Origin: Macrocystis pyrifera
Lineage: Eukaryota > Sar > Phaeophyceae > Laminariales > Laminariaceae
Length of the DNA: 64,000 nucleotides
NCBI GenBank assembly: GCA_031763025.1
Contig: JASSKH010000021.1
Coordinates: 1,674,001 to 1,738,000 of the forward strand
Direction of reading: 5' to 3'
This document shows positions 1 to 64,000 of this stretch, piece after piece. Below the pieces are notes generated by a model. That model was not told the origin of the DNA. It did not search any database and was given only the letters and a program-made list of their open reading frames with translations. The stretch's first letter is position 1. Each line of letters begins with the position of its first letter. Made by a program: the position numbers and the translations under genes.

Positions 1-140
1 CCAGGCAGACATTGCTTGCACCAAGAGCGAAGCGAAACGTGAGGTGTTCGGCGAGTCGCATGAAGGATGAGCTACATCCTACCAAGAATCGCTTTTGAGG
101 CGGATGTTCTCGAGTATGGATGACAGCGTCGGATGGGCCA

Positions 141-143
<3 letters not shown>
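1..143 (-). mobile_element. C-tailed SINE-like copy, cut by window edge
   Basis: Matches the middle of the family, from CCAGGCAGACATTGC to GATGACAGCGTC. Its 5' side ends just before the 47-bp G run at 144-190. Confidence 0.65.
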
Positions 144-191
<48 letters not shown>

Positions 192-295
192 GCTCATGTC
201 ATGCATAGCCGTAGTCGTATGAGACCATAGACCCTCGCATCCCTACAATACCGGGACGGGGCACGTCGGGTTTTCACCGACCAGGCAGACATTGC
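144..295 (-). mobile_element. C-tailed SINE-like copy, 5'-truncated
   Basis: The tail is the G run 144-190 (poly-C on the minus strand). The body ends at CATTGCT, where another G-rich tract starts, so it is bounded by homopolymer on both sides. Confidence 0.7.
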
Positions 296-480
296 TGCCC
301 GGGGCGGGGGGAGGGGTACTCGATGTCATGCATGTACCTGGTACTCGACATCATGCATGGCCGCAGTCGTATGATCATAGACCCTCGCATCCCCACAATG
401 TCGGGACGGAGCAAGTTGGGTTTTCAGCGACCAGACAGACATTGCTCGCACCTGGCGCAGGAGGGCAGGAGGGGGGGGGG
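296..480 (-). mobile_element. C-tailed SINE-like copies, clustered
   Basis: G-rich tail 296-316. The 3' terminal segment appears twice (GTACTCGATGTCATGCATG and GTACTCGACATCATGCATGG), a partial tandem copy. The far side ends in a G run at 471-480. Confidence 0.6.
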
Positions 481-620
481 TCTTACTGTTTCCTCCCCCG
501 TTCTGCCCTATAATGCAACGATATCATAACAAAATCATCTCGCTGAAAACGTCGGGGAGGTCAGACTGCCCGGACTTGAGACTTTCGGACAACCGCCGCC
601 GCCGCCGCTGCCGTTTGCAG

Positions 621-3600
621 ACACAAGTAGCACCGCGGACGGAGCCGACAACGCTGGCGAGATTCGTCGACGGCCGAAAGAAACAGCCGTTTCACTTTCC
701 CCTCCGCGAAATAGATATCGGTTCGATAGGCTCCCGCCAGAGGAGCAGAGGGACCTCGACCGCCGCCTGAAGGATCGAAGGGAACTGGAGGTTAGTTGTC
801 GGATTTATCTGATGTCTGACATCGATACCGGAACCGAGCTCGACACGATACCGACAAAAAAAAAAAAACGGTCGATATGATACCGAAAAACCTAAAAGGA
901 CAACCGATACGATACCGAAAAAAAAAAAAAAAAAACCGAATAGATGCGATTTCGATATTGTTTATTTCTCTTCGAAGCTTTCATCCAGCAGCGTCAGCAT
1001 TAAAAAGCACGGGGACGCCAGGGGATTGAGGGCAAAAAAACACGTTCGATGCGACCTACTGAAAGTTCGATAGTTGGACAGATCGAATTCATCGATACGA
1101 TACCCAACACTGCTGGAGGTGCATTACACGGGATAGTTTTCGGTTAATCGGCGCTGTACTTAGTTGCACATATATTCTGCCTACCAATCTAGACGTAAAT
1201 AGAAGTACCGTTGGGGTGTTCCTAGTATTTTTATTCCGTTCGATATCCGACGGCGTGCAATCCTATATATATATTACCGTTGTTTTGACCGTTAGAGTTC
1301 GCACAGGGGTTGCGGTCGTTTTTTAAGAGCGCTCGATTTTTTTTCCTAACGACGGGACTTTTTTGTTGTTGTTTGTTTTTTGCCAATATACCAATACCTA
1401 ACACCAAGGTGTTTACGGGGGGGGGGTACAAAAAAAAAAAAAAATGGTTTTGAAAATTTATGAGACTCCCGAAAATGTACATGTGACGTCGGCCTTGAGC
1501 TCCCTTTGTATACCGTTGTCGAGAGGCAACACGAGCGCTGAAAAAACGGCCGCACCCCTTCTGTAGGGTAGCGGTCTCGGAAAAAAAAAAAAAATGTACG
1601 ATAGAGGTGGAACCTTTTTTTTTTGTCCCTTATGAGGCAACACTGTCTGACTGCTATTAAATAATACGCTCGACAACTACTGAGGAACTGACTACCCAAG
1701 AAAGCATATACCTTACCAGGCATGCACTGTCCCATTTTTTTGTTCGCAATGTGATTCGAAGAACATACCCTACAATATCCCGAGATGAAGCGCCTATTTA
1801 CACGAAGTGAAAAAGGAGCTCCAGAAAAAACAGGCGTTACCCCAATATACCATACCGTGGTTGAATTATGGGGCAGGGTTAGGTCAGGTCAGGTCAGGTC
1901 ACGAGCATCGAACTTATTTTTCCAGCTGGCGGGTTTGTCCAAAAAACAGGCCGCGTTGATCTGCCAAGTGGAAGAGAAGCGGAGGCGACGAGAACGCGAA
2001 GAGAAGGCCAAGCGCGAAGAGGACGAGGCTGACCGAATCGGGGTGCTCAAGGCCCTTGCCGAAGACCGTGCGGCGTTCCGCGGCAGGTGTTACGACTGCC
2101 GACGCGTCTTTGCCTTGCAGGGGTGGCACCTAATTTCATTCGGCAATGGTATAAGAGCTCTTACGCCTCACCCCCAAAAAATGATTCTGATAAAAATCTG
2201 AAATAGCAACCCTATGAAAACTCCGAAAGCCCAAGAATACAGCCATACGTATAGTATCGAAAAAAACCGAATGGTGTTCCGGCGATAGCGGGGTGAGGAG
2301 CTCGATCAGTCCCAGTCACAGTTTCGCCAAAAAAAAAGGTACCTCTAACGTAGCACACACCTCTACCCACTACACTTATACTTTAATGCTTCTGCCGTAG
2401 ACTACAGTAACGTTTAAACCCGTTCAGACCTTGACCCTTTAGGACTGTTAGGACTGCAGTCCCGTTTTGTGGGCAAACTACTTGGAATTTGAGTGCTGTG
2501 TCCCCTGAACGGGACTGCAGTCCTATATAAAAGGGCTCGAGGGCTGCACTCACTCCCATCAGCCATTGTGGAGGCAAGTCACTTGGAGTTAGAGTCATGA
2601 TCAGGTTCCTGCACTGTGCACCAGCATAAAGGTTGGTTAAAGCAAAAAACGAAAAACGTAACCCTACGGAGGGATATTCGGGGGGGGGGGGAAAAAAAAA
2701 GCGACACCACACTTTTTTTTTTTTTTTTTTTTTTCCCAGACCGGGGGGGGGGGGGGGGCGGGGTGGGGTTGTACTCGATATCACGCATGGCCGTAGTCGT
2801 ATGACCATAGGCCCTCGCATCCCTACAGTGCCGGGACGGAGCACGTCGGGTTTTCACCGACCAGGCAGACATTGCTTGTACCAAGCGCAAAGCGCCGTGA
2901 GGTGTCCGGCGAGTCGCATTAAGGGTGAGCTGCATCATCCTACTACGAACCGCCGCTAATTAAGCGGATTTTCTTGCTTATGGATGGCAGCGTCAATGAA
3001 TTGTTCTTTTTCTGGTGTGGCTACTTCCATAGACAGCAATGGGGGTATTATGTGACTGCCTCGTGGGTGCTTTGCCACAAATAAACACAACGTGATGCCC
3101 ATCAATCCCCTTGCGCGGAGCAAAGGTCATCTACCTCGCACAACTAATCTAAACTCGATCGCCAGCTGTGACCGACCGCCAAAAAAAAAAAAATGGTACC
3201 GTGGTGGTCCAGCTCATGTAGGGGGGCGGGGGCGGTGTACTCGATACTATTCATGGCCGTAGTCGTCGGGGGGGGGGGGGGGGGGTTACTCATTTGTTGC
3301 TTGCCTTAGTCATTTGACCATATTGACCACGCATCCCTTTCGAGACGGAGCACCGTTCCTACTCCTAATAGAGGCACCTCCAACAGTTGGGCGCTCGTTT
3401 CGTTGTTTCCATATGTTACATAGACACCTCCAACAATTGGGCGCTCATTACGTTGTTTCCATACATTACATAGAAACTTCTTGCTAGTCTTATCCCCTTC
3501 CTGTCTCGCCGTAGTCGTGGAGGGGGGGCGGGGGTAAATCTACTAAAACCAAGTGAACAAAATTCTTGAAAGAAAAAAGTCAGTATTCGTGATTCGTCCA

Positions 3601-6600
3601 AAAATCCCACCCCACTGCCGAGCCGTTCTACGATAGAGGTATCACATTTGGGCTAAAAAAAAAAAAATCTGACCCACCACGGCGTCCTTGCCGGGGGCCA
3701 GTTGAAGGAAGGATGGATGGACGAGTATGTAACTTGTGCTCTACATTGTTCGACATAATGCGTACGCACACGTACGAGATGTGTGTAGCATCAGCCCTAT
3801 TCTTATGCCTATCCCCGTTGATTTCGGGATTATACCTTGGGGGGACATAGGAGCCTCAGAAAAATTGGGGTGGACCTCTGTCGTAGACCGCCTCTGCTTT
3901 GTTTTTGAACTTGATATTTTTTGGAGTGTGGTGCCATTCTGTAGGAACCAATGAATGCTCGACCAATGCACATTTTAAGCTCGTGCTGCACATTGTCGGA
4001 TGCCGAAAACCTACGGCAGTGGAGGTCACGGTTTAAGAGCGAGGTGTGTCAGGCCCGTTTGACCTCTCTTTAAACATAACTTCTCTTAAAACCGGAATGG
4101 AATGGGCATTGTACAGCTTTTAGCACGCCCGTGCCAAGCCTTAAGAAACGGATAGCAACTCTTGGCGTCAATATGAGGACGCTTCGTCTCCATATTGGTG
4201 TCTGAACGCTTCTTATTTTTCCGACCACAGTGGTACATCTTTAAGAGAGGAGTGTGGCAGACCTGTTTAGCCCCTTTGCATCCGATTTATCTTCAACCGG
4301 AAACGGTACTGCACAGCTTTTAGTATGACCGTGGCAAGCCATTTGGCCCCATTTAACCCACCATTTCTCTTAAACCGAAGGCGTTTCAAAGAGCGGGGTA
4401 TGTCAGGCCTGCTTGACCTCTATTCCACCTCCAAATTCTCTTGAACTGAAATGGGCGTTTCATGGCGTTTACTATGCCCGCACCAAGCCGTTTGACCCCA
4501 ACTCAACCCAAAATTCTCTTAAACCAGTATTTATCTTAAACTGGTAGCTCTTAAACCGTACCCCCGCCACTGTATTTGTTTTTTTTTGCGGCAGGGCTAG
4601 GAACAAGAACCTGAGAGCGGGGGGGGAAGCGACCACCACTCCACACGAAGCCAGGGAGGAGTACGGGAGTAGCGCTCCAGGAAGCGAAGCACTACTGCTC
4701 GGCGAGAGCGGCGCCGCTAGGAGCAGGGTGGCTTGGCAGCTCAAGCCGCAGAACTGCTACAGCACCCAGCCGTTAGATAGACTCAGCAACTTCCAGGATA
4801 AAGATTTTGTTGGCCGGAGCGCGGGTACCCACGGCCTTGTTGGGTTTGCTGCCGAAGGAGAAGGTACGAGGAGGGGAGCGAATGCCGCGCGCGGTGATGG
4901 TGGTGGCGGTGGAGGTGGAGGTGGCGGGGTGGGCGTTAGAACGAGCGGTCGAAGTGGTGTTGGTGGGGGAGGTGACGAAGGGAGCAGGATCATGCTCGTT
5001 TTGAGAAAGCTGGAGGACCACAGCAAGGTGAAGACATAAAACGTACCGAACACATCCCAGAAAAAAACGTCTACTATTACGGGGGACCATAGTAAATAGG
5101 CCCAAATATTGTCGGTAAAAATAAAGAAAATATGTAGGTTTTTGTGTGTACCGTAGGTTCTATTTACTGTGGTCCCCCGTAATATGTACTTAACTACAGT
5201 AGGGAGGACAAGCTTGACCGACGATAGGCTCTCAAACTGGCGGATCGTCGAACCCGACCAAGCCGAATCGAACCGCGCGCGCGGCCTCTTCTTGCTCGGG
5301 CGGTCATAGACGTTATTGGTCGACGGCTTGAAATGAAAACAAGCAAAACGTCGCAGTGTTCGCTCGAAGTCATCCTTGGTGTTCCACGAGGCATGCCCGC
5401 GTCGACTTGACGCACAACGACGACAAAGAAAAGACAATGCCGGGTGCGGTCTTACAATCCAACCCGCCTCACTTGCCTCGCAGGGGTACTGTGTGTTGTC
5501 TTCACATTAAACCGTTCTTTCTACCCAACTGCACCGGTACACCTAAAGTCCGCCCTGTTTCCTCATCCCAGAGAGATTGATACTACCGTAGAGCCTAAAT
5601 TTTATGAGGCTTCTTACTTTACGATAGTACAGGCGCTATGTACCTCACCCGAAAAAATGATTTTTGAGAAGAGCCAAAAAAAAGTGCAATCCGATGAGCA
5701 AAGCCTACATAGCTACTAACGGAGTTCCAACGATGGTGGGGTTAAGAACAATGTCTTATAGGCGTGGCGGCCTATTTTCTGAGCCCCACCTCACATGAGG
5801 AGCTCAATATATCTCACCCGCATCGTTCATGCCTTCGAAGACTTTTCGCTCGCGCAACCCCGATCAACATTTAGTCTGCGTTAGTCCTACAACAAAATAC
5901 GCTAGTAAACGTATCATGGTCACCGGTATATCAACAGTCGCTCAGTCGGGGAGCTCAACCGGTCAGAAAATAAGGCCTCACAGGGAAAAAAAGTGCACGT
6001 CGTACCGTGGGACGAGTCTTAAGAAGCCGGTCAGTCGGTCAGTTCGTTTTTTTTTTGTCCGAACGTGCTATATGACGCCACCGTAGCTACGCCTCCCCTA
6101 GTGGTGCCGCCCACCGTGTCGTACAGCTCCTTGAAAATGTTGCGCACCACAGACATACGATCTACAGATAGATCATCTACAGATAGATCATCTACAGATA
6201 GGTCATCTACAGATAGATCATCTACAGATAGATCATCTACAGATAGGTCATCTACAGATAGATCATCTACAGATAGATCATCTACAGATAGATCATCTAC
6301 ATATAGATCACCTACAGATAGATTATCTACAGATATGTCATCTACAGATAGATCATCTACAGATAGATCATCTACAGATAGATCACCTACAGATGGGCCA
6401 TCTAGATCCTAAGATGCCGCTATCATGTGTTGTGCTCAACCTGCGTAGCACATATCCAATCTAACACGCCGTGTGTGGTGCGCTGCGCGGGGCCCGTGTA
6501 GCGCAGATCCAACCCAGGAAAAAACAAGCCCTGTAGACCATGCATGTTGTACGGCTCCCACTCGACAGCACATGAGCTAGATCACACAGATCACACAGAT

Positions 6601-7125
6601 CAGGGAACCATCTATCTATCTGTTTGCCCCCAGAAATATCTAGATCATGAAACGGCAATCGATCGTCCATCCGAGGTGCCAATTATTCCCTTGTGCGAGT
6701 CGATGATGGAGGGTGAAATAATTTGCAAGACTGGTAGTGTACGTTTGGTCAAGGGCAAGCCAAAATAAAAAACAAATCGAATCCCCACTTTTATCCTTTG
6801 AGTTCCATAGAGGAGGGGGGGGGGTGTACTCGATAAGAGAGATGTACTCGATCTCATGCATGGCCGTGGTCGTATGACCATAGACCCTCGCATCCCTACT
6901 ATGCCGGGACGGAGCATGTCGGGTTTTCACCGACCAGGCAGACATTGCTTGCATCAAGCGCGAAGCGCCGTGAGGTGTCCGGCGAGTCGCATGAAGGGTG
7001 AGCTGCATCCTACTAACAACCGCTTGTGAGGCGGACTTGGATATGGATGACAGGGGGGGGGGGGGTATTGCTAAAACCAAGTGAAACAAAACTGACACCC
7101 CACTCTTATTTTTTAGCCCTAGACA

Positions 7126-7157
<32 letters not shown>

Positions 7158-8527
7158 TATTTTATAATCGAGAAATAAGAAACTGAAAAAAAAAACATGT
7201 TGGAAACAATATATTTTGACAAAACTCCCAATTCCGCTGCGGTAGTTTGCACCTACTCGTACAGTTCAGTTAGTTTTAATAGGTCCTACCTGCGCTGTGT
7301 ACGAGAAAAGACGTGTTTTGTACATACGGGAGAAGTTGACTAATCAGATCAAAACGGGCTGTTGCACTCGTATAGTCCATGAGTACACCTGGGACCAGCT
7401 CTGCTGTAGCAGTTGACTCGCGATCGAGAGGACTCAGCGAGGCAGGGTCAAGACATGTCCAAGTTGTGGTAAAAGACTGGTTTAGCTTTGCTTTAGAGCT
7501 AGGCAGCGTCAACACCATACATCTGTTCCGTACGTACTGCTTTTTGTGGTTCGTTCGGACGAACTGCAACATCTCAAGTTATGGCCGATCGGCCATCGGG
7601 GTGGAGAGCCCCATTCTAACCCCTAGCAATAGTTTTGTTTTTATTTCAGTCCCCGTTTTTCTCTTTTTCGTCGTTTTTTTTTTTTTTTTTTTCGTTTTTT
7701 TGTTTCTCATTATTCTCTTTCTATCGTTCACTTCTACTCTTACCGATTTTGTTTGTAGATGCTGGAGAAGCTAGCATCGGAATTGGCGACGATCAAGGGC
7801 AGGAGCAGAGCAAACGATCAAGGCCAGGTGACTGATCACTCCGTGCGTGCCACTATTCTATAGCGGTCCCCCCCCCAAAAAAAAAGCGCCCCCTAAATAT
7901 AGTGTCTAACAACTCCCTTGTGTGCTTCCGGCTTACTTCCGGCATTTGTTGTATTTGCCCTCCGGTAAGCCCAGGTCGAATATCGGTTCCTCGTAGCTAG
8001 CGCGGTAGTGGTCTCTCTATAGTGCCGGTTGAGCAGTACTGGCTGCCCGCTATCACGGGAGACCATAGTAAATAGGACCTACCGTACACACAAAAACCTA
8101 CATGTTTACCTATTTTTACTAACAATATTTGGTCCTATTTGTTATGGACCCAAGTAAATAGAGTGCCTGTGTGGCAGTAATAAGTGCCGGTTTCCGCTAG
8201 ATATAGGGCCGGTATTGTTCGCTGGCGCATACCATAGCGGCACTATAGGTGTAGGGACCGTTCCTGTTCGTATATAATATACTCGTTTATTTCGTAGGTG
8301 CTGTCTGCCGCGGCTCATCTTCCGGTATCCTCGTGCTCCAATCGGTTGAAAAGGTTGGCCCGAGAAAACCGGGCGCTAAGGCGAAGGTTTCTTGGGAGTT
8401 GGGCGTTCCGGAGGGGGGATCGAGCGGCGGTTCGCTCCCGGCACGCGGCGGGAGGCTCGCCGCGAGCTCCAGCCTGTCACCTTTGTTTCGGACGTTTGAG
8501 CGCGATGAGGACCAGCTAGACCGGTGA
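621..8527 (+). CDS. Gene A: charged coiled-coil protein, multi-exon, 5' end not found
   Basis: Five exons join in one frame: 621-790, 1926-2086, 4727-4863, 7759-7827 and 8298-8527 (stop TGA at 8525). Acceptors are TTTGCAG, TTTTCCAG, GGAGCAG, a pyrimidine-rich tract ending TTTGTAG, and TTTCGTAG; donors are GAG|GTTAGT, CAG|GTGTTA, AAG|GTACGA and CAG|GTGACT. Intron phases agree at each join (0, 2, 1, 1), which is unlikely by chance. The product shown is about 250 residues: a Ser/Arg region, a charged helix (RFDRLPPEEQRDLDRRLKDR) running into a Glu/Lys/Arg coiled coil with RRREREEKAKREEDEADR, then a Gly/Ser-rich acidic tail ending in DEDQLDR. I recognise no family. The first exon begins in phase 1, so upstream exons must exist. 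For the last two exons a phase-0 reading is also open, but the joined frame has more G-start codons and agreeing phases. Introns hold LINE and SINE copies, MITEs and a minisatellite. Confidence 0.6.
2450..2525. mobile_element. MITE-2, ~75-bp palindrome with CTGCAG
   Basis: AGGACTGCAGTCCCGTTTTG ... CGGGACTGCAGTCCT. The terminal 12 bp (GGACTGCAGTCC) is itself a palindrome, so each end can fold on its own. Confidence 0.65.
2736..3221 (-). mobile_element. C-tailed SINE-like retroposon, near full length
   Basis: Reference copy. In its own sense it has an A/T-homopolymer segment near the 5' end (poly-A on the plus strand at 3181-3193), a ~400-bp body, then ...CATGCATG...GAGTAC followed by poly(C) (plus-strand G run at 2744-2758). 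The last ~70 bp resemble the 3' end of the LINE described at 9611-10372. A tRNA-like A-box (TAGCTCACGCGG) in fuller copies lies at the 5' end but in antisense orientation, so whether this is a classic tRNA SINE is open. Confidence 0.7.
3222..3269 (-). mobile_element. C-tailed SINE-like copy, only ~40 bp of 3' end
   Basis: Contains GTACTCGATACTATTCATGG between two G-rich tracts; extreme 5' truncation. Confidence 0.55.
3270..3476 (-). mobile_element. LINE 3' end
   Basis: G run 3270-3283 then GTTACTCATTTGTTGCTTGC, the reverse of the LINE terminus. An internal ~65-bp segment (CACCTCCAACARTTGGGCGC) occurs twice. Confidence 0.6.
5075..5184. mobile_element. MITE-1, ~110-bp palindrome
   Basis: Reference copy. 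Ends are TTACGGGGG...CCCCCGTAA with terminal inverted repeats of ~27 bp and an AT-rich centre (TAGTAAAAATA...TATATAGGTTTTT). The target is TA. It is close to a full palindrome. The TA duplication suggests the Tc1/mariner group; no transposase in window. Confidence 0.8.
5193..5437 (-). CDS. GC-rich coding-like segment inside a gene A intron
   Basis: The minus strand is open for about 80 residues (ASWNTKDDFERTLRRFACFH, then a basic KKRPRARF). The plus strand is also partly open after a CTACAG acceptor. Base composition differs from the repeats around it. It abuts MITE-1 at 5075-5184. Strand and coding status are undecided. Confidence 0.2.
6150..6405 (+). repeat. 15-bp minisatellite GATAGATCATCTACA
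   Basis: About 17 tandem units with few changes. Because 15 is a multiple of three, it stays open and would read as S-T-D-R-S repeats; this is a by-product and not evidence of a gene. It lies in gene A intron 3. Short runs of the same motif recur near 15290 and 35550. Confidence 0.8.
6812..7063 (-). mobile_element. C-tailed SINE-like copy, 5'-truncated
   Basis: G runs lie on both sides (6815-6823 and 7051-7063). It has a duplicated GTACTCGAT 3' terminus. It lies in a gene A intron, antisense to the gene. Confidence 0.7.
7129..7167. repeat. Poly(G), ~39 bp, orphan
   Basis: On the minus strand it reads AAATAC then poly(C), the same TAC junction as other runs. It lies in gene A intron 3. Confidence 0.6.
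8010..8265. mobile_element. MITE-3 (GTGCCGGT family), with nested MITE-1
   Basis: Repeated TATAGTGCCGGT motifs in both orientations, GTGGCAGTAATAAGTGCCGG and CTGGCGCATACCATAGCGGC; ~145 bp without the nested MITE-1. It lies in gene A intron 4. Confidence 0.6.
8051..8160. mobile_element. MITE-1, decayed, inside MITE-3
   Basis: TATCACGGGAGACC to GGACCCAAGTAAATA; the right end has mutated. Nested in the MITE-3 copy at 8010-8265, in gene A intron 4. Confidence 0.65.
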
Positions 8528-8743
8528 GGCAAATGAAAGGACAGAGGAAGCGAGCAACGCCGTATCATATCGTCTTCGAAAAACGTAAACATAAAAATCT
8601 TCTTTCTCGGGTGAGCGAGCGACCAACGTCGAGGCTCCTGCTGAATATCGTGTCCCTCTTTTCGGCAAATTTAATTTGTCCAAACTAGCTTAAGCCATCC
8701 ATTAAATTATTTTCATCCACCCCTACCCCTATATGTATACGGT

Positions 8744-9051
8744 GGTGGTCCCGCTATTGTGCCGGTTTTGTATAGATAGTGCCGGTTGTCCGCTATAGTG
8801 CCGGTGAAATCGCTTTGGCACAGATACAGATGGGATTAACCTTTGTGGTACATTAGTGTGCGGAGTAATTAGTGCCGGTTGCCGCTAGTACGGGGGTCCA
8901 TAGTTAATGGGACCAAATTTTGTTAGTAAAAGTAGGCAAATATATAGTTTTTTATGTATACCATAGGTCCTATTATCTGTGGACCCCCGTAATAGTATAC
9001 CGCCGGTATTGTTGGCTAGCGCATATATACCGGCACTATATAGCGGGACCT
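8744..9051. mobile_element. MITE-3, with nested MITE-1
   Basis: GGTCCCGCTATTGTGCCGG to GGCACTATATAGCGGGACC; the outer ends are inverted (GGTCCCGCTAT / ATAGCGGGACC), which defines the element borders. Confidence 0.68.
8886..8994. mobile_element. MITE-1 inside MITE-3
   Basis: Interrupts GCCGCTAGTATACYGCC of MITE-3. The flanks show TA on both sides. Confidence 0.78.
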
Positions 9052-9113
9052 TTTACTGTATGCAGGCTTCATCGTGTGCCTCATAGGTACAAGCCCAAGT
9101 AATGTTTGATTGA

Positions 9114-9608
9114 TTCCCCCCCGCTCATTAAGTGAGCTAGACAACCAGGGCACCGTTTTTTTTTTTTGTTTTTTTTTTTTTTTTTTGTTTTGGCGGTCGG
9201 TCACAGCTGGCGATCGAGTTAGATCATTCGTGCGGAGCGGAGAACCTTTACTCCGCATAGCGGGGAATTGACGTGTGTTCCGTAGTGTTTGTCGTACGGC
9301 ACCCACTATAGGCAGTATCATGGTATCTGGATTTGGCCACACCGGAAAATATAATAAGTCATTGAAGCTGTCATCCATACTCAAATCCACCTCACGAGTG
9401 ATTCTTAGTAAGATGCAGCTCACCACTTCATTTGACTCGCTCAACACCTCACCGTTCGCTTCGCGCTTGGTGCAAGCAAGGTCTGCTTGGTTGGTGAAAA
9501 CCCGGCGTGCTCCGTCCGTCCCGGCATTGTAGGGCTGCAAGGGTCTGTGGTGATACGTCTACGGCCGTGCATGATATTGAGTACACCCCCTCCTCCCCCC
9601 CCCCCCCC
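9114..9608 (+). mobile_element. C-tailed SINE-like copy, near full length
   Basis: Starts after a short C run and contains GTGAGCTAGACAACCAGGG followed by poly(T). It ends ATTGAGTACA with a C-rich tail. A LINE copy begins directly after the tail. Confidence 0.7.
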
Positions 9609-9610
9609 AA

Positions 9611-10372
9611 CCCACTAGCAGAGGAGTTGATAGAACTGTATGGAAGAAAGTAACAAAAGGGCGAGCTGGAATAAGGTGGGATGGCGTACTTGAGAAAGTA
9701 TGGAAGGATATTTGTGGAAACCAAGAAGAGATAATGTCCGCCGGGAATTTTGGGAGATACAAGGCAGAAGTAGAAGAAATGATAGAAAGAGGGGAGAGGC
9801 TAGCGCTAAGAAACAAGGTAGAATCGGAAAAACACTTAAGAGATATACGGGGAATGGAGGAAAGGAATAGGAACGAAAACGTATTTGCATGGCCCGATGG
9901 ACTTCGCGAAAACGCTGAAACTGCGCTTTCGTGTAGGGGACCTGGACCTGCCAGAAAGAAGAAAGAGGTATACCAGTAGCCGGGAGGAGGAGGAAGTTGA
10001 TGCACAGATGTACCCGTGTGGCAAAGCAATAGAGAGTATCACATAGTAGGAAAATGTGAAATATACAAGGAGAACGGGATGTGTTAGAAGAGGAGATGAG
10101 GGAAATAGACGAATGTGACACGGAGGAGTTTGATACACTGGATAGCAGCGAGAAAACGATCGCTATCCTAGGAGATAGATGGTGGCCACAGGCGGCCAGA
10201 CAGGAAGGGGATAATGTTAGCAAAATGTTTCCGTGTAATATATGGAAACAACGTAATGAGCGCCCAACTGTTGGAGGTGTCTCTATTAGGAATAGGAACG
10301 GTGCTCCGTCTCGAAAGGGGTGCGTGGTCAATGGTCACATGACTAAGGCAAGCAACAAATGAGTATGCTCCC
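9611..10372 (+). mobile_element. LINE, C-terminal part of ORF2, C-tailed
   Basis: Non-LTR retrotransposon fragment. The decayed frame shows a LINE-type Cys/His knuckle region around YPCGKAIESITH and KCEIYKE, then a conserved segment (MREIDECDTEEFDTLDSS, ILGDRWWPQAA, IWKQRNERPTVGGVSI). It ends MTKASNK-TGA-GTAT and a C-rich tail. The stop codon is four bases from the tail. It begins right after the C tail of the upstream SINE-like copy. The RT domain is not in the window. Confidence 0.65.
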
Positions 10373-10376
10373 CCTA

Positions 10377-10640
10377 CCCACTAGCGGAGGAGATGAGGAA
10401 AACAGACGATTGTGACATGGAGGAGTTTGGTACACTAATAGTACTAAGAAAACAGGAAGGAGGGGTTATGAACGACAAAAAAAAACTATGTGATGTATGG
10501 AATCGACGTCATGAGCGCCCACCTGTTGGAGGTGTCTCTATTAGGAGTAGGAGTGGTGCTCCGTCTCGAAAGGGATGCGTTATCAATGGTTAAATGGCTA
10601 AGGCGAGCAAAAAATGAGTACGCCCCCCACCCCTTCCCTC
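10377..10640 (+). mobile_element. LINE 3' end, second copy
   Basis: Starts CACTAGCGGAGGAGATGAGG after a C-rich stretch, carries an internal deletion relative to the first copy, and ends AAAAAATGAGTACGCCCCCC. Confidence 0.6.
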
Positions 10641-10858
10641 AGGGGGGATGCCTTATTGTCGGATGGCAAACGCAAGAATAACAATATCACTATGTTCCTA
10701 AATACTAGGACAGGTTGTATACTAAGATTCATACATAAGGGTCCTTATTTTATCCCATTTGCCAACTGACAATGCGTAGCACTCATTCCAATCATCATAC
10801 CACCATCCACATATGAAAGGGTTGCTGGAATCCAATGACGTGGAACATGGAAGGTGCT

Positions 10859-10967
10859 ATTTACGGGGGATCATAGTAAATAGGACGAAATATTGCTAGT
10901 AAAAATAGGGAAATATATAGGTTATTGTGAGTACCGTAGGTCCTATTTACTATGGTCCCCCGTAATA
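10859..10967. mobile_element. MITE-1
   Basis: TTTACGGGGGATC to GGTCCCCCGTAATA. Confidence 0.78.
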
Positions 10968-11230
10968 ACAAGAAAGACAGCCTGCGATTTACAGGAACTT
11001 AAGGAATTCAAGAAATTCGTTATGCTGAAGTTAGCGTTAAACGCACCCCCTTTTTTCAAATAAGAAAATTCATCCCGGACAAGCTTTCCTGTTTCTTGTC
11101 ACGAGAGTAGGCGCCCGGTACTATCGCTCGAGCCATTACTGAACTTAATCTCATCCGCCCAAGCTTATATACAATCCATTTTTTTTCGTCATATCTTCAA
11201 TGCAACGTGTATGTTTATTTTTCGCCGTAC

Positions 11231-11425
11231 AACAGCGGTCCCTGCACAGTACCGGTTGAATACTTGAATAGTGCCGGCTGCCCGCTGCGATAGCGCCTGT
11301 GGAATCGCTTGACACAGATTGGACGATATCCAGTTTGGGGGTGTGCGGAGTAATTAGTGCCGGATGGTGCCTTAGTGCCGGTATTGTTGGTTGGCGCATA
11401 TCGTACTACTGGCACTGCTACTGCT
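11231..11425. mobile_element. MITE-3
   Basis: AGCGGTCCCTGCACAGTACC, TGTGCGGAGTAATTAGTGCC and GGTTGGCGCATATCG; no nested element. Confidence 0.6.
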
Positions 11426-11579
11426 GTTCTTGGTGGTCTGAAGTTGAGAGGGTGATATCTCACACGGCTTGCTTGCGGTTTGACAATATTGTCGCTGTGG
11501 AAAACTTGCTTCGTGTTTCGCCGCTACAGTCGGCCTTGGTATTCACGTGTTACGTTCAAGGTCGCGACGCTTCGCGTAT

Positions 11580-12010
11580 CCCTTGCTAGGTTTGCCTTGT
11601 TGAGCAGGTGCTCGTTGGGAGCTCACGTGTGTTGATTGCTGTGAGATAAGAAGGAGAGCAGCTGTACTCCTTTCGAGCACGATGAGTGACCGAGAGCAGG
11701 GTTCGTGCTCTCGCCGGGAAACCCCGGAGACGGCGTTCTTATGTCGGGACGCTTTGTATCCCTTGCTACTACGGGGGACCATAGTAAGTAGGACCAAATA
11801 TTGTTGGTAAAAATAGGTTAATATAATGGTGTTTGTGTGTACCATAGGTCTTATTTACCATGGTCCCCCGCAATAGGTTTGCCTCTTGAGCGGGTACTTG
11901 TTGGGGTTCACGTACACTGATCACTTAGAGATAGAAAAAGAGCAGCTTTATTCCTTTCCTGCCCGAGGAGGGACTGAGAGCAAGGCTCGTGCCTCTCGCT
12001 GGGATCTAAG
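11580..12010. repeat. Imperfect tandem duplication, ~175-bp unit
   Basis: Two units start at TATCCCTTGCTA...GGTTTGCC (11578 and 11758), with diverged bodies (GAGAGCAG, GGGTTCGTGCTCTCGC versus AAGGCTCGTGCCTCTCGC). MITE-1 sits in the second. Confidence 0.6.
11767..11875. mobile_element. MITE-1 inside a tandem duplication
   Basis: Inserted at the TA of CCCTTGCTAGGTTTGCC in the second unit; the first unit (near 11580) keeps the empty site. Confidence 0.8.
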
Positions 12011-12195
12011 ATACGCCTCCCAAGTACTACAAATACGATCCCAATCCAACACCTGTACTCAGGAAATTACCGGCCTTTCTGCATCATTCGTTCAAAGCAG
12101 TATCGTAACACATGCCTATGACCCACGGCAAGGGGCCGTTATTCGTCGAAGAACTCTCGTCCTACTTTTTTTCTGTTTTTTTTGTTGTTCGCTCC

Positions 12196-12742
12196 CTGAT
12201 TTGCCCCCCCCTCCCCTGTTTGGTTTGGTGTGGTGTCGGTTGGCGACGACGCTGTGAAACACGCCTCTCACCGCGTGAGCTAGACAACCAGGGTAGTTTT
12301 TTTTTTTTTTTTTTTTTTCGGTGGTTACCACGACTGGCGGTCAAGTTATTAGTAGATCATTTTTGTGCGGGGGAGAACCTTTACTCCGCACAAGGGGGAC
12401 GATCGTATCACGTAGTGTGTATACGGTGAGGCACCCACGAGGCAGTTACGTAGTAAATCCATTGCTGTCTCTGGAAGCGGCCACACCAGAAATTCAATCA
12501 ATTCGTTGATGCTGCCATCCATATGCAAGAAAATCCGCCTCTAAAGCGGTTCTTAGTACCAGTAGGATGACAGCTCACCCTTCATGCGACTCGCCCAACA
12601 CCTCACGGCGCTTCGCGCGCTTGGTGCAAGCAATGCCTGCCTGGTCGGTGAAAACCCGACATGCTCCGTCCTGGCATTGTAAGGATGCGAGGGTCTATGG
12701 TCATACGACTACGGCCATGCATGATAATGAGTGCACTCCCCC
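12196..12742 (+). mobile_element. C-tailed SINE-like copy, full length
   Basis: Begins after a C-rich tract and shows the 5' segment CGACGACGCTGTGAAACACG, poly(T) at 12298-12319, the body, and a 3' end ATAATGAGTGCACT with a C tail. It is the most complete copy together with 40017-40538. Confidence 0.7.
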
Positions 12743-12819
12743 CCCCCTCTCCCGATTTTACGGCGTTTTCTTTTCCTTGGCAACCCCTACAGAACCCCAC
12801 CTACCTTTTGGAGACGAAC

Positions 12820-13432
12820 TACTTAACCTTAAGGTTGTTGTTCGACCTTGAGTCGGTTCATTGACCTTGAGTTGGTTCATTGATTTTAAGTTGGTTTTGA
12901 CCTTTTAAGTTAGTTCAATGACCTTAAGTTGGTTCATTGACCTCAAGTTGGTTCATTAACCTTAAGTTGGTTTATTGACCTTGAGTTGGTTCGATGACCT
13001 TAAGTTGGTTCATTGTTACATTAGTAATATGAGGGTCAAAAGACACATTGTACGATGGGGGAGCACCTACTTTTTCCTGAGGCTTTCCGATGGAGCAGCT
13101 CTATACCCCACGCAAACACTGATTGCGAGAAAAATAACGGAACTGCACCTTAAGTTGGTTCATTGATCTTAAGTTGGTTTATTGACCTTAAGTTGGTTCA
13201 ATGACCTCAAGTTGGTTCAATGACCTTAAGTTGGTTCATTGATTTCAAGTTGGTTTATTGACCTTGAGTTGGTTCAATGACCTTAAGTTGGTTCCTTGTT
13301 ACATTAGTAATCTGAGGGTCAAAAGACACATGGTACGATGGGGGAGCACCTACTTTTTCCTGAGGCTCCCCAATGGAGCAGCTCTATACCCCACGAAATC
13401 ACTGATTGCGAGAAAAATAACGGAAGTGCAAC
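12820..13432. repeat. TTAAGTTGGTTCATTGACC minisatellite with higher-order duplication
   Basis: Units of ~20-22 bp fill 12820-13016 and 13143-13298. A ~140-bp non-repeat segment starting TTGTTACATTAGTAAT occurs after each block (13010 and 13290), so the whole ~280-bp block was duplicated. It lies just upstream of the gene B start. Confidence 0.75.
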
Positions 13433-13485
13433 CCGATGGCCTAGGTAAACGAGGTAAACAACGAATAACAAGAAAGAAAAAAACT

Positions 13486-14857
13486 ATGGCGCTCGAACGA
13501 TACAATGATTGGGCAGAGTTTGTCGGGTAAGGAGCCAACGGAAAGCATTTTTGGCAGAAAACAAAAGGGTTAAAAAGAGGGATGCTACTGTTTGCTGCTA
13601 AATTTCCCGACTTTTGGATTTTTTTTTTCCCGTTTTCCCTGTTTTTGTCGGCAGTAACGGCCTTAACCCCCCCCCCTCCCCGGTGGCCTCAAACGGCGAA
13701 ACAGGAAGGGCATGACATAAGAAAAATTGAGCACCCAAATGTTGAATGGTTGTCTCTATTATTAGGAGTAGGAACGGTGCTCCGTCTCGGAAGGGATGCG
13801 TGGTCAATGGTCGAATGGATGAGGCAAACAAGAAATGAGTACGCCCCCGCCTGATTTTCCTGGGTTTTGTTTTTAGCCCGAAAGAAGAACACTACAGTAA
13901 GCGTCCCTGATATATTTCCCTCTAGTTAAATTTCCTGATTTAGGAAACGTTCCCTCTTTTTTATCCCTGTTTTCCTTTATTCGTTTTTTTTTCAAGAAAA
14001 GGCGGAAAATCAGTAGAAAAGAGGACGCGTTCTACAATAGAGGTAGCACATTTCCGCCATTTTTTTTTCTGAGTGACGGGGTTTCTTAACCCCAAATCGC
14101 CGTAATGACAATCCGCTTTCGAAAATGACGTTTTTTCGTATGCTTGGTTCATGGGATTACTCATCGGGATGCAATTTGAATTTTGCTGAAGTCAGTTTTC
14201 GGATGAGGTATGAAGCTCCTTAAGGTCAGGTGAGGAGCCTCAGAAAAATTAGGGCGAACCTCTATCGTAGAACGCCTCCAGGGTCCCATCTTCGATATTA
14301 TACGTACAACAGCACCAGGTAGTGGGATGTAGTGGGGCACACATTTTAAGACCGTCCGTTTTTTAAAGGCTTTTCGGGAGACAAACCGCCTTATTGACAC
14401 AAAAAAATAGCAATCGGAACTACGGTAGTATGGTCAGAAGTAAAAAAGGCGACACCATACCACTTTGGACGTTAACATAAGGACCGCTTGGTATTCATAT
14501 TAACGAATAAACGATTTATATTTCCGGTCGGAGTGCTAAGTATCAGAGCTAAAGCCGTGTGCATTGAGGTGTCACGGGATGTTCTTGAAAAAGTAGGTAC
14601 GAGTACCCCACTGTAGTAACATAATAACGGCCTTCACTCGCACCCCCCGTTCTCACCCCCGTGGCTGCCCTCACTTCTTTGCTCTTTTTGTCACGGTCGA
14701 ACGCGCGCCGGTGTGTCGCCGTTTTATTGTACTTTCTTGTGGCAGGCTCTTGCAGAGGTTCGAGCATCCAGACGGGAGCCAGCAGCCCCACGGAGACGTC
14801 GGCGCATTCCCCGGCGTATTTTCGACACCTTCGCGACCAAACTACCCCTATTATTGA
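13486..14857 (+). CDS. Gene B: candidate small two-exon gene, ~50 residues
   Basis: The first exon, 13486-13526, starts at an ATG in good context (A at -3, G at +4), encodes MALERYNDWAEFV and ends at a strong donor, CGG|GTAAGG, in phase 2. The last exon, 14746-14857, follows a pyrimidine-rich tract ending TGTGGCAG, starts in the matching phase, opens with LLQRFEHPDGSQQPHG and ends with a TGA after PNYPYY. The phase match and protein-like composition support it. The 1.2-kb intron contains a 5'-truncated LINE fragment. The start lies just downstream of a TTAAGTTGGTTCATTGACC minisatellite. There may be further internal exons. No family was recognised. Confidence 0.4.
13668..13851 (+). mobile_element. 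LINE 3' end in gene B intron
   Basis: A C tract (13668-13680) directly precedes CGGTGGCCTCAAACGGCG; the end is AGAAATGAGTACGCCCCC. Confidence 0.6.
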
Positions 14858-15660
14858 GAGAGCTATGATAACTAGCGTACACACAAAGAAAAAAACACGC
14901 AAGATTATTACGTAGATACCAAATCCCCATCGTCGATTTTCCAAGCTGGTTTCCTCGACAACAGGGAGAGTGTATCATACCCCCTGTGACCGGCACTATA
15001 AGCTCCGTTTGATATTACTGTCAGATACTAAATGTGTCTTATATTACCGGTCATCGTGGTAGCTCGGACAGATCGTCCACAGATCATTCCCAGTTCACGA
15101 TCTAGATGTTTCAAGGCAGATCTGCTCCCGATCTCGTATCATATGACCTGTATGGTGTAGCTCATGTTGCCGGGTGGGACCCGTATTATCTGCATGATCT
15201 ATGATACCGCATGTTTCCTGGGTTGGGATCTGTACTAAACAGATCCTGCGCAACCTCTCACAGCGGCAGGTGAGGAACTATGTAGATCATCTACTGTAGA
15301 TAGATAGATCAGATAGATCATCACGTGTCTGTCTGAGGCGTGAAACACATCAACGGGGATCACATCAACCATTTTCGTTGTAGATTGGTTGCTTCCCGTG
15401 TTTTGAGAGAAAAAACGGCTCTGAAAATCGCTCCAGGGGGTGTGTTGTCTTATCACCCGTGTGATATATACGGTATACCACCCTGACCGGAAATATACGG
15501 TTCGTTTAGATATTAATGTGCTGACCAAGCGGTTCTTATATATACGTCCAGAGCGGTAGACCGCAGGGTAGCAATAGGGTGACCAGCGAATTGGAAAGTG
15601 GGAAATAGTGGAAATTGTACGAGTAGAGGATATCAGGGCGAAGAATTCCGGGGATAGGAA
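14858..15660. other. No gene seen
   Basis: Contains paired short motifs (GTGTATCATACCCCCTGTGACCGG near 14970; TTATCACCCGTGTGATATA near 15450) that resemble 56848 and 62130. This may be one more small inverted-repeat family. Confidence 0.4.
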
Positions 15661-15668
15661 TATAGATT

Positions 15669-15669
<1 letters not shown>

Positions 15670-15741
<72 letters not shown>
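15670..15741. repeat. Poly(C), ~71 bp, no recognised retroposon body
   Basis: Preceded by GATTAC. One of several orphan C runs with TAC at the left border. It may be the tail of an extremely truncated insertion. Confidence 0.6.
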
Positions 15742-15812
15742 TTTCCCTTTCCCACCCGGGGAGACTTGTGTAAGACCTATACATACGTAGGGGGGAAATG
15801 TAGTGCGCCCAA

Positions 15813-15909
15813 CTGTTGGAGGTGTCTCTATTAGGAGTAGGAACGGTGCTCCGTCTCGCAAGGGACGAGTGGTCAATGGTCAAATGACCAAGGCAAGCAG
15901 CAAATGAGT

Positions 15910-15941
<32 letters not shown>
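15813..15941 (+). mobile_element. LINE 3' end
   Basis: Runs from GCGCCCAACTGTTGGAGG to CAACAAATGAGTAC followed by a 31-bp C tail. Confidence 0.6.
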
Positions 15942-15942
<1 letters not shown>

Positions 15943-16651
15943 CGCCAAACTTGGATGTATTCCCGGTACACATACAATCTGGAGGTTTCCCGGTGGAGGC
16001 AATATTTTGATTGGAGGACCTGTTCGGGGGGTGGACCCTTTCGCCTATATACTGTTCTAGTATATCAGCGGGTAAAGAGGACGTAGACGAATGAAAATTG
16101 TGATATATGCAGCGGTCTCACACGAAGCAACCCACCTGCGACACTTCTCGCCATCGCAGCTCTTCAACAATTCGTGCGATCAGCTCCTTTTGACTCCAAT
16201 GAACAAAAAATAGACTGCCAGGATAGATAGGGTGCACCCTTCAATCTCTCCACAAAACCTGCGGTGTCCCTCTTCTCGGCCAAAAGGTTTTCGACTCTGG
16301 TGGGGCTTCTGGACCGACAAAATCTACGACTCACTCAACATCGTTTTGTTTTTTAATTTTCAACTCGTTTTTGTGACAGACCTTCTAGGGACTTGGAAAA
16401 AAACCCGTTTTTTCTAACTCGTTTTTTTTTTTGTCAGCCCGTTTCAGAGTACTAAATTGCTACAAACCATAACGCCGCAACAGGGGAGAGGGGATACCAT
16501 AACATTTCCTGATTTTTAGTTATTGTAGGGCAGGGCAAGGGTTGCCCCGCTGTTCCCTAGGGTTTTACCATAAAACAAAAGGTTGGCCGGCGGTATGACA
16601 ATTCTCTCGCGACGTCGATGTTTGCCACGTAGGAATATTACTTGTTTGCAG

Positions 16652-16780
16652 ATGCCGCTGTTGCCGCTATTTCGAAGCAAAAAACAAAAAACAAAACGTC
16701 ACAGTCGCGAGCATCGCGCAGATTGCGATGACCTCGACGTGTCGCGAAACACACCCACACCAAATAAAACGCTGCCGTGA
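16652..16780 (+). CDS. Exon-like segment
   Basis: After the acceptor-like ATTACTTGTTTGCAG an open frame begins MPLLPLFRSKKQKTKRHSRE, is basic throughout and ends in a stop at 16778. It could be a last exon, but I found no partner exon. A 20-bp direct repeat (CCCGTTTCAGAGTACTAAAT) flanks this area at 16438 and 16799. Confidence 0.22.
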   Translation: MPLLPLFRSKKQKTKRHSREHRADCDDLDVSRNTPTPNKTLP

Positions 16781-17092
16781 AGTCAAAGATGATAAAAGCC
16801 CGTTTCAGAGTACTAAATCTGGCACCTGGAATCTCGATTTTTAAACAACGCAAACGCGACTTTCCCCAAGCGAAACCCCTTGTGGAGGCGTTAGACTTCG
16901 GGTGCATGTGAAACGAATCGACATGAAGGTTCAACTTAAGTTGTATCATAGATAATCTCGCCCCCTCGCGCGAGATTCCAGACTCCAGATTCCGAAAAGC
17001 TACTATTAAATATTAACTATACTAATACGAACCCTCTTGGGACTTGAGACAGAAGAAAATTGACGATCAAAAAAAATGTTGACGGTCACTAC

Positions 17093-17209
17093 GTGATTCG
17101 GGCATGATTCCGAGTTACAATGCGAAGAGTCGCAAGGCACGGAGTGAGTCTTGACGCTAATACCGCTACTGCTGGGCGCTCGTGCCTGCTCGTAGACGGT
17201 TTCAAACAT
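17093..17209 (-). CDS. Exon-like segment
   Basis: The minus strand has an acceptor-like ACAGCTTAG, a 39-codon open frame starting MFETVYEQARAPSSSGISVK with a Cys/Ser-rich end, and a donor-like CAC|GTAGTG in phase 0. Composition is protein-like. The first codon could be a true start. No neighbouring exon was identified. Confidence 0.3.
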
Positions 17210-17489
17210 CTAAGCTGTCATTGTTTTGGTCGTTACCTTCAACACCCTGAGCGGTTGGGCGTGCAAATCAACCAGAGTCACCCCACGGTAGGGGTTGCAC
17301 TTTTTGGGCCAAAGGTTTCTGACCAATTGAGTTAGGATGAAAGTTTTACCCGATTATTCGTTTTAGGACTAGCGCATACAAGTGCCGGTCGGGTGGCACG
17401 AACGAATTTCTTCCAAGTATTGTATCGGGTGAGATATTGAGCTCCTAATGTGAGGGGCTCAGGAACTTCGGGTGCACCCCTACTGTGGG

Positions 17490-17580
17490 GTGGCTCAACA
17501 CTGTAAATAAACCTAGTCTAGGCCTACTGTACTAACCGGCAGCGGGCAGTGTCACCCCGTCTGCCCGTGCGCCTCTGCTC
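17490..17580. repeat. Possible relic of a related YR-element repeat
   Basis: The stretch CCTAGTCTAGGCCTACTG...CGGCAGCGGGCAGTG resembles the start of repeat B of the YR element (CCTAGCCTCTAGGCCTATC...CGGCAGCGAGCAGTG). It is much more diverged than the 47-kb copy, so it is older or from a sister family. Confidence 0.35.
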
Positions 17581-17894
17581 TACACGCGGCGCAGCTATCT
17601 GAGGCACACCAAGCACGAGGTACTCGAGAGCGAGGCCCCCTCTTTCCGTCCTCCCTGACCTTCTCACCAGAGGATGAAACCCTTCACGTCTCGGTAGAGT
17701 CGAAGGCTTTACCAAAAAGTGAATTCCAATGGTTGGCAACCAAATTCACATTTCTTTCTGCATGCGTGGACTTAGAAATGCTACGTGCGCTCCTTGTAAA
17801 ACGAAATGTTTGGGGGCGAGGGGTAAAGAACCCGTTCGACAAAAAGGAGCCTCAGAATTTTTCTCGGAAAATTGGAGGTGCATTCATGTTATAC

Positions 17895-18310
17895 GGTACC
17901 AGCGCCCCGAAGATTCCGCCGTTCACAGGAGGGGAAGAGTGTTATAAGGATACCCTGGGCTGGGTAATCGATACGATATTTCACCCCTATAGCTCAGTAG
18001 GAAATACCATCACATTTGTCGTCGTCGAGGACACGGGTTCGAATCTCACTTCGAACGTTTCTTTTATAGAAACGCTTGCGGGTGCGTCCCCAAAAACACG
18101 CCTCCCTGGTTCCCCAGGTATTGAAACGAAGCGGGTAGGTCAGCGTACGGCCGTAAACGGTACCTACGCCCCAAAGATCCCGCCGTTCAGCGGGGGGGGG
18201 GGTGTTGTAAGGATTGCCCTCGGCTGGGTAATCGATGGGTCTTTTTACCCCGATAGCTCAGTAGGTGACACCTGCACACTCACCCCTCTACCCTACTATG
18301 CGCCGCCTGA
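17895..18310 (+). repeat. Dimeric tRNA-like repeat, ~262-bp period
   Basis: Two units begin GGTACCAGCGCCCCGAAG (17897) and GGTACCTACGCCCCAAAG (18159), and each leads into a tRNA-like head (TATAGCTCAGTAGG near 17988; GATAGCTCAGTAGG near 18252). The first head has a good B-box, GGGTTCGAATCT, at 18035. It looks like a tRNA-derived SINE in tandem; the anticodon-loop position suggests tRNA-Asp ancestry, weakly. Confidence 0.55.
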
Positions 18311-18716
18311 AAAAAATTAGGAGGCGTCACGTTGTTGAGAAGTACCTGGAAGGCGACACCAGAGCCTATTGTAGGGATAAAGGTGTAGCCGCGACTACAA
18401 CAAAAGTCGTCCATCTAGTCAACGCTCAGCAGCATGGAGAAACTACTAGTACGTACTGAAGCAGCCGGAAGCATACAGCAGTCAGCGCTGACTGTTTGAT
18501 AGCTCAGTGGTTGGGGCGTATCCCTAACAAAAAAGCACAATCCGGTGTTCAGACATCACGGAAGACCGCAGCACCTCACGCCTGCCGGCACGAGCACACA
18601 GCGTGACAAGCAGCACCGTCGCGCGATGAAGGTTGGCCGGAGCCTGAGACCGATCCACACATTCGCAAACGTTACTATGTCCGACCCGAAAGCCCGACCC
18701 ATTGGAGTAACTCTTT

Positions 18717-18792
18717 TAGTACTGCAGTCCCGCTACAGGGGGCGAACCACTCAAATTCTAAGTAGCTAGTCCCCAAAACGGGACTGCAGCAC
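18717..18792. mobile_element. MITE-2
   Basis: AGTACTGCAGTCCCGC to CGGGACTGCAGCACTA; MITE-1 follows directly. Confidence 0.65.
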
Positions 18793-18901
18793 TATTACGG
18801 GGGTCTATAGTTAACAGGACCTGTGGCATACATAAAAACCTACATATTTAGGTATTTTTACTAACAATATTAGGTCCTGTTTACTATGGTCCCCCGTAAT
18901 A
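18793..18901. mobile_element. MITE-1 abutting MITE-2
   Basis: Begins directly at the terminal TA of the MITE-2 copy at 18717-18792. Confidence 0.78.
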
Positions 18902-19614
18902 AAAGCGTTAGTGAGGGTTGGCTAAAATGTCCGTACTGTGCTACATACGACCCGGCGCACTGCATGTCCCCACTCAAGCGGTTGCTCGCTCAGACTTCTA
19001 ATAGTAGACGGTGGACACGGTTACCCTTCTCATTTTCATGCTCGTCTGTTTTTTTTCCCCTATCTCACTTGTCATCTTCGCCTTTCTTTTTTAATCTCTC
19101 TCTCCTGTTGATGGGCGTAACTCAGATCCGGCGTCACACAGCAGCGTAGCAGGCTCTCTTCCCCTCTCCCCACTACGTACTGTTCGTGCCTTGCACTTTC
19201 TAGCGCGAGAAGACTTCAGCCCTTGTTCTTCCTTCGTCGACTTGCGTCGAGTTGAATACCCCCCCCCCCCCCCCCCCCCCCGCCCTCCCCGACACCTTTT
19301 ACACCGCTGCGTCACGCCCTGCGATAAACATAAATCAAACCCAAATCAGTAAAAAAAGCAGACAGCAATAGGAGTATACTTAGTGCACGAACAAGCACCG
19401 CAAAAATAGTAGCAGCACTCCCCCGTGTGCACATGGGTGGACCCGCCCCGATCAACCAATCAGTCCATCAATCAGTCAATCAATCAATCAATTGGTAGAT
19501 CTCATAGTAGGGAGGAGTCTCTTTTAACCCCTCAAGAACTGCAACCATTTTTGTAGGACAAAAACTACCGGGGAATTAGCGTTGGATACTCTTTTTTCAG
19601 TAGTGTAATGGTTA

Positions 19615-19980
19615 AGGGAGAACCTCTCTCGGCGAGAAGCCTCTTTCAGCAAGAAACTCCGTCCAGGGGGAAACAAGAAAAACAAACCCCTGTCAGCAAG
19701 AAACCCCTTTCAGAGAGAAACCGGGAAAAAAGCCACCGTCAGCAAGAAACCCTACCCCTTCCTAGGGAGAAGACGCTTGTTTCAGCGCAAACGATCTGTC
19801 AGCGACTTGTGACGTATGGGCTCAGGGTAACAACGCTTATCAACCCCACTACTGTATACCTGGCACGACGGTTGCCTATCATTCCCCCTAGAGTATACCA
19901 CACTGGGTGATAGCGCCCAGAGCGTCACTGCCTAGAGTATACCACACCGGGTGATAGCGCCCAGAGCGTCAATGGCAGGT
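19615..19980. repeat. Short tandem motifs: TTTCAGCAAGAAACCCC and a 43-bp duplication
   Basis: Degenerate ~17-25-bp repeats at 19620-19780. CTAGAGTATACCACACYGGG...GAGCGTCA occurs twice in tandem at about 19888-19972. Confidence 0.55.
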
Positions 19981-20391
19981 ATAAACCCCGTTGAGGCAGA
20001 AGCTTCTTTCAGCGTGAAGGCTTTGACATATGGGCTAGGGGCAACGAAGCCACCAACCCCATCCATCGTTTACAACGAAGTACAACACCCACCCCCGGTG
20101 ATAACGTTTGCGGCTCTCAAAAACTATCACCCGGTGTGGTATGCTCTAGGGGGTGCGATATATACTACGTACCCCGGGTGATGCACATCGCGGTGCACGA
20201 TACGTCCACGATAAGCCTCTTTCAGCGAGAAGCTGGGGTGGCCGGTCTAGGCGGGGCAAGGGGCCTAGGACACTCTTCCAGTATTCTATGCGGTGGCAAT
20301 GGTAGGCAAGAAAACAAAAAGCAATACAGCAGAGTGGTGTAGGGAGGGAGGGAGGGAGTTAAGGAAGGAGGCACGAAGGCAGAGAGGGAGG

Positions 20392-20918
<527 letters not shown>

Positions 20919-21179
20919 GGGAACCGTTGAGGCGCTTGCGTTCATTCACGCGCCAAAACACGTGTAGAGGGATTCAGGGAAAGGGGCGACGATAAAACAA
21001 AACAACAAACAAAAAAAGGGAAACTATATAGACTATCTGAGACTACGCGTACAGTATCACAAAAAAAAACAGCCAAAATGTTAAGCTGCGACAAAAACCA
21101 AACAGAGCAAAGCACAAAGACAAAACCAAGTCCCACCAACATTTTTGCGTTTTATGCAACGTATCACCAGAGGTGGCTA

Positions 21180-21490
21180 GTCGCAGGGCCACGGAGGGCA
21201 GAAGCAGGAGGGGCCGCTGCTCAGCCAGTGTAGGCCGAACACCTCGAGGAGGGGACACCGCCGCTCGAAAACTAAACGACAAATACAAAGAACCAAAAAC
21301 TTGAAAAAAAAAGTGAACGAAAATGAAAACGAAAACAATTACAGTACGTAAAGTACACAAAAAAGTAACGAAATAACAAACACAATCCCACGGTTTTCAT
21401 GCCATCCGATGTGTGAGGGAGGGCAGAAGCAGGAGGACCCGTTCTGCTGGTGTGCGCGGAAATACCTCGAAGAGGCGACCCCGCCGGTTG
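21180..21490 (-). repeat. Two further copies of the last POC5-like exon
   Basis: Segments at about 21263-21175 and 21490-21405 match the exon at 21828-21736 (CGGCGGGGTATCCTCCTCGA; CTCCTGCTTCTGCCCTC). The middle copy has lost its splice signals. The distal one keeps an AG acceptor and a GTGATA donor; read in the phase left open by the upstream exon it meets a TGA at 21221. Confidence 0.55.
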
Positions 21491-21735
21491 GAAGCCAAAA
21501 AAATGAATAAAACAAGCGAAACAAAAACGAAAACGAAAACGAAGAAAACGAAGAAACTAAACAACAAAAAAAAAACTCCATAAAACAACAAGAGATCGCA
21601 ACATTGCGCTTGCCCACATAGATTTACTCGGTATTTCGTTCAACCTAAAAATAAATATGACGAAAATAACAAAGCAAAAAAAACATGGTTACGTTTAGTT
21701 GTGCCATTCTATTTCCATTTGAACCCTCTTCTCAC

Positions 21736-24735
21736 CTGTGGTGGGCAGTCGAAGGGCGAGAGAGGGCAGAAGCAGGAGGAGCCGCTCTGCTCGTGTAGGC
21801 CGAATACCTCGAGGAGGATACCCCGCCGCTAGAACCCGCGCTCGTGCCCAAGAGTTCCTCGCCTGCGTCTCTGCTGAACAGATACGGGGGTTTTCGTGTA
21901 GATAAAATCGCGTTGACGAAAAGGGGAACGAATGACTTGGGGAGGAAATACCATCAAGTCTCCAAACATAAGGACCCTTTCCACCACCACCAACACCGAC
22001 ACCACTTCCAACCGACAGCACCAACACCACCACCACCACCACCAATAAGAACAAGAACAAGAACAAACCACCAACAATATCACCACCAACACCCACCAGC
22101 ACCAGCACCAGCACCAGCACCAGCACCATCAGCACCGACTGACCGCACCTTGCTTCTGTCATGAGATGCATCGCCTCCAAGTTCATGGCGGACATACCCC
22201 TTAGGAGGGTGCGCCGCATCCCTTCCTCCATCTCCCTCTGTCTCGCCTTCTCCTGCCCTCCCAACAAAAAACATACCAGGCACATCCCACATCACCAAAC
22301 AGGTCGACACGACGACCATGTCCGTGGACGCCGAGTAGAGCCGACGCGGTCGGAGCATCGGAGCAGAGCAGCGGTGGCGCGGGGGTAAGGAGGAGGGGGA
22401 TGGGTGCTCATGTCATGCATGGCCGTAGTCGTATATATGACCATAGACCCTCGCATCCCGACAATGCCGGGACGGGGTCTTCACCGACCAGACAGACACT
22501 GCTTGCACCAAGCGCGAAGCACCGTGAGGTGTTGGGCGAGTCGCACGAAGGGTGAGCCGCATCCTACTATTACGGAGGACCATAGTAAACAGGATCTGCG
22601 GTACACACAAAACCTATACATTTCGCTACTTTTACTAACAACATTTGGTCCTATCTACTATGGTCCCCTGTAATAAGAGCCGCTTGTGAGGCTGACTTTC
22701 TTGAAAATGGATGATAGCGTCCAATTGCTTTCTTTGGGAAGGGGTAAGGGGACAAACGGATCAGAAACAACACAACATGCAAATACAGTATATTTCGAAG
22801 AATACCGCATTTTTTTCAAGAACAAAATCGCACAGAGCACAAAAACGAACAAACATCGTATTATTTTGCGTATAATATCACGACACGCCGGTCGACTTGG
22901 AACAGACATTCGAGAACAAAAAACGGAACACGAGAAAGAGAACTCGTACATATGGAAACGATCAACAGCTACGTCCTATATATGCGCAGATTCGGAACGG
23001 AACATAAAACGGCACTCGCGGTTATGCTTGTGCTTACCAGGACGATCTGTTTGTTGGCGTCGTCGAGAGCAGTCCGTGTGCTCGACAGTTCTGCCTCGTA
23101 TCGCCCTGTATGGAAAGCAGACGGGACAAAACACAAAACTTCAGGTGCAACTCAGTGTATGCACACACCATCCATACGTGGTATAGGATGACAAACACCA
23201 ATGCATAGCAAGCTACTTGGTACATAAAAACGCGGGGGGAACAGGCAGGGTTAAGAAACATCCGGGACAACAAAAAAGCGGGATAATCAGCATGCAAGAG
23301 GCAAGAATGTAACAAGCGGCATAATAAACATGCGGGGTAATAAGCCGACGAATACCGGGTACAGTATTAATAGCAGTACTGAATAAAACGTCGGAGAATA
23401 TACTGGCGGGACAACAAAATACGCGCCAAAGTGAACATGCGGTAAAACAAAACAGGAGGAGTATTGAACATGTGGGGTGAGAAAATCGTGGTATAATAAA
23501 CACGTGGTACAGGAAACAGGCCGGGCGAGTGATCGTCTGTAGGCACGGCCGTCAGAATTCCAGGATCAAAGTTATCAAACTTACCCGCAAAGGCCGCATG
23601 TTTATTCCCCTCTCTCTTTCCCCCCCCTGCACTTTCCTTAGTTTCTATCGCGCATAGGCTTTTCATCATGTGTCACCAAAACAGGCGGTATACATTAGGT
23701 TGGTACATTCTGCCAAAACAATCATCATGGGCAGCAGTCGTGACCAAAACGATCAAAATAGCAAGCGGTACGTACGAAAATACAACCTAAAATGGTCACA
23801 ACAGGCGGCATAATACAAAGATCAACATCAACGTTACCAAAACGGTTGAAAAAAATGTAAGCGTTTATGTGCACTTACTGATCATCTCAAGACGAAAAAT
23901 GACCAAAACGACCTAAATTGTAAGCGTTTTTCTACCGCACTTGCCAATAATCTCCTTTGTAATGGCGTGCAGTTTGAGGTCCGCTGCCTTCCTCCCCCTC
24001 GTAGCCGAACGAAGTCGGGCTTCATCACGCCAAGCGATCAGGGTGCTCGATACCAGCTTACGCCTATCGCATCACAAGGGCGGCCGAAGACAACGTCAGA
24101 ACAAAAAAGACGACAGACAGACTTGGGTGGCCGTGTAGACTCTACTGTTGTTGCTCTGTTCACATTAACTCATCTTCGGTGGTCACAGGTCACAGGACAG
24201 GGTGACAAAAAAAACTGAAACCGTAGCAATACCGCCCTTCTCGGATGTGATCGAAGTACTATTCACAACAAACAAGGATTTTCCACCTACTAACCGAAAG
24301 GTAACTGCATGCTAATAACCGTATCGTTCCTTGCGCTAAACGTAACCCGTTAGACTAAGTCAAGTCGCTGAGGCCGGAAAAAAAAAAAAAAAACGAGATA
24401 ACCAAAACGTGGCTCTAGCTTTAGTAAAAGACAGAAAAGAAGACAAGGCGCGCAAGGTGGTCAGGGGGTGGGGGAAGGCTGGGTTGGTAGAGGGTGCAGC
24501 AGCGCGCCTTTCGAGACTGTGACCCTGCCGGGGGGATAACATGGTTGGAATGAGCGTGGGAAAACGTTTTCACACGCCGAACAGATCATTATTTCGTATC
24601 TTGATTACCTTTGTCCAGAAATCCCACCCCACTTTTTTTTTTTTTTCTTTCTTTCGCTTTTTTCATGTTTACCTATTTGGGAGTGAGGTGTCGTTTCGTC
24701 TTTTTACCGTTCGCCCCTGATAGACACAATCACAT

Positions 24736-24767
<32 letters not shown>

Positions 24768-27700
24768 TCATCCTCAACAACATCAACATCATCAACAACA
24801 TCAACATCATCCTCAACAACATCAACATCATCCTCAACAACTAACGAAAAAGGTTCAAAGAGGTAAAACACTACCAGGCACATACATACAATGGAAGACG
24901 ATGGCAAAAAACTGGAACGAGCCAGTGGCAAACCGGAAGACAAGGTGGCGGATGCTGCTGTTTGTTGTACCGGGAAAAAGTACGAGTGAGTAAACAATAC
25001 CGGTATCAACCTGTCCGGAAAAGCAATTACCACACCACTGTAATGTGAATAACGAGACGCTCTTCACATTTCCGGACAGAGCAGTATGCTGGAAAACAGT
25101 ACGAAGTATTCGGTAGACCAGAACAAACCGGTCTGCACTCCAACCAGGTGCCAGTACATCTCCACCGTGTATACACGGCGTAAATATGCCAGGAAGTGTG
25201 TAATATACCAGGTATTATTACACTTACTGGAACAGAACACAGGCCCAGAAGCCGCCAAACTTATCAAATAGCTAGCTACGAACCAAAAACGGACACAAGG
25301 CCAGAAATCTCCAAATCTACCCATTACTAGCACCCACTGCTGTATCAGTCTCGCTCTTGAAAACTCTGGAACATCCAAAGTCCTGAACAACTAAAGTCGT
25401 AGTACGTACTCGTAGCAGGTACCCTGCCGGAACAGTTAAAAACGCCGTAAATCCCAAATCTACCTGTTACGGGGGTCCATAGTTAACAGGACCAAATATT
25501 GTTAGTAAAAATACCTAAATATATAGGTTTTTATGTATGCCATAGGTCCTGTTAACTATAGACCCCCGTAATAGCGTGGGCAGTATTAGTAGCAGGTTTC
25601 GCCGCTGGAACTGGTCCGCAACATGAGTTGACGAGGGTAGAAAGGACTGAAGTCCTCTCGTGACAAACAAAAAGCAAGGCTTGGACCGTATTGGGGAGGG
25701 GGGAGGAGAGCCTGCTGTGTATGCGACCCGGAATCTGATACACGACTAGTGGTGGGCACCTAGAGGTGGTCGAAGTAAGGATCGAAAAACAGTCAAAATT
25801 ACGCGAGGTAATAATAATCGAAAAACAGTCAAAACTACTGTAAGCGAGATAGCCGCTCCAACACTAACTTCAATATTACAAGTCCGTGTCCCACTCGGGG
25901 TCGTTTCCACACGGGATTCAAGATAAAATACCTACACTAACTTCAACTTAAATCGTACCCAGACAAAGCTCAAGTTAAAATTGCCCACATTCAATCCAAT
26001 ATAAAACCGACACTAATTTCAAGACAAGTTGTTTTCGAAAAAGTCAGAAAAAAATCGAAAAAAAAAAAGTTGAAAAAAAGCTAAAATTGGATTTCCAAAA
26101 TTTTATTCAGAATCTAGAAAGCAGCCAAAGCTCAGCGAGATAGCCCCTCCCACATTAAACTCGAGATTAAAAGCCCGTTCACCACCGGGGGTTGATATAA
26201 AAATGCCTGTACACACAAAAAATTCTTACAAATACGTCAGCCGAGAGTCAGTGGTTTTAATTATTATGATATCATGATTGTCACTACTACTATTACGGGG
26301 GGGGTCCATAGTTAACAGGACCTATGGTGTACATAAAACCTATATATTTACCTATTTTTACTAAGAAAATTTGGTCCCGTTAACTATGGACCCCCGTAAT
26401 AGTACAAGTCGAGCATAATAGTCATGGACATTGCTGTAATGAGCTTGGCCGGTGCCGCCGGTTCTTCAGGTTACCCGGCTACCGCGACTTTTTCCGCTTT
26501 TCTCCCGGTAAATCGGTTAAAACCCATAGAAAACACGCGTTTTTCTACTCGAAACACCGTAAGGGCCCATCTTATCGAGGACTTTTGGTTCTTTCAATTT
26601 GATTTGATTTTTTTTTTCCCTAATTTAATTTGTGCATCTGATTGGCCGAAGAGTGAATGACTAGGCAGGATTCGAAGGGGCAAATTAGAAAAACCAATTT
26701 GAGTGAAAAGTCTTTTGGGACTTTTTGCGTGTGATTTTTTCAATTTCAATTTCGAATTTGGGAGTTGATCATCCTTGATGTAGCATGTTCATGGTGGGTC
26801 AACACCCCCGGCGGAGTCTGGGGTGATTGTTGGCCGCTTCGGTGACCACCGTCGAGGCGATAAAACGCGAACCGCAACGACTGGCGACCGGAGCAATAGC
26901 CGCGCCCACGGCCACAGACCATAGCACATCGTAACCGGCGGTGGCGCCTCAAAATATATCATGGCGGCCGCAAGCCCAATTTTTCAGCCTGCTCGACCGG
27001 CCAACCATCACGAAAACCGAGCAAACGAGCAAAAAAACAGAGGATACGCTCGAGACCTCGATAGCTGCATCACCGTTGCTGTTCCGCACGTGGCGCTTGA
27101 GGGCTCCCCCCGCCCACCCAAGACACTCCGAGAGTGATAGCTTCCTGTCCTGCGCCACCAAAAAGAAAAAAAAGCTGGCGGCGGCGCGCACGCGACAACG
27201 CAAACTTCGCTCTCGTCTACGCTCGTCGCTGTTTGTCGGCTGGGCGTTTTGCGACGCGCTGCGTTATTCCAGGTTGTTTCGATTTCTTTTTTGTTTGACA
27301 ATGAATGCGCCGTTTCCCGATGGGATACAAACACGTTTTTTTTTTTCGAAATCAAATTAAAATTCATTGGAATTGAAATTTTATTTCCAAATGACGAAAT
27401 TTAGTGTTCCCCGTTAAGATGGGATCTTACTCGCAAACGCCTGCTGGGTTTCCAAAAACCGGGTAAAACCGTTTGTTTTAGAAGTCGCCCACCCCTAGTT
27501 ACGACTATCACGGGGGACCATAGTATATAGGACCAAGTATTGTTAGTAAAAATAGGTAAATCTATAGGTTTTTGTGTGTACCGTAGGTCCTATTTACTAT
27601 GCCTCCCGTAACAGGAGGGAGAGAGAAAAGAAGGACGAATACAATAAATGTGGGGAAAAGATAAAAATAAAAATATACCAGCACAAGAAAATAATAAAAA

Positions 27701-30700
27701 ATAAATAAATAAAAATAATATACAATAAAAAAAATTAAAAAGTAAAAAATAACTAACACAATGAAACCCACCTAGCGTGTGCCGTGGCAACCTCGCTCTT
27801 AGAACGTTCTCTGCGCGCTCGCCTGGCGTTGGTTCGCCAGGTGGAGAGACAGCGGGCGACGGCGGAGCCGTGGGAGGTGCGCGCGTGGATCGCCGACAGT
27901 CGCTCGCCGAGGACTTGCGCCTTCGCGGCTAGGGCTACGTTCGCGCTTTTAATAGGAGGGCGGAAAAACAGGAAGAAAAAAAAAGAGAGAGAGGGAGGGA
28001 GGGAGGGAGGGAGGGAGGGAGGGATATACACAACGCCGATGGAGCCGATGTCGGCAAGCGCGTGGGGGGGGGGCGTACTCATTAGTTGCTTGCCTTAGTC
28101 GTTTTACCATTGGCCACGCATCCCTTTCGAGACGGGGCACAAGCGCGTGGGGGGTGTGTGTACTCGATACAATGCATGGCCGTAGTCGTATGACCATAGA
28201 CCCTCGCATCCCTACGATGCCGGGACGGAGCACGTGGGGGGAGGACGAAAAGCAGGCACTTGAGTCATGGCGGTGTCGTGAGGTGGGGGGTGTACGTATT
28301 GCATACTTTGTTGCCGGCCTTCGTCATTTGACCATTGACCAAGCATCCCTTTCGAGACGGAGGGTATGGGGGTCTAGCTAGCGATACGTTGATATTCGAC
28401 TCGAATCTCGACACCAAGTGACAGGCATTCGCAGCGTGTGCGCGGACGAGGGGAAGGCTCGGAACCGCGTTCGACAGTCCGATGACGGGCAGGGGAGACA
28501 CTACCACCACTTGCAACGACACCACCACCACCACCACCACCACCATATTGGGCCGAAGGGACAACCCCCACTACTCAGACAGCGTATCCCTTCGGCCCAA
28601 TAAAATATACGGCCGCCACACCGTTCCCAATAACAACAAAAGCAACAACACCATCACCACATATACTCAAATATACGAGCGAACAAAACTCACGCCGCTA
28701 GGTCGGTGGCATGGTCCCTGAGGGATCTCGCCTCCTCCTCCAGCCGCCGAATCTCCCTCCCGCTCTCGTTCTTGTGAGCGTCCAGTCGAAGCCGACCGGC
28801 CCTCGTAGCCCTCTGAGAGGCTGCCTTCAGCCCCTTCCTCGCCGTCACCAGGAGCTGCAAAGAGAGAGGGGGATTTACACGGGGAGGGGGGGGTATACTC
28901 ATGAAATGCATGGCCGCAGTCGTATGACCATAGACCCTCGCATCCCTACAATGCCGCGGCGGAGCACGTCGGGTTTTCACCGACCAGGCGATATTCGCTA
29001 ATGCACCAAGCGCGAAGCGAAACGTGAGGTGTTGGGGCGAGCATTACGGGGGACCATACTGTAGTAAATAGGACCAAATATTGTTGGTGAAAATAAAATA
29101 CACGCAGGTTTTACTGTGTACCCTAGGTCCTATTTACTATGGACCCCCGCAATAGCAAGAAGGGAGAGCTGCATCCTACCAAGAACCGTTGGTGAGGTCG
29201 GCTTCGATTTGCATATGGGTGGCAGCTTTCTACCAAATCGATTCGTTTTCTGGTGTGGTCACTTACAAGGGGGGGGGGGGGGGGGGGGGGCTTATTTTCT
29301 CAAGAGCCGTGCTACGGTGGAGGTTTTACTTGATTACAGTGTAGCTCAGACGTTTCCCATCGACGGGGGAGCTCCACAACTGGGGGAGCTACCCAACATA
29401 TTTGCATCCGATGTGTATTGCATGCTATAATTTGCAAGCCCATTCGATGTACATCGGGTTTAGCATCCGACCAGTATTGCGTGTCATTTTTTGTAAGCCC
29501 ATTTGATTGCGCGTCGGGCTTAGCATCCGATGTGTATTGCATTATATCATTTGCAAGCCCATATTATTGTGCATCGGGCTTAGCATCCGATGTGTATTGC
29601 ATCTGACTTTTTTTTGCAAGCCCATTCGATTGTGTGATGGGCTTGTACAACACACAAAATTTCTCGACATGAGTATCGGGTGGGAGATAGAGCCCCTTTA
29701 CAAGAATCAAGCGAGGACCCTCAGAAACGTACGAGGTAGGGGCTACCCACACCGTCTAAGAAGTGCTACATTGAGTGAGAGATATGAAAACGCAAAATAC
29801 CCAGGAGAGAAAAGTCTACGAAAGCATGTTCGAGAGCATGCAATTCCCAAGTTTTCATCATCGGTCGAAACAATTCAACCATGTTCGTATAGCGAGCCGC
29901 ACAGTCGGATAGTTGGCACCGAGACCAACCAACCAATACGGAGGTCCATAGTTAATAGGACCTATGGTATACATAAAAACCTCTGTATTTACCTATTTTT
30001 ACTGACAGTATTTGGTCCTATTTACTATGGACCCCCATAATAGAGCCCTTCAACTCATGCTCGCCACAGCATTTACACGGAGCCAATCACAGTAGTGGTC
30101 CCTCTATAGTGCCGACTGCCCGCTATAGCAGTGCCGGTGAAGTCGCTTGGCACAGCTGGGATAAACAAGTGCGGTAGTGTGCGGAGGAATTGGTGCCGGT
30201 TGGTTGCCGCTAGTATACTGCCGATACTGTTGGCTGGCGCATACATACCGGCAATATGAAAAACCACCACTGTAATACCTACCCGGCGACTTTTAGTCAT
30301 CCAGCTTACCGCTCTGTACCAATTCTACGTACTAGCCAGCTTCATCTCAGAAACGTCGGTGCAGTTTCTTAACCCTCAAGACCTCTGCGGAAAGTACCCA
30401 ACTCTCATCCCAACTATTACGGGGGGGGGGGGGGGGGGTGTGTACTCATTGTCATGCATGGCCGTAGTCGTTTGACCATGGACCCTCGCATCCCTACAAT
30501 GCCGGGACGGAGCACGTCGGGTTTTCACCGACCAAGAAGACATTGCTTGTACCAAGCGCGAAGTGCCGTGAGGTGTTCGGCGAGTCGCATGAAGGGTGAG
30601 CTGCATCCTACTAAGAACCGCTTGTGAGGTGGCCTTGCACATGGACGACAGAGTCATTTTTTTTTTTTTTTTAATCATCACTTTTACTTTCCAGCCTAAC

Positions 30701-31760
30701 TCGCAGGAGGTTTTACCCGCTGCGATCTTCTGGACAAGCCGTGGTCACAGGTGTCGTCCCTTCTCCCCCCCGGTACGTGCCTTTATTTTTTGTCGCGCAT
30801 AGGGTTCAGCATTCCCACTGCTCGTCGATTTTCATCGAATGCAGCTAACTCACGCTCTCGCGCTTTCCGCTAATCATTTTTTTATGCCAGAAAAAGTCCC
30901 TACGAGCATGCACTCGGTGAGACTTGAACCCACGAAATTGATCTTGATAGGCACGCGGACCACCTATCAAGCCACCGGGGACGCCACACAATGAATTGGT
31001 ATATTTGGCCACTTCCAGAGTTTACTATGTAACTATTCCGTGTGGGCATATGTAGTAAGAATCAGAAACCACGATGGACCCAAAAAACCATGTATCCCTC
31101 CATGTTCACACACTATATTTGGTTCTGATTACTACAGCAGTATGTTCCCCCGTAACACTTTAGTTTGACCCGGGAACGTGGCCGCAATTACAAAGGAGTA
31201 CAAACGAGCGACCCAGGGAAAAAAAAAACGTGCGAGTAACTCCAAAAGCCGTGAATAAAATTTTAAAAAAGCAGCCCCACCTTAAGCTCGAACTCCTGCC
31301 GCAGATGAGAGGCGAACACTTCCAGCTCCCCACGCAGCCCGGCCTCCTCCTCTCTTTCCTCCTCCTCTCCCTCCCCTTCTTCCACGCGGACCTCATCATC
31401 GCTATCCCCCCTGAACCGTGAAGACCACACTGGAGGACAATCTTCGGAGACCTCATTTCTTGTTCCCCGTCCCCTGGACGCCACCGTCTCTCGCCCCTCA
31501 AATGGAAACCCGAACGCAGAGATGTCGGCGTCGGCGGGGGAGGAAGAGATCGTTCGGTTTTCCGGTCGGTTTTCCAGCCAGTCTCCCATTCGGTCATCCA
31601 TTCGGTCTCCCATTCGGTCCTCCATTTGGTTATCCATTCGGTCTCCCATTCGGTTTTCGCTTCGGTTTGCCATCCGGTCTCCCATTCGGTCTTCCGTTCG
31701 GGTAGATATCTGACGATCGTGGTCAGACGAAGCCGCGGCGCCCCCTTCGGGTGTGGTCAT
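21736..31760 (-). CDS. POC5: POC5-like centriole protein, eight exons
   Basis: Exons on the minus strand, in order: 31760-31281, 28854-28694, 27945-27792, 27149-27057, 24056-23936, 23105-23038, 22252-22149 and 21828-21736. All have AG/GT borders and compatible phases (0, 2, 0, 0, 1, 0, 2). About 424 residues are visible. The exon at 22252 reads MRRTLLRGMSAMNLEAMHLM, matching human POC5 as I remember it ([20 protein letters not shown]). The exon before it, RYEAELSSTRTALDDANKQI, matches [20 protein letters not shown]. Upstream helices carry Trp motifs (CLSTWRTNARR, LIAWRDEARLRS) like the centrin-binding repeats of that family. POC5 binds centrin and helps elongate centrioles and basal bodies. 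The start is the ATG at 31760 (G at -3); the frame stays open further upstream. Exon 1 contains a coding minisatellite, DRMGDRM. The last listed exon ends in phase 2, so the 3' end is unsettled: a related segment at 21263-21221 would close the frame with a TGA. Confidence 0.72.
22013..22130. repeat. ACC/CAC-rich microsatellite
   Basis: CACCAACACCACCACC and CAGCACCAGCACC runs in the intron between the last two POC5-like exons. Confidence 0.7.
22390..22735 (-). mobile_element. C-tailed SINE-like copy split by MITE-1
   Basis: The body from ATGCATGGCCGTAG to TGAAAATGGATGATAGCGTC is interrupted at 22568-22675 by MITE-1, inserted at a TA in CCTACTAAGA. Confidence 0.7.
22568..22675. mobile_element. 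MITE-1 inside a C-tailed SINE-like copy
   Basis: Splits CCTACTAAGA; TA on both sides. Confidence 0.8.
23225..23935. repeat. Degenerate short repeats in POC5-like intron
   Basis: To 23525, units like GCGGGATAATAAACATG; from 23700, units like ACCAAAACGATCAAAATAGC. No coding signal. Confidence 0.4.
24721..24842. repeat. AACATCAACATCATCCTC minisatellite
   Basis: Trinucleotide-based tandem repeat with 12-18-bp higher-order units in a POC5-like intron. Confidence 0.7.
25477..25573. mobile_element. MITE-1 in POC5-like intron
   Basis: GTTACGGGGGTCCATAG to CTATAGACCCCCGTAATA; well-preserved arms. Confidence 0.78.
26291..26401. mobile_element. MITE-1 in POC5-like intron
   Basis: Left G run expanded to eight; otherwise a typical palindrome. 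Confidence 0.78.
27506..27611. mobile_element. MITE-1 in POC5-like intron
   Basis: TATCACGGGGGACC to GCCTCCCGTAACA; right arm slightly changed. Confidence 0.72.
28000..28023. repeat. (GGGA)n microsatellite
   Basis: On the minus strand it forms the pyrimidine tract upstream of the POC5-like exon 27945-27792. Confidence 0.7.
28064..28140 (-). mobile_element. LINE 3' end, ~70 bp
   Basis: G run, then CGTACTCATTAGTTGCTTGC to CGAGACGGGGCAC. A G-rich run and a SINE-like copy follow. Confidence 0.55.
28140..28235 (-). mobile_element. C-tailed SINE-like copy, ~80 bp
   Basis: The 3' end only, between GGGGGG at 28150 and GGGGGG at 28230. Confidence 0.6.
28282..28378 (-). mobile_element. LINE 3' end, ~80 bp
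   Basis: GGGGGG, TGTACGTATTGCATACTTTG, then the usual terminus to CGAGACGGAGGG. Diverged. Confidence 0.5.
28880..29290 (-). mobile_element. C-tailed SINE-like copy split by MITE-1
   Basis: G-rich runs bound it at 28884-28892 and 29270-29290. MITE-1 interrupts it at 29043-29154. It lies upstream of POC5-like exon 2, in the same orientation as that gene. Confidence 0.7.
29043..29154. mobile_element. MITE-1 inside a C-tailed SINE-like copy
   Basis: Left arm carries a small CTG insertion (CATACTGTAG); the right end is CCCCCGCAATA. Confidence 0.75.
29398..29650. repeat. ~63-bp tandem repeat, four units
   Basis: Units carry GCATCCGATGTGTATTGCAT and TTTGCAAGCCCATTCGAT, ~60-64 bp apart, in POC5-like intron 1. 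Confidence 0.7.
29934..30042. mobile_element. MITE-1 in POC5-like intron 1
   Basis: ATACGGAGGTCC to GGACCCCCATAATA. Confidence 0.75.
30093..30273. mobile_element. MITE-3 in POC5-like intron 1
   Basis: GTGGTCCCTCTATAGTGCCG to GCTGGCGCATACATACCGGC; shows the empty GCCGCTAGTATACTGCC site that MITE-1 occupies at 8886. Confidence 0.62.
30419..31050 (-). mobile_element. C-tailed SINE-like copy split by the poly(A) SINE
   Basis: G tail 30421-30438. The body is interrupted at 30657-30985 by a poly(A)-tailed SINE and resumes at AATGAATTGGTATATTTGGC. It lies in POC5-like intron 1. Confidence 0.7.
30657..30985 (-). mobile_element. Poly(A)-tailed tRNA-like SINE
   Basis: In element sense: a head GGCGTCCCCGGTGGCTTGG with A-box (TGGCTTGGTAGG) and B-box (GTTCRAGTC) sequences, a body with GCGCGAGAGCGTGAGTTAGC, and a poly(A) tail (T run at 30658-30672). 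It is inserted into a C-tailed SINE-like copy. Confidence 0.75.
31048..31160. repeat. Palindromic MITE-like unit related in style to MITE-1
   Basis: GTAGTAAGAATCAGAAACC and GGTTCTGATTACTAC form inverted arms; a CCCCCGTAACA end follows. Distinct from MITE-1 in sequence. Confidence 0.45.
31550..31715 (-). repeat. Coding minisatellite in POC5-like exon 1
   Basis: 12- and 24-bp units (ATTCGGTCTCCC / ATTCGGTCATCC on the plus strand) encode repeats of DRMGDRM. The frame is kept. Confidence 0.7.
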
Positions 31761-32030
31761 TGCCCCGTCGCCGAACACGCCAACTTTCAGGCCGATGGTG
31801 TCACCACCACCACCATCACCACTACCACCACCGCCACGGCCGCCACTGCCGCTGCCGTCACGACCGTCAGTAGCTGCCGCTATTCTTGCTGCTGTTGCTG
31901 CTGATGCTGCAGCGTGGATCCGTGTCGAAGGTTCTGGCGAGGGTCCCTGTCGTGGCAGCAGGAGGGCGGTAGGGAGGGTGATGAAGCGGTTGATTTTTCG
32001 TAGCCCGTGGCGGCGGTTATTAATAGTATT

Positions 32031-32107
32031 AGGACCGCAGTTCCGATTTTCGGGACAAACCAGTCAACTTATAAGTAGTTTGTCCCCCAAAAGGGACTGC
32101 AGTCCTA
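32031..32107. mobile_element. MITE-2, upstream of the POC5-like start
   Basis: AGGACCGCAGTTCCG to GGGACTGCAGTCCTA. About 270 bp upstream of the proposed ATG. Confidence 0.65.
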
Positions 32108-32505
32108 AAAGGTTCAAGAGCGCCGAGTTCGCACAGCAGGGGTGGGACCATTTTTCGGCAATCGATTTTTCCAGAACGGAAAGGTCGGCAATACCGAAAG
32201 TATGAGTTTTCGGGAAGATCTGGTCGATTTTTCCAGAACGGGAAGGTCGGCAATACCGTCAAAGGTGTTTTCGGAGTAAGATCTGGTAAAACAACCCTCC
32301 GAAAATACAAATGTTCGATTTTAGCATCCTTACCGTTGTCGAAAAAACTATCAAAAGCGCTGAAAAACGATCGTACCACCTGTGCGAGCTCAACGGTCTT
32401 CACGGCAATTACCGTTGTTGCTGTTGTTGTCGTCAGGATGTGGCTGGTATTGACATTACGAAGGGAACTGGGTTGGGGTATCGCCGCGCAGTAGAGGGAG
32501 GAGCG

Positions 32506-32630
32506 GGGGGGGGGGGGGGGGGGGGGGCGTACTCATTTGTTGCTTGCCTTAGTCATTAGACCATTGACCACGCGTCCCTTTCGAGACGGAGCATCGTTCC
32601 TACTCCTAATAGAGGGGGAGGGGGGGGCAG
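32506..32630 (-). mobile_element. LINE 3' end
   Basis: G run 32506-32527 then CGTACTCATTTGTTGCTTGC; the other side ends in GAGGGGGAGGGGGGG. Confidence 0.6.
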
Positions 32631-32669
32631 GAAGGGAAGTTCGGCTAGGGTAGCGTCACGCAATGGGAG

Positions 32670-32745
32670 AAGCGGGGCGGTTGTACTCGATATCATGCAT
32701 GGTCGTAGTCGTCGTATGACGAGGGGGGGGGCGGGGGTCGACTAG
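32670..32745 (-). mobile_element. C-tailed SINE-like copy, 3' end only
   Basis: About 50 bp of the 3' terminus with G-rich tracts on both sides (32674 and 32724). Confidence 0.5.
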
Positions 32746-32849
32746 TAGTAGGAGTGAATTAGGTTCGGGTAGCATGAAGGCTAGTCTGGGGGGGGGTAAG
32801 GGAGCATGGTTAGTATGAGGGAATTCGGTTCGGATAAAGCCGCTGGGAG

Positions 32850-32996
32850 GTAGGAGGGGGGGGGGGGGGTGTACTCGATAGGAGAGATGTACTCGATTTC
32901 ATGCATGGCCGTAGTCGCATGACCATAGACCCTCGCATACCTACAATGCCGGGACGGAGCATGTCGGGTTTTCACCGACCAGGCAGAAGCGGTTGG
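32850..32996 (-). mobile_element. C-tailed SINE-like copy, 5'-truncated
   Basis: G tail 32857-32868; ends at CAGGCAGAAGCGG against the next copy's G tail. Confidence 0.65.
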
Positions 32997-33217
32997 GGGG
33001 GGGGGGGTTGTACTCGACATCATGCATGGCCGCAGTCGTAGGACCATAGACCCTCGCATCTCTACAAGGCCAGGAAGGAGCACGTCGGGTTTTCACCGAC
33101 CAGGCGAAGATTGCTTGCACCAAGTGCAAAGCGCCGTGAGGTGTTCGGCGGGTCGCAGGAAGGTTGACCTGCATCCTGCTGAGAACCGCTTTCGGGGTGG
33201 ACTCTAGGGGGGGGAGG
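32997..33217 (-). mobile_element. C-tailed SINE-like copy, 5'-truncated
   Basis: G tail 32996-33007 and a second G-rich tract at 33208-33217. It follows the previous copy head-to-tail, consistent with insertion into an existing tail. Confidence 0.65.
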
Positions 33218-33219
33218 GG

Positions 33220-34100
33220 TGATAGTAGGAGGGATATGGGTTCAGGTAGTGGAGGAGGTGAGGGGAGTGACAGCAGCAAGACGTCTCCACAGCTCCTGGG
33301 TTTGTTGGTGGCGTCCCTCGCACTGGTGTGACGGGGGCCGAGAGGAAAAGGTGGGCAGGGTCGGTTCGGACAAGCGGGTATGTTGTCAGGGCGAAATAAA
33401 TAAAGTACTATTAACACACGGATTTCTTCTTCGTTCGAAAAGGTCTCGTTAGGCTTAGGCGATGCAAGCAGCTGATCGACTGCCACTGGAGTGCTGTAGA
33501 CGGTATTGCCGCAGGTTAGCAGGACAACAACGAACAATCTTCGTTGTGGTATACCAGGCATAGCAGTAGCAGTGGTACGCAGCGGCGGTACCTGGTATGT
33601 ACGCGGTGCTTGGCGGTGTCTCTCCAGCAACAGAACTGTTGTGGACCCACGCCCGTATTTACTCTGCGTCTGTGCTTGATTGAGTAAGTACATAACTGGT
33701 ATGATACAAGCAGTTATGGTTTCCCTCGGTTGTAATTTGTAACCGTAAGTTACGTAAAATACCTGGTGTCAGATATAGTGCCGGTACGTATATGCATACA
33801 GGTATGTAGGCATAGAAGCAGCAAAAACCGTACGAGTACGTACGTAGTAGTCCATTATAACAGACAAATAACACGATCAGCAGCAGCGACAGCAGCAGTT
33901 TACCCACAGCAGCAGCAGAACCGACAGCAGAAGCAGCTGCTGCTGTGCCGGCGATCGTTTGCGTGATCGTTTGAAACTGCCGATGTAGTTGTCCAGAGTC
34001 GAGAGTCGACAAACAGTGGTCGACATATCGGTATTCCTATTGTATCTCAATCTCAACCATATCGTCCTCGAGTCGTATCACGACCTGGATATTTCAAACT
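33220..34100. other. No firm gene
   Basis: CAG-rich clusters at 33880-33945, otherwise non-repetitive sequence with short open frames on both strands. Confidence 0.3.
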
Positions 34101-34109
34101 GTAAGGACC

Positions 34110-34432
34110 GGCGTCCCCGGTGGCTTGGTAGGTGGTTCGCGTGCCTATCAAGATCAATTTCGTGGGTCCGAGTCTCGCCGAGTGCATGCTCGTAGGGACT
34201 TTTTCTTGAATAAAAAATTGATCACCGATAAGCGCGAGAGCTTGAGTTAGCTGTACATTCGATGATAACCGACGAGCAGTGGGAATGCTGAACCCTATGC
34301 GCGACGAAAAATAAAGGCACGTACCGGGGGGGAGAAAGAGTGACACCTGTGACCACGGCTTGTCCAGAAGGTCGCTGAGGGTAAAACCTCCTATTAATAT
34401 GAGTTAGGCTGGAAAGTAAAAATGATGATTAA
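34110..34432 (+). mobile_element. Poly(A)-type tRNA-like SINE
   Basis: Same family as 30657-30985, with complete head and body. The poly(A) has decayed and there is a ~10-bp insertion near the end. Confidence 0.75.
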
Positions 34433-34670
34433 GACCAACTATTATGGGAATTTTTTGCGACGTTATTTCTGGAGATTATTTTTCTAGTTCTGAGGCTCCA
34501 AAAATATGTGGATGAAAAATGAGAACCATCTAGTGTGGCTTCTGATCGTCAAAACTGGTTTTATATACAGTATTAGGTAGTATTGATTGGTTGGTTCCGT
34601 GACGAGGCGTCCGAGAGCTGTTCTTTTTTTACATGGCTGTGGCCCGCGACTTTTTCATCCAAGTTGTTTC

Positions 34671-34787
34671 TCAGTTGTCTCGGCGCGGCTTCGCTCGTCG
34701 CGAACGTTTCATAGCGGGCAAGGCGTCCTCCTCGTCGTCATCGAGGTCCGCGATTGCAGCGGCTGCCGCGAGCGTTGTTTCATAGTA
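34671..34787 (-). CDS. Exon-like segment: acidic tail with basic nuclear-signal-like end
   Basis: After the acceptor-like ATCCTCTAG a frame runs YYETTLAAAAIADLDDDEED and then a basic MKRSRRAKPRRDN before a TGA at 34671. The acidic stretch followed by a basic cluster looks like the C-terminus of a nuclear protein. An alternative acceptor lies at 34763. It may belong with the exon-like segments at 35680-35775 and 36399-36526 on the same strand. Confidence 0.33.
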   Translation of the reverse strand, partial: YYETTLAAAAAIADLDDDEEDALPAMKRSRRAKPRRDN

Positions 34788-34852
34788 CTAGAGGATCATC
34801 GCCGGCCATGTCGAATCGGCATCGCTGCTGCTGCTCCTCCTGCTGCTCCTGC

Positions 34853-34885
<33 letters not shown>

Positions 34886-35679
34886 AGCTAGTAACTGCTG
34901 CTGACGCTGCCGCTGCTATCGCTTCTAGGTGATGGAGAGGCCATCTCCCACACGAGCACCGTAGGCCGTACGTACAGCTAGCCGTTGGTGTGAGTGGAAG
35001 GTGTATGTACTGCTGTGGTGGACAGGTGGGCAGCGGCAGGCAGAGCACCCAAAATCCAAATTTCTCAGTTCCTAGAGATACGCGACACCGCTCAGAACTG
35101 GGCTCAGTTCTGAGAGGATTTGCTGATTTCTGCCCCCTCCAGGAACTGAGACCAAAAATATCGATGTTTTTCTGACCCATAATAGATGGTTCTTATTTCT
35201 GAGCGTCGGAGATCGCTAAAATATCCAGAAATAACGTCTCAAAAATTTCCCATAATAGTTGGTCTAATAGTTGGTCTTAAGAAAAAAAAAGGACCGTTTG
35301 GTATAAAAATGAAGACCCAAACGTTCCTTACATTTTCGGACAGAGTATTATTAAATGCTGGTACAGCAGCAACAGCAGCAGCGGGCTGCTTCACGTGTGT
35401 ACTACCGACACTCCACACCCCACTGATGTTGCCTGTCAGCTGATGCGCATTGCACATTGCGCGCATTGATACATACCTGGTACCAGTAGCGCTACCAGTA
35501 CGAAGTGGGAAGAACCCGCACGAGGGTCAGAGCAAAGACCTGCAGTTGATCTACAGATAGATCAGATAGATACTATTTATACGATACTATTAATACTACT
35601 GCTGCTGTACAGCATCATTAGTACTTGCTGCTGATCTATCGCTCAGCCATTTTTTTGCCGCGTGACACACAGCTCAGAC

Positions 35680-35775
35680 CTCGGGGAGCCTCTCCACGTT
35701 GCAACGACCTTGTTGCTGAAACGGCTCTATCGCTGTTGCTGCTCCTCCCTGCTGCTGCTGCTGCTGCTGCTGCTG
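35680..35775 (-). CDS. Exon-like segment with polyglutamine
   Basis: The minus strand has an acceptor-like ATTGTAG, then a run of CAG codons, GGAATAIEPFQQQGRCNVER and a donor-like GAG|GTCTGA. The phase (0 to 0) is compatible with the exon at 34787. The CAG run might instead be a plain intronic microsatellite. Confidence 0.28.
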
Positions 35776-36398
35776 CTACAATTTGAACATTTGAACCATG
35801 CACGGGTTAGGACTTTGGCCCTTTCTGTTACCACTTCTGGACCTGAATGTAAGGAACGCTTGGTCTAAATAATTATAACTCAGCGCTCCTCACATTTTCG
35901 TCCAGAGTGCTCAAGCACCAGATACATTCCTGTTACCAGGTATCAGGCGCGACGACGTTTGTTGCTAAAAATGCAGTCTACGTACGAGTACAACGGTACG
36001 TGCGCAAAGAAGGGCAGCGCGCGCAATAGGTACCTTAGGTCAAGGTTTGAGTTGTTTGTCGATAGCAGTGGCACTGCTGTCGCTGCTCGCAGTGTGACTC
36101 GCTACCTGTCTGGTGATCAAAGCTAGAGCAAGCTGTGAATACACAACCTTGCCAACCTTAACCTTGCCTAATGCATCCTGTCTGCCCCTGCCATTGCTGG
36201 TCAACGAAAACAGGACAGCAGTAGCGTCCCATTCAGCTTGTGTATCATCTTGATATCAACGCATCACACCTTCATGAGGGGCAGCAAGGGCATCTTAGCA
36301 GCTGCAGCACCGCCTGAACCTCCGACGGAAGTCCTTCGACGATGGTGGTACGGAGCACCATCGCCACCAACAGCGTCAGTACCTGCTGGCGCTGCTAC

Positions 36399-36526
36399 CA
36401 CCCCTGTGCCCGAGAAGATCTGGTCTTAGAAGCCAACTCTTGCCGAGAGCGCCATGCGTCAAACTCGGCAATCGTGTGAGCCCGTGTTGGCGTCTTGCTG
36501 CCTTTGCTTTCCGCTCTCCCGGGCAT
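36399..36526 (-). CDS. Possible first exon, overlapping an open frame on the other strand
   Basis: The minus-strand ATG at 36526 (G at -3) opens MPGRAESKGSKTPTRAHTIA and reaches a donor-like GTG|GTAGCA in phase 2. On the plus strand 36308-36429 is also open after a TGCAG acceptor and ends PVPEKIWS-stop. Only one is likely to be coding and I cannot choose firmly. Confidence 0.25.
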
Positions 36527-37059
36527 CGCTTCTGCCGCTTGTCAAGGTCGTGGCACGTTCCTGTCGAGGCTGAATGTGAGGCTTTCTATGGGGTCTGGTT
36601 GGTAAGAGCTGCCACTGCTTCTGTTGAGCACTACCAGGCACTGCGGTTGGTGTTTGGGTGCTTCTCCCCCCTCTGCTACTCCCGACTCGATTTGATCCTG
36701 CTCGTGGATTGGGATTGAGATTTGAAAAATACTAAATACTGGAACAATATATACAATGTGCAACCCGGTGTACGAGGTATGATTCCAGGAGTTTGGGTGC
36801 GTATCAGTTTGAGAAAAAACAAAATCTCCAAAACAAAATCTTCGTGTCCTTGTGGCGACCTGCATGTCCTGGCGTCAACTTTCCATGTCTACTTCATACC
36901 ACATTCGTAGGACCACAGGCATCTTCTTGGTACCTGCACAATCTAGGGTGAAGGGATACGGACGGTGTGCACAAGCGGTGTACAGCAGTATCACGACGTT
37001 TTCTCGTCGTTTTCTTACCAGTACTCGTACACTGCTTGCTTCTTCCAAGTCTACAAAAC

Positions 37060-37395
37060 CTGTGATGGTATTACCTACTGTGCTATAGTGGGGGTAAAAG
37101 ATCTCGATCGATTGCCCAGCCCAGTTTAATCCTTGTAACGCTCTCCCCCCCTCTGAACGGCAGGATCTTTGGGGCGTTGGTACCATATACGGCCGTACGC
37201 TGACCCACCCGCTCCGTTTCAATACCTGTGGAACCAGGGAGATATGTTTTTGTAGGGACGCACGCGGATCGTTTCTATAAAAAAAGAAACGTTCGAAGCG
37301 AGATTCGAACCCGTGTCCTCGACGACGTCAAGTGTGAATTTGTTACCAACTGAGCTAAAGGAATCAAAGATCAATCGATTACCAGCACAGGGTAA
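37060..37395 (-). repeat. Dimeric tRNA-like repeat, second locus
   Basis: Reverse-strand copy of the 17.9-kb repeat. B-box GGGTTCGAATCT at 37300-37313 and A-box TAGCTCAGTTGG near 37345-37358, and a second head at 37070-37090. It is too irregular between D-arm and anticodon arm to be a working tRNA gene. Confidence 0.55.
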
Positions 37396-38452
37396 TCCTT
37401 ATGACACATCCTTATCTTTGGCCCAAATAGTGCCTTTGAAACCGCAGCAAGCAGCTGACACTGTTCGAAGCACAATGTGACCCAAAATCAGGGTATTTTG
37501 AGCTACCTGGTGCAACATGGTATATTATTAGTACTACCCACAGTCCTAGTCTACCAACTCACTCAGTAGCCACATACGACAATAAGCCGTCGCCGTAAAG
37601 TAAAAAAAAACAGAACGAACGGACACGTGTTTCAGGTGTTTCTAAACACGGCCCACAAATGGCCCACATGGCTGCAGATTCCTCAGACAAACGGCATGAT
37701 GACGTAGCGAAGGGCTTACTCTTTCATACGAATATGGTGCCGGTATCACGGTCTAGACATGAAGCTATATTGTAGTACCAAGTGTTCATGACGTCGCGGA
37801 ATATCCGGCATATATTATTGCTACAGTGGGACCAAAGAAGAGTAAATAATCAGTTACCGTGTAATTTTCTTTGCTGCGTTTCAAAAACACAGGAAACACA
37901 GGATTATTAACAATGTATTGTGAGGACGGAAGCACAGCCGACACAACGTTCACCACACCACCACCGTCGTGACCTCACCAACGCACCATTGCCACCGCCA
38001 CTGTTCGCCTCAGCTGTTGGAATTGGCCTTCAACTTTTTGACACGTTAATAATAAGTATTCCGAATCTCACTATCTACCGTTTGTGTCCTTTGGTCTCTT
38101 CTAATCTAATCTAAGGCCTCGCCATTCCAGTTTTGATGCTGCACCAGCATACACTGGTTGCACGTGCCCTATCACCACGGCCGATCGTGCTAGGTCTGTT
38201 CACGTCAGCGCACACACAGCGGCGGGCGCATCATCGCGATCTCGCGTCGACAGCTCCTTCTCCGCCTCCTCCTCCTCCTCCTGCACGTCCTCCTCGTCTT
38301 CCCGCCCCCCTCCTCGTGTGTTCCTGCTCGCATAGCTCCACGTCCTGCCCGTTCGCCCCACCTCCGTTGCCGGTGCCGTCGGGCCTCATAAAGCGGCTTT
38401 CCTCACCCTCACCATCTCGCCATCGCCACCGTTCTTGTCGATCTCAAGGCAG

Positions 38453-38544
38453 AGACGACCGGATCGAGGTGTCGCCCGCAGAGGATGCAGCAGCCTTCAA
38501 TCGTGCCATACTCTCCCGCCTCTTCCTCGCCTCCGCCGTGTTCT

Positions 38545-38545
<1 letters not shown>
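38453..38545 (+). CDS. Exon-like segment interrupted by a C tract
   Basis: A long pyrimidine-rich tract ends in AAGGCAG at 38452. The frame then reads DDRIEVSPAEDAAAFNRAIL and continues to VFY, where a long C run begins. The minus strand of the same segment is also open. If coding, the C tract and truncated retroposon that follow have disrupted the exon or lie just past it. Confidence 0.25.
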
Positions 38546-38584
<39 letters not shown>

Positions 38585-38606
38585 CCTTCCCCCTTCTCTC
38601 CTCCTG

Positions 38607-38777
38607 CCCCCCCCCCCCCCCCCCCCCGCCCAACACCTCACGGCGCTTCGCCCTTGGTGCAAGCAATGTCTGCCTGGTCGGTGAAAACCCGACGTGCTCC
38701 GTCCCGGCATTGTGGAGATGCGAGGGTATATGGTCGTACGACTACGGCCATGCATGACAATGAGTACCCCACCCCCT
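38607..38777 (+). mobile_element. C-tailed SINE-like copy, 5'-truncated
   Basis: Preceded by a C run (38607-38626); begins CCCAACACCTCACGG and ends ACAATGAGTACCCC. A LINE 3' end follows at once. Confidence 0.65.
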
Positions 38778-38789
38778 GGCAAAAGTTTA

Positions 38790-38950
38790 TATGTAATATA
38801 TGGAAACAACGTAATGAGCGCCCAATTGTTGGAGGTGTCTCTATTAGGAGTAGGAACTGTACTCCGTCTCGAAAGGGATGCGTAGTCAATGGTCAAATGA
38901 CTAAGACAAGCAACAAATGAGTACGCCCCCCCTCCCCCCCCCCCCCCCGC
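38790..38950 (+). mobile_element. LINE 3' end
   Basis: Starts in ATGTAATATATGGAAACAAC and ends CAACAAATGAGTACGCCCCC. It follows a SINE-like tail. Confidence 0.6.
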
Positions 38951-39965
38951 CGCCCCCCCACCCCTTCTCCCCTTCCTCCCTTTTCTCCCCCTTCCCGCCC
39001 CGCACCGTTTTATTTTGCCTCATTCCCCCCCCCCCCCCCCCCGCTCTTCCTTTCCTATCCACCCCAAGCAGGCGTAGCTTTCGGTTTCCTGCTTCCCTAC
39101 AACTACGTTGCGTGTTTTTTCTCGTTTCTACCGTCGGTTTTCTGGTCGGCGCAATCTTTTAATGCGTCGGGGAGGGAGACCCTTCGGCGGCAGCCGAATT
39201 AGTCCCATTCTAAATCCAAGTAGTTTGTTCCCAAAACGCAGTTCTTGAGGGGTTAAGACGGGGTGGGGCAAAAATGGAATCGATGAGGGTGGCTTGTGGA
39301 GGGGGATGGTCGAGAAGGGAGGGGAGGGGGGACCGGGAGCGGTGGCGGAGGACGGGCGGGGTTGTGCTGTTTTCATTTGTTGTCGCTGGCTGTGCTGGGT
39401 TAAACGAAATCCGGCGTGATCGAAGGCCGATCTCGACAAGCTGCCTTATTCGAGGACGTAGACTGCTAGCTCAGTGGATTGTGGTGTATGTCTGACTAAA
39501 CCCCAATCGGGAACCCATCTGGCTTTTAGCCCTCTTATCGCACTCTAATACCAAGCAGTTTGTTCCCAAACTTTGGTGCGTGTGGTTCTCGTACCTCAAC
39601 GTTTTACCCATACGTGTACACTGGAGTATCTAACCGACTGCGAAGTAGGCTTTTGCTACTGCCAAAACGCATCCTACATAAATAACAAGTATTTTGTCCC
39701 CAAAAACTTGCGTGCAGTTAAAGGGGATACGCACGCTCGGGAGTTTGCGGCTGGTTGCATCGCAGATGCCATCACGCAACCACAAAAAAGAACAATTGGT
39801 TTCTTCCTTGAGCTCTCTCTTCTTCAAAGCAGCTGGCGCAAAGTACACTACTAGTCCGCCCTGGAGTCTAAAATCGTCCATCCTTGGGCGATCTCGTGTT
39901 TTCGTCTCAATCACATTTAGCCGACCCGACGCAAAGTATTTGGTCCAACCACGGGTCTCGAAATA

Positions 39966-40538
39966 CCCCCCCCCCCCCCCCCCCCCCTATATTATATACC
40001 TGGTATATACATAGCTTGGGTTGGCGTCGGTTTGCGACGACGCTGTAAAACACGCCTCTCACTGCGTGAGCTAAACAGCCAGGGTACCTTTTTTTTTTTT
40101 TTGGGGGGGGGGGGGGCGGTTCGCGCGGCTGGCGGTCAAGTTAGATCATTGTTGTGCAGGGAGAACCTCTACTCCGCACAAGGGGGATGATCGTATCACG
40201 TAGTGTGAATATGGTGAGTCCCCCACGAGGCAGTTACATAGTAAACCCATTGCTGTTTCTGGAAATGGCCACGCCAGAAATAAAATCAGTCCAGTGATGC
40301 TGTCATCCATATGCAAGAAAATCCGCATCTAAAGCGGTTCTTGGTAGGATGCAGCTCACCCTTCATGCGACTCGCCCAACACCCCACGGTGCTTCGCGCT
40401 TGGTGCTTGGTGCAAGCAATGTCTGCCTGGTCGGTGAAGACCCGACGTGCTCCGTCCCGGCATTGTAGGGATGCGAGGGTCTATGGTCGTACGGCTACGG
40501 CCATGCATGACAATGAGTACCCCCCCCCCCCCCCCCGC
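39966..40538 (+). mobile_element. C-tailed SINE-like copy, full length
   Basis: A C run lies ~30 bp before the 5' end (39966-39987), poly(T)/G at 40088-40115, then the body and GACAATGAGTAC with a C tail 40520-40535. A LINE copy follows directly. Confidence 0.7.
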
Positions 40539-40816
40539 AGGGAAATATACGAAGGTGACATGGAGGAGTTTGATACAATGAATAGCAGCGAGAAAACGAC
40601 CGCTATCCTAGGAGACAGATGGTGGCCACAGGCGGCCAAACAGGAAGGGGGGGGGTGAGACTATTAATAGTATAAAGTGTCTATGTAATATATGGAAACA
40701 ACCTAATGAGTGTCCACAATTGTTGGAGGTGTCTCTATTAGGAGTAGGAACGGTGCTCCGTCTCGAAAAGGATGCGTGGTCAATGCTCACATGACTAAGG
40801 TAAGCAACAAATGAGT

Positions 40817-40852
<36 letters not shown>

Positions 40853-40863
40853 CCCCCCCCCCC
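40539..40863 (+). mobile_element. LINE 3' end
   Basis: Begins AGGGAAATATACGAAGG after a C run and keeps GATGGTGGCCACAGGCGGCC; the end is CAACAAATGAGTAC with a ~45-bp C tail. Confidence 0.6.
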
Positions 40864-42000
40864 GCCGGTCGCGCGGCACACACCTCCAGCACTCTCCTCC
40901 ACCGCAGCGAGAGTTTTTCAGACCCTTGCAAATTAACTTGTTGAAGGTACATCACGTTTTTTTTTCCTGTGTCCGGTGGAAAGCCAAGTAGATATTTGCA
41001 CATACCTGGTATATATTTGCAGGCCTCGAACGGTTGATGATACGGTTGCAGATCGAGCATCACTACTCGTGCAGAAGCAGGGGAGGGGGGGCGTAACGTG
41101 CGCTGGTTGAGTGTTAGATATGATCAAGGCTTTTAGCGTAAGCCTGGGATATACCACCAAGAGCGCACGATCGTTGCGGGTGCAGTTCGAGTTACATACA
41201 TATATCCGGCGTGTTTCGTAGGAAGGAGAAGACCGTTAGCACTGCACTCATCCGTGTTTTGGGGGACAAACTATTATAGTTTAATTTAGTGTAGGATACT
41301 TTATGCAGTATTTAGCGTAAGGTTTACTCCAACTCCAGTGAGGTATCTTAGCCGTGAGCCAAGAACCCGCAGCGACGAAGGTCAGAATGCCGGACTCCAA
41401 AACATGTGGCTAAACGCCTAAACACTGGAATAAAGTCCTCAACTTCCCGGCCATTCGGGCGAACAACATGGGTGGCATGCATACGCATACTGAACTGTAC
41501 CGCCTCTTCTTCGGCAGAAAATCCGGATTACTATAAGCAAACCCAAATAAGTCTCTATGGCATATAGTATTAATACTTATCATAACCGTATTATAATAGT
41601 AGATCCAGCATGCCGAGTCTGTGCCTGGACACAGACTGCAACCAGTATCTATCGTAACATCGTAACATGGACTATATAGTAGCAGTATATTATAACAACG
41701 AGTCTTGTGCGTACGGTACGAAAGGCCGCGTGGCGCCAAATTGCAGACGCGGAGACCATGCAGGAGGACGTACCGGTATCTACATACTCATGGTGTGTGA
41801 AACTCTGTTCTTTAGGGCTGGGTCCTTGTAACTACAGCCAGTATACAGTGCAGTATTTATACTGGCTGCGTCAGTGGCCAGTGTACTGAAACCTAAGAGT
41901 GCAACTGCCTTCGTGGCGAAGCAGCGACCTCCGCCCCCTCCGGGCTAGTGAGGAGGGTCCGCCGGCGACGCCCCCGGAGGTCCCCGCTGCAGGCGGGGCC

Positions 42001-42830
42001 CCCGCCTTCCCGAGGCACGTTTTTATCTGCGCGATTTTTTGTCCCAATTTGGAGCTAAAAATTACCAGGTATGTTGTTGTCGGCCATGTGTCAAAGCCCA
42101 CATTGAGTGGTATAGGTTGACTTTCTAAGGGAAAATGATGAAAAGCGGACGAAGTGCATGATGCGGAGATGGCACAGAAGGATCCACAGAGAGAGCCCAA
42201 GCCATTATTGGTTTAGGCGGCGTCGTTCATCGTGTTCATCGTAGTCTCCCTCCCTCTCTCTCTCTCCCCTCTCTTCGGTTTCGTGCGCCCTAATTCTGGC
42301 GCCGCGCATTTTGATGGGTTTTCGCTGTTGTTGTAGCATGAGGCGCTACTGCTGCAGTGGGACGCACGTAGTAAATAGTCATTACAACACTGGCAACCCT
42401 GGCAGCTCCCCCCCCGCCTTCCCGAGGCACGTTTTTATCTGCGCGATTTTTTGTCCCAATTTAGAGCTAAAAATTACCAGGTATGTTGTTGTCGGCCATG
42501 TGTCAAAGCCCGCATTGAGTGGTATAGGTTGACTTTCTAAGGAAAAATGATGAAAAGTGGACGAAGTGCATGATGCGGAGATGGCACAGAAGGATCCACA
42601 GAGAGAGCCCAAGCCATTATTGGTTTAGGCGGCGTCGTTCATCGTGTTCATCGTAGTCTCTCCCTCCTCTCTCTCTCTCTCTCCCCTCTCTTCGGTTTCG
42701 TGCGCCCTAATTCTGGCGCCGCGCATTTTGATGGGTTTTCGCTGTTGTTGTAGCATGAGGCGCTACTGCTGCAGTGGGACGCACGTAGTAAATAGTCATT
42801 ACAACACTGGCAACCCTGGCAGCTCCCTCA
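42001..42830. repeat. ~415-bp direct tandem duplication
   Basis: Two units (42001-42411 and 42412-42830), both from CCCGCCTTCCCGAGGCACG to CACTGGCAACCCTGGCAGCT, differ at only a few bases and in a CT microsatellite, so the event is recent. No confident ORF. Confidence 0.8.
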
Positions 42831-43415
42831 TCCAGTACATGCAGTCGATATGGTACTGCTGTGCCAGTATTGTGTTTGGTCCGCAGGAACCTGAAACTAA
42901 CACCGGCAACACCCTGCATGAACCACAGCAGCAGCCAGTATGTGGCCAGCGAAGCGAAGAAAAATGTGGATTTTTACAAGAAAAGAAGGAACAATCACCA
43001 AATGTGTCAATGGAAAACACATCCGTATTTCCATATTTCCAGACCACGAGCAGTGAGTGTGGAGTCCGCGAGCATGACCTACAGCAATATATTTACCTCT
43101 TTAGGACGTTTGATCGGTGAAAAGATGAGGGAAAAAAGATCGTACCTGGTACGTTTTTTGTACGTACGTAAGAAACATACTTCAACCGAAAGGAAATAAC
43201 GAGAGAAGTTTATTTATTATAACTTACGTGTTCTTGTCCATTTGCAAAGCGAACCACAACGCCATATTGCCATATTTATATCACCAGTGTACCAGGTACA
43301 GCAGTTCCACTAGGTCTGCAGGTGGTACGCGCTTCTGCCATAAGTTCTGTGCATAGATTGTCCGGGTTGTCTGCGAAGCTCTGCAAAAAATAAGGGAAGC
43401 CGACCCACGAGCCAG

Positions 43416-43614
43416 CTAGGGAGGAAATGGACGACGACAACCCCTGGCGAGGATCGCCTTGTCCGCAACGGTGAGCTTGGATGGGGTTGGTGAGGGGTGG
43501 TGGGGTCGCTTGGCGGTGGTGTGTGTTCTTCGTCGTAAGACAAGCTCGGACGGACGTGATTTTGTGGGCACGTTTGCCACGTCAATTTGGTTCTGATCGC
43601 TGCTCCTCCGGAAA

Positions 43615-43655
<41 letters not shown>

Positions 43656-43660
43656 AACTG
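43416..43660 (-). CDS. Coding-like segment with CTG/CAG run
   Basis: Two minus-strand frames are open here, one with SYDEEHTPPPSDP and one with IDVANVPTKSRPSEL. Both follow an AGC/CAG run (13 or more units at 43616-43655), polyserine in one frame. At least one may be coding. The sequence is not a member of the window's repeat families. Confidence 0.22.
43616..43655. repeat. (CTG)13 microsatellite
   Basis: Pure CTG/CAG run. Similar runs occur at 34853-34885 and 35750-35777. Confidence 0.85.
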
Positions 43661-43803
43661 GACTGACTGCTGTGTGTGTGGTTGCTGCTGCTATGGTTAC
43701 TTCGCTCTTATTTGTACCTGTGAGCACAGCACAACAACCATGACAACAACAACACAAGGTTGCTCCCGTGCTGGCACGACGACGCTCTCCCCCTCCCTGT
43801 GAC

Positions 43804-43884
43804 CTCCCCAATGCCCCAGGCCCAACGATGGTCCGGACGAGGCGAAGTCGGAGTCGACTTCCCCCGGCAGCATCAGCTCTGGTA
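43804..43884 (-). CDS. Exon-like segment
   Basis: The minus strand has a pyrimidine-rich acceptor (CCCTCCCCACCAG), a frame reading PELMLPGEVDSDFASSGPSL and a donor-like GAG|GTCACA in phase 1. Composition is protein-like. It may join coding-like sequence at 43416-43600 on the same strand, but the phases I tried did not settle it. Confidence 0.3.
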
Positions 43885-43959
43885 CTGGTGGGGAGGGCGA
43901 CGTTTCTTCTCAACAAGTTCTGTTCGCTATTTCCGAGGCAGCGAAAGCAGCCAATCGCA

Positions 43960-45000
43960 GCGGCGGGTCTGCTAGGAATCCGCGGCCACCTCCTCCCGAA
44001 GCCAGCTGGTGAGCGCGTACTGCGTATTGACCTACGGCTGTGTGCTGTGCTGTGCTTCTGCTCTACTGTGCTGCATTGAGCTACTGTACGTATCTATCTG
44101 CTGCTGTATAATAGTAAGTTGTGTGTAACGACAGGCGAAACGGTTTTACACTCTGCTGCATGCAACTCTCCTGCATAGTGAGTGTGCTCCGGGTCTGCGA
44201 TCTCCCCGAGCCAGCTGGTAAACGCGTTCTGCAAAATTATACGGCGAGCTCTACTACTACGCTGTGCTGCGCGGTGTCGTGCTATGCTGTCGTTGCGGTT
44301 CTCTCTGTCTGATGTGCTGTGCCGTGTGCTATGCGGTGCTTTAGTGGACGATGGGCGAAACGGTTTCGGCTGCTGCTGCTGCAGCAGCTGCAGAAAAAAC
44401 GTAGAAACCATTCCGCCCAAGAGCTGATAATCGGGGTCTGCGGCCATCTTTCCTCCCCACGCCAGCTGGTAAACGCGTACGATATAGAGAGCTCTGCTGC
44501 TGTCTGCTGTGCTGTGCGGCACTATGCTGTTGTTATTGTTCTCTATGCTGTCGTGGACATGCTGTACCCTGTGCTATACGCGGCGCGGTTCTTTTCTCTA
44601 GGTACAAGAAGTAAGTGTAGGCGAAACGGTCTGCGTACTGCGTACCAGTACCTCTGTGCTGATTTTGAAACGCACAGAGTAGGAACCACTCCGCCCCAAG
44701 TATGCTCCATATGTGCGGCCATCTCTCGTCCCCAGAGCCACCTAGTGCACGCTTATTAAAGCAGCAGTGGGGCATGCCGGTGTTGCTGCTGTGCTGTAAG
44801 AACTGTGAGCGAACCTCGCGCAGGCATGATCCACGTATGATACGCATATCATATACCAGGTATATATAGACGTCGCACTACAAAAAAGAAAAAAAAACGT
44901 GAAAACCACCCCGCCCCAACGTTGGACGAAGAGTGCCTTCCGTTTTATACATGCAGAATATGCGCTTGAAAGGCGTTGGTCTAATATGTTCTTCAAAAAA
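43960..45000. repeat. Tandem array of ~250-bp exon-like units
   Basis: On the minus strand a motif GCGTTTACCAGCTGGC...GGGGAG...GATGGCCGCAGACC recurs near 44000, 44215, 44470 and 44750, diverged. CCACCCCGCCCC-like sequences separate units. One unit reads AADPDYQLLGGMVS, so this could be a decaying exon array. Confidence 0.5.
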
Positions 45001-46159
45001 CATATCACCAGGTAGACGAGAGAGCCATACTCTCGCACGTACATGGTACAGGCGAGAGGTATGTAAAATTCTGCTGCTGTTGTTGTTATGTAGCGTGCAC
45101 CAAGGTATCTACTGCTTGCTGTACCATGTGTGCGGCGCCAGGAAATTATATACAGAGTAGTAGTACAATGAGATGGCAGACATCATCATCACAAAATATC
45201 AAATATCCCTCAAAATTGCACTGCAGGCGCAGTTGATTTCGCTATATATGATACGAGCAGAAGATACCAGGGTATACGCATTTATTCGTCTTTAAAAATA
45301 CGTATAATTTCGGCAAAACGCGGAATCCGTCCGTGTTTTCTGTTTTGTTTCTGCTCTTTCTTGCTGTATCATACGTGCATATGATACGGCTCCTATGCAT
45401 GTCTCTTCTTTTTTTTTTCGGGTGCTTTTCACTGCTGTTCATTCAGTCTGGTCTTGGATTGCCTCAGAAAACAGCGCCGATCAATTCTTGAAAAAGATTG
45501 CCCGTATAAAAAGGCAATCTTGATATTTTCGGCAATCTTTCCGAAAAGAGGCAATCTCAATCTCGATCTCAATCTCGATCTTTAGCGCGCCAAATTTCAA
45601 CAGATTTTGATGTTTTCACACCTACCTGGGATTCGTAAAGTAAAACACTTCGTTCTGTCGGTCAGCGAAAAAAAACCGAAACATCATTACTACGTTACTA
45701 TTAATTAATATGTGTTGCTCGTACAGTGTTATTAATAGCAGGGTATAGTATGCAGCCCATGTAGCAAGAAATAACACTATATATATGTTATGGTGTTACG
45801 TGTTGACGGAATTCCTTCTGGCTTGTGCTGGTTGCGCGACACACGTTGGAGGGATAACGTATACACACAATGTTGCATGCATGCATGGTCAATTAAACGT
45901 GAACATTATGTTACTACCGGCCGTGTTACCGACGACATCAGCCCATAGCGAGTAACGTTATGTTGTTAACCAGTGTGTCGACGAGATTCTTACTTGCTAC
46001 CACCTATTATTAATAACACCCTTCCTTTTGGAAGATAACGTACACGGCTAAATAAACGCGTACACTACTACACTACTAAATCATTAGTTAGTGTGCAAGT
46101 GAAATTCCTTGCTTGTGGCTATCATCGTAACACACACGTTAGTTACGAGAGGGATGACG

Positions 46160-46208
46160 TATTACGGGGGTACATAGTTAATAGGACCTATGGTATACAT
46201 AAAAACTT
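46160..46208. mobile_element. MITE-1, left half only
   Basis: TATTACGGGGGTACATAG to ATAAAAACTT, then unrelated sequence. Confidence 0.65.
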
Positions 46209-46284
46209 AACGTGCTGGCGGGGTTTCCGGAAAAAATGAGTTTTTTTTGCGGGAATCCCTCCTAGATATCCTCTGTTCAGGGTT

Positions 46285-46400
46285 TTTTTTATAAATTTTG
46301 AAATACGTCAGCTGTGAGTTCGACTGATTAAATAGTTGATACTCAACTTTGCAAGCTGCGTAATACGCCTCGTCTATATTCCATTTTTACCTAATTTTAG
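46285..46400. repeat. Conserved ~100-bp dispersed repeat (GAAATACGTCAGCTGTGAG)
   Basis: Also at 52750-52865 (reverse), 52905-52990 (reverse), 54005-54110 and, diverged, 57405-57500. Reverse copies show tRNA-like blocks (TAGCTTGCAAAGTTGAG and GGTTGAACTC), so it may be a small tRNA-derived SINE. Confidence 0.5.
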
Positions 46401-46835
46401 GGTTTTTAAAATATTCAGGCGTTTTTTACCGGGGATATCATGCTATTCTCCCCTCCGGTCCTCCGGGGATATTTGTGTAGTAAGTATCCCCTACTGGGAT
46501 GTCGGCGAAATTGGATAACACGGCTACGTTATGTTACTCCCACACGCCGCTTTACCACTAGCACAGGTAACACATGTTGGATCTCGGGAAGATCCAAACG
46601 GTAACGTAGTAACGATACGTTATAACGACTTCGGCCCCAACGGTAACTCAGTAACATAAGTAATGTTAGACCCGGATTGATTTTTATGGTGGTGTGATAA
46701 CACACGTAACGGAATGTTACCATCAGATCTTTACTGTGACGGTAACACCGTAACATAATGTTACAGAGACCTCCGCATTTAGGCTAGCATCCTATAATAA
46801 CATAATGATACGTATGGGCCGGCTAAGACTGTAAC

Positions 46836-47073
46836 TTTGTTGTATATCCTTCGAATTGTCATGTTATTATTATTCTCTCCGACGTCGGGGGGGGGGGGGG
46901 GGAGTCTCCTGGCGTGGTACGAGAGCCGCGGCACCGGCCGCTGACTCTCGTTGCCTTATCGTACTGCCAGTACCCAGGCGTTCCCCCCCCCCCCAGCCGA
47001 CTGGCCGGGGCTCTAACAAACGCAGTCTCGGGCGACCGAGACCCCCAATGGTAGAAAACCATTGACATACCCC
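46836..47073 (-). repeat. YR element repeat A1
   Basis: It begins TTTGTTGTATATCCTTCG on the plus strand and ends at GACATACC. It matches 47455-47710 except in the G and C homopolymer tracts. Confidence 0.85.
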
Positions 47074-47206
47074 GCTCTCCTGGTGAGAGCCCCGAATCGT
47101 ACCAGTTAATCGCAGACAATAATACAAGTATAATACGGTGTGGCCAACACCTTGTGGCCGCTCCGTTCCACCCACCTTCGAAAGAAGAAAGGGGCGGGTG
47201 GGCGGG

Positions 47207-47454
47207 AGAAACCACAACAGTAGACCTAGCCTCTAGGCCTATCAATCGGCAGCGAGCAGTGCCGTGCTCTGCTTGTGCACCTATCACGAGAAGCTAGGCG
47301 GGGGCGCGGGACGAGTGTGGCCGTTCTTCTCTTCTCTCTGCCTCTGGGCAACTTCAGCTATTAGTTTCCGTCGGTAGAGCCCATGACTATAAATGATTAA
47401 ATTCGTCGGTTGTGAACAAAACATGCATCTCTCGTGAACGTAGAGATACTCCGC
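47207..47454 (-). repeat. YR element repeat B1
   Basis: It runs from AGAAACCACAACAGTAG to GATACTCCGC on the plus strand and matches 49629-49876 with no difference that I could see. It directly abuts A2. Confidence 0.85.
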
Positions 47455-47710
47455 TTTGTTGTATATCCTTCGAATTGTCATGTTATTATTATTCTCTCCG
47501 ACGTCGGGGGGGGGGGAGTCTCCTGGCGTGGTACGAGAGCCGCGGCACCGGCCGCTGACTCTCGTTGCCTTATCGTACTGCCAGTACCCAGGCGTTCCCC
47601 CCTTCCCCCCCTTCCCCGCCCCCCCCCCCCCAGCCGACTGGCCGGGGCTCTAACAAACGCAGTCTCGGGCGACCGAGACCCCCAATGGTAGAAAACCATT
47701 GACATACCCC
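47455..47710 (-). repeat. YR element repeat A2
   Basis: Second copy of A1, immediately adjacent to B1. The internal C tract is longer and interrupted by TT pairs, consistent with slippage after insertion. Confidence 0.85.
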
Positions 47711-47732
47711 CCATACCGCGGTCGCGTCGATA

Positions 47733-48473
47733 CTACGGTGTTCGGCCCCAGACAGTACCCTGGCCTGGCTGCCTCTGCCCTATGTTATCCGTCTCTGCTA
47801 GTTTACGAGATACGATACCCGCGTCCTCTGGGTTATTGCGGGTGTACGTCTTGGAAGACTCTGGGGACTTCCATCTACCTTCTCTCTGAATCACCCTCTG
47901 CGGTACTTCCCCCCCCGCCGCTAGAGTAGTGGTTGCGCCGATACGCAATGAGTGGAGGCCGACTTCGCTGGGATCGTCTCCTGCTTCGGCAACCACTTCG
48001 CGGAGTGCCCCGAGGGCCTCCGTGTACCCCCACACTCTGACCTCATTACCGTACCGATACGACGACAGGGGGGCGCTTTCCGGCAACGTCGGATATCCCG
48101 ACAGCAACTCCACCATAAGAGCGACGGCACCGCCGCCTGCTCCTACCCCGGAACGCGCCCCGAAGGCGTCGTCCCGTGTGCGCACGATAACCGATCCTTG
48201 CTGAGCCTGGTCGCCTTTATGGCCTCGAAATAGAACCTCGATGCTGGTAGCCTGGTGCCACTGCGCCGAGTTCAACCGCCGTCCCCCCGCGAACAACGCT
48301 ATGTCCCCCCTCGTCAAGCAATGCACGGGGTGTACTACCCCGGACGAGGAGGCGAATATTTCGTCAGACCTCGCCATGAAAAAAAATAGCCCAACGCTAG
48401 CGACAGCCAGAGCACTCGGCCGCCCGGGCCCCACGACAGGGCCAGGCCCTGTCCTTCCAACAACGTGACCCAC
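47733..48473 (-). pseudogene. YR (tyrosine recombinase) region of the fossil
   Basis: The part of the YR element nearest its 3' repeats shows the family's HxxR signature (LHSLRIGATT) and the downstream GRWKS...TYTR region that includes the nucleophilic tyrosine. The role in the family is to integrate a circular DNA intermediate. It is treated as a fossil component. Confidence 0.6.
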
Positions 48474-48735
48474 GATATAGGGCGCCGAACTCTTTTCGGG
48501 GTACCGGCGACAACGTGCGACCGTGACACCCCTTTTAAAGCGCGTTTGACAAGCGGCGACGACGTGGGCAACTCCATCTGCACATTCACGCGGTGAAAGT
48601 GCAACACAGCTGATAATTTACTGGCTATAGTGCCGGCTTGATTGCCCTCCGACGCGCACCACGCTACGAACTCAAGTAACGCCTGAATCTTATCGGAATT
48701 GGAGGCTGACGTGTCGAAATACGGAGCCTCCCTTA

Positions 48736-49596
48736 TCAACCCCCGAAAAGCGGTCCAAGACCGGAAACCTGACGTATAAGCTCGGTGAGACGACGGCGCA
48801 ACCGACTGGCGGATGAGCTGGCTGCCAGCACTCCTGAGCATAACGCGACGCCCGTTGGCCCCAAGACCTTCTCGCGCAGGCGAGCGCGGACGTCGGCGTT
48901 AAATTCGACACGCCACCATACGCCGGCCCCGGGAACGGGCCCCAAAAAATAACCCCCCATGGCGTCGCCGGAAGCGTCTGACCACAGTGTAAACGCCGGC
49001 GGCTGCATGTAACTTCGGCACAGGGGGGCAGAGAGGCGACCCGCCACGGAGCCTAGCCCTCCTTCTACCAACATACGCCAGAAGGATACGTCGGCGTGGA
49101 ACTCAGGGCCCAATTGGATCCGTGAGGACGACGCCGCGCGCGCGTGCGGTACGTGGAACTTCTCGCTCCACGCGCGCACCGGAGCCAGGCCTACTTGGTT
49201 GAGCATGCGTCGAACGAAGTATTTTCCTGGTCGCACGACTTCGCACAAGTGCAGTAATCGACCGGTCAGAGAGCGGAGCTCGCCCTCGGACGCGAACGCG
49301 CGGTCCGAAGGCCACTCGCTCAGCGTGTCGCGGAGTTGCTCCAGCTTGGCTACGGGAACGGAAATAGTCATTGCCACGGTATCAATTTCCCACCCCAGCA
49401 CACACAACACGGTGTCCCACTGTGATATCTTTCGAGAAGACAGCAGAGGGGGGTCCCGTGAGGATCTCTCCCGACCGCCCCACGCCCCATTGTGATCGAG
49501 TTCGGGGTCTAGACCCGCGAACGCCCGGGACCCCCGCTCGTTCGCCACATACCGGGAAAGCGCTCGTTGCCCCTGCTCTTCCTCCTCCCGCTGCAT
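48736..49596 (-). pseudogene. Reverse transcriptase end / RNase H region of the fossil
   Basis: The segment includes LGWEIDTVAMTISVPVAKLE, typical of the region after the RT palm in DIRS-like elements, and LWSDASGDAMGGYFL, typical of the RNase H fold that follows. It lies directly inside terminal repeat B2 and reads toward the YR region. Confidence 0.55.
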
Positions 49597-49628
49597 GCTG
49601 TAGCCCGCCGACCTCCGCAGTTGCTGCT

Positions 49629-49876
49629 AGAAACCACAACAGTAGACCTAGCCTCTAGGCCTATCAATCGGCAGCGAGCAGTGCCGTGCTCTGCTTGTGC
49701 ACCTATCACGAGAAGCTAGGCGGGGGCGCGGGACGAGTGTGGCCGTTCTTCTCTTCTCTCTGCCTCTGGGCAACTTCAGCTATTAGTTTCCGTCGGTAGA
49801 GCCCATGACTATAAATGATTAAATTCGTCGGTTGTGAACAAAACATGCATCTCTCGTGAACGTAGAGATACTCCGC
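49629..49876 (-). repeat. YR element repeat B2
   Basis: Second copy of B1. It marks the plus-strand right border of the element; TAACGTTA-rich host sequence resumes after it. Confidence 0.85.
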
Positions 49877-50480
49877 ATATCTATACGTGGGTATAACGTA
49901 CGTTAAATGTTACGTTATCCAAGCCAAAGGCAATCAGATGGGGGGTTCAGATAACGTAGTGTTAGTAGTGCTGGCCACTTCGCTATGTTTTACGTTTCAG
50001 TGTGTTATTTGTAACAAAATGTTATCTGTTAATATTGCTGGCGAACATGGTGGTAACGTTATGTTAGGGTGTTGTGTATAACACCCCTCCTAAGAGTATA
50101 ACACTACTATGTTATTAGCGTGTAATGTCTAACGCTGCGTCGACAGTAACATTATGTTATCGTGTTAGTTATTATGCGGATATCAATCTGGGCATGTTAG
50201 AGTGATGACGTCGTGTTGAGTCACAGCCTAACACTGCTTGTGTTACAGCAGTGTGTTATATTCAAGGACTGATCACGGCGTAACATATAATGCTACGAAC
50301 TGTACCAGAGCTGGGCGAGATCGAGCAGCTGCAACATAACGTTCAGACGTGTGCACGTTCGTTCGAAGGTTTCCAGTTAACACTGTGTTACCGCGTTACC
50401 GTGATCGCTCCTCCAGTGCTAACACTATGTATATGTTACCACCACGTTCCTGTGTTAGGCCCCATAACGTAGATATGTGT
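49877..50480. repeat. TAACGTTA-rich tract, right part
   Basis: Continuation of the 45.7-46.8 kb tract beyond the YR insertion, with many copies of GTTAT/TAACA motifs around AACGTT. No coding signal. Confidence 0.45.
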
Positions 50481-51900
50481 AATCCGAGAATGTTTTATCC
50501 TCGTGGTTCCTGTATTCTACGACATTTATGCTGCTGTATGCTCAAAATGCATCACATCAGTGGTTCAGTTCTCATTCAGCAACAATATGCGTAGTTCATA
50601 GGATTCCTTTGTTTCCGGGATTTCTCCTTCCAGGAATGTTTTGAATGATCAACGTTCATGCTCATGCTGCGAATTGTCGGATGACAAGCACAATAATATA
50701 GACCACTAGAAGTGTAGGAGTGCATGTCATTGAGTCGCAGTATGCATCCTCATTATGTGACAGAAAGGTGTACAGCAGGGTGTAGCTTTTCATCTGAACA
50801 AAAAATAGACATCAAAGTGTAATAACAAGGTATCAGTATCAATATATTATATGCACTCCGCAGCAGCGCAAGAGCGCAAGGCGCACACGCTCCAGAAAGC
50901 CACCCACGGCGCAGCTTCTTGCCTAATAATATCTGGTTGGTGCACATTAATGTTCATTATTAATTTGCCGCTGGTACCTCATGCGGCTTCGTACTGCATA
51001 ATGAATGGCTTCCCACTCCCCACACCCCACACACATGAAACACAACAAGCGAAATCGTTACGGCAAGGAGGCATATAAACATACATATATTAGTATACAT
51101 CTGCATGATGGTGCCTGGGCACAGCTGTGGCTTGTGTGGGTGTAGACCAGGGGGAGATGGGCGGGGAGATGCGTTTTAACGGGATTTCCAGTGACATGGT
51201 AAGGCGTTATTTTGGGCGGGATCCGAAAGATTGAGATTGAAAGGTTGAATCAACCAGTCTTCGATTCTCAATCTAGACTGAAGGATCGGCCGTCAAAACC
51301 GTCAATTCAATCTCGAGATTTTCCCAAAGATTTGCAATCTTTTCAGGGCAATTCAATCCCGATCCCCAACACTGCTCTTCATACAGCACACGGAAACACA
51401 TACCAGGTACATACAGTATACCGGTATTTTGTATCTTGGGATTTGGAGCCTCAGGATCAAGTTCTTACTACTTCTTAATACACACATGGGACCACAAAAA
51501 ACGTGTGCCCTTGCTACTTTATAATTGCAGTACGACGTATGGAAGATTTTTTAGGTCTCGTACAGATACCGACCTATTTTGTTCGCAGCTAGCTCCGAAT
51601 TTCTCATGTCTTGATGTCTGCTGCATCCTCGTCGTTTTTGGCATATAATAAGTAATACCAGGTATTACCACTTGAAAAAATAAATAAAGAAATACACATT
51701 TTTTTCGGTATACATGATTTTTTTTTCACATCCTGGATAATAGGCTATTATTGTCGCACGATGATATACAGCAAGCAGTACCTGCTGCGCTATTGCTCTG
51801 ACGAGTTCTTCACTTTCTGTTCCTCAGTCTTTTTTGGAACAAGACTACACACCACTTTGTCGGATGGCAAGCATATAATAATAGTCCGATTGTCTATTAT
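50480..51900. other. No gene seen
   Basis: AT-rich, with short motifs shared with 45500-45600 (CAATCTCGATCT-type repeats near 51300-51360). Confidence 0.35.
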
Positions 51901-51909
51901 CAAGATGCC

Positions 51910-52245
51910 GGCGTCCCCGGTGGCTTGGTAGGTGGTCCGCGAGCCTATCAAGATCAATTTCGTGAGTTCGAGTCTAATCGAGTGCATGCTCGTAGGGACT
52001 TTTTCTTGCATGAAATTGATTAGCGGAAAGCGCGAGAGCGTGAGTTAGCTGTACATTCGATGAAAATCGACGAGCAGTGGGAATGCTGAACCCTATGCGC
52101 GATAAAAACTAAAGGCACGTACCGGGGGGGAGAAGGGACGACACCTGTAACCACGGCTTGTCCAGAAGATCGTCGAGGGTAAAACCTCCTACGAGTTAGG
52201 CTGGGAAGTAAAAGTGATGATGAAAAAAAAAAAAAAAAAAAAAAA
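51910..52245 (+). mobile_element. Poly(A)-tailed tRNA-like SINE
   Basis: Intact-looking copy ending in an A run of ~22 (52224-52245). It has the cleanest A-box and B-box of the family. Confidence 0.78.
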
Positions 52246-52339
52246 ACTAGCAGCTTCTTATTGCTATTGGCTGTCTATTGTGGTACCCAATTCCAATTCA
52301 TTGGAACGCATCGAGCGCTCTCCATTATCCAGACAATTT

Positions 52340-55320
52340 CTATTAAATAAATGATCCCTACCTGGTCCTATTGTCCAGACAATTCAATTATTTAGGCATT
52401 CTCCGTAATAAATGGTCCGGCCAAGTCCAATTAGTGGACTTTCTCCTAAAGTAATTGTCCGGCCAATTTCAATTTATAGACCGTCTCCTAAATCATTTGT
52501 CTCGACAATCCCGACCAACGGACCGTCTCCTAAATCAATTGTCCCGACAATCCCAACTAGTAGACATCCCCCCAAAGAGATTGTCCGGAATATATATATA
52601 TATATATTACTAGACTGCCGGCAAAATTAATTGTCCCGACAATTCCAATTATTGTTGACCCGGGCAGCATCCAGGGGAGCCGCTGGCCTACATCTTTGAC
52701 AAGGAATCACATATAGAATACGCGCGCTCGGTTTATCACAAAAATTGTAAAATTAGGTAAAAATGGAATATAGACGAGGCGTATTACGCAGCTTGCAAAG
52801 TTGAGTATCAACTATTTAATCAGTCGAACTCACAGCTGACGTATTTCAAAATTTATAAAACTAATATCACAGTCTCCCAAATGCGGGGGAAATAGTGGAA
52901 AAACGGACGGTTCACGTAGCTTGCAAAGTTGAGTATCGACCGATCTGCCGAACCGGTTGAACTCATAGCTGACGACGTGCTTTTTTACTTTTCAATAAAA
53001 TCAATTAGCCCGACAATTCCAATTGATAGACACTCTCCAAAATCAATACCAGGGTAGTCCGGACAGGGGACGGGAGGAAGAAGCCGGAGGAATGCGGCCA
53101 TGACATGGGCATGGAACGTTGATGAGGAATAGAATATACTATACGAACTGGTAGCTAAAGTGAAAAGTTGTGGGGAATGGGGATTTGGAAACGACTGGCA
53201 GAGAAGAAGTGTATGAGGGATACTAACTACTGATTTACGGAAGGATATTTGGTTTATATAGGAACGGCATCTACGCTATTCTGCCAGAAGGCAAGCATAG
53301 TAATACTAATAGTCCGGACAATTTTTAATAGCAGACCGCCTTCTCAAGCAATTGTCCGGGCAATTCCAACTAATAGATAGTATACAAAATCAAGTATTCG
53401 GACAATTGCAACAATTGAAAGCTAAATCTCCAAAATCATTTCTTCAGACAATGCCATTGTAGGCAGTCTCCAAAATCAAATGCCCGTATATTTCAAAATA
53501 TCAGGGAATACGGATTATTTTGTTTCGTTAAACGTTTTTGAACAACTTCCATCTGAACGCATGGATGGGCCAGGCGGTATTGAAATGTCCTACGTAGGGA
53601 CATACCTGGTACAATACAAACCTAAAGTTGGGGTGTCCCGCCCTTTTCTGCTTATGCCTTGGACAACGGACCTACCAACAGATTATTATTGCCCCTACAG
53701 CAGTCACGAAGTTGTCTATTTTAAATTGAAAATTTCCGAGCAAGTGATGTCAAGACTGTCTATTGCGGGGGTCCATAGTTAACACGACCAAATATTGTTA
53801 GTAAAAATACCTAAATATATAGGTTTTTATGTATGCCATAGGTCCTGTTAACTATAGACCCCCGTAATAGCAACTGAAATTTAGACAATTGATCTTGGAT
53901 ACTGTCCATTAATTGAAATTTTGCGCCCACGTGATGTCAAAGACTGTCTATGTATAGCAATCGAAATTGTTTTAAGACTATTGATCTTGGATACTGTCTC
54001 TTAATTTTATATATATCTGAAATACGTCAGCTGTGAGTTCGACTGATTAAGTAGTTGATACTCAACTTTGCAAGTTGCGTGATACGTCTCGTCTATATTC
54101 CATCTCTTAACTGGAATTGTCCGGGCAAATAATTTTGGAGACTCTCTTACAGGTGAAATTGTCCTGACAAATGATTTCGGAGACTATTATTATTAACAAT
54201 TAGTTGGAATTGTCTGAACAGTTGATGTTTGGTGTTTTGAAGCAATTGGAATTGTCCTGACAAGTGATCTCGGAGACTGCCCATTGATTGCAATTGTACT
54301 GACAAAAATCATTTCAAAGGGTGTCTATTGTTTGAAATTGCTTGAACAATTGATTTCGGGTGATTTACATGAATTGGACTTGTCGGGGCAATTGCTTTGA
54401 CAGACCGTTCAATAACTAGAATTGTCAGGACAATTGGTTTCGGAAGCGATCTACTAGTTGGAATTGTCAGGACAATCGAGTTTTAGAAGGCTCTGTTATT
54501 TGAAAGCTGCCAGCTACTTGTAGAACTACAGTTGATTTGGTCAGTTTACACAACACGCTAGTATTGCCTCTACAACAGGATCGGGAAGTTCCCTGTATAT
54601 ACCCAATCAATTGCAAGGTGCTTTATTGTGCCAAATTACGAGTAGTATCGATTCATTGAGGAGTGTCTTATCACTATACAATAAATAGGTACTAGACCAT
54701 GACATTTCTCGAGCAATTGATTTCTTTGGCGACACCTGAAATGAATTGTGCGGACAATTCTAGTTACTTTCCAATCGTCGAAGTCCGTTTGGACAATTCA
54801 ATTTAATTCACAGCACCCGAAATCAATTGTTTGGACAAATCCATTTAATAAGCAGCAGCCGAAATCAACTGTTCAGACAAATGCAATTAATAGATAACTC
54901 CCGAAATCTATTGTCTGGATAATTTCAACTCGTGGACAACACCCTTAATCAATTGTCTGGACTATTCCAATTATTGGCCCGGCACCCGAAAACATTTGGT
55001 GGATAATTCCAATTGAGTAGTAGTCTCCGCAATCAATTGTTTAGACTATTCCGATTCATACGCAACACTCGAAGCTTATTTGCTCACACGATTCCAATTA
55101 ATACATGGTCTTCGAATCATTTATCTGGACTCCAATTCATGGACAATCGCCGAAATCATTTGTCGGGACAATTTTCACTTAGTGGGCAACCGGCGAAATC
55201 AATTGTATGGACAATTTCAATTAATAGACAGTCGCCAAAACCAATTGTCAAGACAAATCCAGTCAACACACAGCCTCTTGAATCAATTGTAGACTCAATG
55301 GACTATTGTAATAGGAATTG
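52340..55320. repeat. Foldback-like array of CAATTGTCCGGACAATTCC units
   Basis: Degenerate 35-45-bp units built on CAATTGTC(C/T)GGACAATTCC + AATTAATAGAC. Units at 53870-54490 run opposite to those at 54720-55320, giving long inverted arms around an ~230-bp centre. Units at 52340-53490 share the right-arm orientation. This resembles foldback transposons with subrepeated inverted ends. Confidence 0.5.
53761..53869. mobile_element. MITE-1 in the foldback-like array
   Basis: TATTGCGGGGGTCC to GGTCCTGTTAACTATAGACC and CCCCCGTAATA; it lies near the border between two array orientations. Confidence 0.78.
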
Positions 55321-55435
55321 TCCAGGGTGTGATTTTTTATATTTTTTTACATATGTACACACCTGGTATTATGGTATTCGAGATCGCATGTTTGTGGTTT
55401 GCTTTACGTCTTCACTTACTTCGCTTTCCAACCTC

Positions 55436-55735
55436 CTGGACAAGTCGTAGTCGTGGTCACAGGTGGCTTCCCCCCCCACCACCACCACCCCCCGGGCACA
55501 AAAAAGCATGCCTTCATGTTTATCGCACAGAGGGTTCATTATTCCTACGGCTCGTCGATTTTCATCGAATTTTTGCTACCTAGCGCTCTCGCGCTTTCCG
55601 CGACGAGAAAAACGCACATAAAAAACAGTTGGTTTTTGCGAACCCGCCGGGATTTGATCCTCCGCCCTCATGCATTAGTATTAATAAATAGTAGTATTCG
55701 AGGTTAACCTATACCGCCGGGGCGACCGGCTAATG
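55436..55735 (-). mobile_element. Variant SINE: same body, different tRNA-like head
   Basis: The body (CTCTCGCGCTTTCCGC, CTCGTCGATTTTCATCG, GGACAAG...GGTCACAGG on the plus strand) matches the poly(A) SINE family. The head is unrelated to GGCGTCCCC: it reads CCGGTCGCCCCGGCGGTATA on the minus strand with a GGATCAAATCC B-box. This implies head exchange between tRNA-derived SINEs. Confidence 0.6.
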
Positions 55736-56139
55736 CCCCGTGTTCATTACTGTATGGTATTAATGGCAGGCCAACCGAACTAATTGATTTCCGTTTTTTT
55801 TTTGCTCCCTTCAAATCGACAAATCGCATCCTGCCGGTGAATCTCACCTGGATAGGATTATAACTTTGGCTTGTTTACATATCTATTCGGTGAGGGCTTC
55901 TCTTCGGGCGAGTCGTGGGACAACCAACAGAAGAAATAGGGTCCTTCCTTCGTAATGCCCGGCATGCCCGTACGAGGCCCGGCAACATGCAGCACTGTTG
56001 TTGTAGTGTCATGCTCCCGTCATGTGTCGGACTGCCATGATGCCGCCGCGACCCACCCAGAATGACGTCAGGCAGGGACATCGACGCGCCCCTCAATAAC
56101 ACCATACGGTGATCAGCAACCATATCATTCAAGAGTCTG

Positions 56140-57020
56140 GTGTCGTCCCAAACGATTTTTTTGGAAGCTCCGCCTGGGGAGCTACCGGTATACCAGGTAC
56201 TACTAATGATAGTGTTGGATATGACCTTGAACCGCTCTCAACAGGGGGGCAGGGGACAGTACGAAGAGCGACTGCCTCCGCCCTTCAATTTATTTTTAAT
56301 CGTCGTTTCTTGCATCTCATTCAATGTTTCCTGTGGTTCATGTTCGATGTCTCCGCTAAATCTAGTAACTGTGGAGCACTTGCATCTCCTTTAAGCAGCA
56401 AACGACAGGAAGAACACACACACACAGTTGGGGATTCTGGGCAGTAGCAAGCTATTCCTGGTAGTACCATACCCACTCATTCGACAGCTACATGGTTGAT
56501 GCACGCTGCGTACGACGAGACGAAGATGACTCTACTGTGACCATAACCCATTGGCTGATCGACCACTGGGGTTAGGTTTGGGCTAGGGTTGGCAGTGGCC
56601 AGCTCCCCTCATTCTGGGCGTGCTATGCCTATACGAATACAGTACAACACACAAAATAACACGGACACGCCCTCACGGACGAGCTTCGAAGCTGATTTTC
56701 TGGTCAGCGGGGAAGGCGCACTGAATACGCTGAGCGATGTGTCTTATGGAGAACGGTATCGAAGAAATCTTGCCAACGCCATCATTTTCGTTGTGCGTGT
56801 CCCTAGTTTCGGAGATAACTCGTCTCGGAAATTCGTTTCGGGGTGTGTGTTATTTTTATCACCGGTGTGATGCGGTAGATGTCGTCACGCCGAAACAGCG
56901 AAATAACGGCCAAATAAGTTGTTAAGTGCAGTAACGACAACAAACAAGAACCCACAATAACTACGACAATACCCAACAACAACAACAAAAACAGCAACAA
57001 TACCAAAGCAGACAAGGTAG
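56140..57020 (+). other. Possible upstream exons of the ankyrin-like gene, not resolved
   Basis: The frame at 56625-56790 is protein-like (SFEADFLVSGEGALNTLSDV, ERYRRNLANAI), and so is NDFFGSSAWGATG near 56160. I could not place matching splice sites. Confidence 0.25.
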
Positions 57021-57163
57021 TTTTATTGGTGAAAATCGGGGGGAGAAGTTGCTCCCCTTCTAGAAAACCGACACCCCCGCTTCCGATTCCCCAACACCTT
57101 TCCTGTTCCGCGCGCCGCAGGCGGAAGGGTTGGTCCAGCGAGCCAGCGATTGTTCCCGCAAGG

Positions 57164-60100
57164 ATGTCCGGAGATGTCGGGGCACAAACGCCGCCAGGCA
57201 GCAGCGGTATCAATCTGTCCCACGGCAGCGAAAGGATGTATTCGGGGCCCTCGACGGAGGCTCCTGAACCACCAAGCTCGATCCGTTTTAGGTTCTCGGC
57301 AGAGCCTGCCGAAGCAGGGATTGATGATGAAGACGAGTTTCGCGTCTCGGGCGGTCTAACGCGGGACGAGAGCGAGGTATGTTAGGTACAATAAAAACGG
57401 TGTCACAGATACGTCAGCTGTGAGCTCGATCGTTTCAGTGGTTGAGATGTGCTCGGCTTCGCAAGCTAAGTGGCGCCGACGAGCTCCGATATGTTATTAA
57501 TAGTTTTGCCCTTCGACAATGTACCTTACATGTTCCATTCCGGCTTAAATCGAATTAGTCCCAGTGGTGGTAGTGGTAGTCCCTCTTCTATCATATTGAA
57601 TCGACAGATACCCCGTTTTTCCCAGGGCTTTTCGCGGGTCATGACCCGACCCGCGGGTCGGGTCACGGGGTGTTCAAAATGTCACGGGTCGGGTCGGGTC
57701 GGGTCGGGTCGGGTCAGGAAGTGTTCAAAATCTCACGGGTCGGGTCGGGTCGGGTCAAGAGGTTTTCAAGTCTCACGGGTCGGGTCGGGTCGGGTCAAGA
57801 GTTTTTCAAATCTCACGGGTCGGGTCGGGTCGGGTCAAGAGGTGATGAAAAGCTCACGGGTCGGGTCAGGTCATGACCCGCGAGAAACGGGTCACTCGCG
57901 GGTCGGGCCAGCGTGACCCGCGAGTTCTTTTCTGCTGACCCGCGGGTCGGACCCGCGCATCCGGCCCGCGGATCCGACACTCAAAGTACTTCCCGCTCTC
58001 TTACCCAAAGGTTTTTCTCGTACAAATACCCAATAATACTCCTTTGGTATCTTGTTCAAACATTAAAACACTGTCAAGATCCATCTACGCATGCCCGCAT
58101 TCACTATTACCTATTACCCACTACAGTTAGGCCACATATCGCTTGTGGGCACAAAAATGAATATTAAAATTTGTTTTTGAAGTGTCGACCCACGGGCCGG
58201 ATCCTCAGGTCGGACCTGCGGGTCAAGATAAATAGTCTCGCGGGTCAAGGTGACCCGACCCGCATGAAACCCGTGTCTCACGGGTCAATCCGAAGGTAGC
58301 GGGTCGGGTCGGGTCGGGTCAGGAGGTTTTTGAAATCTCGCGGGTCGGGTCGGGTCGGGTCAGGATATTTTCAAATCTCACGGGTCGGGTCGGGTGGGGT
58401 CAGCAACTTTTTTAATTTCGCGGGTCGGGTCGGGTCGGGTCAAGAGGCTTTCAAAATCTCGCGGGTCGGGTCGGGTCAGCTGACCCGACCCGACCCGTGA
58501 GATTTGACCTGACCCGCGAAAAGCCCTGGTTTTTCCCTCTTAAGGGCTCCTGCTTGTGCCTTTCTCTCTACCAAGGAATATACTAACACTCCGCTGTCTA
58601 CTGGTCAACTTGTTGAATATACACCGGGTGCTCCTACCGGGAAATAATCCGCGTAAATGTTATGGCATCGTTCCAACTCGTGTTATACGGCGTCTGTGCG
58701 TTCTACCGACTCAACATGTGTAGCGTGTGTCACCGGCGACGTCGATGTTGCAACGCTTCATACCAACAAAAAACTCGATGTTGAACAATTCTGACGAGAC
58801 AAAACGTCGGCTACTAACTACTGTAGAATAACACGTAGGCATTGGACACATAGGTTTGACATGAGGGGAAAAAAAACGACTATCTACCGCCTTCGCCGGT
58901 CCACGCCGGGACCAGAGCGAGGTACCCGCATGTTCGTATGTGTAGCCTTTTGCCATCTGCGTAGTCGATACTGAATTAACACGTCTGACGAAAAAAAAAA
59001 AAAAAAACTTTAACGTTGAAACCCTTCTGACGACAAAATCGTCGATGTTGAATGTTGTTGCTGACGGAAAAAAAAGGCGATGTTGAAGCGCTTTTTTGGC
59101 GAGAAAATGACGTTGGGCACTAATATCTGACAACAAGCAAAACGGGTCGACTTCCCGCCTCAGTCGGTTTCCGCCGGGGTGTGTTTGTTTGCAGCATTTT
59201 ACGACCCTGTTTTCGGTGTTGAATTTACACTTCTGATGAGCCAAACGGTCGATGTTGAATGAACACTCCTAGTGAGAAAACACGTCGATGGACAATTCTG
59301 GAGAGTGAAAAAGTGAGGATATTGCAACGCTTTTGGCGAGAAAACAAAACGTCGACGCTTGGACGATACTGGCAAGGAAAACACGGCGTAAATTCAGACA
59401 CTTGTTCCTGACAGGAAGGAAAAATACGTCGAGGTTGAACTCCTTCTGATGAAAAATAAACGTTCGACGTCGGACACTGCCGAGGAGAAAAAGAAAATCG
59501 ACGTTTGACGCTCAAGTTCTGGCAAGAAGGGAAATATGTCGGTGCCTAACACTTCTGAAGAGGAAAAAAGCGTCCAAGTTGGACGCTTTTGTCTGACGAG
59601 AACCAATCGTTGATGTTGAACAAATATTACGATGAAATATATCGATGTTGGCTGAACGCTTCTGACAAGTGAACGACGCGGTGGGTGCTTCAGGCAAAGA
59701 GAAGAGTTCCTTGGCCTACGAGCAGCAGCTGAGGTAGAGTGTTTCGCTTTTACCAAGCCGTCGTCCCTGAGCCTGACTCTTTGCAAGGCTGTTACTCTCG
59801 GCCTACTGGTGAACCATCCTCACTATCCCTCGATCCTTCGGCCGAACGGAACCCCTGACTGCAGGTATCAGCTCCAAAGGTCATGAATCTACGCGAGGCA
59901 ATTCGATCGCGGTCCTTGATGAACCTTGAAGCCTCCCTCAGGCGCAGCAGCATCCGGCAGGAGCTCATGGCCAAGAACGCTGCCAACGGAGCGGGGCCGC
60001 TCATGCTTGCGGTTTCAATGGGAAGGTTGCCCGTGTTTCAGCGCGTGGCCGCCGCCGTCAAACAGTGGGTGAGATCAGCACGCTCTCAGGAGTGTTCCAC

Positions 60101-63100
60101 ATTTTCTGGTTTTCGCATGGGACATCGCAAGGGACATCCCATGGGACCCTACGGGACATCCCACCGGACATGCCGTAGGATCCCGTGGGACTTCATGGGT
60201 TACGATGAGATTCCATGGGATATCCCGTGGAATAAGGTTACTCCCACCGGATCCCAGGCAGTATCGCATGGGATACCACGGGACATCCCACGAGATATTA
60301 CATGGGATACATGTTTTCCTGCCGGGGCCGGACGACGCTGCGGCTACCGGTGTATTTTTCACTCACCGTGGTTGAACTTCCGGCGCGAGCGAGGCTGAAG
60401 GCGGAGTGCCGGCACTAGACTTGTTCGTCGTGCGGTACCCCGAAAGAACGTTAGCGTGATGGCGCTCTCCTACGCGCGCGGTGCGTGTCGTCGTGTCCGC
60501 TTTCCCGGCTTCGCGGACGAATTTGATCCCCCCTCATGCGCCGTACGGAGTGGGCGCGTTTTCCGTAGTCCTCCTCTTGCTTGCGTAGATGCTATTTGTG
60601 CAATCGATTCACCATTATAGACAGGAGTCACCCACCATTTTTGCTGGCGATAGGCGTCACCAATTGTTAATGGGAATAAGGCATTTCGCGGCATCTGAGA
60701 CGCCTTTCTCTCGTCCCTTCTCCGCCCCCCTTCTCCTTTTTCTTTTAACGGCCGCAAACACGCCACCAGCTGGGGACAACACATCTGGCTAGGCAGCTGC
60801 GATACGAGGACGACGAGGAGAAACCCCTAATCTTCTACGCGACGGCGTCGTCGCTGATGATGTTTCTAGCGGTGAAGAAGCTGATTAAGGAGACCATCGG
60901 GGTTGCAGGCCTGGCGGAACAGCTGAGGCATCAGTGCTCGAAGGGCACGAACGTTCTCATGAGGTCGTCCGGCGACCCGGAGGTGTTTCGCGAGGTGAGT
61001 AATACTGAGGTAGAGGGCGCGCCCATTTTCCTTCGGGCTCCTGCTATGAGCCCTATCGTAAATTTTACCGGTAACACATCGGGTGATAAGATAAAACACA
61101 TCCTGGCATGAATCTGACAGCCGATTTGTTCTTCCAATCAAGCACGGCACGCACAGCGAAAAATGGTGGCTTTTATATCCTCAAAACTGATTGTCGTCTC
61201 AGCTCCGCCTCCACTGTCAATTAAGCAGTCAGTGTCAGCTTCTTTGTCCCGAGGTCGATGGACTCTCCGTCCAGCAAGAGGAGGAAGCATGAAGTTGGCT
61301 TGCGAGTGTATACGAAGGTCGATGTCGCCAGGGGCTCGCGGTCGTCGTGTGTGGATTCCGCAAATTCTGTGCCGGAGTTTGCCCACGGTTGTCCTTCCGC
61401 CATCGTGCGCGTGTGGAACTCCTTCAGCTGACAGCTGGTTTTTGTGTTCTCTGTCATGGGTTCGGCTCATGTGGAGGCGCGAGTCAGACACAGGCCTCGA
61501 GCAGCTGACACGACCCCTGGTGAAGCAGGTGGTGATGTCCCAGCTGATGCTCCGGTGATGCCAGATGATTTTGATCCAGCTGATGATCCGCTTATACCAG
61601 ATTATGCTGATCCAGTGATCCCAGACGTTGATACTCGAATGATCCCAGATGCTGATACTCCGATGATCCCATATGATGATGCTCCGATTATCCCAGATGC
61701 TGATGCGCCGATGACCCGAGATGTTAAATATCCGATGACCCCGGGTGATGCTGCTCCGGGGAGTGGATAGCTTCTTAGTGTTTAGTTGGGGATTTTGATC
61801 ACCCAGATTTCCTTCAGCGAGATCCGAAATGGGTCTCTATTGGTCATGGCGATTGACGTGCGTACCAGCAACACTAGGTGATCGAGATCCTTAACGAAAC
61901 ACTAAGATGTCATCCACTTCTCGGCGCAGCATCACCCGGGATCATCGGATCATCAACATATGGGGTCCTCGGAGCATCAATATCTGGGATCATCGGAACG
62001 TTCCCTGTTTCCTGGAGACTCGAGACCTCCTCCATATAGTCGCATCGGTAGGCGTGTGCACCGTCCCCGATTTTGAGAAAATCGGCTTGGCAGTCCGTGC
62101 CAAGGGGGGTGTGGTATCTAATCACGCGTGTGATACGGTATACACCTCACACATAAACCGTGGAAATAGTTGTACACGCAGTCCGATGAGCAATCCCATT
62201 GGCTGTTAGTGCTATGGTGTTTTTCCGAAAGGCCGGTTATTCGGTAGGACTTAGATGCGACAACGTATTCGTGTCGCTTGGGAGGCATATCTTGGATAGG
62301 GAACACAGGCGACAGGTGGGATACTTCTCCGCCCCATCTGTCATAGTCGACATCGTGACACTAGGTTTACGACGTGAAACACAAGTGACGTTAGGAATAT
62401 ATGGGGTGAATCCTAGAGCTGTGATTCGAGACGGCTTAGCCCTTTTATCACTGCAGCCCCGTTTTCGGGACACGCCACTCAAAGTATAAGCATCCTGTCC
62501 CAAAAACGGGACTGCAGCACTGACAAGGTCAAGTCACTAACTACTTCTTGGTCGAACTATTATTACGGGAGTCCATAGTTAACAGGACTTATGGTATACA
62601 TAAAAACCTATATATTTACCTATTTTTACCAACAAAAATTTGGTCCTGTTAACTACGGACCCCCGTAATAATACATATATCGTGCCACCAGCTGGTTTCG
62701 CCAGCTGACTTGCCGACTACAGATAACCAGGTACTGGTAGTTATTAGTCGTGAAATTCTGACCGACTCACAGGTTTAGCAATTCCTTGGTAGAGAAGCTT
62801 CGTTAGTCAAAAACCTCCTCGCCAATCAGAAATTTCTGGACCCCCCCTGTCGTTGCATGGCGTAGGTGTGGGCGCTCCTAGAGCGCACAAGGTGCCTCCG
62901 TGAGCTCATGGATGAGAACGACAAGGGCGGCAAGTCGTGGGTGCTCTACGCCGCGGAGGCCGGAAATCCGGTTGTTTTCGACAAGATCCACGTGATTGCA
63001 GAGGACGTGTACACCCTCTTCAGCAAAGCAGACAATCGAGGGTGGAACGGCTTCATGTACTCTGTGCGCAGGCGCGGGGCAAGCAATCTGAGCTTCCTGA

Positions 63101-63372
63101 AGATGCTTTGCGCCGAGTGTTTCGCTTCGAGAGCGGACGCGGCGAAACTCGAGGAGCAGCTGACCAGGGTTGCGAGCGATGACGACCGGTCGACCATGCT
63201 GATGCACGCGTCGATCGGCGGCCGGAAGGCGTACAACTTTGTCTGCAGCATGATGAGCGAGATTGAATTCACCGGCAACCCTGACCAGGGCAACAAGAAT
63301 CTTGCGATGCTATGCTGGGCTGCTCGGGGTGGTGACGTCACCGTGCTCAACATGGTGGCTGAAGGGATCAAG
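57164..63372 (+). CDS. Ankyrin-like repeat protein, four phase-0 exons, 3' partial
   Basis: Exons are 57164-57376, 59865-60068, 60797-60994 and 62866-63372. Every length is a multiple of three and every junction is phase 0 (donors GAG|GTATGT, TGG|GTGAGA, GAG|GTGAGT, AAG|GTACTC; acceptors GCAG, GGCAG and CGTAG). About 374 residues are visible. An acidic, Pro/Ser-rich N-terminus is followed by repeated helix pairs with an ankyrin-like rhythm: GPLMLAVSMGRLPVFQRV, KSWVLYAAEAGNPVVFDKI, STMLMHASIGGRKAYNFV, NLAMLCWAARGGDVTVLNMV. The TPLH signature of ordinary ankyrin repeats is absent, so this is a diverged class, probably a protein-binding scaffold. The start at 57164 (MSGDVGAQ) is uncertain: a good acceptor just upstream would make this an internal exon from 57121. 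Intron 1 (2.5 kb) holds an hAT-type element and a satellite, intron 2 a palindromic repeat, and intron 3 a minisatellite and two MITEs. The 3' end was not found. Confidence 0.66.
57623..58528. mobile_element. Non-autonomous hAT-type transposon built from GGGTC pentamers
   Basis: Terminal inverted repeats CAGGGCTTTTCGCGGGTC and GACCYGCGAAAAGCCCTG border the unit. An exact 8-bp target duplication, GTTTTTCC, lies at 57615-57622 and 58529-58536. CAGGG-type ends with 8-bp duplications are the hAT signature. The 906-bp interior has two blocks of GGGTC repeats in ~43-bp higher-order units around a ~230-bp unique core, and no transposase. It sits in intron 1 of the ankyrin-like gene. Confidence 0.85.
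58720..59700. repeat. Degenerate satellite, ACGTCGATGTTGAACAC units, in ankyrin-like intron 1
   Basis: Units of ~40-60 bp with CTTCTGACGAGAAAA and CGTCGATGTTGAA recur along the intron, with strong drift. Confidence 0.55.
60110..60310. repeat. Palindrome-rich GGGACATCCC repeat in intron 2
   Basis: Many near copies of CATGGGACATCCCACGGGAT, each partly self-complementary. Confidence 0.6.
61530..62005. repeat. 24-bp minisatellite and its inverted partner in intron 3
   Basis: GATGCTGATACTCCGATGATCCCA units at 61550-61765. Reverse-complement units lie at 61915-62000. Flanks GTGGATAGCTTCTTAGTGTTT and its inverted match make a hairpin-forming unit centred near 61840. Confidence 0.6.
62449..62522. 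mobile_element. MITE-2 in ankyrin-like intron 3
   Basis: CACTGCAGCCCCGTTTTCGG to ACGGGACTGCAGCACTG. Confidence 0.6.
62560..62670. mobile_element. MITE-1 in ankyrin-like intron 3
   Basis: TATTACGGGAGTCC to GGACCCCCGTAATA. Confidence 0.78.
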
Positions 63373-63842
63373 GTACTCGGCGCAATCGCGACGAAACACT
63401 GCTCGCATGCTTCGTACGCTTGCGCTCACAGGCGGGCGTCTCCGCCAACCAAACGGACGATTGCGCCGGCCGCCGAATGCTCACTCAAGTGCGATATATT
63501 CTGCTATCCTCTGCCGCGCACGATAGACTGCAACGAAATGAAAATCAATCTGGACACCGTACACAGCTTGCCAAAACATGAGTTTCGACGAGATAATCGA
63601 TACCGCAGCTGAGGTATGCCAGGTATGCCAGATGCACAAATGTGGACATCGTTCGGGGGGGAAACCAAACCATATTCTCAGATGGTAGCAGCGTGTGTTT
63701 TTCCCGCCCCCCCAACCTTCCACACCTCGGACAAGTAATCGATTCCCGCTTCATGATCTAGACTTTCCAAGGCAGATCCATTCCCGATATTGTTATGATC
63801 CCGCTCATGTTGCCGGGTAGGACCCGTATATTCTGCATGAGC

Positions 63843-63951
63843 TATTACGGGGGACCATAGTAAATAGGACCAAATATTGCTTGTAAACATAGGTAAATAT
63901 ATAGGCTTTTATGTATACTATAGGTCCTGTTAACTATGGACCCCCGTAGTA
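63843..63951. mobile_element. MITE-1 near right window edge
   Basis: TATTACGGGGGACC to GGACCCCCGTAGTA. The arms differ in subtype (ATAGTAAATAGGACC left, GGTCCTGTTAACTAT right), so the copy may be a recombinant. Confidence 0.78.
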
Positions 63952-64000
63952 GCACATGCTTCCTGGGTCGGCTCTGTACTATGCAGGTTCTTGCACAACC

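Follow-up and report, generated by a model that had tools for sequence, protein, structure and literature searches.

Probable insertion of a C-tailed LINE and a SINE-like partner at poly(C):poly(G) tracts of the giant kelp genome

The choice of insertion site by LINEs has mostly been studied in a few systems, namely rDNA, telomeric repeats and poly(A)/T. LINEs with homopolymer tails are already known, and a 3′ end common to both is how the use of a LINE enzyme by a SINE is usually recognized. TRAS, SART and Waldo belong to the R1 clade. One publication (PMC4640811) describes the R1 clade as APE-type, attributes a restriction-like endonuclease to NeSL-related and HERO elements, and lists the (TG)n-specific Togen families and the microsatellite-specific HERO families among the non-LTR elements that target microsatellites. 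Here, two C-tailed repeat families are described, a predicted APE-type LINE and a SINE-like partner, for which the target appears to be the C homopolymer itself.

The window, i.e., the whole stretch of 64 kb that was analyzed, has a GC content of 49.6% and is part of a Macrocystis pyrifera genome assembly of 537,376,219 bases in 223 sequences. The published giant-kelp assembly comprises 35 scaffolds and 188 contigs (223 in all), 537 MB with a GC content of 50.37% and 57.6% of the genome repetitive, and is based on PacBio Sequel II reads at ~100x assembled with Canu and Racon (PMC10498591). All C-run lengths reported below are lengths as assembled. Homopolymer length is a weak point of assemblies of the PacBio, Canu and Racon type; the C runs are therefore credible as such, their exact lengths not. 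A first look at the genome gave 3,114 candidates with the LINE piece and 5,928 with the SINE; scoring covered 40 from each set. The loci were picked as best matches to the window copies or as the first places listed, and the sample is thus not random. After removal of 6 duplicates from 147 copies, the set used for border statistics consisted of 141 copies, 25 in the window and 116 elsewhere in the genome; loci repeating others or the window (L005, L008, L009 and L043) and copies lying <60 nt from a record start or <150 nt from a record end were left out. Across the genome, the exact string GAGTAC+C10 occurs 6,789 times, compared with 40 occurrences of the reversed pattern.

Two repeat families with a common 3′ end

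An initial annotation, made from the window alone, counted about 18 SINE-like and 10 LINE copies ending in GAGTAC + C(n), and this count was reproduced: blastn gave 16 places for the SINE-like family and 10 for the LINE (two rows that were split or of low complexity being left uncounted), and two further short SINE ends were recognized by eye at about 3246-3267 and 32690-32722. A stricter script that demanded the 3′ end retained 15 SINE and 10 LINE copies, which are listed in Table 1.

Table 1. Copies of the two families, and features associated with them, in the 64-kb window
Feature	Position	Strand	Remark
SINE 3′ fragment	190-296	-	C47 tail (as G 144-190), followed by a SINE cut by the window start (130-1)
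SINE 3′ fragment	341-481	-	
SINE	2771-3221	-	5′ border C-rich
LINE 3′ part	3286-3510	-	C18 tail (as G 3268-3285)
SINE	6844-7053	-	C13 (as G 7053-7065) at 5′ border
SINE, near full length	9121-9584	+	5′ flank ends in C run; 3′ end GAGTAC + A + C-rich tail
C14 of SINE tail, target of next LINE	9595-9608	+	
17-nt target-site duplication, upstream copy, ACCCACTAGC(A/G)GAGGAG	9610-9626	+	1 mismatch, by eye
LINE 3′ part, 5′-truncated	9625-10366	+	Tail C-poor
17-nt target-site duplication, downstream copy	10376-10392	+	By eye
Older LINE copy, 5′-truncated	10382-10621	+	
SINE, near full length	12225-12734	+	C8-T-C4 at 12204-12216 just upstream
LINE 3′ fragment	13682-13842	+	Upstream C10 at 13667-13676
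LINE 3′ fragment	15805-15911	+	C31 tail 15911-15941
SINE	20428-20773	-	5′ border, TAA, then 141-nt G42-T-G98 run (sense-strand C)
SINE 3′ fragment, counter-example	22404-22567	-	Called 5′ border is a MITE, not a C run
LINE 3′ fragment	28075-28140	-	Duplication C(n)ACGCGCTT(G) on either side
SINE 3′ fragment	28160-28239	-	Sense-upstream neighbour of LINE at 28075
LINE 3′ fragment	28300-28362	-	
SINE	28895-29267	-	C22 (as G 29269-29290) at 5′ border
SINE, counter-example	30442-30656	-	Poly(A) in place of a C run at called 5′ border
LINE 3′ fragment	32529-32614	-	C8 (as G 32620-32627) near 5′ border
SINE 3′ fragment	32889-32987	-	Head-to-tail behind C13 tail of SINE 33010-33201
SINE 3′ fragment	33010-33201	-	C8 (as G 33207-33214) near 5′ border
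SINE 3′ fragment	38627-38767	+	C21 ahead; LINE 38781-38924 next, head-to-tail
LINE 3′ fragment	38781-38924	+	
SINE, full length 533 bp, reference	39988-40520	+	Between C22 (39966-39987) and C17 (40520-40536)
LINE 3′ fragment	40539-40818	+	Behind tail of SINE 39988-40520; C34 tail

The SINE is a short element without a protein of its own, and its 3′ end is common to the LINE. Its extent had been drawn too short in the initial annotation; the full-length form, represented by the reference copy, measures 533 bp and starts as C(n)|TATATTATATACC. Thirty near-full-length copies were obtained from 29 loci (L044-L072, fetched as best matches); 10 of the 30 align from the first base, and seven of the 30 represent one insertion inside a duplicated segment. 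A search of Rfam with one copy (39960-40530) gave no match up to E 5, compatible with a decayed or unusual promoter, and ARAGORN found no tRNA in one copy (39950-40530). With both searches empty, a known RNA family or tRNA was rejected as the source of the SINE, and since no pol III-type 5′ part (tRNA, 5S or 7SL) was found, “SINE-like” is the safer term. In one subfamily (20428-20773, 6844-7053 and 32889-32987), the terminus is briefly repeated (TATCGAGTAC) ahead of the C tail.

The LINE copies of the window are 5′-truncated 3′ pieces of at most about 760 nt. A reverse transcriptase domain (PF00078, RVT_1, E 6.3e-26) was identified in a 687-aa open stretch of L021/L040, a copy from elsewhere in the genome that includes upstream DNA, with matches in PDB to R2 and LINE-1 ORF2p chains, and an APE-like endonuclease domain (PF14529, E 9.5e-07, 29.1 bits against a cut-off of 27.4) was identified in a separate open stretch of L012/L039. 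The PF03372 match of the endonuclease falls below the PF03372 cut-off, and a search of the endonuclease piece against PDB sequences returned nothing at E < 0.09, the matches being mostly monellin. Judged by these predicted domains, the LINE is an APE-type non-LTR retrotransposon. Compared with L012, most of the other copies retrieved are 95-97% identical in their main stretch, and a few 92-95%. In L012, the endonuclease and reverse transcriptase lie in broken frames, and the ORF seems to start near reference position 990, after a MITE. The sequence examined contains 100 full copies of a very common MITE of about 110 bp (TTACGGGGGTCC...GGACCCCCGTAATA), among them 8885-8998, 10857-10968, 11766-11875 and others in the window. 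The frame of the LINE ends at a TGA within the terminal ATGAGTAC, so that the 3′ UTR amounts to 4 nt plus the tail. Among the 35 copies longer than 200 nt, 30 have no interruption in the final 31 codons.

Other classes of element were considered for the LINE. The 281-aa C-terminal piece gave no Pfam match up to E 0.1, a result that alone would not exclude a restriction-like endonuclease; an RLE-type element (R2, R4, NeSL, HERO) was rejected, weakly on the C-terminal piece and also because the APE domain lies upstream of the reverse transcriptase. An L1-type element with a poly(A) tail and an A/T-rich target was rejected since the tail is C and the target a C tract. In viral contigs, the exact pattern was unmatched and P0002 had no relative; a phage origin was rejected, 9114-10640 being unmatched in phage records.

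The SINE and the LINE are homologous over about the last 60 nt, both ending in GAGTAC (blastn, and alignment of 12 copies of each). After GAGTAC, the LINE usually has G and then C (38/59 copies), and the SINE often A and then C (39/82 copies). Homology at the 3′ end and a C tail in both families support the LINE/SINE pairing suggested in the initial annotation, and the SINE is presumably mobilized by the LINE machinery.

Three further features of the window were noted. Two runs, 1417-1426 (G10) and 7129-7157 (G29), adjoin sequence that matches neither family, one of them reading TTGTA + C10 on the minus strand; these may belong to a further repeat with a C tail or represent an empty target. 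An open frame at 47733-48617 (minus strand), with C/G runs nearby, has a weak tyrosine-recombinase match (PF00589) below the cut-off and possibly belongs to a DIRS-like or related element. Finally, a 283-bp duplication at 12826-13430 contains a 19-bp tandem repeat (ACCTTAAGTTGGTTCATTG).

Insertion borders, duplications and empty sites

The 5′ borders were scored for C≥6 on the sense strand within -20..+6 of the border. Such a run was found in 106 of the 141 deduplicated copies, and a run of G≥6 in one; the C runs were present in 16 of the 25 window copies (12/15 SINEs and 4/10 LINEs) and in 90 of the 116 copies elsewhere. The proportion among random 26-mers of the window is 2.1%, and control windows displaced upstream scored 18/141 at 60 nt, falling to 7/139 at 180 nt. 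Among the 100 MITE copies used as a further control (not deduplicated, 21-nt flanks), one had C≥6 upstream and one a G run downstream. The last C≥6 run reaches the border itself in 40 copies and stops 1-3 nt before it in 23, 4-8 nt in 29 and 9-15 nt in 15. The distance is thus 0-15 nt in 107/141 copies, compared with about 2.2% of random positions. In 10/141 copies the last run lies 16-60 nt before the border, and in 24/141 there is none within 60 nt. Chance does not explain the 5′ C runs. A C≥6 run is absent from the called 5′ border of 35 copies, in some of which the border reflects a nested insertion or a break in the alignment (for example 22404-22567, 30442-30656 and L037).

The initial annotation had described the 5′ ends as abutting a run in nearly every case. 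For the intervals it cited, matching-strand G/C runs of the same orientation are indeed present at the interval ends. The LINEs of the window are the weakest subset. The C72 at 15670-15741 lies 63 nt upstream of the LINE at 15805 and thus away from its border. The longest run it gave, 141 bp, was recovered as assembled (G42-T-G98, 20777-20917). Of the 52 C/G runs ≥8 in the window, 25 have no matching-strand copy within 45 nt. Neighbouring copies ≤80 nt apart have the same orientation in all 54 pairs (not deduplicated; 9/9 in the window), and pairs 80-3000 nt apart comprise 21 in the same and 9 in opposite orientation.

Target-site duplications were sought as a sequence X common to the 5′ border and the sequence following the tail; an earlier test that allowed any common X was too lax (X≥4 in 30%, compared with 22% of controls) and was superseded. 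An X of ≥4 nt was detected in 14/141 copies, against 2.6% of mismatched pairs, and an X of ≥7 nt in 9/141, against 92 of 18,918 mismatched pairs (0.5%); these nine include two with a C-rich X (L013 and L072) and two at one site (L049). The LINE copies are 3′-anchored and 5′-truncated, with short target-site duplications in a minority that is enriched over the control. Examples in which the duplication takes the form C(n)X are L024 with C(n)TCCCGCCGC, L015 with C(n)ACCCGAGC, L071 with C(n)TCCCACCTC and the window copy at 28075-28140 with C(n)ACGCGCTTG. Beyond the C tract, X varies among targets, and the C tract is the common part. Most copies have no detectable X, as would be expected if both cuts fell inside the C run, an outcome indistinguishable from no duplication; the short spacers between C run and border may represent X in C(n)X duplications.

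The duplications also bear on the order of insertion. The 17-nt duplication flanking the LINE at 9625-10366 was recognized by eye, the exact-match scripts having passed it over; on its 3′ side it extends into the 5′ end of the LINE at 10382. Since the duplication takes in the first bases of that LINE, the LINE at 10382 is older and the insertions were sequential. At L049, GGCATCG borders both a SINE and a LINE, as if one site had been struck twice. In three full-length SINEs (L049, L062 and L070), about 7-11 extra Cs were seen by eye between X (4 nt in L062) and the start of the SINE, which indicates that not every 5′ C run is pure target. Full-length SINE copies may thus carry or gain a 5′ C run; transcription from within an upstream C tract and addition at the 5′ junction would both explain the extra Cs.

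Empty sites were sought among paralogues within the one genome. A genome search with the joined flanks of a LINE site (L030) gave 11 rows: seven spanning the junction, two at the filled locus, one of the right flank alone, and one of a left piece beside one of the seven. All seven junction-spanning paralogues (L073-L079, 80-86% identical to the flanks) carry a C run, the longest uninterrupted runs being 10, 6, 12, 10, 7, 8 and 5, and the filled site has C13 before the LINE and C42 after it. In an inverted repeat (L011), the empty arm reads C9-GTGGGACGA and the filled arm C26-GTGGG|LINE|GAGTAC-G-C8-T-GTGGGACGA. The excess of C at the filled L030 and L011 sites over their empty paralogues suggests that the target grows upon insertion or by later expansion. 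The L046 locus includes a minisatellite with units C(n)..TCAGTTGAGGA that starts at the C tail of a LINE and houses further insertions; its C tracts contain a LINE and a SINE, next to units that are empty. For L060 and L050, the joined flanks retrieved filled copies only and no empty site (18 left and 17 right half-matches for L060; 2 copies for L050). A local search under strict settings, covering 73 usable copies, yielded no convincing empty site; other local searches were swamped by C runs or by neighbouring elements, and flanks masked for the elements, applied to 56 copies, gave three cases, further matches for L065 and L024 being set aside as apparently low-complexity or unrelated. The expectation of the initial annotation that empty sites would be short C/G tracts thus holds for the paralogous empty sites at three loci (L030, L011 and L046), which belong to one genome and not to another strain. 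Its central proposal, that the pair targets C homopolymer, is supported by the border statistics, the C(n)X duplications in a subset of copies, the nesting and the paralogous empty sites.

Target-primed insertion and competing explanations

These observations make it very probable that the APE-type LINE and its SINE-like partner insert at poly(C):poly(G) by target-primed reverse transcription and thereby enlarge their own target. The RNAs of both would end in ...GAGTAC(G or A)C(n). The G strand would be nicked within or at the edge of a C tract, and the G-ended primer would pair with the C tail of the RNA, just as poly(A)-tailed LINEs prime with T. Reverse transcription would run on, often stopping early and leaving a 5′-truncated copy, and the other strand would be cut a few nucleotides downstream, so that C(n)X would be duplicated. 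The new copy would have C runs on both sides, and its own target would be enlarged. We infer the G-primed step and the presence of the C tail in the RNA. A self-enlarged target would account for both the head-to-tail clusters and the long C runs, as the initial annotation had supposed; the sequential nesting at one site, seen by eye, and the uniform orientation of close neighbours agree with this. Rather more tentatively, although the balance is in its favour, the LINE may possess an endonuclease and a priming step dedicated to poly(C):poly(G) and, with its partner SINE, create its own landing sites and so multiply C homopolymers throughout the genome of giant kelp, and perhaps of other brown algae.

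A version of this explanation, which does not exclude it, is that the endonuclease has little sequence preference and that C tracts are chosen by annealing of a G end to the C tail, not by cutting. Only the C tract is common to the targets, the X that follows being variable, and poly(A)-tailed LINEs generally rely on a homopolymer tail that pairs with the primer; the Pfam-supported APE domain, however, suggests a cut made by the enzyme, though not a G-specific one. Choice by annealing alone is accordingly regarded as possible and somewhat doubtful.

A second alternative is that the 5′ C runs were made during insertion, by a jump of the reverse transcriptase from the 5′ end of the RNA to another C tail or by untemplated addition of G, so that whole arrays arose in one event at random targets. 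Template jumping would give close pairs of one orientation, as found in 54/54; the order X-C(m)-SINE at L049, L062 and L070 and the greater amount of C at the filled L030 and L011 sites also point in this direction. Against it, truncated copies (L024, L015, L023, L071 and 28075-28140) have C(n)X flush against the element and X again beyond the tail, an arrangement that assigns C(n) to the original target; moreover, the paralogous empty sites already have C tracts, and the 9610/10376 duplication includes the 5′ bases of an older LINE, indicating sequential insertions. This alternative is therefore very unlikely. Least credible of all, and close to negligible, is a later addition of the C runs, by homopolymer expansion, gene conversion or assembly error, beside elements without C preference: the run lengths come from a type of assembly in which homopolymers are a weak point and filled sites have longer runs than empty ones, but the placement is strand-specific (106 C against 1 G), the empty paralogues have short C tracts, and C/G runs are rare beside the MITE copies.

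Comparison with known systems

In open-access full text, a corpus outside which Repbase and most subscription journals lie, no C-tailed LINE/SINE pair targeting C tracts was found, in agreement with the initial annotation, which knew of no described poly(C)-specific pair. The novelty lies in the poly(C) target for a familiar kind of element, the targeting of simple repeats being itself known (PMC4640811). Because tail and target consist of one base, a homopolymer-C pair makes it simple to test which of the two chooses the site, the enzyme cut or the pairing of RNA tail and primer. The pair also provides a concrete cause for the long C tracts of the kelp genome, which have consequences for assembly, for unusual DNA structures and for strain markers, and a self-made target predicts runaway clustering, which is measurable.

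The kelp elements resemble human L1 and Alu in combining an APE endonuclease and a reverse transcriptase with a homopolymer 3′ tail, 5′ truncation and a SINE partner; in both systems, the nicked target strand complements the tail, and the duplication starts with the tail base. Unlike in L1, the tail and target are C/G and not A/T, the target looks restricted to C tracts, and the LINE is almost without a 3′ UTR, the ORF stopping 4 nt before the tail; unlike in the Alu/L1 pair, the SINE has about 60 nt in common with the 3′ end of the LINE. TRAS and SART, which insert in telomeric repeats, and Waldo, which inserts in microsatellites, are likewise sequence-specific LINEs of simple repeats; the kelp LINE differs in that its target is a C homopolymer and its tail is the target base. 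From Togen and HERO it differs in its APE domain. Compared as proteins, LINE-like sequences of Ectocarpus are 58% (P0001) and 62% (P0008) identical to it over the aligned part, and P0001 retains a similar C-terminal coding end, NNAPSSRGRVVNG.
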